Translations under genes and position numbers: made by a program | Source of the DNA: Candidatus Omnitrophota bacterium | Lineage (GTDB): Bacteria > Ratteibacteria > UBA8468 > B48-G9 > DTJG01 | Direction: 5' to 3' | NCBI GenBank assembly: GCA_023484085.1 | Contig: JAMDAS010000010.1 | Span: 1-40,738, forward strand | DNA length: 40,738 nucleotides | Notes under the pieces: model-generated | Database searches by the model: none | Seen by the model: the letters and a program-made list of their open reading frames with translations, nothing else | Told to the model about the DNA's origin: nothing | Shown: piece by piece, positions 1 through 40,738 of the stretch | How positions within the stretch are numbered: the first letter of the stretch is position 1 | Layout of the letters: each line of letters begins with the position of its first letter

Positions 1-131
1 TATTCAGGTTCCGGCTTTTCTTTACCAAATGAAACATAAAGAATATCTTCATTTTCATCAAACCAAATCTTTATCCTATTTTTACCCACAATAATTTTAT
101 TTTTTGCATGTTTTGAAAGGATTATTTTCAT
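1..131 (-). CDS. Small DUF2283-like protein, C-terminus cut by window edge
   Basis: Partial gene running off the left edge; 43 N-terminal residues are visible. They begin MKIILSKHAKNKI, which recalls the start of DUF4258-type proteins, and continue with the pattern IKIWFDENEDILYVSFGK, which matches the core of DUF2283 (a tyrosine/aspartate-rich 'YDxxxDxLYV' motif). The start ATG is at 131. It lies 21 nt after the HIT gene stop on the same strand, so it is probably the last or a late gene of the nusA operon. DUF2283 and DUF4258 proteins often occur next to toxin-antitoxin type partners, but nothing here proves such a role. The function is unknown. Confidence 0.55.
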   Translation of the reverse strand, partial: MKIILSKHAKNKIIVGKNRIKIWFDENEDILYVSFGKEKPEPE

Positions 132-152
132 GCATACTCACTTTGTATCTTT

Positions 153-494
153 TTACCCCGGGGGCCACTTCATAGGCCTTCCGCCGAGCATATGTATGTG
201 CAAATGGTCCACTGACTGGCCTGCATCCCGGTTAGTATTTATAACAATCCTATATCCTGTTTTGTCAATCAAAAGCTGTTTTGCCACATTTGATGCCACA
301 ATTAGCATTTTTCCAAACATCTCTATATCATCCTGCCCTGCAAAAAGAAGACTTTCAATATGTTTTTTCGGTATAACAAGAACATGTATTGGCGCCTGTG
401 GATTAACATCATTAATGACGACCATGTCTTTATCCTCATAAATCTTTCCTGTTTCAATTTCCCCCTGTGCAATCATACAAAAAGGACAACTCAT
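153..494 (-). CDS. HIT family (HINT-like) nucleotide hydrolase
   Basis: A 113-residue histidine-triad protein, the usual length for the HINT branch. The triad H97-L-H99-I-H101 is visible, preceded by the family's S/T-V-x-HLH context and followed by the typical GGRxMxWPPG end. An N-terminal Cys pair (C3, C6) is typical of bacterial members. The family hydrolyses phosphoramidate or anhydride bonds of purine nucleotides such as AMP-lysine and AMP-NH2; the physiological substrate is not settled. Its ATG (494-492) overlaps the infB stop TGA as ATGA, so it is translationally coupled to infB and belongs to the nusA-infB operon. Confidence 0.93.
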   Translation of the reverse strand: MSCPFCMIAQGEIETGKIYEDKDMVVINDVNPQAPIHVLVIPKKHIESLLFAGQDDIEMFGKMLIVASNVAKQLLIDKTGYRIVINTNRDAGQSVDHLHIHMLGGRPMKWPPG

Positions 495-2407
495 TTTTTC
501 TCTCCTGTAATAATAACGTAAGATTGTATAATGTCGCCTTCCATTAAATCATTAAAATTTTCCATGGAAATACCGCATTCTGTATTTATACCTACCTCCT
601 TCACGTTATCCTTGAACCTCTTTAAACTTGAAAGGGCCCCTTCAAAAACAGGCTTGCCATCCCGTAGAACTTTTATCTTTGAATTTCTTACAACTTTCCC
701 TTCCACAACAAGACATCCTGCAACCACCTGGTTTTTACCAACCTTGAACAATTTCTTTACAAGAGCCTGTCCTGAAAGAGATAAAATCTCCTCAGGTTTT
801 AGGGTTCCTTCCATTGCAGCCTTGACGTCCTCAACAAGGTCATAGATAATCTTATAGGTTTTTATTTCTATTCCATATTGTTTTGCGAGCTTTTCAATAT
901 TATTATCGGCTGATACGTTAAATCCAAGAATAATTGCACCACTTGATACAGCAAGAAGAACGTCTGATTCGTTTATTGAACCAAGCCCGGAGTGAACAGT
1001 GACAAGTTTTGCCTTCACTTCATTCTGCATCTGTGATGAAATTTTCTCAAGAGAACCGATTATTGCCTCCTTTGAGCCATTTGAATCCATTTTAAGTATA
1101 ACCTTTACTTCATTAATCCTGCCCTGCATAATCTGTTTTTGTAATTCCTCAAGCGTTAATTTTTTCACTACAAAAGATTTTGATACATTACCTGTTTTTA
1201 AGGCATCTGCCTTCTCTTTTGCCTCAGACTCTGAAGAAACACCAAAAAATTTTTCTCCCGGCGGACAGGTTTCATGGGCTCCAAATACTTCTACGGGAGT
1301 TGATGGACCTGCCTTATCCATTCTATTATTAAATTCATCAAACATTGCCCTGACCTTACCACAGGTACCACCACATACAAAATAATCCCCTATGTTAAGA
1401 GTACCATTCTGGACAATAAGATTAATAACAGCCCCCTTCTGTTTGTGGATATAAGATTCCAGAACTGTCCCTTCAGCAGGCCTGTCTGGATTTGCCTTAA
1501 GCTCCATCATCTCACCCATAAGAAGGATTATCTCCAGGAGTTCTTTTATGTTCTGGCCCGTAAGTCCTGATACATTCACGTAAACGGTCTGCCCACCCCA
1601 TTCTTCAGGAATAAGCCCATATTCAGTGAGCTGTTTTTTTACCATTTCAGGATTTACGTTCGGCTTGTCAATCTTATTTATTGCAACGATAACGGAAACG
1701 TTTGCCACCTTACAATGGTCAATTGCTTCAACAGTCTGCATCTTTACGCCATCATCAGCAGCAACGACAAGAACGACTATGTCCGTAAAGCCTGCTCCTC
1801 TTGCCCTCATCGCTGAAAAGGCTTCATGCCCGGGGGTGTCAATAAAAACTATTGAGCCTGTATTGATATGAACCTTGTAAGCACCTATTTTCTGGGTTAT
1901 CTGACCATATTCCTTCTGGGCAACGTTTGTTTTCCTTATTGTATCAAGAATAGTTGTCTTGCCATGGTCAACGTGCCCCATAACCGTAACTATTGGAGAC
2001 CTCTTTTGAAGTTCAGCGGAAGAATCCACGTATTTTCCTGAATAGTATGTTTCTTTTGTTCTCTGTATTGTATAAGAAAATCCGAGGGATTCACAAAGCA
2101 TCTGGATGTTCTCAAGCCCTATTTTTTCATTCATAGTCGCAGTAATATTGAGCTCTGTAAGTGTTTTTATTAAATCAGAAGCTGAAATTGCCATTTTTGA
2201 GGCAAGTCCGCCTATTGTTTCAGCTCCGGTAATAACGATTTTTTCTTTTCCCCTTTGAATTTTCTTAATGTTGCCTTCAATAAGTTTGAGCTCTTCAGGA
2301 TTTAAACCACTTACAAAAGTTTTCCCGGTAATCCCCAATTGGATGCAAATCTCCATAAGATACTTTGGGGTAACATTTAATTTTTGAGCTTCCTGGTATA
2401 CTCTCAC
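491..2407 (-). CDS. infB: Translation initiation factor IF-2
   Basis: A 638-residue GTPase that delivers initiator fMet-tRNA to the 30S subunit and promotes subunit joining. It carries two short IF2_N modules (about residues 1-50 and 65-115). The GTPase domain follows: G1 GHVDHGKTT at 144-152, G3 DTPGH at 190-194 and G4 NKID at 244-247. Domains II, III and the tRNA-binding C2 domain follow to the end. It is shorter than the roughly 890 residues of E. coli because the long charged N-terminal linker is missing, as in other compact IF-2s. The start is GTG at 2407-2405, overlapping the nusA stop as GTGA. Gene order nusA-infB is conserved in bacteria, but rbfA and truB do not follow here. Confidence 0.97.
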   Translation of the reverse strand: MRVYQEAQKLNVTPKYLMEICIQLGITGKTFVSGLNPEELKLIEGNIKKIQRGKEKIVITGAETIGGLASKMAISASDLIKTLTELNITATMNEKIGLENIQMLCESLGFSYTIQRTKETYYSGKYVDSSAELQKRSPIVTVMGHVDHGKTTILDTIRKTNVAQKEYGQITQKIGAYKVHINTGSIVFIDTPGHEAFSAMRARGAGFTDIVVLVVAADDGVKMQTVEAIDHCKVANVSVIVAINKIDKPNVNPEMVKKQLTEYGLIPEEWGGQTVYVNVSGLTGQNIKELLEIILLMGEMMELKANPDRPAEGTVLESYIHKQKGAVINLIVQNGTLNIGDYFVCGGTCGKVRAMFDEFNNRMDKAGPSTPVEVFGAHETCPPGEKFFGVSSESEAKEKADALKTGNVSKSFVVKKLTLEELQKQIMQGRINEVKVILKMDSNGSKEAIIGSLEKISSQMQNEVKAKLVTVHSGLGSINESDVLLAVSSGAIILGFNVSADNNIEKLAKQYGIEIKTYKIIYDLVEDVKAAMEGTLKPEEILSLSGQALVKKLFKVGKNQVVAGCLVVEGKVVRNSKIKVLRDGKPVFEGALSSLKRFKDNVKEVGINTECGISMENFNDLMEGDIIQSYVIITGEKK

Positions 2408-3546
2408 TGAATTTTCTCCGTATTATTATGCGCCCTGGCTTTTTCAATAAGTTCATTTACCATCTCTTCAGAAAGGCCTGTGAGCTTTTTTATGTTTTCC
2501 GGGTCTGCTTCTGAGATGATTTTAATTGTTTCAATGCCGTTTTTTACCAAAATATCCGCAACTTCATCACTGATACCAAGATTTAAAATTGCAGATTTTT
2601 CAGGCTCTTCCATGCGATTTACAATTATGTTCCATCCTGTTAATTTACATGCAAGCCGGACATTCTGTCCTTTTTTCCCGATGGCAAGGTAGATTTGTTT
2701 CTTTGAAACCCAACAGCTTGCTTCATTCTTCTTTTCATCAAAAACTATTTTTTCACATTTAGCAGGAGCAAGAGCGCTGGCAGTAAAATCAACAGGGTCA
2801 GGATACCATTTAATAACCTCAATTTTTTCCCCGCCAAGTTCCCGGACAATACTTTTAATTCTGCTTGCTTTTTCACCTATGCACGTTCCAACAGAATCTA
2901 TATTTGGGTCCTGGGAATAAACGGCAATCTTTGAAAGGTCTCCGGGAAATCTTGCCAGAGATTTAATCTCTACGGTGCCATCCTTTATTTCCGGTATCTC
3001 TTCCATTAACATCTTTTTCAAAAAACCTCCCACCACTCTTGACAAAACAATTGGATAAGAGCCGTGTGAAGGTTTTTTTACTTCAATAATATATACCTTT
3101 ACAGGACTGCCAACATGAAAATGGTCATTGGAAAGCATATGCTTCTGGGGTAAAATCCCCATAGCCTTGCCAATTGAAACTATTGCATTCCCATTTTCAA
3201 AAAACTCTATCCTTCCAGAGACAATTTCATTTTCAAGGTCCTTGAATTCATGATATATGGCATTATTCTCCGCTTCCCTGATTTTCTGTATAAGTATCTG
3301 CTTGACGCTCTGGGCAGCGATTCTCTCCCATGGAAAAGAAGGGGGAATAACTTTTTCCTCTTTCTCATCAATAAAATAGAATTCAGCGGTTTCAGGGTCT
3401 ATTTTAACCTGTACTTCAGGGGCAAGGTGCGCCTTTTTCCTGTAAACAGTCTGCAAACCTTTTTCAAGGGAGGAAATAAGAAATTTCCTGTCAACCCCTT
3501 TTTCTTTTTCCCAGTAATCAAGTAAAACAAGTAATTCTTTTTTCAT
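2404..3546 (-). CDS. nusA: Transcription termination/antitermination protein NusA
   Basis: A 380-residue RNA polymerase-binding factor that modulates pausing, Rho-dependent termination and antitermination. Visible order: N-terminal RNAP-binding domain (about 1-120), S1 domain (about 125-190, containing GRIEFFENGNAIVSIG), and two KH domains (about 200-330, including EKASRIKSIVRELGGEKIEV and AIGKKGQNVRLA). A C-terminal helix-hairpin-helix segment (about 335-375) includes LTGLSEEMVNELIEKA. The usual upstream neighbour rimP is absent; prepilin genes lie there instead. No Shine-Dalgarno sequence precedes the ATG at 3546, and a promoter ends 9 nt before it, so the mRNA may be nearly leaderless. Confidence 0.97.
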   Translation of the reverse strand: MKKELLVLLDYWEKEKGVDRKFLISSLEKGLQTVYRKKAHLAPEVQVKIDPETAEFYFIDEKEEKVIPPSFPWERIAAQSVKQILIQKIREAENNAIYHEFKDLENEIVSGRIEFFENGNAIVSIGKAMGILPQKHMLSNDHFHVGSPVKVYIIEVKKPSHGSYPIVLSRVVGGFLKKMLMEEIPEIKDGTVEIKSLARFPGDLSKIAVYSQDPNIDSVGTCIGEKASRIKSIVRELGGEKIEVIKWYPDPVDFTASALAPAKCEKIVFDEKKNEASCWVSKKQIYLAIGKKGQNVRLACKLTGWNIIVNRMEEPEKSAILNLGISDEVADILVKNGIETIKIISEADPENIKKLTGLSEEMVNELIEKARAHNNTEKIQ

Positions 3547-3555
3547 AATTTTTTT

Positions 3556-3583
3556 ATTTTAACATTTTTTCTTTAATTCTCAA
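3556..3583 (-). promoter_or_regulatory. Probable nusA operon promoter
   Basis: On the minus strand, TTGAGA (3583-3578) is separated by 16 nt from TAAAAT (3561-3556). Only 9 nt separate the -10 box from the nusA ATG at 3546, which would put the transcript start within about 2 nt of the start codon. There is no GGAG-like site in those 9 nt (A-rich). The hexamers are good but the region is A/T-rich, so a chance match is possible. Confidence 0.45.
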
Positions 3584-3613
3584 AATTGCAATGGAAGAAG
3601 AAATATAGATTGG

Positions 3614-4267
3614 CTAAAAGGAGGGTTTGTTTTTTATGCGGACAGAGGTTTCATAATTTTGGGGAAGCATTTTTGACAATGCCGGGTCATTGGACCCTGC
3701 TCTAAGAATAATCTGGACATAGGTGGCTGTATCGTAAGGTGCACTATCTGAAAGAACTAACCCATTTAAAAGGTTATTATAACAATTATAATACTGGAAA
3801 CCGCTTCCTGGCTGTAGAATTATTTTCTTGTTAAAATCAAGAGATGTCCAATTACTTCCATTAGTAGATTGCCATAATGTTGTATCTGTTCCTGTGCCTG
3901 TATAAAGAGTAGGAAAAGGCGGAGGCGGTTGTCCAGAATTTAATCCTGGCGCAATTGCATAATAGTAAGATTGTGCTGGGGAAGAAGGAGTACTATATAC
4001 TAAATAATATGGGCTGAGACTTGGGCTGGGACTAGGTATATAAGAAAATGAATTAGCATTAGACAAGCCTTGTATATTAAGTGAATTATTCCCATAAATT
4101 ATCTCATTAAGCATTCCATCCACAACATTTGAAACACTACTTTCATACCTGATTATCTGATTCATTTTTTCAGCTTTGACAAACATTAATGTTGCAAGAG
4201 ATATCACAATAACAAGAATAGCCGCTGCAATCAAAACCTCTATCAAAGTATATCCTTTTCTATCCAT
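3614..4267 (-). CDS. Type IV prepilin-like protein (GspJ/minor pilin-like)
   Basis: A 217-residue protein with a class III (prepilin) signal: a short basic leader MDRKG followed by YTLIEVLIAAAILVIVIS, so cleavage by prepilin peptidase is expected after G5, leaving methylated Tyr/Phe-type residue 1 and Glu at mature position 5. The hydrophobic N-helix then anchors it in the inner membrane. The rest is Ser/Pro/Gly/Tyr-rich, with a proline-rich stretch in mid-protein. Its ATG shares one base with the stop of the upstream prepilin gene (TAATG), so the two are coupled. It is probably a minor pilin or pseudopilin; the specific subtype cannot be assigned. Confidence 0.85.
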   Translation of the reverse strand: MDRKGYTLIEVLIAAAILVIVISLATLMFVKAEKMNQIIRYESSVSNVVDGMLNEIIYGNNSLNIQGLSNANSFSYIPSPSPSLSPYYLVYSTPSSPAQSYYYAIAPGLNSGQPPPPFPTLYTGTGTDTTLWQSTNGSNWTSLDFNKKIILQPGSGFQYYNCYNNLLNGLVLSDSAPYDTATYVQIILRAGSNDPALSKMLPQNYETSVRIKNKPSF

Positions 4268-4815
4268 TAAAATGTACCATTCCTTGACATATATGTCCTG
4301 TCTTGTGAAATTATATTATCCCCTTGATTCTGGATTACATATACAATAACCTCTAACTCCATAGCAGAATTTTCATAAGTAGAAATACTAGTAATAGGTG
4401 GAGGTTGAATTGGGTTCCCAGATGAATCATAGGCAATAATATATCTTACGACGGTCCAATCATCAAAAAAATTGGGAGGAGTCATATTTCTTCCGCTGGC
4501 TAATATTGCAGAAGCAGAATATACTGGCGGAGAATATACAAATTCATAATCTTTGATGGAAGGATTGGTGGAAGGAGCGGGTTGAAAATGTTGTAATTCA
4601 TAGGCCAACCTATCATAATACACTGGTGGTAAATCCATATTCCTTGCATCCTGTATTGCATACTGTGTAAGGGCTGTTGAAACCATAATCCCATTGGCTT
4701 TCTTCATAATAACAAGATTATGGCCAATAAGGATAAGCCCTCCCCCCAAAACAACAGCAAGAAGCGTAATCGCCAATATTACCTCAAGAAAAGTCAACCC
4801 CTTATTATTTTTCAT
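4267..4815 (-). CDS. Type IV prepilin-like protein (PilV/GspI-like)
   Basis: 182 residues with a prepilin leader MKNNKG, a cleavage site before LTFLEVILAITLLAVVLGGG, and Glu at mature position 5. A hydrophobic helix continues to about residue 31. The remaining soluble domain has no recognised enzyme motif. It lies 4 nt after the stop of the PilX-like gene and overlaps the next prepilin by one base, so all three form one operon. The pattern PilX-like, PilV/GspI-like, GspJ-like is typical of minor pilin clusters that prime fibre assembly, but no assembly ATPase, secretin or prepilin peptidase gene is in the window. Confidence 0.85.
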   Translation of the reverse strand: MKNNKGLTFLEVILAITLLAVVLGGGLILIGHNLVIMKKANGIMVSTALTQYAIQDARNMDLPPVYYDRLAYELQHFQPAPSTNPSIKDYEFVYSPPVYSASAILASGRNMTPPNFFDDWTVVRYIIAYDSSGNPIQPPPITSISTYENSAMELEVIVYVIQNQGDNIISQDRTYMSRNGTF

Positions 4816-4819
4816 TTTT

Positions 4820-6628
4820 TTACCATGTTATTTTCCAGTTTTCAGGCACAAACACCCGTGTTCCGCCACTGAATCCCTGATACACAAAATTGTTCTCCAT
4901 TTTATAAGAATTAGGATCCCAAGTAAGAGTCCCCCCATTTAAATTAACCGTCCCACTTGTTACAAGAGAACCGGTAACAACAGTCCCACTATTTAATGTT
5001 ATATTAGTTCCAGTGTTACCATAAGCATAAATAAGACGGCCTGTGGGACTTCCATTTTGCAACCCTAAAATAGATGAACCTATTGTAATTCCTGCTGTAC
5101 CTGTACCCCCACCAGTAGTATATGCAATAATTGCTGATTGCCCTGAATTATTATAAGTTAGCGTTAAAGGAGAAGGAGTCAAAACATTCACACCGACATT
5201 ACCTCCTGAACTTGAATATGCCATAATTGCCGAAATTTGATTTTGCCCAAGAGTTATAGCCGGCGTAGAATTTAAAATAACTGTATCTGAAGTAGTTGAC
5301 CCACTGATATTATTTATTAAAATTGCTGAAGGTATGGTACTTGTTGAAGGATTTATACTTCCTGAACCTTGGATCCCTATGCTATTATTTGATATTAAAG
5401 CCCCTTTTAAAGTACCATTTATTACAATATTCGGGGTATTTGGAGAAGCGACTAGAATATCACCAATTATTATAATATCAGAATTTATAGTAAGGCTTCC
5501 ATTAGGAGGTGGCGTTTCATTTATAGCAGGTTCTAAAACAATACTATCTCCCATGTTAACAGGAGATGAAATAGTTATATTTCCATCTGCAATAAAATAA
5601 GAAAGCCCCGATGTAAAATTTCCATTTATAATCGCATTTCCTTGTGTTGGAGAGCCAGAAGATTCTACATAAATTTTAGTATTAGTATGACTATATGTCG
5701 TAAAAGTCCAGGAATACGTTGTATCTGAATAAGTAACTCCTGAAGGTAACCCTGATACCCATGCACCACTTGTGCTATACCATGTGCTACTACCAGATGC
5801 GTAAAAACAATCCCACCCGGATAGAGGAGATGGTGTAGGAGGGGAACCTGAAGAACGAGGAGGAGGAGCTAAATATCCTGGTAAAGATGGAATTGATGAT
5901 GCGGAAAGAGCTGGAGCGGAAATACCTGTTTCTGTGAGGGTTGCATTATTTGATTTTAAAATAGAGGTATCAGAAGTAGTGCTACACACTGTATTTCCTA
6001 TTACTGTCCCTGCTCCGATTACGCTATTGGCATAGATTACATGTTTATTAAAAGCTTCTGGAATGCCTTTTGTGTCTGTGCTAGTACTGGCATTAAGAGC
6101 TAAAGTAAGGTTACCGGTTGGCGGAGGACCCGGGAAATAATTACTGATTGTTCTTATGTTTGTAGAAATTGTTACTGTTGTGCCTTTATATGTGCCAACA
6201 GAAACGAGACTATCAAAAGATGTATTGTCATTATATACATACAGAGATACATTAGCTACATCAGCGGAAGTCGCGTCCGGAATATCAAGGAGTGCGGCAG
6301 GTATTGTGTAAGTTTCTGTAGTATCTGTATCTGCATTGTCAGAAATAGCCAAACAGGAACCAGATTTACCACTTGCAGGATTTAAACTGATTTCTGTTCC
6401 TGAACAAAATCCATAAAAATTGGTTGAATCATGGTATCTATAATTTAGTTTGTATAAAGCGTCCTGGATACCTGTTTCTGCAAGTTCCTGGGCAATAAGT
6501 TTACTATGGGAGTATGTTGCTCTTTTGTATGAAACTGTTGCCACAATAACAACCGCAAAAGTAATGGCAACAAATACCGCAATAAAAACAAGAACCGTAA
6601 TTAATGCCTGTCCTCTTTCTTTTCTCAA
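4820..6628 (-). CDS. PilX-like pilus/secretion surface protein, Ser/Thr/Gly-rich
   Basis: A protein of about 602 residues: a short basic N-terminus (RKERG) followed by a hydrophobic helix (QALITVLVFIAVFVAITFAVVIVATV), as in PilX_N proteins. A sequence AQELAETGIQDALYKLNY typical of that family follows at about residues 45-62. From about 200 onward it is low-complexity S/T/G/N-rich with regularly spaced I-x-I-N-G patterns, suggesting a beta-helix or beta-solenoid passenger. Start choice: a GTG at 6637 is possible, but that GTG is itself part of a near-perfect ribosome site (GGGGTGAT) placed 4 nt before an in-frame TTG at 6628-6626, so TTG is preferred. It is the first gene of the three-gene pilin operon. 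The ligand or function is unknown. Confidence 0.78.
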   Translation of the reverse strand: MRKERGQALITVLVFIAVFVAITFAVVIVATVSYKRATYSHSKLIAQELAETGIQDALYKLNYRYHDSTNFYGFCSGTEISLNPASGKSGSCLAISDNADTDTTETYTIPAALLDIPDATSADVANVSLYVYNDNTSFDSLVSVGTYKGTTVTISTNIRTISNYFPGPPPTGNLTLALNASTSTDTKGIPEAFNKHVIYANSVIGAGTVIGNTVCSTTSDTSILKSNNATLTETGISAPALSASSIPSLPGYLAPPPRSSGSPPTPSPLSGWDCFYASGSSTWYSTSGAWVSGLPSGVTYSDTTYSWTFTTYSHTNTKIYVESSGSPTQGNAIINGNFTSGLSYFIADGNITISSPVNMGDSIVLEPAINETPPPNGSLTINSDIIIIGDILVASPNTPNIVINGTLKGALISNNSIGIQGSGSINPSTSTIPSAILINNISGSTTSDTVILNSTPAITLGQNQISAIMAYSSSGGNVGVNVLTPSPLTLTYNNSGQSAIIAYTTGGGTGTAGITIGSSILGLQNGSPTGRLIYAYGNTGTNITLNSGTVVTGSLVTSGTVNLNGGTLTWDPNSYKMENNFVYQGFSGGTRVFVPENWKITW

Positions 6629-6652
6629 TTTTATCACCCCTAAGTTATTATA
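6629..6652 (-). promoter_or_regulatory. Pilin operon -10 box and strong ribosome binding site
   Basis: On the minus strand, a consensus TATAAT (6652-6647) is followed closely by TTAGGGGTGAT, a very good complement to the 16S rRNA 3' end, then AAAA and TTG. The -35 position holds only a weak TTTCAA with a 17-nt spacer. The ribosome site decides the start codon of the PilX-like gene. The predicted 5' leader is only about 12 nt. Confidence 0.55.
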
Positions 6653-6756
6653 CTCCCAATTCCTATCTTTTGAAACAAATCAAAGAGTTTATTATTACAT
6701 AATATCTCCAACCCACATAATAAATATACATGATTATTTCATACATGTCAATAGAT

Positions 6757-6785
6757 TTGACAAGGGTTATTATATGTTTTAAAAT
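6757..6785 (+). promoter_or_regulatory. Promoter of the toxin-antitoxin operon
   Basis: TTGACA (6757-6762), a 17-nt spacer and TAAAAT (6780-6785): near-consensus sigma-70 promoter. The transcript start is expected near 6792, inside the palindrome that follows. It rules out the longer reading frame that would start at 6730. Confidence 0.8.
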
Positions 6786-6802
6786 GTTACTCAAAAGTAA
6801 CA
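6785..6802 (+). promoter_or_regulatory. Palindromic operator of the toxin-antitoxin operon
   Basis: Perfect inverted repeat TGTTACT-CAAA-AGTAACA (7-bp arms, 4-bp spacer), overlapping the last base of the -10 box and covering the predicted transcript start. Phd/YefM antitoxins repress their own operons by binding such palindromes, so this is the likely autoregulatory site. That role is inferred from position and family. Confidence 0.75.
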
Positions 6803-6816
6803 CATTGGAGGAAATA

Positions 6817-7068
6817 ATGATTTTTGCAAATATAAGAGAATTAAAATTAGAAACCGGAAAAATTTTGGAACTTAGTAGAAAAAATGGACCAGTAATGGTA
6901 ACTAAACGTGGACAACCGGTGGCTATTATCAGGGGAATTAAAAAAGGAAGCCAATCCGTATTTACCTATAGTGAAGTTTTGAATAACATACGACAGGCGG
7001 CTGAAAAATCCGGTTATAGATTGAAAGATGTAAACCGTCTTATCAATGAAGTAAGAAAAAATATCTGA
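6817..7068 (+). CDS. Phd/YefM-family antitoxin
   Basis: 83 residues. The N-terminal half MIFANIRELKLETGKILELSRKNGPVMVTKRGQPVAII is the classic Phd/YefM DNA-binding fold (a 'prevent-host-death' domain that sets up autorepression). The C-terminal tail (YSEVLNNIRQAAEKSGYRLKDVNRLINEVRKNI) would wrap the toxin. The start ATG at 6817 is chosen because GGAGG lies 5 nt upstream and because the promoter lies downstream of the longer frame's start. The stop shares one base with the toxin ATG (TGATG). It probably neutralises the PIN toxin encoded next and represses the operon at the palindrome upstream. Confidence 0.88.
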   Translation: MIFANIRELKLETGKILELSRKNGPVMVTKRGQPVAIIRGIKKGSQSVFTYSEVLNNIRQAAEKSGYRLKDVNRLINEVRKNI

Positions 7069-7496
7069 TGAAAAACCTTGGATATAAAATCGTCCTTGAT
7101 ACAAATATAATAATTTCCTCTCTTTGGGGTGAGCCTCCACGCAAAATTATTGATATCTGGCAGAATGGAGAAATTCAGGTAATTATCAGTCAGGAAATTT
7201 TAGCTGAGTATCTTGAAGTATTAGGTCGATTTAATCTTTCCCCGGAAACTCAGGAGGATTTTTTACTACTTTTTGTTGAATCCCCCAAAACTATTTTTGT
7301 AAAACCTGCGGATACACCACTTGTAATCAAGGAAGACACTGCAGATAATAAATTTTTAGCTTGCTCTCTGAAAGGGAAAACCGATTATATTGTAAGTGGA
7401 GACCATCATTTGCTACAACTTTCTTATTATAAAATGGTTCCTATTATTACACCGAAAAAATTTCTGAACAGATTGAACAAGTCATCGGAAATTTGA
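7068..7496 (+). CDS. PIN-domain toxin (putative VapC-like RNase, COG1569 type)
   Basis: A 142-residue PIN nuclease. The acidic catalytic set is visible: D11 in LDTNIIIS, E43/E47 in SQEILAEYL, D90 and D93 in KEDTADN, and D112 in SGDHHLL; these bind Mg/Mn in the family. Such proteins are usually site-specific ribonucleases that arrest growth when the antitoxin is lost. Being translationally coupled to a Phd/YefM antitoxin supports a type II toxin-antitoxin module. The stop codon overlaps the -35 box of the following ATPase gene. All key acidic residues are present, so the gene looks functional. The RNA target is unknown. Confidence 0.88.
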   Translation: MKNLGYKIVLDTNIIISSLWGEPPRKIIDIWQNGEIQVIISQEILAEYLEVLGRFNLSPETQEDFLLLFVESPKTIFVKPADTPLVIKEDTADNKFLACSLKGKTDYIVSGDHHLLQLSYYKMVPIITPKKFLNRLNKSSEI

Positions 7497-7540
7497 CAGG
7501 GAATAAACAATCTGATATTATTTTTGGAATTGATAATTCC
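7493..7540 (+). promoter_or_regulatory. Promoter and palindrome upstream of the AAA/DUF4143 ATPase
   Basis: TTGACA (7493-7498), a 17-nt spacer and TATTAT (7516-7521) form a near-perfect promoter that begins inside the toxin stop codon. Immediately downstream, over the expected start site (about 7528), lies a perfect inverted repeat GGAATT-GAT-AATTCC (7526-7540). The layout mirrors the promoter/operator of the toxin-antitoxin operon just upstream, but the palindrome sequence is different, so a different repressor is expected. Confidence 0.7.
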
Positions 7541-7555
7541 ATTTTTGGACTTAAT

Positions 7556-8716
7556 ATGGAAAAGATAATTCCAAGAATTTTTAATTTACCGGCACAAAGT
7601 TTTTTTCTTTTTGGACCGAGAGGAACAGGAAAAACCACATTATTAAGGCAAAAATATCCTGATGCGTTGTGGATAGATTTGCTGGAGCCTGATATTTTTC
7701 GCTCTTACAGTGCATATCCAGAAAGATTAAAGGAAATAGTTCTGGCAAATCCTGATAAAAAAGCAGTTGTTATAGATGAAATTCAAAAAGTCCCCGAATT
7801 GCTTAGTGTTATTCATTCTCTTATAGAAAAAAAAATCAAAGTCCAGTTTATTTTAACGGGTTCAAGTTCCCGTAAAATTAAAAGAGCAGGGGTGGATTTG
7901 CTTGCCGGGAGAGTTATAAAAAAAACACTTCATCCTTTTATGGCTATAGAGCTTGGCAAAAAATTTAATTTAAACAGCGCATTAAAATATGGATTATTGC
8001 CGGTAGTTGTATCGGCACAAGACCCTGACAGTGTTCTAAAATCGTATATTGCTTTATATATAAAAGAGGAAGTCCAGATGGAGGGACTGGTTAGAAATAT
8101 AGGCGCTTTTTCAAGGTTTCTTGAAATAATAAGTTTTTCTCATGGTTCTGTACTTAATATAAGCAACGTTGCCCGGGATTGTGAAATTGAAAGAAAGGTT
8201 GTGGAAGGATATACATCTATTTTAGAGGATTTATTATTATCTTTTCGTCTGCCTATTTTTACAAAACGAGCCAAAAGAAAGGTTGTTTCACATCCAAAAT
8301 TTTATTTTTTTGATGCCGGAGTTTACCGTTCATTAAGGCCTGCCGGCCCTCTGGATAAACCCGAAGAAATAGATGGGAGAGCTCTGGAAGGTCTGGTTGC
8401 CCAACATATTATAGCGTGGAATTCATACACAGGCGATAGGAATAAGATTTACTACTGGAGAACTCAATCGGGTTCAGAAATTGATTTTATTGTTTATGGG
8501 GAAAATGTGTTCTGGGCAATTGAGGTAAAAAATACTGTACGGATACGCCCTGAAGATTTGAAGGCATTGAAAAGTTTTAAATCTGATTATCCTGAAAGTT
8601 CTGTGTTTTTATTGTATCGTGGAAAAGAAAAAATAAAGAAAGGGGAGATTTTATGTTTGCCATCCGACGAATTTATGATGGAACTTAACCACAGCAATCT
8701 TTTCCACAATGTGTGA
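7556..8716 (+). CDS. AAA-type ATPase with DUF4143 / PD-(D/E)XK-like C-terminus
   Basis: 386 residues from ATG 7556. The N-terminal AAA_14 ATPase has Walker A FGPRGTGKTT (about residues 19-28) and Walker B VVIDEIQ (about 71-77). Sensor-like LTGSSSRKIK follows, then the DUF4143 part. Near the C-terminus, GSEIDFIVY and WAIEVK give the spaced E/D...EVK pattern of the PD-(D/E)XK nuclease fold. The family is very common in anaerobes and archaea, usually as orphan genes; its function is unproven and DNA-related or signalling roles have been suggested. A TTG start at 7493 would be possible but lies in the -35 box of the gene's own promoter. No good ribosome site precedes ATG 7556. It is a neighbour of, but transcriptionally separate from, the toxin pair. 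Confidence 0.82.
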   Translation: MEKIIPRIFNLPAQSFFLFGPRGTGKTTLLRQKYPDALWIDLLEPDIFRSYSAYPERLKEIVLANPDKKAVVIDEIQKVPELLSVIHSLIEKKIKVQFILTGSSSRKIKRAGVDLLAGRVIKKTLHPFMAIELGKKFNLNSALKYGLLPVVVSAQDPDSVLKSYIALYIKEEVQMEGLVRNIGAFSRFLEIISFSHGSVLNISNVARDCEIERKVVEGYTSILEDLLLSFRLPIFTKRAKRKVVSHPKFYFFDAGVYRSLRPAGPLDKPEEIDGRALEGLVAQHIIAWNSYTGDRNKIYYWRTQSGSEIDFIVYGENVFWAIEVKNTVRIRPEDLKALKSFKSDYPESSVFLLYRGKEKIKKGEILCLPSDEFMMELNHSNLFHNV

Positions 8717-8749
8717 ATAAAAATCCGTTGTTTCCAGCCCATACAGGAT

Positions 8750-8819
8750 TCTTTACTTTTCACCGCTAATATATTACTATATTTCTATGTAAAGATTCAA
8801 AGACGAGCCAAACTTATTT
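8750..8819. repeat. Diverged copy (F) of the dispersed palindromic element
   Basis: The 23 bases at 8797-8819 (TCAAAGACGAGCCAAACTTATTT) are identical to part of the copy at 40557-40696. An internal stem TCTTTAC (8750-8756) / GTAAAGA (8789-8795) occupies the place of the inner stem in the intact copies. The outer left arm is not recognisable. It lies in the 129-bp gap between the ATPase gene and ispG, and its right end runs into the ispG upstream region. Confidence 0.6.
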
Positions 8820-8845
8820 ATAACTTGTGTAAATTTTAACATAAA

Positions 8846-9904
8846 ATGCCAAAAAGAAGAAAAACAAGAAAAATAAAAGTAGGAAACGTTTATATAGGAG
8901 CAGATGCCCCTGTTTCCATTCAAACGATGACAAAAGTTCCAACGTCTTCTCACCAGGAACTTATAACACAGGTTTCCTCATTAATAAAAACAGGTGCTGA
9001 AATTGTCCGTATCGCCATTCTTAACAAAGATGACATAGAGACGATTCCAATATTAAAAAAGAAATTTTCCGTCCCTTTTGTTTCCGACATTCATTTTGAC
9101 TATAGATTGGCGCTTTATTCCATGGATGCAGGTATAGACAAAGTCCGGGTAAACCCCGGTAACATAAAAAGAAGCCACCTGAAGGAAATCCTAAATGTTG
9201 CAAAAGAAAGAAAAATCCCCCTGAGATTAGGCTTTAATTCAGGTTCAATCCCATTTAAAGAAAATCTGCTCCGTGACCTTGTAATTTTTGCCAGGGATAT
9301 AATACATTTTTGTGAAGACAATGATTTTTTTGATTTTGTCATTTCCCTGAAAACGCCCTTTGTTTATACGACTGTTGAGGCTTACAGGAATATTGCAGGG
9401 ATATGTGATTATCCATTTCATCTCGGTATTACAGAAGCCGGCAGTGGACATATTGCCGTTTCCAAGAGTGTCATTGGCATAGGTCTTCTTCTAAATGAGG
9501 GAATAGGGGATACCATCAGGGTTTCACTTACAGAAAGTCCTGAAGAAGAGGTGGAATGGTCAAAAGCAATCCTGCAGTCCCTTGAAATAAGAAAATTTGA
9601 GCCCGAAATCATTTCCTGCCCGACATGTGGCAGGTGCGAAGGCCCTCTATATAAAATATCCAAAGATTTCAGGCAGAAGATTCTCTCATTATCAAAAAGA
9701 CACCCTCAAATCAATAATCTGAAAATAGCACTAATGGGCTGTAGCGTTAATGGGCCCGGAGAGGCAAAACAGGCTGACATTGGAATTGCAGGCGGTGGAA
9801 AGAAGTTTATTCTTTTTGAAAAGGGGGTTATCATAGGAACGTACCCTCAGGAAAGTATAGAAAACGTATTTTTTAAAAGGTTGGAAGAATATGGAAAACA
9901 TTAG
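8846..9904 (+). CDS. ispG: 4-hydroxy-3-methylbut-2-en-1-yl diphosphate synthase
   Basis: A 352-residue GcpE/IspG, the penultimate enzyme of the methylerythritol-phosphate isoprenoid pathway. It converts ME-cPP to HMBPP using a [4Fe-4S] cluster. The cluster ligands are visible as C258 and C261 (SCPTCGRC), C299 (MGCSVNGPGE) and E306. The TIM-barrel half contains SDIHFDYRLA and RVNPGNI. The length matches the short single-barrel bacterial form. No clear ribosome site precedes the ATG (TTTTAACATAAA). It overlaps memo by 14 bp, so the two are co-translated. The organism therefore makes isoprenoids by the non-mevalonate route. Confidence 0.97.
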   Translation: MPKRRKTRKIKVGNVYIGADAPVSIQTMTKVPTSSHQELITQVSSLIKTGAEIVRIAILNKDDIETIPILKKKFSVPFVSDIHFDYRLALYSMDAGIDKVRVNPGNIKRSHLKEILNVAKERKIPLRLGFNSGSIPFKENLLRDLVIFARDIIHFCEDNDFFDFVISLKTPFVYTTVEAYRNIAGICDYPFHLGITEAGSGHIAVSKSVIGIGLLLNEGIGDTIRVSLTESPEEEVEWSKAILQSLEIRKFEPEIISCPTCGRCEGPLYKISKDFRQKILSLSKRHPQINNLKIALMGCSVNGPGEAKQADIGIAGGGKKFILFEKGVIIGTYPQESIENVFFKRLEEYGKH

Positions 9905-10703
9905 AAATCCAGTGGTGAGCGGCTATTTTTACCCCGGGGAAAAACATGCCCTTACAAAGATGTTAAAAAGCTATGTGGGAATATCAGGGGAAAAGGAGCA
10001 CGTGAAAGCAGTGATATGTCCCCATGCAGGGTACGTTTACTCAGGAAAAGTGGCAGGCAGTGTTTATGGAAAAATAGAAATGCCTGATAGTGTTATAATC
10101 CTCGGACCAAACCACCATGGTTTTGGAGAACCCTTTGCAATCATGAAAGAAGGCGTATGGAGAACTCCACTTGGAGACGTTGAAATAAATAAAACGCTTG
10201 CTGAAAAAATTCTTGAAAAAAGCGGTTATTTACAGGATGACGCTCTTGCACATAGCCAGGAACATTCTCTTGAGGTTCAGGTTCCTTTTATTCAATATGT
10301 GAAAAATAATGTCCGGATTGTCCCTATTGTTTTATCCGGGTCAATAGATTCTATTGCATGGCCGGAAATAGGTAATGCAATTTCTGAAGGCATAAAAGAT
10401 TACCAGGAAAAAACTCTTATAGTGGCGAGTTCAGATTTTACCCACTATGAAAACCAGAAAACAGCTGAAGAGAACGATAGATATGCAATAGAGGCAATAT
10501 TAGCCCTTGATGAAGAGCTTTTTATTGAAAGAGTCTCTGAAAGAAATATTTCAATCTGCGGGTACGGCCCCATCATAACCGCGATGTTCGCATCAAAAAA
10601 CCTTGGAGCTAAAAAAGCCGAAATCATTGACTATAAAACAAGTGGAAACGTTACGGGCGACTATGACCAGGTCGTAGGGTATGCAGGAATAATAATACAA
10701 TAG
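9891..10703 (+). CDS. Memo family protein (AmmeMemoRadiSam system protein B)
   Basis: A 270-residue member of the Memo/DUF52 family (fold related to extradiol dioxygenases). Conserved pieces: RNPVVSGYFYPG at the start, CPHAGYVYSGK (about 43-53), GPNHHGFGEPF (about 74-84), HSQEHSLEVQVPFIQY (about 119-134) and SSDFTHYE (about 182-189). The conserved His residues line the putative metal site. In bacteria it usually sits with an AMMECR1 protein and a radical-SAM enzyme (AmmeMemoRadiSam), but neither partner is adjacent here; only ispG is. The function is unsolved. It starts inside the ispG 3' end with a 14-bp overlap. Confidence 0.93.
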   Translation: MENIRNPVVSGYFYPGEKHALTKMLKSYVGISGEKEHVKAVICPHAGYVYSGKVAGSVYGKIEMPDSVIILGPNHHGFGEPFAIMKEGVWRTPLGDVEINKTLAEKILEKSGYLQDDALAHSQEHSLEVQVPFIQYVKNNVRIVPIVLSGSIDSIAWPEIGNAISEGIKDYQEKTLIVASSDFTHYENQKTAEENDRYAIEAILALDEELFIERVSERNISICGYGPIITAMFASKNLGAKKAEIIDYKTSGNVTGDYDQVVGYAGIIIQ

Positions 10704-10708
10704 TAAAG

Positions 10709-10886
10709 TAAATATTCACTGAGACAGTGTTTCCACCAAAAAGATTGGCGGACAGGTATAATGGACTGAGCTGAAGTAAGAAATAAGTTTGGATTGTCTT
10801 TGAGACTTTGTTTGAAAGAACGTTTTTACAAAGATGAGAAGAGCAATCCAGAACTTATTTCAAACACCGTTCTACTTGAGTATTTA
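10709..10886. repeat. Dispersed composite element, copy A (178 bp), with inner 76-bp palindrome
   Basis: The left end TAAATATTCACTGA and the right end, read on the opposite strand (TAAATACTCAAGTAGAACGG), form an imperfect terminal inverted repeat of about 24 bp that ends in a shared GTGTTT. Inside, 10783-10858 is the 76-bp palindrome (ATAAGTTTGG ... AACTTAT). The outer part is about 80 percent alike to the copy at 40557-40696 by eye, including GGCGGACAGGTATAAT. It lies between the convergent memo and 84-residue genes, filling most of that 193-bp gap. No open reading frame is inside, so it is non-autonomous. Confidence 0.8.
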
Positions 10887-10896
10887 CGGGATTTTT

Positions 10897-11151
10897 TTAT
10901 GCAACGGGCTTTTTAAGTACTGCACTAATTTCATTCCATTTAGAGGACATAAGCCTGTAAATACCAAAATATTTTTTTCTCATTTCTTCTGTCGTAAAAT
11001 CTTCCTTTACAGGCTCTTTTAATCTTCTGAAACATATACCTGTTGAATCAGTAAAAACATACCATGATTCCTCTGAAGTCTTTAAGCATAAAGCAGGCCT
11101 ATAAAACCCATCCCTTGTTTCTATTGCCGCTAATAAAAAAATATGTTCCAT
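10897..11151 (-). CDS. Hypothetical protein, 84 residues
   Basis: I do not recognise this protein. It has no signal peptide or membrane helix; it starts MEHIFLLAAIETRDGFYRP and contains a Trp-Tyr-Val-Phe strand-like stretch and a basic C-terminal half (DFTTEEMRKKYFGIYRL). It is read as real because a good promoter ends 6 nt before its ATG and its stop lies just outside the repeat element. It is transcribed divergently from the XRE regulator gene. With the promoter so close, the mRNA should be leaderless; no ribosome site is visible. Confidence 0.6.
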   Translation of the reverse strand: MEHIFLLAAIETRDGFYRPALCLKTSEESWYVFTDSTGICFRRLKEPVKEDFTTEEMRKKYFGIYRLMSSKWNEISAVLKKPVA

Positions 11152-11157
11152 AATTAT

Positions 11158-11186
11158 ATTTTACATCAAATTCCCGTATTTGTTAA
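11158..11186 (-). promoter_or_regulatory. Promoter of the 84-residue gene (leaderless transcript predicted)
   Basis: On the minus strand, TTAACA (11186-11181), a 17-nt spacer and TAAAAT (11163-11158). Six bases then separate the -10 box from the ATG at 11151, so transcription should begin at or next to the A of the start codon. The -35 box lies in an imperfect dyad GTTAA-N7-TTAAC (11182-11198), a possible regulator site in this divergent intergenic region. Confidence 0.5.
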
Positions 11187-11311
11187 TAATTTTTTAACCT
11201 GGATTATAATAAATTTTCTATAAAAGACTTAAAGACATATTTTTATGATAAATTCAATACTTATTGTCTATGGAAATAAATCAGAAGGCTCTTATAATCT
11301 CTATAATTACC

Positions 11312-11635
11312 ATGAATATAAAAAAAGCGATTGGAATAAGAATAAGAGAATTGAGAAAAGAAAGAGGTTTATCCCAGGAGAATCTTGCAGAAAGAGCCCA
11401 TCTTCATCCTACCTATATAAGCTCAGTAGAAAGAGGAGAAAGAAATATATCCCTGGAGAGTATAAAAAAAATTGCTGACGGACTTGATATAAAAATAAAA
11501 GACCTTTTTATTACTCAGGGCGGTTTCCACAAAACATACGTTCTTGCAGAAAAAGTTGCAGATTATTTAAAAACCAAAAACCCGGAAGAAGTAGAAAAAG
11601 CAGAGAAAATAGTAAAAGCTATCCTTGAAAAATAA
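11312..11635 (+). CDS. XRE-family helix-turn-helix regulator
   Basis: 107 residues from ATG 11312. Residues about 5-60 form a classic Cro/CI-type HTH: IGIRIRELRKERGLSQENLAERAHLHPTYISSVERGERNISLESIKKIADGL. A short C-terminal helix-rich tail (PEEVEKAEKIVKAILEK) probably dimerises. A longer frame from TTG 11264 is possible, but MNIKKAIG is the usual start for this fold; TATAAT boxes lie at 11293 and 11302 and no ribosome site is seen. It is divergent to the 84-residue gene and convergent with uvrA; it may regulate itself or the neighbour. Confidence 0.85.
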   Translation: MNIKKAIGIRIRELRKERGLSQENLAERAHLHPTYISSVERGERNISLESIKKIADGLDIKIKDLFITQGGFHKTYVLAEKVADYLKTKNPEEVEKAEKIVKAILEK

Positions 11636-11643
11636 GACCACGA

Positions 11644-11661
11644 ATTGTAAATATTTACAAT
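11644..11661. repeat. Perfect 18-bp palindrome between XRE gene and uvrA ends
   Basis: ATTGTAAATATTTACAAT reads identically on both strands. It spans the uvrA stop codon (11657-11655) and lies 9 bp after the XRE gene stop. It is A/T-rich without a T-run, so a strong intrinsic terminator is unlikely; a protein-binding site or weak bidirectional terminator is possible. Confidence 0.5.
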
Positions 11662-14429
11662 AAACCGGCTATATATTTTTGCAGAAATCTGCCTGTATAT
11701 GATTTTCTGCTTTTTATAATTTCTTCAGGTGTACCTGCAAATACCACATAGCCTCCCTTATCCCCTCCCTCAGGACCTAAATCTATTATATAATCAGCAC
11801 ATTTAATGACTTCAAGGTTGTGTTCTATAACAACAACCGTGGAACCCTTGTCTACAAGGCGATGGATAATGTCCAATAATTTCTGGATGTCATAAATATG
11901 CAGTCCTGTTGTGGGCTCATCAAGAATGTATAACGTTCTTTCATTCCCTTTTTTTGATAATTCCGTTGCAAGCTTGACCCTTTGTGCCTCGCCGCCGGAC
12001 AATGTTGTTGCAGGCTGGCCAAGTTCCAGGTATCCAAGGCCCACGTCATAGAGTGTCTGGATTTTATTTTTTACCTGTGAGACGTTTTCAAAAAACGTAA
12101 GTGCCTCATCTATCTTCATTGAAAGAACCTCAGCAATGTTCTTACCTTTGAATTTTATGTCAAGGGTTTCTTTATTGTACCTGTTTCCTTTACACACTTC
12201 GCAGGGAATGTAAACGTCCGGGAGAAAATGCATCTCTATCTTTGTTATGCCTTCCCCCATGCAGGCTTCACATCTGCCATCTTTGACGTTAAAGCTGAAT
12301 CTCCCGGGCTTATATCCTCTGACCCGTGATTCCTGCGTCATTGAGAAAATTTCCCTGATATGTGTAAATGCTCCTGTATACGTTGCCGGGTTTGACCTGG
12401 GGGTTCTTCCTATGGGAGACTGGTCAATAATAACAACCTTATCAATGTTTTCTGTCCCGAGGATGGCTTTATACTTCCCCGGTAATTCCTTGCTTTCATA
12501 TAAAATCTTTCTCAGCCCCTTACTTAAAATATCGTCAACAAGACTGCTTTTTCCTGAACCGCTTACACCTGTAACGCAGACGAACAAACCGATTGGGAAC
12601 TTAACGTTAACGTTCTTCAGATTGTTATGTTCTGCGCCAATAACCTCAATAAACCCGTCACCGGATTTTTTTCTTTTGTTTTTCAGGGTAATCCTGTAAA
12701 CCCCGGAGAAATATTTGCCTGTTATGGATTCAGGCGATTTTTTTATGTCCTCAAGGCTTCCAATGCCGACAATACTGCCACCGTTTTTTCCTGCTAATGG
12801 GCCCAGGTCAACAATAAAATCCGCATTTTCTATCATATCCTCATCATGTTCAATAACAACGACCGTGTTCCCTATATCCCTTAGATGTTTAAGCGTTGTT
12901 ATAAGTCTTGCATTATCCCGGGAATGAAGGCCAATGCTTGGTTCATCAAGTATATAAAGAACGCCGACAAGCCCTGAACCAATCTGGGTGGCAAGTCTTA
13001 TCCTTTCAGCCTCTCCTCCTGAAAGGGTATGGGTCATCCTGTCAAGTGTAAGATAATCCAGACCTACTTCCTGGAGAAATGAAAGCCTGCTTATAATTTC
13101 TTTCAATATCTGCCGGGCTATGAGCTTTTCTTTTTCTGTAAGCTCTATCTGTAGAAAAAACTCTTTGACATGTCCTACACTCATGGAACAGACGTCCATA
13201 ATTGATTTTTTTCCGACTGTTACGGCAAGAGCCTCCGGTTTAAGTCTTCCGCCATTACAGGATGGACAGGGCAGCTCCCTCATGTACTTCATTATCTCCT
13301 CTCTTCTATGCTCACTTTCTGTCTGATGAAAAAGCCTTTCAAGATTTGGAATAATCCCTTCAAATTCATGTTCATCAGAACCATAAAGAAGGATGTTTAA
13401 CTGGTCCTTTGTAAGGTCTACAGGTCTGTCCTCAAGATTTTTCCCGATAGAATAAAGAATATTCCTTAAGAGCCTCCTATAATAAAAAAACAAACCCCTG
13501 CCTCCTGCCTCCTGCCATGGTTTTACCGCCCCGGCTTTAAAGGTCTTGTTTTTATCCGGGATGATAAGGTCAGGGGCGGGCTTCATTAAAAAACCCAGTC
13601 CCTTGCATTCAGAACAGGCTCCATAAGGACTGTTAAACGAAAAGTTTCTTGGCGCAAGCTCTTCAAAGCTTGTTCCGCATACAGGACACCCGTATTTTTC
13701 ACTGAATAGAATATCTTTTCCATGACGGGCTATTATGATTGTTCCCTTTCCAATCTTAAGGGCAAGCTCAATACTTTCTGCAAGCCGGCTACGCTCTTCA
13801 GAGGTTTTCAGCCTGTCTATGAGGATTTCTATCGTGTGCGCTTTATACCTGCCAATCTGAATTTTTTCATCTATGTCATAAATTTTTCCGTCAATTCTTG
13901 TTTTTAAAAAACCAGCCTTTTTTACGTCATCAAATATATTTTTATACTGTCCCTTTCTTCCCCGGACAAGCGGTGCAAAAATGTCTATTTCCTTTGCAGG
14001 TATTTCCATAATTTTGTCAACTATTTCTGAGGATGAAAAACGGCTTATTTTTCTTCCACATTTATAACAATGTGGAGCACCAATCCTGGAAAAAAGCAGC
14101 CTGAAATAATCGTAAATCTCTGTAGTCGTTGCTACGGTTGAACGGGGATTTGAAGTGGATTTTCTCTGTTCTATGGCAATCGCAGGCGGCAGACCCAAAA
14201 TATGGTCAACATCGGGTTTTTTCATCTGTTCAAGAAACTGCCTTGCATAAGCTGACAGACTCTCAATATATCTTCTTTGTCCTTCAGCATAAAGCGTATC
14301 AAATGCAAGTGAAGATTTTCCTGAACCGGAGATACCTGTAACTACAATCAATTTATTCCGGGGAATCTCAAGACTTATATTTTTAAGATTATGCTCCCGT
14401 GCCCCCTGAACTACAATTTTTTCTTCCAT
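11655..14429 (-). CDS. uvrA: Excinuclease ABC subunit A
   Basis: A 924-residue DNA damage recognition ATPase of nucleotide excision repair that loads UvrB. Two ABC cassettes are visible. The first has Walker [11 protein letters not shown] (about 30-39) and signature [13 protein letters not shown] (about 470); the second has [10 protein letters not shown] (about 620) and [13 protein letters not shown] (about 810) with the Walker B region [12 protein letters not shown]. Zinc modules appear as CPVCG...CSECKG in the first half and CEACMGEG...CEVCKG in the second. The length is slightly below the usual 940 but complete. It starts 9 nt after the cysS stop on the same strand, so it is co-transcribed with cysS. 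Confidence 0.98.
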
Positions 14430-14438
14430 ATTTAATGG

Positions 14439-15830
14439 TTATCCTGTTTTCTTCCACCGTGGTCCTGATGGGGTATCTTCCAAAATAATACCCTTTTCCC
14501 TGAGTATATTCCTTATTTTATCTGCAGAGGAAAAATCTCCTGTTTTTCTTGCCTGTTCCCTTTCTTCTATTAATCCCAGGATTTCAGGCTCTATTGTTTC
14601 CCCTGATGGTTTTAAAATCTGTAAAACATAGTCAACCTTTTCCAGTAGATTGCCTGCTTCATTTAAATTTTCATGGCTTATGTTATTTTCTGCAATGGAA
14701 TTATTGACAAAATGCATCAGCTCAAATATTCCTGCAAGTGCTTTTGATACGTTTAAGTCGTCTTCAAGGGCTTCCCTGAAAGTGTTTTCTGCTTTTATGC
14801 ACTCTTTTGAAATAGAGTCATTCTTTTTAACATCCGGTCTGGCATCTTTTATTCTTTTATAAAAATCATTCCACCTGTCAACCGTATTCTTTGCCTGCAC
14901 AAGGGATTTTTCCGTAAAGTTAAGCGGGTCCCTGTAGTGTGTCGTCATAAGAAGATACCTTATAGCAACAGGGTCAGCTCCTTTTTCAAGCAGACTATGA
15001 AGCGTGTAAAAATTACCCTTTGACTTTGACATTTTTTCACCATTAACAAGAAGATGTTCACAGTGCAGCCAGTATCGGACAAAGGGTTTTCCTGTAGCCA
15101 TCTCGCACTGGGCAATCTCATTTTCATGGTGGGGAAAGATGTTATCTACTCCACCTGTATGCATGTCAAATGTTTCACCAAGATATTTCATACCCATGGC
15201 TGAACATTCAATATGCCACCCCGGCCTTCCCCTTCCAATTTCTGTATCCCAGGAAAAATCATCTTTTTCACCCTTCCATAAAACAAAATCCCTTGCTGAT
15301 TCTTTTTCATACTCATCAGCATCAACACTTGCACCTGTTTTTATTTCCGAGAAATCAAGATGGGATAATTTACCATACCCGGGGAATGCGGATATCCTGA
15401 AATATATTGAATTTTCTTTTTTATACGCATATCCTTTTTCCATGAGGATTTTGATAATACTTACCATTTCAGGAACGTGTTCAGTTGCTCTTGAAAATAT
15501 AATATTATCTATTTTAATCCTCAATTTGCGGATATCTTCAAAGAATGCATTTATGTATTTTTCAGTAAACCGGTTTAAGGAAACACCATCCTTCTTTGCA
15601 CCGGCAATTGTTTTATCATCAATGTCAGTAATGTTCATCACTCTTTTTACTGTCCAGCCTGAATATTCAAGAAATCTGTGAAGTATATCCTCAAAAATAT
15701 AGGCACGGAGATTACCAATGTGGGCAAAATCATAAACAGTGGGACCGCAGGTGTACATCTTTACGATTTTGTCTTCAATCGTCTCAAAGACTTCTTTTTT
15801 TCTTGTTAGTGTATTAAAAAATCTGAGCAC
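14439..15830 (-). CDS. cysS: Cysteinyl-tRNA synthetase
   Basis: A 463-residue class I synthetase that charges tRNA-Cys. The HIGH motif appears as HIGN within MYTCGPTVYDFAHIGNLRAY (its Cys is a zinc ligand), and KMSKS as KMSKSKGN at about 265-272. Further zinc ligands are in HIECSAMG and HHENEIAQCE. The length is typical (about 460). The start is GTG at 15830-15828, preceded by a GGGGGG run about 9 nt upstream that can act as ribosome site. It leads uvrA in one operon and follows the permease-like gene by 34 nt. Confidence 0.98.
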   Translation of the reverse strand: MLRFFNTLTRKKEVFETIEDKIVKMYTCGPTVYDFAHIGNLRAYIFEDILHRFLEYSGWTVKRVMNITDIDDKTIAGAKKDGVSLNRFTEKYINAFFEDIRKLRIKIDNIIFSRATEHVPEMVSIIKILMEKGYAYKKENSIYFRISAFPGYGKLSHLDFSEIKTGASVDADEYEKESARDFVLWKGEKDDFSWDTEIGRGRPGWHIECSAMGMKYLGETFDMHTGGVDNIFPHHENEIAQCEMATGKPFVRYWLHCEHLLVNGEKMSKSKGNFYTLHSLLEKGADPVAIRYLLMTTHYRDPLNFTEKSLVQAKNTVDRWNDFYKRIKDARPDVKKNDSISKECIKAENTFREALEDDLNVSKALAGIFELMHFVNNSIAENNISHENLNEAGNLLEKVDYVLQILKPSGETIEPEILGLIEEREQARKTGDFSSADKIRNILREKGIILEDTPSGPRWKKTG

Positions 15831-15864
15831 AATTCAGTTCCCCCCAACTTAATTTCTTATAAGA

Positions 15865-16776
15865 CTATTTGTTATTATCAAGTGTATAATGATATCTGAC
15901 TGTTTCCCTCACTAATGTAAATAAACCTATAAACAAAACAATAAATATCACAAGGAAAAATCCGAGCCCGAGATTATGCAGGTTATGCACATTTATAGAT
16001 GTTTTGATATTAAAACTCATCAGCCCTGGGTCAATAAGCCCTGTTATACCTGCTATAATAAATAGCAGCCCTCCATAGAACAAGGTTCTTCCAGCCGTAA
16101 GATTTGCAATCTTCTGTGTTGTTTCCTGGGGCATCTTCAGGCTTCTGCTTAACCATCCGAAAGAAGCCCCTGCAAACATCTGGACAGTTGTTGTCCCTAA
16201 TCCAAACAAAAAACCGGGAATCCAGCCTGTCCAGGCATCCGGCATAGACGGGGATAAAACTGCATATAAAATAAAGGCAAAGGCGCCAAAACCCCATCCG
16301 GCAATAAAACCGTGTAAAAGGGCCATTTTAACTGATGTCTTATGCGGCTGGCATTCCAAACCTTCACATACCTCTTTATGATGAAGCCTGTCTATTCTCC
16401 CAAGGTGTATATGGAAAATATCATTAAACCTGAATACATATATTCCCCCCAATGCCATGGCAATACCAACTATTGCATAAACAATATATTCCACGGAAGG
16501 TATTGTCAGAAACTTTATAAGAGAAAAATAGGCAAGCTCACTTGCTATTGCCCTTTGTAAAGTAAACGCAAGTGAAAAGGCAAGTCCTATTATAAAGCCG
16601 CGCTTTGCTGAATAACTGCCAATGGAATAGCTGAAAGTAATAGGCCATGTGTGTTCATCTGGTGTAATCCCATGAATTATACCAAGTAAATAAGCCATTA
16701 AACACGTTGCATAGATTGAACTTTGTCTTTGAACATTGAATAAGTCCATTATAGCCATAACGATATATTTTACCAT
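15865..16776 (-). CDS. Membrane protein, putative Ni/Co permease-like (NicO/UreH-type)
   Basis: About 300 residues with roughly six to seven hydrophobic helices. Helix 1 holds H35-x4-D40-x-H42 (GIIHGITPDEH), close in spacing to the metal-selectivity motif of NiCoT/NicO transporters. A His/Cys-rich loop follows at about 122-145 (H122, H124, H132, H133, C137, C142, H145). A second helix begins LLHGFIAGWGFGAFAF. This supports a divalent metal (nickel or cobalt) transporter, but the sequence is not a textbook NiCoT and a TauE/SafE-like or unknown permease is an alternative. Several start Met residues are possible (M1, M7, M10); no ribosome site is clear. Cobalt uptake would suit the corrinoid-related methyltransferase-like genes here, but that link is inference. 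Confidence 0.6.
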   Translation of the reverse strand: MVKYIVMAIMDLFNVQRQSSIYATCLMAYLLGIIHGITPDEHTWPITFSYSIGSYSAKRGFIIGLAFSLAFTLQRAIASELAYFSLIKFLTIPSVEYIVYAIVGIAMALGGIYVFRFNDIFHIHLGRIDRLHHKEVCEGLECQPHKTSVKMALLHGFIAGWGFGAFAFILYAVLSPSMPDAWTGWIPGFLFGLGTTTVQMFAGASFGWLSRSLKMPQETTQKIANLTAGRTLFYGGLLFIIAGITGLIDPGLMSFNIKTSINVHNLHNLGLGFFLVIFIVLFIGLFTLVRETVRYHYTLDNNK

Positions 16777-16946
16777 AAAAAAATTATCCGGAAACAGTTG
16801 TTACGCCAATATCTGTGGAAGAACTTATAGAATTTTAGAATTTGTGAACTACCCCGCCATGTCAGACCGGCGACTTCCCGGCGGTTGAGTTAAAATTTAC
16901 GAATGAAGAAATAGATAAGTTGATATACTGAAATGTTATCTTTTTA
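16777..16946. other. 170-bp gap with a short GC-rich island
   Basis: Between the permease gene start and the lipoprotein gene end. Most is A/T-rich, but about 16850-16890 is GC-rich and contains self-complementary blocks (CCGCC ... GGCGG, and CCGGCG...CCGG). It does not match the dispersed element family and no gene or T-run terminator is evident. It may be a degraded mobile fragment. Confidence 0.4.
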
Positions 16947-17408
16947 TCAAGGGGTGATGTTGCTATTATGATTAACGTTTTTTCTGACAGATTTTGTTTT
17001 TTCCGTGGATTTTTGTTTTATGGGTATCCCTTTTTTGTATATATAATTTTCTACTCTTCCGGTATTTCTGTTAATCCATATTAATAGAGTATTCTTATTT
17101 TCAGAAATTTTTTCATTCGCTATGGGATAACCCTTGGCAAAGGTCATCCCTCCTTTTATTATATACTCATATACATATACCATATATCTTTGTCTGATAT
17201 TTTGTTTATTTAACACACTGTAGTATATTATTTTATCCGGGGGTCCAAACCATGTCAGTATGTCTGTTGTAGTAGTATTTCCTTTTATAATTTTTTTCAG
17301 ACTGGTTCTTTCAATGGCCGTCCCACTGGTTTCACTGATACTGGAGCAACCGGCAAGAAGGATGACACAAACTAATGGAATTAAAAACTTTTTCATTTTT
17401 TTCTTCAT
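16947..17408 (-). CDS. Lipoprotein, BamE/SmpA-like
   Basis: 153 residues with a lipoprotein signal peptide (MKKKMKKFLIPLVCVILLAG) and lipobox LAGC with C21 as the lipidated residue. The following IKGNTTTTDILTWFGPPDKI resembles the first helix-turn of the BamE/SmpA fold ('G.t...v...fG.P'). A positively charged, low-complexity C-terminus follows. BamE-like proteins sit at the outer membrane, which suggests a diderm cell, but the match is short and other small lipoproteins share the 'fGPPd' motif. It lies 37 nt after the protein kinase gene on the same strand, so the two are probably co-transcribed. Confidence 0.75.
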   Translation of the reverse strand: MKKKMKKFLIPLVCVILLAGCSSISETSGTAIERTSLKKIIKGNTTTTDILTWFGPPDKIIYYSVLNKQNIRQRYMVYVYEYIIKGGMTFAKGYPIANEKISENKNTLLIWINRNTGRVENYIYKKGIPIKQKSTEKTKSVRKNVNHNSNITP

Positions 17409-17445
17409 AGTTTTAATCTATAACTTTTTACTTCAGAAGTCAATT

Positions 17446-18186
17446 TTATTTCATAAAAGGTTTTAAATCTTCCAGCACAGAAGATGTATTTTTATACCTT
17501 TCCTCCAAAGAGGATTTTGTGCATTTTGAAAGTATGTAATACATAAAATCAGGAATATTCTGTATTTTTGCAAGAAGTTCCTCTATGGTTTTAGCCAAAC
17601 TATAGATATCACTGCTGTAATCCATTTTCCCTTTTTTTCTTTCAGGCGCCATGTATTGTTCTGTTCCTGCATATGGAAAATGGTCTAATATAAAAAATGA
17701 TTTTTTTGTTGCAAATCCGAAATCTGCAAGTTTTATCACTCTTAAATCCTCAGATACAATTATATTTTCAGGCTTGATATCCTTATGAATTATTTTATTT
17801 TTCTTCATGTATTCAAGAGCATAAAGATTACTTTTAAAAATTTTTATCACATCTTCAAAAGAAAACACCCTTTCCGCCATCATCCTTCGCAGGCTTTTCC
17901 CGTTTACATACTCCATAAAATGATAAAAGTTTTCACTGTTTTTTACAAATTTAAATATTTTAAGGATATTAGGATGGTCCATTGCCATTAAAATTTTTGC
18001 TTCTCTTTTAAACTGTCCTTTGTGAAGTAAGGATGTTTTCCTTGAACTCAGTGCTTTTATTGCTAAATATTGGCCATATTCGGCATCAACTGAATCTGCT
18101 TTTGCAAGATATATAGTGGACGTACTGCCCTGCCATATTACATTTGTAATCCTATATTTTTCAATTATAGTTCCTATCCGTGCCAT
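17446..18186 (-). CDS. Serine/threonine protein kinase (Hanks type)
   Basis: A 246-residue kinase domain with no membrane helix or sensor domain. Catalytic residues are present: K44 in LAIKALS, E62 in FKREAKIL, HKDIKPEN with D136 and N141, D155 in DFGF, and GTEQYMAPE in the activation segment. The glycine-rich loop is degenerate (WQGSTSTIYLA instead of GxGxxG). It is much shorter than typical PknB proteins because no PASTA or transmembrane part exists, so it should be a soluble cytoplasmic kinase. It is followed by the lipoprotein gene and has its own promoter, divergent from that of eno. The substrate is unknown. Confidence 0.9.
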   Translation of the reverse strand: MARIGTIIEKYRITNVIWQGSTSTIYLAKADSVDAEYGQYLAIKALSSRKTSLLHKGQFKREAKILMAMDHPNILKIFKFVKNSENFYHFMEYVNGKSLRRMMAERVFSFEDVIKIFKSNLYALEYMKKNKIIHKDIKPENIIVSEDLRVIKLADFGFATKKSFFILDHFPYAGTEQYMAPERKKGKMDYSSDIYSLAKTIEELLAKIQNIPDFMYYILSKCTKSSLEERYKNTSSVLEDLKPFMK

Positions 18187-18242
18187 TTTTCTGCTTCTCC
18201 TTTGGTATTCATCATCCCCTTAGATTTATTGTAAAAATGACA

Positions 18243-18271
18243 ATTATAATTCACATCCAACAAAAATACAA
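18243..18271 (-). promoter_or_regulatory. Promoter of the kinase-lipoprotein operon
   Basis: On the minus strand, TTGTAT (18271-18266), a 17-nt spacer and consensus TATAAT (18248-18243). A GGAGA ribosome site lies about 10 nt before the kinase ATG at 18186. It is arranged back to back with the eno promoter. Confidence 0.7.
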
Positions 18272-18307
18272 CAGAATATTATCGCTTTCCTGCGTTGTGT
18301 ACATATT

Positions 18308-18336
18308 TTGACAAAAAATTTTATATTTACTATGAT
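18308..18336 (+). promoter_or_regulatory. Promoter of the eno operon
   Basis: Perfect TTGACA (18308-18313), 17-nt spacer and TATGAT (18331-18336). The transcript should start near 18343. This lies within the reading frame upstream of eno and shows that frame's earlier start is not used. GGAGA (18363-18367) precedes the ATG at 18373. Confidence 0.85.
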
Positions 18337-18372
18337 ATACTTACAAAAGATATTCCAACAACGGAGAACAAA

Positions 18373-19638
18373 ATGAAGATATCAGAAATTAAGGGGAGAT
18401 GGATATTAGATTCAAGAGGAAATCCCACAGTAGAAGTTGAAGCCATTGCAGAGAACGGACTAAAAGTCCATGCTGACGTGCCTTCCGGCGCATCAACAGG
18501 TGAAAGAGAAGCGCTTGAATTAAGGGATGGCGGGAAAGAATTTCTTGGAAAAGGCGTCTTAAAGGCAGTCCGCAACGTAAATGAAATTATTGCACCAAAA
18601 CTGAAAGGATTAAATGTCTTTTCCCAGAAGGAAATAGACAGCCTGATGATTGAGATTGATGGTACTCCAAACAAATCAAAACTCGGGGCAAATGCCATAC
18701 TTGGAGTAAGCCTGACATGCGCAAGACTTGCATCCCGATGTCTGAACGTTCCTCTTTACCAGTACATTGGCGGCAAAAAAGCACATATTCTTCCTGTTCC
18801 ATTATGTAACATAATGAACGGCGGTTTACATGCAGACAATAATCTTGACATCCAGGAATTTATGATCGTTCCTGCCGGCGCAGAAAGTTTTTCTCAGGCG
18901 TACCAGATGGCGGCAGAAACCTTCCAGCATTTAAAAAAAATACTGAAAAATAAAAAAGAAAGCACGTCCGTGGGGGATGAGGGCGGTTTTGCTCCAAACC
19001 TGAAAAATCATATTGAAGCATTTGATTCCCTGATAGAAAGTATAGGTGAGGCAGGATATGAACCCGGTAAGGATATATTTTTGGCAATTGATACCGCAGC
19101 ATCTTCACTATTCAAAGATGGCAGGTATCTTTTTGAAGGGGAATACAGAACCTCTGAATGGATGATTGATTATTACGTCAAAATTGTTGACAAATATCCC
19201 ATCTGCAGTATTGAAGACGGGCTTGCTGAAAATGACTGGAATGGATGGAAAAAAATGACAGAGGGATTGGAAGAAATCATACAGATTGTTGGTGATGATA
19301 TATTTGTTACAAACCCTGAAATTTTTGCAAAAGGAATAAAAGAAGGTATCGGTAATGCAATACTCATAAAAGTAAATCAGATAGGAACTCTTTCAGAAAC
19401 GTTTGAATCCATAGAAATGGCAGAAAAAGCAGGATATGGAAGAGTAATTTCACATAGAAGCGGAGAAACAGAAGACCCTTTTATAGCAGACCTTGCAGTC
19501 GGCACAAATGCAGGACAGATAAAAACAGGCTCACTTTCAAGAAGTGAAAGATTATGTAAGTATAATCAGTTGCTAAGAATAGAAGATGAACTTGGACAAT
19601 CTGCTGTTTATGCAGGCAGACTACCCGCCAAAAGATGA
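18373..19638 (+). CDS. eno: Enolase
   Basis: A 421-residue phosphopyruvate hydratase (2-phosphoglycerate to phosphoenolpyruvate in glycolysis). The start ATG 18373 gives [21 protein letters not shown], the standard N-terminus; an upstream frame start at 18295 would put the promoter inside the coding region and is rejected. Family motifs: [44 protein letters not shown] and the signature [25 protein letters not shown] is the mobile loop near the C-terminus. First gene of the operon eno-ftsB-serS-methyltransferase-ROK-fmt; its TGA overlaps the ftsB-like ATG. Confidence 0.98.
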
Positions 19639-19925
19639 AAAAGAAAAAAAAGATTCTTGGATGGCAGCAAATAATTATCTGTATTGTGGGACTTGCAACG
19701 TTGGTCCCTGTTTTAAGCAAATATTTAAGCCTTCATCATAAGTATGTAACTGAGGTTAAAGGAATACAGTCACTGAAAAAAAACAACAAATATTTTTCCC
19801 GGCTTATTAAAGAGGCTGATACACCTTATTTTGTTGAAAAAATTGCCAGAGAGCAATTAGGACTTATGAAAAAGGGTGAATATCTTTTTAAAATAATAAC
19901 CCCCAAAAAAAATGTTTCCCATTAA
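19635..19925 (+). CDS. FtsB/DivIC-type septum formation initiator
   Basis: 96 residues: a very basic cytoplasmic N-terminus (MKKKKKILG), one membrane helix (about 12-30), then a short coiled coil (about 38-62) and the family end [21 protein letters not shown] (the conserved 'E.iAR..lgm.k.gE' pattern). The family bridges FtsL and FtsQ in the divisome. An eno-ftsB neighbourhood is common in bacteria. It overlaps eno by 4 bp and serS by 14 bp. Confidence 0.88.
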
Positions 19926-21174
19926 ATTTGTCAGAGAAAATATTGATTATTTAAAAAAAACCTGTGGTCTTAAAAAAATAAGTGTTGACTGGGAAAGTTT
20001 TGAAGACCTTGAAAAAAAGAGAAGAGCCTTAATCCAAGGCATAGAGAAAGACAGGCAGGAACATAAAGAAATCAATAATGAGTTCCTTGAAAAAAAGAAA
20101 AAAGGAATTAATGATACATCTCTTTTAGCCCGCGCAAAGGAAATCTCTGATAAAATTAAAAAAAGTGAAAATACTTTATCTGACATTGAAAAAAAAATTA
20201 ACAACGTTCTTGAAACAATACCCAACGTTCCTCATTCCTCTGTTCCTGAGGGGAAAAGCATTGATGATAACCAGATTGTAAGGCACCATGGAGACATAAA
20301 AGAAAAAAAATTTAACGTCCTGCCACACTATGAGATTGGCAGAAAATTGGGTATCATGGAACTTGAAAAGGGCGCAAAAATAACAGGAAGCTTCTTCCCT
20401 GTATTTGCGGGGGAAGGAGCAAGACTTGTAAGGGCACTTATAAATTTTATGCTGGATACACACAGCAAAAATGGATTTAAAGAATTATGGGTTCCAGCAC
20501 TTGTCAACAGAAAAAGTATGTTCGGCACAGGACAACTCCCCATCCTTGAGGATGATATGTATAAGCTTAAAGATGATGATTATTTTCTTATTCCCACGGC
20601 AGAGGTCCCGGTAACCAACTTTTACAGGGATGATGTTATACCTGAGAATACGTTACCGCAATATTTTTGCGCATACACACCATGTTTCAGGAGAGAGGCA
20701 GGCGCTTATGGAAAAGAAACAAGGGGGCTGGTAAGGGTTCACCAGTTTGATAAGGTGGAACTTGTAAAATTCGTAAAACCGGAAAATTCTTATGATGAAC
20801 TTGAATCCCTTGTCCACGAGGCAGAAAAAATTCTGCAATTACTAAGTATTCCTTACAGAGTAGTTCTCTTATCTACGGCTGATATGAGTTTTGCCTCTTC
20901 AAAGTGTTATGATATTGAGGTATGGGCACCTGGTATAAAAAAATGGCTTGAGGTGTCATCCTGTTCAAATTTTGAGGCTTTCCAGGCACGAAGAGCAGAC
21001 ATAAGATATAAAATGAAAAGCGGGAAAACAGATTTTGTCCACACCCTAAATGGTTCAGGTATAGCTCTTCCAAGAACGTTGATTGCCATTTATGAAAACC
21101 ACCAGACTGAAAAAGGAACAATCAAAGTTCCGGACGTTCTTATTCCATATATGCAAATGGACGAAATAAAATAA
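19912..21174 (+). CDS. serS: Seryl-tRNA synthetase
   Basis: A 420-residue class II synthetase. The N-terminal long antiparallel coiled coil that grips the tRNA variable arm is at about 30-105 (Lys/Glu-rich). Motif 2 is visible as FRREAGAYGKETRGLVRVHQF and motif 3 as NGSGIALPRTLIAIYE; EVSSCSNFEAFQARR is the serine-site loop. The start ATG 19912 gives [10 protein letters not shown], which aligns with the common MLDIKxIREN start, supporting the 14-bp overlap with the upstream gene. It belongs to the eno operon. Confidence 0.97.
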   Translation: MFPIKFVRENIDYLKKTCGLKKISVDWESFEDLEKKRRALIQGIEKDRQEHKEINNEFLEKKKKGINDTSLLARAKEISDKIKKSENTLSDIEKKINNVLETIPNVPHSSVPEGKSIDDNQIVRHHGDIKEKKFNVLPHYEIGRKLGIMELEKGAKITGSFFPVFAGEGARLVRALINFMLDTHSKNGFKELWVPALVNRKSMFGTGQLPILEDDMYKLKDDDYFLIPTAEVPVTNFYRDDVIPENTLPQYFCAYTPCFRREAGAYGKETRGLVRVHQFDKVELVKFVKPENSYDELESLVHEAEKILQLLSIPYRVVLLSTADMSFASSKCYDIEVWAPGIKKWLEVSSCSNFEAFQARRADIRYKMKSGKTDFVHTLNGSGIALPRTLIAIYENHQTEKGTIKVPDVLIPYMQMDEIK

Positions 21175-21190
21175 ACGGAGGGTAAAAAAA

Positions 21191-22387
21191 ATGACAAGCA
21201 GAGAAAGAGTTTTGGCAGTTCTAAATCACCAGGAACCGGACAGAATTCCAATCCATGATTCACCATGGGGTTCCACTATAAACAGATGGAGAAAGGAAGG
21301 ATTCCCGGAAGACATTGACATAGGGGACTATTTTAATTTTGAATTTTGCTGGTTTGGCGCGGATACTTCCCCACGATTTCCCACCCGGATACTTGAAAGA
21401 AATGAAAAATATGTCTTGACAACCACTCCTTTTGGTGGGAAGACAAAAAACTGGACAGACTATTCAACGACTCCGGAGATTATTGACCGTCCAATAAAAA
21501 CAAAGGACCAGTGGAATGAGATAAAAAAACGGCTGAAGCCTGATTTTACAAGAGTTGACTGGGCATCAGGCCTTGCAAGGTTTCATGAAAAACAATCAGA
21601 GGGGAAGTTTATATGTTTTTCCGGGGGATTTGGATATGATATACTCCAAAACTACATGAATTCTGAGCACCTTTTGGTAACAATGATTGAAAACCCTGAA
21701 TTGATAAAAGATATGGTAATGACAATTGCGGAACTTACCATTGTTATGGCTGAACTTATGCTTAAGAATGGTTTTAAGTTTGATGGTGCCTGGATGTGGA
21801 ACGACATGGGATACAGAAACGGTCTTCTATTTTCCCCTGATTTATACTACAAAACCCATTACCAGGCAGATAAGATGGCTTACAGTTATTTTCATTCAAG
21901 GGGAATGAAAACATTTCTTCACTCCTGTGGAAACGTAAAAGAACTTATTCCTGTGATGATTGAAACAGGCCTTGACTGTCTTCAGCCTTTAGAGGTTAAA
22001 GCCGGAATGGACGTTGTAGAGCTAAAAGAAAAATTTGGTTCTCAAATAACTTTTATGGGCGGGATAGATGTCCGGCTTATGGAAAAAGGGGATAAGGAAA
22101 AAATAGAAGAAGAAATAAAGAAAAAAATTATGGTGGCAAAAAAGGGTGGGGGGTACATATACCATTCAGACCATTCAATTCCCAAAGACGTAAGCTTTGA
22201 GACATATAAATATGTAATGGAAACTGTCAAAAAATATGGTGCCTATGAAAAGAAAGAAGAGCCTGTCCGGGAAAAAGCTGTAATTGAAACAAAATCTGAA
22301 GAGAAAAAAGAGGAAAAGAAAGAAGAAAAAAAGAAGTTTTCATTTAAGATGCCCAGGATACCAACATTTAAAAAGGTAAAAAAGTGA
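21191..22387 (+). CDS. Uroporphyrinogen decarboxylase-fold protein (MtaA/CmuA-like methyltransferase)
   Basis: 398 residues. It starts MTSRERVLAVLNHQEPDRIP, the standard beginning of the UroD/MtaA superfamily. The zinc-site motif LHSCGN has H244 and C246, and FMGGIDVRLM (about 288-297) and YIYHSDHSIPKDV (about 322-334) match the MtaA/CmuA branch, not haem-pathway HemE. Such proteins move methyl groups between corrinoid proteins and thiols. An unusual tail of about 45 residues (from about 354) is Lys/Glu-rich and ends FKMPRIPTFKKVKK. Excellent ribosome site GGAGGG at 21178-21183. It lies inside a translation/glycolysis operon, with no corrinoid protein gene beside it. The substrate cannot be predicted. 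Confidence 0.85.
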   Translation: MTSRERVLAVLNHQEPDRIPIHDSPWGSTINRWRKEGFPEDIDIGDYFNFEFCWFGADTSPRFPTRILERNEKYVLTTTPFGGKTKNWTDYSTTPEIIDRPIKTKDQWNEIKKRLKPDFTRVDWASGLARFHEKQSEGKFICFSGGFGYDILQNYMNSEHLLVTMIENPELIKDMVMTIAELTIVMAELMLKNGFKFDGAWMWNDMGYRNGLLFSPDLYYKTHYQADKMAYSYFHSRGMKTFLHSCGNVKELIPVMIETGLDCLQPLEVKAGMDVVELKEKFGSQITFMGGIDVRLMEKGDKEKIEEEIKKKIMVAKKGGGYIYHSDHSIPKDVSFETYKYVMETVKKYGAYEKKEEPVREKAVIETKSEEKKEEKKEEKKKFSFKMPRIPTFKKVKK

Positions 22388-23322
22388 AAAGGGCAATCGG
22401 CCTTGACCTTGGGGGAACATTCATAAAGGTGGGACTTGTCCAGGAAACAGGAGAAATAATCAAAAAGGCGCAGTTCCCTACAAAAGCAGATGAAGGTAAA
22501 AAAGAAACTGTTATACAACAGATGAAAAATGCAGTTTCTTCTGTCTGGGAACAGGGTATAAATGGAATTGGCATCGGAACTCCGGGTGTGGTGGATAATG
22601 AAGGAGTTGTTTTTGAGGCACCAAATCTTCCCGGATGGAATAATCTCCAGCTAAAAAAAATATTTGAAGAAAGATTTAAGGTTCCCGTAGTCGTGGAAAA
22701 TGACGTAAACAGCATTACCTGGGGGGAATATCTTTTTGGTGCAGGGAAGGGCTGCAGGACAATCATCTGCCTTACACTTGGAACAGGTGTAGGCGGAGGA
22801 ATGGTGATACATGGAAAGCTTTTCAGGGGGGCTAAATATTCAGCGGCAGAGCTTGGGCATATTTCCATTGATTATAAAGGCCCCAGGTGTAAATGCGGTT
22901 CAATCGGGTGTGTAGAAAGATTTGTGGGAAGAGACTATATAATAGAAAGGGCGGTCCATGAAATCCGGGAAGGGAAAGAAACCCTGATATACCAGCTTGC
23001 ATCTCAAAAAATTGAAAATATCACTCCTAAAATTATTTCTGAAGCATATAAAAAAGGTGATAAAATTGCCGGAGATATCTGGATTGACGTAGGGATTTGC
23101 CTGGGGGCGATGCTTGCCAGCCTTGTAAATGCAATAAATCCTGACAGGATAGTAATAGGCGGCGGTATTTCCCATGCAGGGGAAATACTTTTTGAAACAA
23201 TAAAAAAAACTATAAAAGAACGGTCTTTCAGGGTTCTTTCAGAAAATGTTGAAGTTGTCCCTGCAGAGTTGAGTATTGACGCAGGTATTATTTCAGGAGC
23301 AGCACTTATTTTCCAGTCATAA
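22384..23322 (+). CDS. ROK-family sugar kinase (glucokinase-like)
   Basis: A 312-residue kinase. The ATP phosphate motif GLDLGGTFIKVGLV is at residues 6-19, the putative catalytic D107 is in VVENDVNS, and TLGTGVGGG is at 131-139. The ROK zinc motif consists of H159 in ELGHI, then CKCGSIGCVE with C169, C171 and C176. ROK signatures with ExGH (E156-H159) are typical of glucose or mannose kinases; the exact sugar is not certain. The start is GTG at 22384, overlapping the upstream stop as GTGA with AGG nearby. In the eno operon it fits a glycolytic entry step. Confidence 0.92.
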   Translation: MKRAIGLDLGGTFIKVGLVQETGEIIKKAQFPTKADEGKKETVIQQMKNAVSSVWEQGINGIGIGTPGVVDNEGVVFEAPNLPGWNNLQLKKIFEERFKVPVVVENDVNSITWGEYLFGAGKGCRTIICLTLGTGVGGGMVIHGKLFRGAKYSAAELGHISIDYKGPRCKCGSIGCVERFVGRDYIIERAVHEIREGKETLIYQLASQKIENITPKIISEAYKKGDKIAGDIWIDVGICLGAMLASLVNAINPDRIVIGGGISHAGEILFETIKKTIKERSFRVLSENVEVVPAELSIDAGIISGAALIFQS

Positions 23323-23342
23323 TCAGTTATACTTATTCCATT

Positions 23343-24278
23343 ATGAAAATAATTTTTTTCGGGAGTGCGGATTTTGGTATTCCCTGTCTTGATTATCTTA
23401 AAGAGACCTATGAACTTATTGCCGTCATAACAAATCCTGACAGACCAAAAGGCAGGCATCTTAAGCTTCAATCCACCCCGATAAAACAATGGGCGGAAAA
23501 AACAGGTATAAGAATTTTCCAGCCGGAAGATTTATCAGCACAGGATTTTATAGAAACCTTGAAATTTTTAAACTCTGATATGATTATTCTTATCTCTTAC
23601 GGTAAAATTCTTCCCAGGGAAATTCTTGACGTTCCAGGAATTGGTGCATTTAACCTTCATCCTTCACTTCTTCCAGAATATCGCGGCGCAGCACCGATTG
23701 AATGGACCCTGGTAAATGGAGAAAACAGAACGGGAATTACCGTGATAAAAATGGAAAAGGGCGTTGATAAGGGGAATATCATCATCCAGGAAGAAATACC
23801 TGTTGAGAATACGGATAACTACTATACCTTAAAAGAAAAACTTATGGAAAAATCTTCTGAAATTTTGGGAGATGCAATTGAAAAAATTTCTTCAGGATTT
23901 GCAGGTTTTCCACAAAAAGGCAAATCCTCTTATGCTCCAAGATTAAAAAAAGAAGATGGCCATATAAGATGGGCAAACGATGCCTCTATCATACATAATC
24001 TTGTTCGCGGGCTTATACACTGGCCCGGGGCATTCTCAGAGCTTATGTCTGCAAAGGGTAAAAAAATACTGAAGCTCAAAGAAACGGAAATTGAAAAACA
24101 TGAAGGTGTTTATGGTGTCCCCGGAAGTTTTATTTCCATTGATAATTCTATTAAGGTTGCCTGCGGCAAAGGAATTATAAGGCTCAAAAGATTACAGACA
24201 GAGGGTAAAAAAGAGATGTCTTCAGAAGAGTTCTTACACGGCTATTCAGCATACCTCAGGAATTCTATCCTCCGGTAA
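23343..24278 (+). CDS. fmt: Methionyl-tRNA formyltransferase
   Basis: A 311-residue enzyme that formylates initiator Met-tRNA with 10-formyl-tetrahydrofolate. It starts KIIFFGSADFGIPCL, and the formyl-transferase core FNLHPSLLPEYRGAAPIEW holds the catalytic Asn and His (about N107 and H109). GITVIKMEKGVDKGNII supplies the conserved Asp. The C-terminal OB-like domain contains VRGLIHWPGAFS. No def gene (peptide deformylase) is adjacent. Last gene of the eno operon; a dispersed palindromic element starts 4 bp after its stop and may end the transcript. Confidence 0.97.
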   Translation: MKIIFFGSADFGIPCLDYLKETYELIAVITNPDRPKGRHLKLQSTPIKQWAEKTGIRIFQPEDLSAQDFIETLKFLNSDMIILISYGKILPREILDVPGIGAFNLHPSLLPEYRGAAPIEWTLVNGENRTGITVIKMEKGVDKGNIIIQEEIPVENTDNYYTLKEKLMEKSSEILGDAIEKISSGFAGFPQKGKSSYAPRLKKEDGHIRWANDASIIHNLVRGLIHWPGAFSELMSAKGKKILKLKETEIEKHEGVYGVPGSFISIDNSIKVACGKGIIRLKRLQTEGKKEMSSEEFLHGYSAYLRNSILR

Positions 24279-24281
24279 GAG

Positions 24282-24357
24282 ATAAGTTCTGGATTGCTCT
24301 TTCCTGCTTTATAAATACTTTTTTTCAAATAAAGCATTAAAGACAATCCAAACTTAT
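24282..24357. repeat. Dispersed 76-bp palindromic element, copy C
   Basis: A stand-alone inner element, inverted relative to copies A and B: the plus strand begins ATAAGTTCTGGATTGCTC and ends CAATCCAAACTTAT. It can fold into a long hairpin with an inner stem TGCTTTAT/ATAAAGCA. It fills the gap between the convergent fmt and CorC-like genes, so it could act as a bidirectional transcription terminator. No outer TAAATA-type arms are present here. Confidence 0.8.
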
Positions 24358-24399
24358 TCTGCTTCTTTGTTCTTATGCCGGAATTTCAGTTCCTGATTA

Positions 24400-25674
24400 T
24401 TACAAGTCTTCATCTTTTGTTTCTTCAGTAAGAGATTTTATTCTTATCCATGAGATTGTTTTCCTGTCTGCCTCATGAATGATAAAAATATTTTTGCTGT
24501 ATATGAACTTTTCCCCATTTCTCGGAACCTTGCCCATGTATGCCAGGACAAAACCGGCTATCGTTTCAAAATCCCCCTTGGGAAGTTTTAAATCAAGTGT
24601 TTCATTTACTTTTTCATATTCAGTATCCCCTTTTACTATAAAGCTTCCATCATCCAGCCGGTGATAATAGCCCGATTCAATCTTATACTCATCTGAAATC
24701 TCACCGACAATCTCTTCAATAAGGTCTTCCATCGTAACGATACCGGCTGTTCCGCCATATTCATCAACAATGATTGCCATTTGTAATTTATCCCTTTGAA
24801 GCTCCTTTAGAAGTTCATCCACTTTCTTTGTGTCAGGAACAAAATATGCCTGTCTCATTATGTCTCCTGCAGTAAGATTTCGTGTGGCATCATGTTTGGC
24901 AATTATGTCTTTAATGTATATAAGTCCGACAATCTTATCAAAATGTCTTTTATAAACAGGATACCTTGAAAACCCTGTTTTAACAATCATGTCTATTACC
25001 TCTTCTATTGGCGTTTCAATTTCAATCGCAGAAATATTTACTCTTGGAATCATAATCTCCCGGACCATTTTATCCCCGAGCTTGAAAATACTATGAATCA
25101 TTTCTTTTTCTCTTAGTTCAATCAGTCCTTCTTTTTCCCCTGCAGAAATCATTGATTTAAGGTCTTCTTCTGTCAGGACAGGAATTATAGAACCCATTTC
25201 TATGTTGAAAACACTCAACAAAACCTCTGCAATTCCAAGAAAAAGACGGTTGACAGGCTCAAAAACAAGACAGATATATTTTAGAGGTCTTGCAACAAAC
25301 ATTACAATTTTCTGGGCATATTTTTTGGCAAGGGTTTTAGGAATGATTTCACCAAATAAAAGAAGAAGAAACATTACTATACCTACCATAAGGGCAAAAG
25401 AAATACGGCCTGTACTTTTATAGGCAATGGATGCTGCAGTTATAGCGGCAAGATTTTCTGCAATGGTATTGCCTACAAGCGTTGTAGTAAGGACCCTGTT
25501 GGGAAAACGAAACCAGAAATTCAGTGTTTTTTTATTTTTGCTGTTTTCCTTCAGCTTATTAAAATGATGCTGGCCAAGTGAAATAAATGCTGTCTCTGAC
25601 GCTGAAAAAAATGCAGAAAAACAGATAAAAACAACAAGAAGTCCAATCTGTCCAATAAAAATAAATCCGCTCAT
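24400..25674 (-). CDS. CorC/HlyC-family membrane protein (DUF21-CBS-CorC)
   Basis: 424 residues: N-terminal DUF21 transmembrane domain (about 1-150, three to four helices, SASETAFISL motif), a tandem CBS pair (about 195-325, MVREIMIPRVNISAIE ... IVDEYGGTAGIVTMEDLIEEIVG), and a C-terminal CorC_HlyC (transporter-associated) domain (about 340-415). Members are implicated in Mg/Co efflux or homeostasis; the old name haemolysin is misleading. Its ATG overlaps the birA-like stop as ATGA, so it is the last gene of the coaX-birA-corC operon. Confidence 0.92.
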   Translation of the reverse strand: MSGFIFIGQIGLLVVFICFSAFFSASETAFISLGQHHFNKLKENSKNKKTLNFWFRFPNRVLTTTLVGNTIAENLAAITAASIAYKSTGRISFALMVGIVMFLLLLFGEIIPKTLAKKYAQKIVMFVARPLKYICLVFEPVNRLFLGIAEVLLSVFNIEMGSIIPVLTEEDLKSMISAGEKEGLIELREKEMIHSIFKLGDKMVREIMIPRVNISAIEIETPIEEVIDMIVKTGFSRYPVYKRHFDKIVGLIYIKDIIAKHDATRNLTAGDIMRQAYFVPDTKKVDELLKELQRDKLQMAIIVDEYGGTAGIVTMEDLIEEIVGEISDEYKIESGYYHRLDDGSFIVKGDTEYEKVNETLDLKLPKGDFETIAGFVLAYMGKVPRNGEKFIYSKNIFIIHEADRKTISWIRIKSLTEETKDEDL

Positions 25675-26273
25675 AAAATTTCACTCCATTTTTTAAGAAA
25701 AATATCTTTTTCCTGTGAAAATCTTTCTTTGTAGGATTGTAAAGTTTTAAGTATATTTACCAATATTTCTTTAATATTAACAGTTTTGCCGGTTATTTCA
25801 TAATAGCTTATTGCCTCCGGCTGGATATGGCTTATCCTGTTGTTTACGTTAATACCGAGACCCAGGATAACAAATCCACCCTTTTTTTCAATCAATATGC
25901 CACCAATTTTTTTATCCTTATAGTATATGTCATTAGGCAATTTTATTTTTGTTTTTACTCCATAAAGATTTAAAACCTCGCAGGCGCATGAAGCAACAAG
26001 AAAAAAAAGATAATTCAGGATTTCAGGAGAAGATTCAGCCCATACTATAGAACACCATAGACCCCCTTCAGGGGAAATCCATTTGTTTTCCAGCCTGCCC
26101 CTGCCGGACGTCTGCGTTTCTGCCCAGACAACACATTCTTCATTATTATCTGCTTTATGCCGTGCAAAATCCATTGTAGAGGAAATAGTTTTAACCCGGT
26201 ATGTTTTTTGCTCATTCAGAAAAAGAATTTTTGTCTGCAATTTTTTGAATTCCTGTGATTGTAAGGTTTTCAT
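25671..26273 (-). CDS. birA: Biotin--[acetyl-CoA-carboxylase] ligase (no HTH domain)
   Basis: About 200 residues, a class I BirA lacking the N-terminal DNA-binding domain. The biotin/ATP loop GRGRLENKWISP, the core KLPNDIYYKDKKIGGILIE (usual KWPND, here Leu for Trp) and LGLGINVNN are visible; the small C-terminal domain is reduced. The frame is open from ATG 26315, but ATG 26273 is preferred because AAGGG lies 8 nt before it. Either way it overlaps the coaX 3' end (by 62 bp with the chosen start), which is long and should be verified. It biotinylates carrier proteins such as acetyl-CoA carboxylase. Confidence 0.88.
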   Translation of the reverse strand: MKTLQSQEFKKLQTKILFLNEQKTYRVKTISSTMDFARHKADNNEECVVWAETQTSGRGRLENKWISPEGGLWCSIVWAESSPEILNYLFFLVASCACEVLNLYGVKTKIKLPNDIYYKDKKIGGILIEKKGGFVILGLGINVNNRISHIQPEAISYYEITGKTVNIKEILVNILKTLQSYKERFSQEKDIFLKKWSEIL

Positions 26274-26919
26274 AATAAACGCCCTTACCTGTTTTTTTAC
26301 AAAGCTCTCTGCCATCCCCGCCTGTAAAAATAAGTTTAACGCCAGGATACTTCTCTTTCATTTCAGCCCAATACCCCTCTATTATAAACTTCAATCCAAG
26401 ATATATTCCTGAAGAAACGGCAGAATCTGTCCCTTTCCCGATTAAAGAGGTTTTACCTGTAAGGCGGAAATTTTTCAGTCCTGCAAGCTCTTTCAGGCTT
26501 TTTTCCATAAGGGTAATCCCGGGCAGAATAATACCTCCTTCAAACTCACCTTTTTCATTCACAACATCAGCCGTAATGGCAGAGCCGGCATCAATAATAA
26601 GACAGGGCAACCGAAATTTTTCAAAGGCAGCAAAACAATTTAAGATTCTGTCTATACCCGTAGAACCGGGATTTTTTACTTTTATTTTTATTGGTATGTC
26701 TTTATACGTAAAGATTTTCACAGGATGATTTTTTACTGTTTTTAAAAAAACCTCTGTTATTGAAGGAACCACTGATGCAATATAGATTTTACCTTTCAAT
26801 TTAGAAGGTTTGAGATATTTATTTATTTTTTCTGTGGGGAGCTTTTTTATTTTTGTAATTTTTTTAGAAAATTGTGCAATTGTTATATGGGTATTGCCTA
26901 TATTTATTCCTGTATTCAT
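26212..26919 (-). CDS. coaX: Type III pantothenate kinase
   Basis: A 235-residue CoaX (ASKHA fold), first step of coenzyme A synthesis. Recognised by INIGNT at the start, GSTGIDRILNC (about 92-102), DAGSAITADVV (about 116-126), GGIILPGI and FTGGDG. Oddity: the first phosphate-binding motif is normally DxGNT, but here the aspartate is asparagine (N6 in GINIGNT), and DAGTA has become DAGSA. No second copy of a pantothenate kinase is in the window. coaX-birA adjacency is common in bacteria. First gene of a three-gene operon; its ribosome site is weak (AAG about 9 nt before the ATG). Confidence 0.9.
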   Translation of the reverse strand: MNTGINIGNTHITIAQFSKKITKIKKLPTEKINKYLKPSKLKGKIYIASVVPSITEVFLKTVKNHPVKIFTYKDIPIKIKVKNPGSTGIDRILNCFAAFEKFRLPCLIIDAGSAITADVVNEKGEFEGGIILPGITLMEKSLKELAGLKNFRLTGKTSLIGKGTDSAVSSGIYLGLKFIIEGYWAEMKEKYPGVKLIFTGGDGRELCKKTGKGVYYENLTITGIQKIADKNSFSE

Positions 26920-27039
26920 TTTTCGTATCTTGCAGTTTATATTTATTCACTACTGATTTTATTTTTATCATAATTATATTTTATCACACCCTTCAGCCCA
27001 TTGCCAATAAAACAACTATTACATCACCTTTCAATGGTT

Positions 27040-28161
27040 TTATGTTATCCGTGAAGCACTAAAAAGTGCCAATATATTTTCAACTGGAACGTCTTCAGGT
27101 AAAGAATGAGCTGGTGCACAAATGTATCCTCCGTTTTCACCAAGTATTTTCATTCTTCTTTCCGCCTCATTTTTTACATCATCAGGCATTCCAAAAGGAA
27201 GAAGATATTGAAGGTCTATTCCTCCATGAAAGCATATTCTGCCATTTGCTTTTTCCTTTAATTTTTCAGGTTCCATATCTTTTGCATTTGGTTGAATTGG
27301 ATTAAGTATATCAACTCCAATATCAATGATATCTTCAAGGAGTTTATATGTAGAGCCGCATGAATGATGAAATATCATGGAATCCGGCGCTGTTTCATGA
27401 ACTTTTTTATACTGTTCAATAAAATATGGCTTTATAATCTTTCTATATATTTCAGGAGACATAAAAGGACCTTCCTGCAAAGCCCAGTCATCCCCGTAAC
27501 AAAAAATATCAATATATGGAGCAAGTGGCTTAACAATTGTTTCTGTCTGATGGATTTTTTCAGCAAGCCATACATCAAAAAGAGTTTTTACAATATCATG
27601 CTCTGAAACAAGGTCAATGGCAAAATTATCATATCCTCTTACAAGACATCCCATTTCAAAGAATCCTCCAGACACCCAAAAAGTTGTTGCATATCCAGAT
27701 TCTCTATATTTTTTTGCTGTTTTTATGTACCAATCCATATATCTGTATGGAGGTTCGGAAAAATTGGGCTTTATTTTTTTTATGTCTTCAAGTGTCCAGT
27801 CTTTCCATGGGAAATCATGCCTTACGGCAAAAGTTTTTATTCCATTATCTTTAATTTTTTGTATGTTTTCCTTTGATTTTTTTATTTCAATATATGCTTT
27901 ATAATCTATTTCCTTTAATAAAACAAGTGGAGGTATATGATTAATAAAACGAAGGTCAACATTTAAATATTTTTGTATCTGCTCATCAACCCATTCTCCA
28001 TCAATATCTCTATCAGGGGGAAGAGAAAATCCAAGAACATCACGCATCTTTTGAAGAAATGGACTTGTGCATAAACTCATCGCTGTTCCACCAAAATCCA
28101 TGGGGCATTCTCCTGGAGATATATTCTCAATTGCTTTCAGAACTTTTTCTCTCGGGGTCAT
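27040..28161 (-). CDS. Uroporphyrinogen decarboxylase-fold protein (MtaA-like), second copy type
   Basis: 373 residues of the same superfamily as the gene at 21191 but clearly different in sequence. It begins MTPREKVLKAIENI; the zinc motif HHSCGS holds H266 and C268, then CFHGGIDLQYLLPFG and GYICAPAHSLPEDV follow. It lacks the Lys/Glu-rich tail. It is a single-gene unit; the start codon lies 2 bp from a copy of the dispersed element, so its whole upstream leader is repeat DNA, and GGAGG lies about 23 nt upstream, too far for a normal ribosome site. The substrate is unknown. Families of such genes are expanded in several anaerobic candidate phyla. Confidence 0.85.
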   Translation of the reverse strand: MTPREKVLKAIENISPGECPMDFGGTAMSLCTSPFLQKMRDVLGFSLPPDRDIDGEWVDEQIQKYLNVDLRFINHIPPLVLLKEIDYKAYIEIKKSKENIQKIKDNGIKTFAVRHDFPWKDWTLEDIKKIKPNFSEPPYRYMDWYIKTAKKYRESGYATTFWVSGGFFEMGCLVRGYDNFAIDLVSEHDIVKTLFDVWLAEKIHQTETIVKPLAPYIDIFCYGDDWALQEGPFMSPEIYRKIIKPYFIEQYKKVHETAPDSMIFHHSCGSTYKLLEDIIDIGVDILNPIQPNAKDMEPEKLKEKANGRICFHGGIDLQYLLPFGMPDDVKNEAERRMKILGENGGYICAPAHSLPEDVPVENILALFSASRIT

Positions 28162-28163
28162 AG

Positions 28164-28252
28164 TAAGTATTCACTGAACAGTGTTTCCTCCAAAAAGATT
28201 GGCGGATCAAAGACAATCCAAACTTATTTCAAACCCGTTGACTGGGTATTTA
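28164..28252. repeat. Dispersed composite element, copy E (89 bp, internally deleted)
   Basis: The left end TAAGTATTCACTGAACAGTG and the right end (TAAATACCCAGTCAACGGG on the opposite strand) are the outer inverted repeats, and GTTTCCTCCAAAAAGATTGGCGGA is shared with copy A. The centre retains only one half of the inner palindrome (AAAGACAATCCAAACTTATTTC), in the inverted orientation. It separates the methyltransferase-like gene start from the pnp end. Confidence 0.8.
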
Positions 28253-28253
28253 C

Positions 28254-28283
28254 TCCGTCAGAGACGGATCAGCCTTTGGCTGA
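28254..28283. repeat. Two back-to-back perfect hairpins after pnp
   Basis: TCCGTC-AGA-GACGGA (28254-28268) and TCAGCC-TTT-GGCTGA (28269-28283) abut without a gap, 5 nt beyond the pnp stop codon and just outside copy E. Each has a 6-bp perfect stem with a 3-nt loop. No T-run follows on the minus strand, so this is not a standard intrinsic terminator; it may stabilise the pnp mRNA 3' end or be a REP-like unit. Confidence 0.6.
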
Positions 28284-28288
28284 AAATA

Positions 28289-30400
28289 TCAGATTTTTTT
28301 ATGAAAATTGGATGATGCCGGGGCTTTTGACTTTTCCTGTTCTGTTTCTTCTTTTGTAAGTGCCTGTTTTCTGCTTAAGCTATTTTTCCCTGGTTGGTCA
28401 GATTCAATAAGCCTGACTTTTATTTCAGAACCGAGCTGCAGTACATCTTCAACCTTGCTTACCCTGTAAGGGGCAATTTCTGAAATATGCACAAGACCTT
28501 CTTTTTCTCCTGAAAACTTTACAACAGCACCAAATGGAAGAATCTTTATTACGGTCCCTGTATAAATTCTTCCGACTTCAGGTTCCTCAATAATCTCGTT
28601 TATCTTATCAACTGCCTTCTGGCAGTTGATAAGGTCCGGACTTGATATGGAAACAATGCCGGAATCATCAATGTCAATCTGGGCACCGGTTTCCTCAATA
28701 ATTCTTCTTATGTTTTTTCCACCCGGGCCTATAACCATCCCTATTTTAGACGGGTCTATTCTTAAATTTACTATTTTGGGCGCAAAGGGGGATATTTCAT
28801 TTCTTGGTTTGCTTATAGCGGTATTCATCACCTGTAATATTTCTTTATGCGCTTTTCTTGCCTGATTAACCACCTGTGGAAGAATTTCAAATGAAAAATC
28901 AGTGGTTTTAACGTCCATCTGGAATCCTGTTATTCCTTTTTCTGTTCCTGCAAACTTAAAATCCATGTCTCCACAATGGTCTTCCTCTCCTGCGATGTCT
29001 GTAAGAATAATATAGTCCTGTTCCTCCTTAATCATTCCCAGGGCAATACCTGCCACATGCCGGGGAATAGGCACCCCGCCGTCCATAAGGGCAAGGCTTG
29101 AAGCACAAACGGTTGCCATTGAAGAAGAACCATTTGATTCAAGTATGTTGGCAACAATCCGGATAGTATAAGGGAAAGCATCTTCTTTGGGAAGAATATT
29201 GGCCAAAGACCTTTCTGCAAGAGCGCCATGACCTATCTCACGCCTTGAAGGTCCCCTGAGTGGAACAGCCTCTCCAACAGAAAATGACGGGAAATTATAG
29301 TGAAGCATGAATTTTTTTGTGCTTTCAGGGTAAAGTCCTTCTATTCTTTGTTCATCTATACTTGTCCCGAGTGTAAGAGATGAAAGGCACTGGGTCTGTC
29401 CTCTTGTAAATAAAGCTGAACCATGTGTTCTTGGAAGAAGACCCGTAATACATTCTATTTCCCTGATTTCATCAGATTTTCTTCCATCAAGCCTCTGCTT
29501 TTTTTCAAGGATTAAGTTTCTTATAATCTGGTTAAGATTTGTTTCATACGATATTTTCAGTGGTTTATAAGAATCTTCAGAAACTTTTTGTTTAAGTTCC
29601 TCAAAAATTTTATTATAAAATTCATTTCTTTCCTGCTTACCTGGATAATTATAAACATCACTTATCTGTGAAAGAATAAATTCTTTTACAAGGTCATTTA
29701 TTTCTTCAGGTATAACAACAGAAGGCTCATAATGAATTTCTTTTTTCCATTGTTTGAGATGACTGACCACTGTTTTAATATTATCAAATCCAATTTTTAC
29801 GGCTTCAACAAATATGTCTTCGGAAATTTCTTTTGCCCAGCCTTCCATCATGGTCAATGCCCTGTCAGTTCCTGCAATTGTAAGCTCCAGAGAACTATTT
29901 GCCATCTGGGTAGCCGTAGGATTGATGATAAATTTATCATCAATATAACCAACCTTGACTGCTCCTACAGGACCAAGAAATGGTATCCCTGAAACAGTCA
30001 AAGATGCGGAAGCGCCGATAATAGAAAGAATGTCAGGGTCATTTTCCTGGTCAGCAGAGAACACCTGGGAAATAATCTGAACCGCATCCCTGTAATCATC
30101 AGGGAAAACAGGTCTTATTGACCTGTCTGTAAGTCTGCTGATAAGGGTTTCTCTTTCAGTAGGCCTGCCTTCTCTTTTGAAAAAACCCCCGGGTATTTTA
30201 CCTGCTGCGGAAACATGTTCTTTATAATCGCATGTAAGAGGGAAAAAATCAGGATATTCCTCTTTTTTACTTGATACTGCCGTGGCAAGAACAACAGTAT
30301 CCCCATATCTTATTAATGCTGAACCATGGGCCTGTTTTGCCATAAGCCCTTCCTCTATTACTAATTTTTTTTCTCCGATTGGAATTTCAATTTTTTGCAT
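28289..30400 (-). CDS. pnp: Polyribonucleotide nucleotidyltransferase (PNPase)
   Basis: A 703-residue phosphorolytic 3'-5' exoribonuclease, a partner of the degradosome. Two RNase PH-like domains are visible: the first starts IEIPIGEKKLVIEEG with FKREGRPTERETLISRLTDRSIRP, the second RKSDEIREIECITGLLPRTHGSALFTRGQTQ. A KH domain follows at about 555-610 (RIDPSKIGMVIGPGGKNI) and an S1 domain at about 620-690 (GAVVKFSGEKEGLVHISEI). The length is standard. It starts 6 nt after rpsO, the conserved rpsO-pnp order. Two hairpins follow its stop. Confidence 0.98.
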   Translation of the reverse strand: MQKIEIPIGEKKLVIEEGLMAKQAHGSALIRYGDTVVLATAVSSKKEEYPDFFPLTCDYKEHVSAAGKIPGGFFKREGRPTERETLISRLTDRSIRPVFPDDYRDAVQIISQVFSADQENDPDILSIIGASASLTVSGIPFLGPVGAVKVGYIDDKFIINPTATQMANSSLELTIAGTDRALTMMEGWAKEISEDIFVEAVKIGFDNIKTVVSHLKQWKKEIHYEPSVVIPEEINDLVKEFILSQISDVYNYPGKQERNEFYNKIFEELKQKVSEDSYKPLKISYETNLNQIIRNLILEKKQRLDGRKSDEIREIECITGLLPRTHGSALFTRGQTQCLSSLTLGTSIDEQRIEGLYPESTKKFMLHYNFPSFSVGEAVPLRGPSRREIGHGALAERSLANILPKEDAFPYTIRIVANILESNGSSSMATVCASSLALMDGGVPIPRHVAGIALGMIKEEQDYIILTDIAGEEDHCGDMDFKFAGTEKGITGFQMDVKTTDFSFEILPQVVNQARKAHKEILQVMNTAISKPRNEISPFAPKIVNLRIDPSKIGMVIGPGGKNIRRIIEETGAQIDIDDSGIVSISSPDLINCQKAVDKINEIIEEPEVGRIYTGTVIKILPFGAVVKFSGEKEGLVHISEIAPYRVSKVEDVLQLGSEIKVRLIESDQPGKNSLSRKQALTKEETEQEKSKAPASSNFHKKI

Positions 30401-30406
30401 ATCAGG

Positions 30407-30673
30407 TTATTTCCTCAGATTCAATTTTTCAAGAACAGTCTGATAAATAGGAGGGTTTATTTTATGCAGGTAACCAAGGAGAGCGCGTCTATGTCCTATT
30501 AACTTCAAAAGTCCTCTTCTGGAATTAAAATCTTTTTTGTAAATATTAAAATGTTGTGTTAAAGCCTCTATTCTTTTTGTTATAAGTGCTATCTGCACCT
30601 CGGGGGAACCCGTGTCTTTTTCATGTCTTCCAAATTCTTTTTTTATTTTTTCCTTTACTTCAAGTTCAAGCAT
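30407..30673 (-). CDS. rpsO: 30S ribosomal protein S15
   Basis: 88 residues, the typical S15 length. The sequence contains EFGRHEKDTGSPEVQIALITKRIEALTQHFNIYKKDFNSRRGLLKLIGHRRALLGYL, the signature helices that bind 16S rRNA and help form the platform of the small subunit. It has a GGAGG-type ribosome site about 9 nt before the ATG and its own consensus promoter. It is co-transcribed with pnp, as in most bacteria. Confidence 0.98.
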   Translation of the reverse strand: MLELEVKEKIKKEFGRHEKDTGSPEVQIALITKRIEALTQHFNIYKKDFNSRRGLLKLIGHRRALLGYLHKINPPIYQTVLEKLNLRK

Positions 30674-30716
30674 ATTTCTTATCCTCCGTAATTTTTGTTA
30701 TCTTTAATATGGTATT

Positions 30717-30745
30717 AGTATATTTTAATTTTTATTCTGTGTCAA
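30717..30745 (-). promoter_or_regulatory. Promoter of the rpsO-pnp operon
   Basis: On the minus strand, perfect TTGACA (30745-30740), 17-nt spacer and TATACT (30722-30717). The expected 5' leader is about 36 nt and contains the GGAGG ribosome site; I saw no convincing S15 autoregulatory pseudoknot. Confidence 0.8.
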
Positions 30746-30987
30746 ATAATTAGGTCATCGCTCCAAAAACCCTTGATAGTAAAGGGTGGACACGTAAATC
30801 TGTTTGCTAACTTGTAAACTCACGTTAGGTTTTGTAAAAAATATGTTATATAAAAGAATCAAAAAATTTGAATGGTTAATTGAAAAAATTGGGGATGTGG
30901 AATTTTAAATTTAAAAAATTTAAGTTATAATCTGTTTTATAATCATTGAAAACGGAAACAGAATATTTTTCAGAAGTAAGTAAACAA
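30746..30987. other. Non-coding gap between rpsO promoter and PIN pseudogene
   Basis: A/T-rich with no supportable gene. It holds an inverted repeat ACCCTT-N7-AAGGGT (30769-30787) and two TATAAT-like boxes near 30930-30945 that could have driven the PIN pseudogene; no good -35 box is paired with them. Confidence 0.4.
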
Positions 30988-31463
30988 ATGAAGAAACTAA
31001 ATATATCTGGATACATCGGTTCTTAATTTTTATTTTGAAAAAAATGATTTTATTAAAAAAGAGATAACCACAAGAGATAACCACCCGTTTTTTCGAGGAG
31101 ATAGAAAAAAGAACTTTTGAGGTTTATATTTCCACCCTTGTACTTAGAGAAATAGAAGAAGCACAAGAACCAAAAAGAAGTTTGTTGAAAAATTTGGTAT
31201 TGAAGATAAAACCAAGAGTCCTTGAGTTGGACGAAGAAACTGAAAAGTTGGCGCAACGATATGTAGACGTTTTCATAATTCCGGAAAAATATCGGAATGA
31301 TGCTGTTCATATAGCTGTCGCAGTGGTAAACGATCTTGACGTAGTGATTAGTTGGAATCTTGAACATATGGTTAAAATGAGGACACGGATAGAAGTAAAC
31401 GGTATAAATAAATTGGAAGGATACCACGAAATAGAAATTTCAACGCCGGAGGAGGCGATATAA
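30988..31463 (+). pseudogene. PIN-domain toxin pseudogene, frameshifted twice
   Basis: The frame starting ATG 30988 (MKKLNIS) stops early. Reading across frames recovers a full PIN protein: LDTSVLNFYFEKNDFIKKEI (catalytic Asp), then FFEEIEKRTFEVYISTLVLR, then from about 31182 an intact half with EKYRNDAVHIAVAV and VISWNLEHMV. One break is a 13-bp tandem duplication AAGAGATAACCAC (31059-31071 and 31072-31084); deleting one copy restores the frame exactly. The second, near 31000, fits loss of one AT unit in an ATATAT tract. It lies directly upstream of a small intact partner gene. The remaining open 93-residue C-terminal piece lacks the first catalytic Asp and should be inactive. Confidence 0.85.
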
Positions 31464-31640
31464 ATGAAAATCAAAGAACCAAAATCCATGGAAGAAATAC
31501 ATGAAATAAGGGAAAAAATGTATTATGATGATAAAACATTGACTATTCAGGAGAGAATCCAAAAAACGAATGATGCCGGATTGAAAATTCTGGAAAAGAT
31601 GGATTTGAAATCCAGCCTCTGCAAAAAGGTCAAAGTATAG
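31464..31640 (+). CDS. Small protein, probable antitoxin partner of the broken PIN toxin
   Basis: 58 residues (MKIKEPKSMEEIHEIREKMY ... LCKKVKV), highly charged and helical, with no membrane segment. It has a strong GGAGGAGG ribosome site about 9 nt before ATG 31464, and it begins immediately after the pseudogene stop. Small charged proteins with a 'SMEEIHxIRE' start are commonly found behind PIN-domain toxins in toxin-first modules; that assignment is from context, not from a recognised fold. If the toxin is dead, this gene is an orphan antitoxin. Confidence 0.6.
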   Translation: MKIKEPKSMEEIHEIREKMYYDDKTLTIQERIQKTNDAGLKILEKMDLKSSLCKKVKV

Positions 31641-31714
31641 TTTTACCTTTATTTTATTTCGGTCGGATTGTATAGGTTAGTGGTAGTATACTGTTCTATA
31701 AGGAGAAAAAATAA

Positions 31715-33043
31715 ATGGACAACTATGATGTTGTAATTATAGGAGGGGGTCCTGCAGGATACCCATGTGCAATAAGATGTTCCCAGAACGGGCTTAAAAC
31801 AGCCTTGATTGAAAAAGACCAGTTGGGTGGAACGTGCCTGAACAGGGGCTGTATCCCCACAAAAAGCCTTTTTGAACTGACAAACCAGGTTGAAAAATCC
31901 ACCTGTGACGGGATAATAAAAAATACGTCTTTTGACTGGGAAAAAAGCGTTGAGTGGATAAAAAGCAAGGTAATCACCCGTCTTCGTACCGGGCTCGGAT
32001 TTCTTTTAAAAGTAAATGGCGTGGAACTTTTAAATGGTGAAGGGAAAATAAAGGAACCGGGTGTCGTAGAGGTAAATGGAAAAGAGCTCAGAACAAAAAA
32101 TATTGTTATTGCAACAGGTTCAAGTCCTTCTGTTCCCTCCATATTTGCCAATGATGAAAAGCTTATTACAAGCGACAGCATCTGGGCTCTGAAAAAGCTT
32201 CCGGAATCCATTACTATTATTGGCGGAGGTTTTATCGGGTGTGAGTTCGCCTCTATTTTAAATTCTTTTGGATTAAAGGTTTCAGTATATGAAATGACAG
32301 AAGGTCTGCTTCCGGGAAAAGACAGGGAAATTGTACAGGCTATGGAAAAAATATTTGTACAAAGAGGAATTAACATTGCCTGTAATACGAGGGTTTCAAA
32401 TCTTTCAGATACAGGCACAGAGAAGGCTTTATGGTCAACAGGAAGAAGGGCTAATTCTGAAAATTTTTCAAACCTCGGTTTAAAAATGGAGAAAGGGATA
32501 ATAACAACAGATGAAAAAATGAAAACAAACATAGGGGGTATTTATGCAATCGGGGATATAAATGGTAAATATCCACTGGCTTATATAGCAACACGAGAGG
32601 GTGAAGTCCTTGCCGACGTTCTGGCAGGCAGGGATGTAAAGATGGATTATAAAAATATTCCTGATGCTATTTTTACGTCCCCGGTTATTGCATCATGTGG
32701 TCTGACTGAAGAGCAGGCTCTTTCAGAGGGTCGTAAAATAAAAATTGGCAGGTGTCCATACCAGGCAATTGGAAGAGCTTATGCATCAGGTAAAACCACA
32801 GGACTGACAAAGATAATTGCAGATGCGGATACACACAAAATACTCGGGATCCACATAATCGGCCAGGAGGCTACAGAACTTATACATATTGCAGCGGTTG
32901 CAATATCAAAAGAAATGACGGCAGGGGAACTGACTGAAATATATTTTTGCCATCCGACATTTTCAGAATCAATCCTGGAGGCTGTCCTTGAAATAGAGGA
33001 TAGACCTATCCATCTGCCTCCAAAGAAATCAGTGAAAAAATGA
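31715..33043 (+). CDS. lpdA: Dihydrolipoyl dehydrogenase
   Basis: A 442-residue FAD/NAD flavoprotein that reoxidises dihydrolipoamide of 2-oxoacid dehydrogenase or glycine-cleavage complexes. The FAD motif is VVIIGGGPAGYPCA, the redox disulphide C41/C46 is in GGTCLNRGCIPTKSL, and the NAD motif is IIGGGFIGCEFASIL. The C-terminal catalytic HPTFSESILEAV is present. It is shorter than usual (about 470) because the segment after the NAD domain, before LWSTGRRAN, is compressed. Ribosome site AAGGAG about 10 nt upstream. It overlaps lipA by 4 bp, pairing lipoate-dependent enzyme and lipoate synthesis. No E1/E2 or gcv genes are in the window. Confidence 0.93.
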   Translation: MDNYDVVIIGGGPAGYPCAIRCSQNGLKTALIEKDQLGGTCLNRGCIPTKSLFELTNQVEKSTCDGIIKNTSFDWEKSVEWIKSKVITRLRTGLGFLLKVNGVELLNGEGKIKEPGVVEVNGKELRTKNIVIATGSSPSVPSIFANDEKLITSDSIWALKKLPESITIIGGGFIGCEFASILNSFGLKVSVYEMTEGLLPGKDREIVQAMEKIFVQRGINIACNTRVSNLSDTGTEKALWSTGRRANSENFSNLGLKMEKGIITTDEKMKTNIGGIYAIGDINGKYPLAYIATREGEVLADVLAGRDVKMDYKNIPDAIFTSPVIASCGLTEEQALSEGRKIKIGRCPYQAIGRAYASGKTTGLTKIIADADTHKILGIHIIGQEATELIHIAAVAISKEMTAGELTEIYFCHPTFSESILEAVLEIEDRPIHLPPKKSVKK

Positions 33044-33882
33044 ACAAACCTTTTCCGCAATGGATAAAAAAAAGGTTCAGCATAACGGATGAGTATCTTG
33101 AAACCAAATCCCTGGTTGAAAAATATTCACTTAACAGTGTATGTAAAGAAGCAAGATGTCCTAATATATATGAATGTTTCAAAAAGAAATATGTCACATT
33201 TCTTATTTTAGGCCAGGTATGTACCAGAAGATGCGGGTTTTGCAGCGTAAAAAAGGGGAAAACCCTACCCCCTGACCCAGGTGAGCCGGAAAAAATTGCA
33301 GAGCTCGTCGCAAAACTCAATCTAAAATACGTTGTTATTACCTCTGTTACAAGAGATGACCTTTCTGACTACGGAGCAAACCAGTTCTCACTATGTGTCA
33401 AAAAGATAAGGGAGAAATCCCCGGAAACCCAGGTTGAACTTTTAATTCCTGACCTCAATGGAAATCCTGAAAATTTAAAGATTATTTTTGAAAGTAAACC
33501 GGACGTTTTATCCCATAACATGGAAACAGTTCCCGGATTATATTCTTCCATAAGACAGATGGCGGATTATAATACATCCCTTAACGTACTTCTCCAGAGT
33601 AAAAATGCAGGGTTTATTACAAAAAGTTCCATAATGGTTGGGTTGGGCGAAAAAGAGGAGGAAGTCATAGACGTTATGAAGGACTTAAGAAGTGTTTTTT
33701 GTGACTTTTTTGTTATTGGACAGTATCTTCAGCCTGATAAAAATAGATTACCTGTTGTTGAATTCATAAGACCGGAGATATTTGAAAAATATCAAAAAAT
33801 TGGAGAATCACTCGGTTTTAAAAAAGTTTTCTCAGGTGTATTTTATAGAAGCTCTTACCGGGCAGAAGAGGCGCTTTTATAA
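33040..33882 (+). CDS. lipA: Lipoyl synthase
   Basis: A 280-residue radical-SAM enzyme that inserts two sulphurs into octanoyl carrier proteins. The auxiliary cluster motif CKEARCPNIYEC (C-x4-C-x5-C) and the radical-SAM motif CTRRCGFC are both visible. The C-terminal RSSY motif (YRSSYRAEEAL) that supplies the serine ligand is present. The usual HNxET appears as HNMETV. Slightly compact but complete. It is coupled to lpdA by an ATGA overlap. Its 3' end overlaps the convergent small membrane protein gene by 28 bp. Confidence 0.97.
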   Translation: MNKPFPQWIKKRFSITDEYLETKSLVEKYSLNSVCKEARCPNIYECFKKKYVTFLILGQVCTRRCGFCSVKKGKTLPPDPGEPEKIAELVAKLNLKYVVITSVTRDDLSDYGANQFSLCVKKIREKSPETQVELLIPDLNGNPENLKIIFESKPDVLSHNMETVPGLYSSIRQMADYNTSLNVLLQSKNAGFITKSSIMVGLGEKEEEVIDVMKDLRSVFCDFFVIGQYLQPDKNRLPVVEFIRPEIFEKYQKIGESLGFKKVFSGVFYRSSYRAEEALL

Positions 33883-34160
33883 CTTTTATTTTGTTTCCCC
33901 ACTACACCTAATTGCTTTTTTGTGGCATTAAGACCGACTTTTATATTCTCTAAATCTCCAATAGTTTTATCTATAATACTTATAGTGGCATTAAGATTTT
34001 GAGAAACATGATTTACATACTTTAACTGCGCCTTAAACTTTGAATTTTTTGCTTCCAGCCGGCCTATTGTCTTTCCCGAAACCATATATTCTATCAAAAA
34101 CGCAATCCATCCTGAAAGAACCAAAATTATTATGCCATATATAAGAATTCTTTTTTTCAT
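33855..34160 (-). CDS. Small single-pass membrane coiled-coil protein
   Basis: 101 residues from ATG 34160, chosen because GAGGAGG lies about 5 nt upstream and the ATG overlaps the porD stop as ATGA; the longer frame would start inside porD. Basic MKKR, one membrane helix (about 5-25), then a coiled-coil-like region (about 30-85, LEAKNSKFKAQLKYVNHVSQ ... IDKTIGDLENIKVG) and a basic tail. No family is recognised. Topology suggests an N-in inner-membrane protein with an outside coiled coil. It is translated as the third gene of porC-porD, where porA normally stands; its role is unknown. Confidence 0.7.
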   Translation of the reverse strand: MKKRILIYGIIILVLSGWIAFLIEYMVSGKTIGRLEAKNSKFKAQLKYVNHVSQNLNATISIIDKTIGDLENIKVGLNATKKQLGVVGKQNKSYKSASSAR

Positions 34161-34441
34161 TTCCCCTCCTCCTCCATAGCTATTGCATCTGTTGGACATT
34201 CATGTGCACATATTCCACAGCCTTTGCAGTAATCATAGTCAAAATGAGAAAATTTACCATCTTTTGTTTTTACTGCCATGTCAGGACATGCCATCCAGCA
34301 GATAAGGCAGTGAATACATTTTTCAGGAATATGAACGGGTTTAGTACTTCTCCAGTTACCTGTTTTGAATTTCAGGGAAGTTCCCGGTTCTAAAACATCT
34401 CCTTCAGGCAGTTCTTTCCACGTTGATTTTTTTTCTTCCAT
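34157..34441 (-). CDS. porD: 2-oxoacid:ferredoxin oxidoreductase delta subunit (2x[4Fe-4S])
   Basis: A 94-residue ferredoxin-like subunit with two [4Fe-4S] motifs: C42-x2-C45-x2-C48-x3-C52 (KCIHCLICWMACP) and C72-x2-C75-x2-C78-x3-C82 (CKGCGICAHECP). In the POR family it passes electrons from the thiamine-diphosphate site to ferredoxin. It lies 10 nt after porC. The catalytic alpha and beta subunits, which usually follow it, are absent here. It could serve pyruvate, 2-ketoisovalerate or 2-oxoglutarate complexes. Confidence 0.9.
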   Translation of the reverse strand: MEEKKSTWKELPEGDVLEPGTSLKFKTGNWRSTKPVHIPEKCIHCLICWMACPDMAVKTKDGKFSHFDYDYCKGCGICAHECPTDAIAMEEEGK

Positions 34442-34451
34442 ATAATCACCT

Positions 34452-35024
34452 TTACTTTACCTCATTATACGCTTTTTCAATTGCTTTTATGTTGCCTTCA
34501 ATTACCTCCGGCCTGTTTCTGAATTTTACTTCAAGCTTTTTCCTGATATCTGAAACCACCTCATCTATGTTTAATAATTGAGTAACCTTTAACAGGGCGC
34601 CTATCATGGGTGTGTTTGGAATATTTCTTCCAATCGTTTCAAGTGAAATCCTTGAAGCATCAACCGTATATGCCTTCCCTGTCCAGTTTAATTTCTTTTT
34701 AAGCTCCTGCGGGTCCTGTGACGCATTTATGAGTAAAATCCCCTTTTCAGGGTTAAGTCCTGAAACAACATTAACCTGGTCAACAAGGGAAACATCCAAA
34801 ACGACAACAACGTCAGGGTTCGTAACAGGAACGTGCGTTCTTATGGGCTGGCTGCTTATCCTGTTAAAAGAAACTACGGGTGCCCCCATTCTTTCAGGTC
34901 CGTATTCAGGAAAAGCCTGGAGATACCTGCCCGTTGAACATGCAGCATCCCCGAGAAGGAGTGCCGCCGTTTTTGCGCCCTGGCCCCCCCTTCCATGCCA
35001 TCGGATTTCATATTTATCTTCCAT
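34452..35024 (-). CDS. porC: 2-oxoacid:ferredoxin oxidoreductase gamma subunit
   Basis: A 190-residue POR/KOR gamma domain: EIRWHGRGGQGAKTAALLLG at the N-terminus is the family's coenzyme A-binding glycine motif. YGPERMGAPVVSFNRIS and the NTPMIGALLK segment near residue 135 are also typical. It forms the CoA-binding part of pyruvate (or related 2-oxoacid) ferredoxin oxidoreductase. A GAGGAGAG ribosome site lies about 10 nt upstream. A dispersed palindrome (copy B) sits in the 124-bp gap before the upstream membrane-protein gene. Confidence 0.92.
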   Translation of the reverse strand: MEDKYEIRWHGRGGQGAKTAALLLGDAACSTGRYLQAFPEYGPERMGAPVVSFNRISSQPIRTHVPVTNPDVVVVLDVSLVDQVNVVSGLNPEKGILLINASQDPQELKKKLNWTGKAYTVDASRISLETIGRNIPNTPMIGALLKVTQLLNIDEVVSDIRKKLEVKFRNRPEVIEGNIKAIEKAYNEVK

Positions 35025-35076
35025 CTGTACTTCTCTCCTCTAATATAAAACCAATCTTTTATTTCCCTTAGTATAG

Positions 35077-35152
35077 ATAAGTTTGGATTGTCTTTGAATC
35101 TTTATTTGAAAAAACGTAGTTATAAAGATGAGAAGAGCAATCCAGAACTTAT
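35077..35152. repeat. Dispersed 76-bp palindromic element, copy B
   Basis: A stand-alone inner element in the same orientation as copy A (ATAAGTTTGGATTGTCTTTG ... GAGCAATCCAGAACTTAT). The inner stem is ATCTTTAT/ATAAAGAT. The last bases of the element supply the TAA stop codon (35151-35149) of the membrane protein gene on the minus strand. It lies upstream of porC. Confidence 0.85.
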
Positions 35153-35874
35153 CTCTCATTTGATTCAGTATAAAAATAAAAGTATGTTTTTATAAATCCG
35201 ACCTCTCCAAAACCTAAAATCAACGCTTTCAAAAACCACCAACCCCAAGTATTAAAATTATACCCTTTAAAAGAAAAATTAACAAAAAATATTACAATCC
35301 CGAATAAAAAACTTATTACAATCACGCTTCCAAGATTATATTTTAAAAAATTAAAACTTTTTTTCAGACTGGAAAGTACAGGACAGTCTTCAAGAAAGAT
35401 AATAAGCGGGGCAAAAAGCAAAAGACAAAAAAGAAATAGAGGAAAAGCAAGCCATAATATAAAAATAACGTATAGAATATTCTGAAAAGAAAGCGGGATA
35501 TATTTTAAACTTGCCACAAGAACGCTGCCAAGGAGAAAAATCAACAATAGCAGCAGAACAAGAAAAACCTTAACCACAAGAAATCTTCCAAAAAAGTGGC
35601 TCCCATAATGAAAAAATTTCTTCCACTCAAAATTTATGGATGAAATCATATCCTTTAATGAACCATATACGGCTGAGGTTAAATAATTTTCAACAAGAAA
35701 CAAAAAGAAAAACAAAAAGAAAATTTTTTCGTACTTTACTGTTATCTTCTGTGGTGTTACCTGCGGTATATTTTTTGTTATTAAAAATACCAGCAGTGTC
35801 CAGAAAAAAATCACACCCACCATTTTAAGTGAATTATTGTCAAACCTGAATCCTTTCTTTAATTTATTCATCAT
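35149..35874 (-). CDS. Hypothetical polytopic membrane protein
   Basis: 241 residues, very hydrophobic, with about five to six membrane helices (around 17-34, 48-66, 95-118, 130-155, 182-205, 213-230) and Phe-rich segments. It shows the general layout of DUF975-like or glycerophosphoryl-type membrane proteins but no diagnostic motif, so no family is assigned. It starts 11 bp inside the proS 3' end, so it is translationally coupled. The stop codon comes from the repeat element, so the original C-terminus may have been replaced when the element arrived. Confidence 0.75.
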   Translation of the reverse strand: MMNKLKKGFRFDNNSLKMVGVIFFWTLLVFLITKNIPQVTPQKITVKYEKIFFLFFFLFLVENYLTSAVYGSLKDMISSINFEWKKFFHYGSHFFGRFLVVKVFLVLLLLLIFLLGSVLVASLKYIPLSFQNILYVIFILWLAFPLFLFCLLLFAPLIIFLEDCPVLSSLKKSFNFLKYNLGSVIVISFLFGIVIFFVNFSFKGYNFNTWGWWFLKALILGFGEVGFIKTYFYFYTESNER

Positions 35875-37000
35875 GATTGTAAATATCTTTTATAAAATGT
35901 CCTGCATTTTCTATCGGTACATCATGAAACTGGTTGTTTTTCCTGAGCTTTACCTCAACCTTGCCTTCTTTCAGCTTTCTGCCAAAAATCAACCATATTG
36001 GTATACCAAGAAGGTCCCCATCCGCAAACTTAATACCCGCGGATTCATCCCTGTCATCCATTAAAACATCCCAGCCTGCTTTTTGCAGGTTTTCATATAC
36101 CTTTTCCGCTGTTTCCTCTCCACTTTTTAGTGGAAGTAAAAGAACCTGGTATGGCGCTACAGAAAAAGGCCAGATAATTCCTTTATCATCATAATTTCCT
36201 TCAATTACTGCAGATACAATCCTGCTTACACCTATCCCATAACAGCCCATTACAAGTGGTTTTTCTTTTCCCTCCTTATCACTAAAAACCGCTTTCATCT
36301 TTTCACTGTATTCTGTTCCTAATTTAAAAATGTGACCAACCTCAAGCTCCGCGCATTGTCCCTCTGCTACGAACTCCTCAGAAAATTTTCCGCCGATAAC
36401 CCCTGAATCCGCCTGGTGAATAGCTGTTTTAAGTCCACACCTCTTAAATATTCTGACGTATGCATCCTTCATTTTAAAGTAGGACGTTTCAGCTGACTTA
36501 TCGTCTGCATCAAAGCTATATGCATCCTTCATCAAAAATTCTCTTGACCTTATAATCCCGAATCTTGGTCTTATCTCATCCCTGTATTTTGTCTGGATTT
36601 GATAAAGAAGCAGTGGAATCTGTTTCCAGCTTTTTACATATTTTCTGACAATGTCCGTGATTACCTCTTCATGTGTTGGTCCTAAAAGTATGCACCTGTC
36701 TCTTCTATCCTGGAACGTAATCATATCTTTTCCCATCTTTCCAAAGCGGCCTGTCTCCTCCCATAAAGATGCAGGCTGTAATGATGGCATCAGAATTTCA
36801 AGACCGCCTGCATTATTCATCTCTTCCCTGATAATATTTGATACTTTTTGAAGAACTTTTAATCCTGTCGGGAGAAAGGAATAAACCCCTGAAATAAGCT
36901 TGTCAATCATACCCGCCTGGTGCATAAGCCTCTGGCTGATAGTTTCAGCATCAGCGGGTGGTTCCCTGAACGTCCGGATAAAAGATTGTGTCCATTTCAT
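35864..37000 (-). CDS. proS: Prolyl-tRNA synthetase lacking the INS editing domain
   Basis: A 378-residue class II synthetase. Motif 2 lies in YRDEIRPRFGIIRSREFLMKDAYSFD (about 140-164) and motif 3 in VMGCYGIGVSRIVSAVIE (about 250-267); the anticodon-binding domain fills the C-terminus. Bacterial-type ProRS is usually about 565-570 residues with a roughly 180-residue editing (INS) domain between motifs 2 and 3. Here that place (about 212-218) has only a few residues: FVAEGQCAELEVGHIFKLG. Sequence flanking the gap is otherwise well conserved, so this is a genuine compact form, not a frameshift. Mischarged Ala-tRNA-Pro would need a free-standing deacylase, not seen in this window. Confidence 0.95.
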   Translation of the reverse strand: MKWTQSFIRTFREPPADAETISQRLMHQAGMIDKLISGVYSFLPTGLKVLQKVSNIIREEMNNAGGLEILMPSLQPASLWEETGRFGKMGKDMITFQDRRDRCILLGPTHEEVITDIVRKYVKSWKQIPLLLYQIQTKYRDEIRPRFGIIRSREFLMKDAYSFDADDKSAETSYFKMKDAYVRIFKRCGLKTAIHQADSGVIGGKFSEEFVAEGQCAELEVGHIFKLGTEYSEKMKAVFSDKEGKEKPLVMGCYGIGVSRIVSAVIEGNYDDKGIIWPFSVAPYQVLLLPLKSGEETAEKVYENLQKAGWDVLMDDRDESAGIKFADGDLLGIPIWLIFGRKLKEGKVEVKLRKNNQFHDVPIENAGHFIKDIYNHDE

Positions 37001-37090
37001 TTGTAGATTTAGTCTCCCCTCAAAAACAATTTATAATTATACCATTATATTATTTTTTATAGAAGAATTTTAGTGAGGTATGAAATCATT

Positions 37091-38242
37091 TTAAGGAAAT
37101 AGAGTCTGTTTTTTAGGCAGGATAAACCAGAAGGTACTGCCCTTATTCACCTCGCTATCCACACTAATCCTGCCCCCGTGAGCTTCAACAGTCATCTTGC
37201 AAAAGGTAAGTCCTAACCCGGTAGAACGGGGACAGTTACCGGTCTGACTTTCAACCTGCCCAAATTTCTCAAAAATTTTCTTATGATATTCTGCAGGAAT
37301 ACCAGGCCCGGTATCCTTCACGGAAAACTGAATATGGTCTTGTAATGATTTAAGCACAATAGATATTTCTCCATCCGGGGGAGTGAATTTAAGTGCATTG
37401 GACATAAGATTTTGAATCACACGGCCAATCAGGATCCGGTCAGATTCAAGGATAAACCGGCCATCCTGCGGGTCCATCACTATCGTGAACCGACGGGTTT
37501 CTCTCAAAGAATCCATCTTCTTCAGAATATCCCGGGTAAGTCCTGCCATGTCCCATTCTGAAAAATTCAGTTTCATCTGTCCTGATTCTATTTTGCTTAC
37601 GTCTAATAAGGTGCTTGTCATTTCCACCAGGGATTCCAGACCGTTTAATGCTCTTTGAGCGTATTCCTGTCCGTCTGGGGAAATCTTTCCCTCTTCAGTA
37701 TTTCTTAGCAGTTCTATGTATCCATATATGCCGGTAAGTGAATTTCTAATGTCATGCACAATCATGTGGACAAGACCGTCCCTGAAAGATTCCAATTTAT
37801 GAAGTTGTTGATAGTTTTCCTGCAGAACGTGTTTCTGTCTCTGTATTTCCAGGTGGGTTTTGACCCGGGCAGCAACCTCTTCAAACTGGAATGGCTTGGT
37901 TACATAATCAACTCCCCCTGCAGTAAATGCTTTCACCTTGTCCGCAGTCTCATTAAGAGCACTGATGAAAATTACAGGAATATCTTTAAGTTGTTTGTCA
38001 GTCTTAAGACGTTCACATACCTGGTAACCGTTCATCTCGGGCATGTTGATATCCAGAAGAATCAGGTCGGGTGGTTCAGCCTGCGCACCCTGGATTGCCA
38101 TCTTCCCGTTAAGAGCAGGCCTGACCCTGTATCCCTGTTCCTTAAGCATCCCTGTAAGTACATGGAGATTGGCAGGAGTATCATCCACAATAAGAATACT
38201 CTGACCGCGCGAAGATTCCAATGGTTTATCCATCTTATGCAC
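37091..38242 (-). CDS. Receiver-histidine kinase (REC-HisKA-HATPase)
   Basis: 383 residues. N-terminal receiver domain (about 14-130) with phosphoacceptor D64 in LLDINMPEMNGY and K116 in VTKPFQ. A short coiled linker leads to HisKA with H163 in VHDIRNSL, then HATPase_c (about 255-380: NLMSNALKFTP, DTGPGIP, STGLGLTFCK). No membrane segment; a soluble kinase whose input is phosphorylation of the receiver. It overlaps the upstream hybrid kinase by 8 bp, so they are one operon and probably one phosphorelay. Confidence 0.95.
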   Translation of the reverse strand: MHKMDKPLESSRGQSILIVDDTPANLHVLTGMLKEQGYRVRPALNGKMAIQGAQAEPPDLILLDINMPEMNGYQVCERLKTDKQLKDIPVIFISALNETADKVKAFTAGGVDYVTKPFQFEEVAARVKTHLEIQRQKHVLQENYQQLHKLESFRDGLVHMIVHDIRNSLTGIYGYIELLRNTEEGKISPDGQEYAQRALNGLESLVEMTSTLLDVSKIESGQMKLNFSEWDMAGLTRDILKKMDSLRETRRFTIVMDPQDGRFILESDRILIGRVIQNLMSNALKFTPPDGEISIVLKSLQDHIQFSVKDTGPGIPAEYHKKIFEKFGQVESQTGNCPRSTGLGLTFCKMTVEAHGGRISVDSEVNKGSTFWFILPKKQTLFP

Positions 38243-40058
38243 TCTTTTCAGAAATAAGTTTCAATAATGTGTCAAACTGGAAATCTGCAGCTAACTTTTT
38301 CAATTGCTCTGCGAGCTGCGGAAACTGCGGGGTGATGTTCTCAATGATTTCCATCAGTCTGTCAAAGTCCAGGCTTATTGATGCTTCCCTTAACCGGGAA
38401 ACAGTATCCTCCGGAAGAACCTTCAGGGATTCACCCGTCAATGGGATTTCATCAGTCTGTGTTGGCTGAATTTTATCCTTTTCCTCATACACATATTTAA
38501 CACCCAGACATGTCCCTATTGCATCAAACACCTCATATTCCCTAAATGGTTTTCTGATATAAAGATTGGCTCCTGACTCTTTTATTTTTTGCCTGTCTTC
38601 TTCCCATAGGCTTGCCGTAACTGCAATAATCGGTATTCCGGCTCCTTCTGGAATCGCCCTGATGCGCCGGATGGCTTCATACCCGTCCATGGCAGGCATA
38701 CGGATGTCCATCATGATAAGGTGAGGCTTCCATGTTTGAAATTCAGAGATTGCCTCACTGCCATCAGCTGATTCCCGTGTCTCAAAACCAACGGCCCGAA
38801 GAATTTCAGACAAAAGGAGTCTGTTTTCCGGTTTATCATCCACCACCAATATCCTGTACAGATTCAGGCCTGGCTGCAACCCGATGACATGCTTCTCCGG
38901 AGCAGCCGTAACAGGTTTGTTCTTTGTCTCCTGTATTTTAATTTTAACCCGGAAACAGCTTCCTTCATTGACCTTGCTCCGGACCTCTATATCTCCCCCT
39001 AATAATCGCGCAAATTCACGACTAATGGCTAATCCCAGGCCTGTGCCTTCAATAGTCTGTGTCCTGGTAGAACTCTGTTGAAAAGCATGGAAAAGTCTTG
39101 GAATATCATCCCGGGATATTCCTGTCCCTGTATCTATAATTTCTGCTATAAAAAATATCTGTTCTTCCTTTTTTTCCATACCCACCTGTAATAAGATGCT
39201 TCCTTTATCCGTAAATTTCACCGCATTTCCAAGTAGATTGATGAGTATCTGGCGGACTTTTCCTTCATCAGTCACTACAAATTCAGGTATTTCATTCATA
39301 CCTTCAACCTTAAACAAGAGTCCTTTGGCATCAGTCCGCACCCGGAACATCATCTCTATATCCAACAAAAGAGTATGCAGGTCAAAAGTCACCGGAGTAA
39401 AAGTCATCCGGCCTGCCTCAATCTTTGACATATCAAGAATATCATTGATTAAAGTCAGCAGATGTTCACCACTATGACTGATTATTTCCAGGTGTTTCCG
39501 CTGTTCGGCGGTGAGCGTTCTATCTTTCTGCATCAACTGTGCAAAACCTAAAATAGCATTCATCGGCGTGCGAATCTCGTGAGACATGTTGGCTAAAAAC
39601 ATACTCTTGGTTCTATTGGACGTTTCCGCTGTTTTCCTGGCTTCTTCCAATTGTTTCTCCATCTGTTTACGTAACGTAATATCCTCAACCATGCCATCAA
39701 AATACTTAATCTGTCCCGCTTTGTTATAAACAGCCCTTGCCGATACACTGGCCCATATCATTGTCCCATCTTTTTTCTTCAAACGCAGATTTATATCAGA
39801 AACCTGTCCTTTAGTAATCAGACGTTCAGAAAAATCTTTCCGTTCCTTTGGGTCTATATATATATCAGATACAGAGATGTTCATAAATTCTTCTACTGAA
39901 TCATATCCAAACATTTTTACTATTGCAGGATTACCAGAAATGAAATGACCCTTGGGTCCGGAAGTGTTGCGATACAAACCAACAGGAATGTTGGAAACGA
40001 AAATATGGCGATATTTATTTTTTCCCCCGGGTTTTGATTTTTTCTTCAGCATACTCAT
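38235..40058 (-). CDS. PAS-hybrid histidine kinase (PAS-HisKA-HATPase-REC)
   Basis: 607 residues. PAS domain with PAC (about 16-130, ending DGMVEDITLRKQ), HisKA with H160 in MSHEIRTPMNAIL, HATPase_c (about 262-375: NLLGNAVKFTD, DTGTGISRDD, GTGLGLAISR), and a receiver (about 401-520) with D451 in MMDIRMPAMDGY and K503. An extra C-terminal helical segment (540-607, LPEDTVSRLREASISLDFDRLM) is of the type that follows such receivers. No membrane helices, so the sensed signal is cytoplasmic. A start at M3 is also possible because AGGA is better spaced from it. Confidence 0.95.
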   Translation of the reverse strand: MSMLKKKSKPGGKNKYRHIFVSNIPVGLYRNTSGPKGHFISGNPAIVKMFGYDSVEEFMNISVSDIYIDPKERKDFSERLITKGQVSDINLRLKKKDGTMIWASVSARAVYNKAGQIKYFDGMVEDITLRKQMEKQLEEARKTAETSNRTKSMFLANMSHEIRTPMNAILGFAQLMQKDRTLTAEQRKHLEIISHSGEHLLTLINDILDMSKIEAGRMTFTPVTFDLHTLLLDIEMMFRVRTDAKGLLFKVEGMNEIPEFVVTDEGKVRQILINLLGNAVKFTDKGSILLQVGMEKKEEQIFFIAEIIDTGTGISRDDIPRLFHAFQQSSTRTQTIEGTGLGLAISREFARLLGGDIEVRSKVNEGSCFRVKIKIQETKNKPVTAAPEKHVIGLQPGLNLYRILVVDDKPENRLLLSEILRAVGFETRESADGSEAISEFQTWKPHLIMMDIRMPAMDGYEAIRRIRAIPEGAGIPIIAVTASLWEEDRQKIKESGANLYIRKPFREYEVFDAIGTCLGVKYVYEEKDKIQPTQTDEIPLTGESLKVLPEDTVSRLREASISLDFDRLMEIIENITPQFPQLAEQLKKLAADFQFDTLLKLISEKSA

Positions 40059-40126
40059 ATCCTATTCAGGTTCAGGTTTTCTATGAGACTTTCTTTCAAA
40101 ATAAAAAAACCGACAAAAACCCGGAA

Positions 40127-40525
40127 TTATTCATCCGTGACTTTACTTACAACCTGTTTGATACTCCCGGGAACTTTATGTATGTAATACGTATTGGGAC
40201 GGTTTAAAATCTTTTTATTGAACTGCTGGTCAGTGAGGGAAGAATAATAAATAATCATTACGTTTCTATACTCAGGGTATCTATCCAGTACGTCACCCAT
40301 GTTACCGCCATAACCTACGTTCATCAGGTCTACTATTGCAGCATCAATGGGGGGCTTGTCTCTTTCAATACCGCTTGAAGCATAAGCTTCGTCGCGATAT
40401 TCAAGAACGTTATGACCCTTTCTCTTAAACTCCATGCATAGAAGCCTTCTCAACATGTCATCATCTTCCACGATAAGAACGTTTCTGGGTTTTATCGTAT
40501 TTTTACTACTGATTTCAATTCCCAT
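40127..40525 (-). CDS. Single-domain response regulator
   Basis: 132 residues, a receiver domain only. The acidic pocket is in LIVEDDDM (20-22), the phosphoacceptor is D66 in AAIVDLMN, the switch Ser/Thr is at about 95 in YYSSLTDQ, and the conserved Lys is K117 in IHKVPG. No output domain, so it probably relays phosphate to or from the two kinases downstream on the same strand (68 bp gap). Ribosome site GGGAGAGG just upstream. A dispersed element (copy D) lies 32 bp upstream of its start. Confidence 0.9.
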   Translation of the reverse strand: MGIEISSKNTIKPRNVLIVEDDDMLRRLLCMEFKRKGHNVLEYRDEAYASSGIERDKPPIDAAIVDLMNVGYGGNMGDVLDRYPEYRNVMIIYYSSLTDQQFNKKILNRPNTYYIHKVPGSIKQVVSKVTDE

Positions 40526-40556
40526 GTCCTCTCCCGGTCAATCCACCTTTTAACTA

Positions 40557-40696
40557 TAAATATTCACTGAACGGCGTTTCCTCCTAAAAAATTGGCGGAC
40601 AGGTATAATTTACTGAGCTGAAGCAGAAAATAAGTTCTGGATTGCTCTCAAAGACGAGCCAAACTTATTTCAAACACCGCTCTACTTGAGTATTTA
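40557..40696. repeat. Dispersed composite element, copy D (140 bp, inverted inner part)
   Basis: The outer arms TAAATATTCACTGAACGGCG and, on the other strand, TAAATACTCAAGTAGAGCGG match copy A. The inner palindrome (40630-40668) is only 39 bp because its central stem-loop is missing, and it is inverted relative to copy A (GTTCTGG at left, CCAAAC at right). It shares the GACGAGCC variant with copy F. Confidence 0.85.
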
Positions 40697-40738
40697 TCTT
40701 TAATTTGTTCTTTCAGCTCCTTTTCTTTTTCTTATTTT
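40697..40738. other. Window end, no supportable feature
   Basis: 42 bases, pyrimidine-rich on the plus strand. It could be the 3' end of a Lys-rich minus-strand gene, but every minus-strand frame meets a stop within the window and too little is visible to decide. Confidence 0.3.

Follow-up and report, generated by a model that had tools for sequence, protein, structure and literature searches.

A bacterial-type prolyl-tRNA synthetase without the INS editing domain across an uncultured bacterial lineage

Results

The window (the whole 40,738-nt stretch of DNA that was analyzed) encodes on its minus strand a prolyl-tRNA synthetase (ProRS). Its gene, proS, has 378 codons and runs from an ATG start through a stop codon at the coordinates that the preliminary description had given for the reading frame (Table 1). 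Profile searches assigned the protein to the P-type, or bacterial, enzymes: the P-type model TIGR00409 scored 512.1 bits over a cut-off of 306.7, matching in two stretches of which the first covered residues 1-216, and the archaeal/eukaryotic-type model TIGR00408 gave only 137.8 bits against a cut-off of 437. Two further models fell short, narrowly so for the full-length ProRS that includes the INS domain (NF006625; 548 vs 558 bits), and also for the mini-INS ProRS (NF008979; 487.5 vs 550 bits). Besides the class II catalytic core and the anticodon-binding domain, no further Pfam domain was found in the 378 residues up to an E-value of 1. Six residues that we take to belong to motifs 2 and 3 (R140, E142, G252, G255, G257 and R260) were invariant in a 20-row alignment, in agreement with the earlier reading that both motifs are intact.

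Table 1. Coordinates of proS, its parts and other reading frames in the window.
Feature	Coordinates	Strand	Basis
proS, INS-less P-type ProRS (378 aa)	35864..37000	minus	ORF, profile, phmmer
Class II catalytic core PF00587, residues 95-268	36197..36718	minus	Pfam, 107.6 bits
17-residue linker DSGVIGG..GHIFKLG, residues 205-221, at the INS site of other P-type ProRS	36338..36388	minus	phmmer, motif
Predicted turn EGQCAE, residues 213-218, between strands 207-212 and 219-228	36347..36364	minus	model
Anticodon-binding domain PF03129 (HGTP), residues 285-372	35885..36148	minus	Pfam, 62.6 bits
241-aa predicted protein	35149..35874	minus	
Pair of short adjacent ORFs of 112 and 142 aa	6730..7496	plus	

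Downstream of proS lies a gene for a 241-aa protein, whose ATG overlaps the 3' end of proS, 10 bases upstream of the last base of the proS stop codon. Homologues of this protein (27-71% identity) directly follow proS at 16 of 29 loci in the group of related genomes described below, the window included, and the overlap between the two genes is often 4 bases. Pfam yielded only DUF7847, at 27.8 bits and below the cut-off of 28.7; the hydrophobic sequence suggests a membrane protein. Elsewhere in the window, two small adjoining ORFs precede an ATPase-like ORF and presumably resemble an antitoxin and a PIN-domain toxin.

Alignment with the 579-aa ProRS of P. aeruginosa (5ucm) located what is missing. 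By phmmer, residues 2-232 of the window ProRS corresponded to residues 10-238 of 5ucm and residues 219-371 to residues 415-574, which left ~180 residues of 5ucm without a counterpart at the junction. The preliminary description had noted the absence of an INS domain of about this size near residues 212-218, and the alignment, the 17-residue linker and the turn in the structural model all bear this out. It had also raised the prospect that the domain lies elsewhere in the protein; the INS superfamily profile PF04073 found no match in the 378 residues, and the loss therefore stands. The sequence-based identification of an INS-less P-type ProRS is thus confirmed.

We defined linker length as the residues between the DSGxIGG and GHIFKLG motifs. 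It was 17 in all 27 full-length proteins of the group (23 by motif, and by eye in L016, L021, L023 and L024), which are 58-88% identical to the window ProRS. Of the 15 short-linker rows (SAR86 and other Pseudomonadota), 11 were measurable by motif and had linkers of 57-64 residues, and the linker spanned 199-217 residues in 30 of the 45 INS rows; a thirty-first row measured by motif (L184) was set aside, as a motif match inside INS gave it a spurious length of 84.

An AlphaFold2 model of the window ProRS, built on the 20-row alignment, had a mean pLDDT of 85.6 and a pTM of 0.87, with values below 50 in the motif 2 loop (140-156) and of ~67 at the junction (mean of blocks 201-220). In the model, six residues link the two flanking strands at the INS site. 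The best Foldseek matches were bacterial ProRS structures (TM-score up to 0.92), and structural alignment with the best solved match, a bacterial ProRS, covered 371 residues at 2.0 Å (Z 44.7).

The enzyme was compared with the known ProRS types. The mini-INS enzymes (Rhodopseudomonas palustris 2i4l, Caulobacter crescentus; NF008979) are likewise P-type without a working INS, and it was this type that gave the model its best Foldseek TM-score; however, they keep the longer linker described above, an insert of ~60 residues that the window ProRS does not have. C. crescentus uses the deacylase ProXp-ala, according to an excerpt of PMC10164551, whereas no ProXp-ala was found for the window ProRS. 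The INS-containing enzymes (Enterococcus faecalis 2j3l, P. aeruginosa 5ucm) carry the ~180-residue domain that is absent here, and their core and anticodon-binding domain align over 371-372 residues at 2.0-2.2 Å with Z ~44 (best two entry families). The archaeal/eukaryotic-type enzymes (Thermus thermophilus 1h4s, M. jannaschii 1nj8) also have no insert between motifs 2 and 3; they are similar in core fold (Z 33-35) but distant in sequence, as the TIGR00408 score indicates.

The group was represented by 35 genomes, a count that is identical whether it is defined as a class or as a phylum. A proS match crossed the junction in 29 of the 35, and all 29 were without INS. Matches in two genomes (G031 and G034) ended before or began after the junction, and two (G008 and G021) gave no proS match. 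Two members of one family of the same order (f3; G011 and G013, rows L191 and L192) have an archaeal-type ProRS in place of the INS-less bacterial type; that of G011 scored above the family cut-off, and that of G013, a partial frame of 403 bits, just below it. The window genome is a draft, so that an assembly deletion, as the preliminary description had allowed, or a frameshift might have taken INS out of this one copy; nothing else favors such an error, and a junction identical in 27 of 27 full-length proteins is the product of neither chance nor misassembly. We give this explanation almost no credence and regard it as ruled out for practical purposes. Judged by these sequences, INS loss is a trait of the whole group and not of a single genome.

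The window genome (G000; 62.6% complete) and a second genome (G001; 90% complete) each contained one ProRS-strength match, and the profile search revealed no second ProRS in either. ProRSx, a ProRS dedicated to mistranslation, is defined in the consulted part of a review as an extra enzyme that accompanies the canonical ProRS (PMC11415595), a pairing found in neither genome at these levels of completeness. The window enzyme is probably the only ProRS of its cell, and the ordinary one of a bacterium from an uncultured lineage.

If editing no longer occurs in cis, it might be supplied in trans by a protein of the INS family. PF04073, which matched 12 of 14 named control genomes, had no match in the 906 kb of the 62.6%-complete window genome, so that the YbaK/ProXp search proposed earlier yielded no INS-family protein there. 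It was also absent from 28 of the 35 group genomes. A stand-alone PF04073 protein, in frames of 158-200 aa, was present in seven (L031-L037). Among the 16 group genomes with a completeness of 90% or more and a contamination of no more than 5%, three have such a protein; of the 13 without PF04073, G011 has the archaeal-type ProRS and the other 12 have the INS-less P-type enzyme. PF04073 was likewise not found in G013, which also has an archaeal-type ProRS. Because the window genus is represented by two genomes, 62.6% and 90% complete, the case against trans-editing is weaker for the genus than for the group.

The one stand-alone protein that was compared with solved structures matched the uncharacterised entry PDB 3op6 at 194 bits, YbaK (2dxa) at 21.5 bits, 1vki, which we take to be a ProXp-ala, at 19.2 bits and 2cx5 at 18.8 bits, and had no match to 5vxb up to an E-value of 1. 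The last two structures are identified as ProXp-x (2CX5) and ProXp-ala (5VXB) in a passage of PMC11295145. Two of the seven proteins scored 53.6 and 44.2 bits against the NCBIfam YbaK model, with a cut-off of 153.25. On these comparisons, the seven exceptions appear to carry a PF04073 protein of uncharacterised type.

Could a deacylase acting in trans, either unrelated to INS or an INS-family protein missed in draft genomes, clear Ala-tRNA-Pro? OB-fold Ala-tRNA deacylases without INS homology occur in T. brucei and yeast, according to a portion of PMC12021450, and such eukaryotic enzymes leave room for a non-INS editor; the incompleteness of the window genome and the stand-alone protein of the seven genomes also speak for it. 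Against it stand the twelve genomes of 90% completeness or more in which PF04073 is absent, and the distance of the tested PF04073 proteins from YbaK, with no close ProXp-ala structure match. We consider a trans-acting deacylase unlikely.

Genomes of other phyla (121 in total, grouped by the strength of their ProRS match) provided a reference. A strong match to the window ProRS was seen in 84, of which 81 had PF04073, and many of the matches in other phyla fell inside ProRS-length frames. Three strong-match genomes were without PF04073 (G063, G099 and G152). In two of them the P-type ProRS frame is short as well, at 427 aa in G063 (L168) and 439 aa in G099 (L169), so that the double absence also occurs outside the group. 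PF04073 was also missing from 22 of 32 weak-match genomes, which would be archaeal-type by score, so that absence of the INS family is not rare among such bacteria. Five genomes had no ProRS match at the threshold, one of which has PF04073.

The editing domain shared by AlaRS and ThrRS has a different distribution. PF07973 matched at least once in 34 of the 35 group genomes and at least twice in 25; the single match in the window genome lies in a 594-aa frame. On the two domains searched for (PF04073 and PF07973), the loss of editing would thus affect ProRS alone. A 224-aa frame in one group genome (G018:C17:7199-7330) also matched PF07973, separately from the AlaRS- and ThrRS-length matches of the same genome, and is perhaps a stand-alone AlaX-like protein.

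By eye, C1:G72 and A73 are kept in all 15 tRNA-Pro genes of ten relatives. According to a section of PMC3973320, both bacterial ProRS and ProXp-ala make use of these elements. An altered tRNA-Pro identity that might compensate for lost editing was not seen in these 15 genes. No tRNA-Pro was among the 22 tRNA matches of the incomplete window genome, and a relaxed tRNA-Pro pattern had no match in G000 or G012.

Nor did sequence comparison point convincingly to a retuned active site. W125, E208, L219 and G268 were the only compared columns that separated the group from the INS enzymes. E208 is shared by 9 of the 15 short-linker rows; its association test had four independent pairs, too few to reach significance.

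The history of the domain was reconstructed from a tree of 68 ProRS proteins over 364 columns, excluding the junction. The tree sampled 15 of 27 group rows, 8 of 15 short-linker rows and all 45 INS rows; the alignment and tree leave out five partial proteins (L028, L029, L038, L170 and L189) and L030, which is the same gene as L119. The 15 group rows were monophyletic (support 100/96), and five Pseudomonadota mini-INS rows clustered with five INS-containing Pseudomonadota (99/98). This topology requires six INS-state changes. An AU test did not reject a joint clade of the group with the five mini-INS rows (p 0.162). INS was likely lost independently in the group, apart from the Pseudomonadota mini-INS enzymes. 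By the time of the group's common ancestor, or earlier, the domain would have been reduced to a short turn, and the core and the anticodon-binding domain would have remained.

Discussion

Bacterial ProRS without INS are already known as a kind. What is new here is full excision to below mini-INS size, throughout a phylum-level group in which most genomes are also without a PF04073 protein. We recognised no report of an INS-less ProRS from this lineage in the literature searched, whose coverage omits most subscription papers.

The explanation that we favor, at somewhat better than even odds, is that INS was lost in an ancestor and that accuracy now comes mainly from the synthetic active site, with some residual error. 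Such an enzyme would charge tRNA-Pro normally, like other class II synthetases. Given the known function of INS, it would be unable to hydrolyze Ala-tRNA-Pro in cis; the preliminary description had proposed that this hydrolysis is lost, and PF04073 and the linker establish the loss of the cis domain while the loss of the activity follows from INS function by inference. As no ProXp-ala was found, rejection of alanine would rest mainly on the synthetic site, and some residual replacement of proline by alanine would be tolerated. E. coli ProRS, by the figures in part of PMC10164551, rejects alanine 23,000-fold in vitro and effectively 1,200-fold in the cell. The review cited above states, in the part consulted, that bacterial-type ProRS without an editing domain can be more selective for their substrate (PMC11415595), which favors synthetic-site accuracy over frequent error or a hidden deacylase.

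It is also conceivable that the lineage tolerates frequent alanine at proline codons, editing having been lost and the synthetic site not improved. Most of the group has neither INS nor a PF04073 protein, the active site shows no clear change, and the same review lists synthetases that are deficient in editing by nature and introduce errors into the proteome. Yet it places such losses mainly in intracellular or parasitic microbes (PMC11415595, in part), and PF07973 persists in 34 of 35 genomes, which on the domains searched for limits the loss to ProRS. Frequent error of this sort seems improbable to us.

The preliminary description had anticipated two outcomes, a free-standing deacylase of the ProXp-ala type or tolerance of mistranslation. 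The first mostly fails, with PF04073 missing from 28 of 35 genomes; tolerated error may still occur. The pair was also incomplete, for a more selective synthetic site, reported for other INS-less bacterial ProRS (excerpt of PMC11415595), would be a third outcome. A broader proposition is possible, though we doubt it: that most members of this phylum-level lineage are without any Ala-tRNA-Pro proofreading, INS being gone from the ancestor and ProXp-ala absent, so that proline codons are read with measurable alanine, or accuracy stems from an undescribed synthetic site or a non-INS deacylase.

At 378 residues, the enzyme is a compact P-type ProRS for structural work. The need for Ala-tRNA-Pro proofreading has mostly been argued from organisms that possess INS or ProXp-ala, or from host-dwellers. 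Here, a lineage without INS, and mostly without an INS-family deacylase, keeps the AlaRS/ThrRS-type editing domain in nearly all genomes. The group may thus serve as a natural test of whether the synthetic site of ProRS can by itself be accurate enough.
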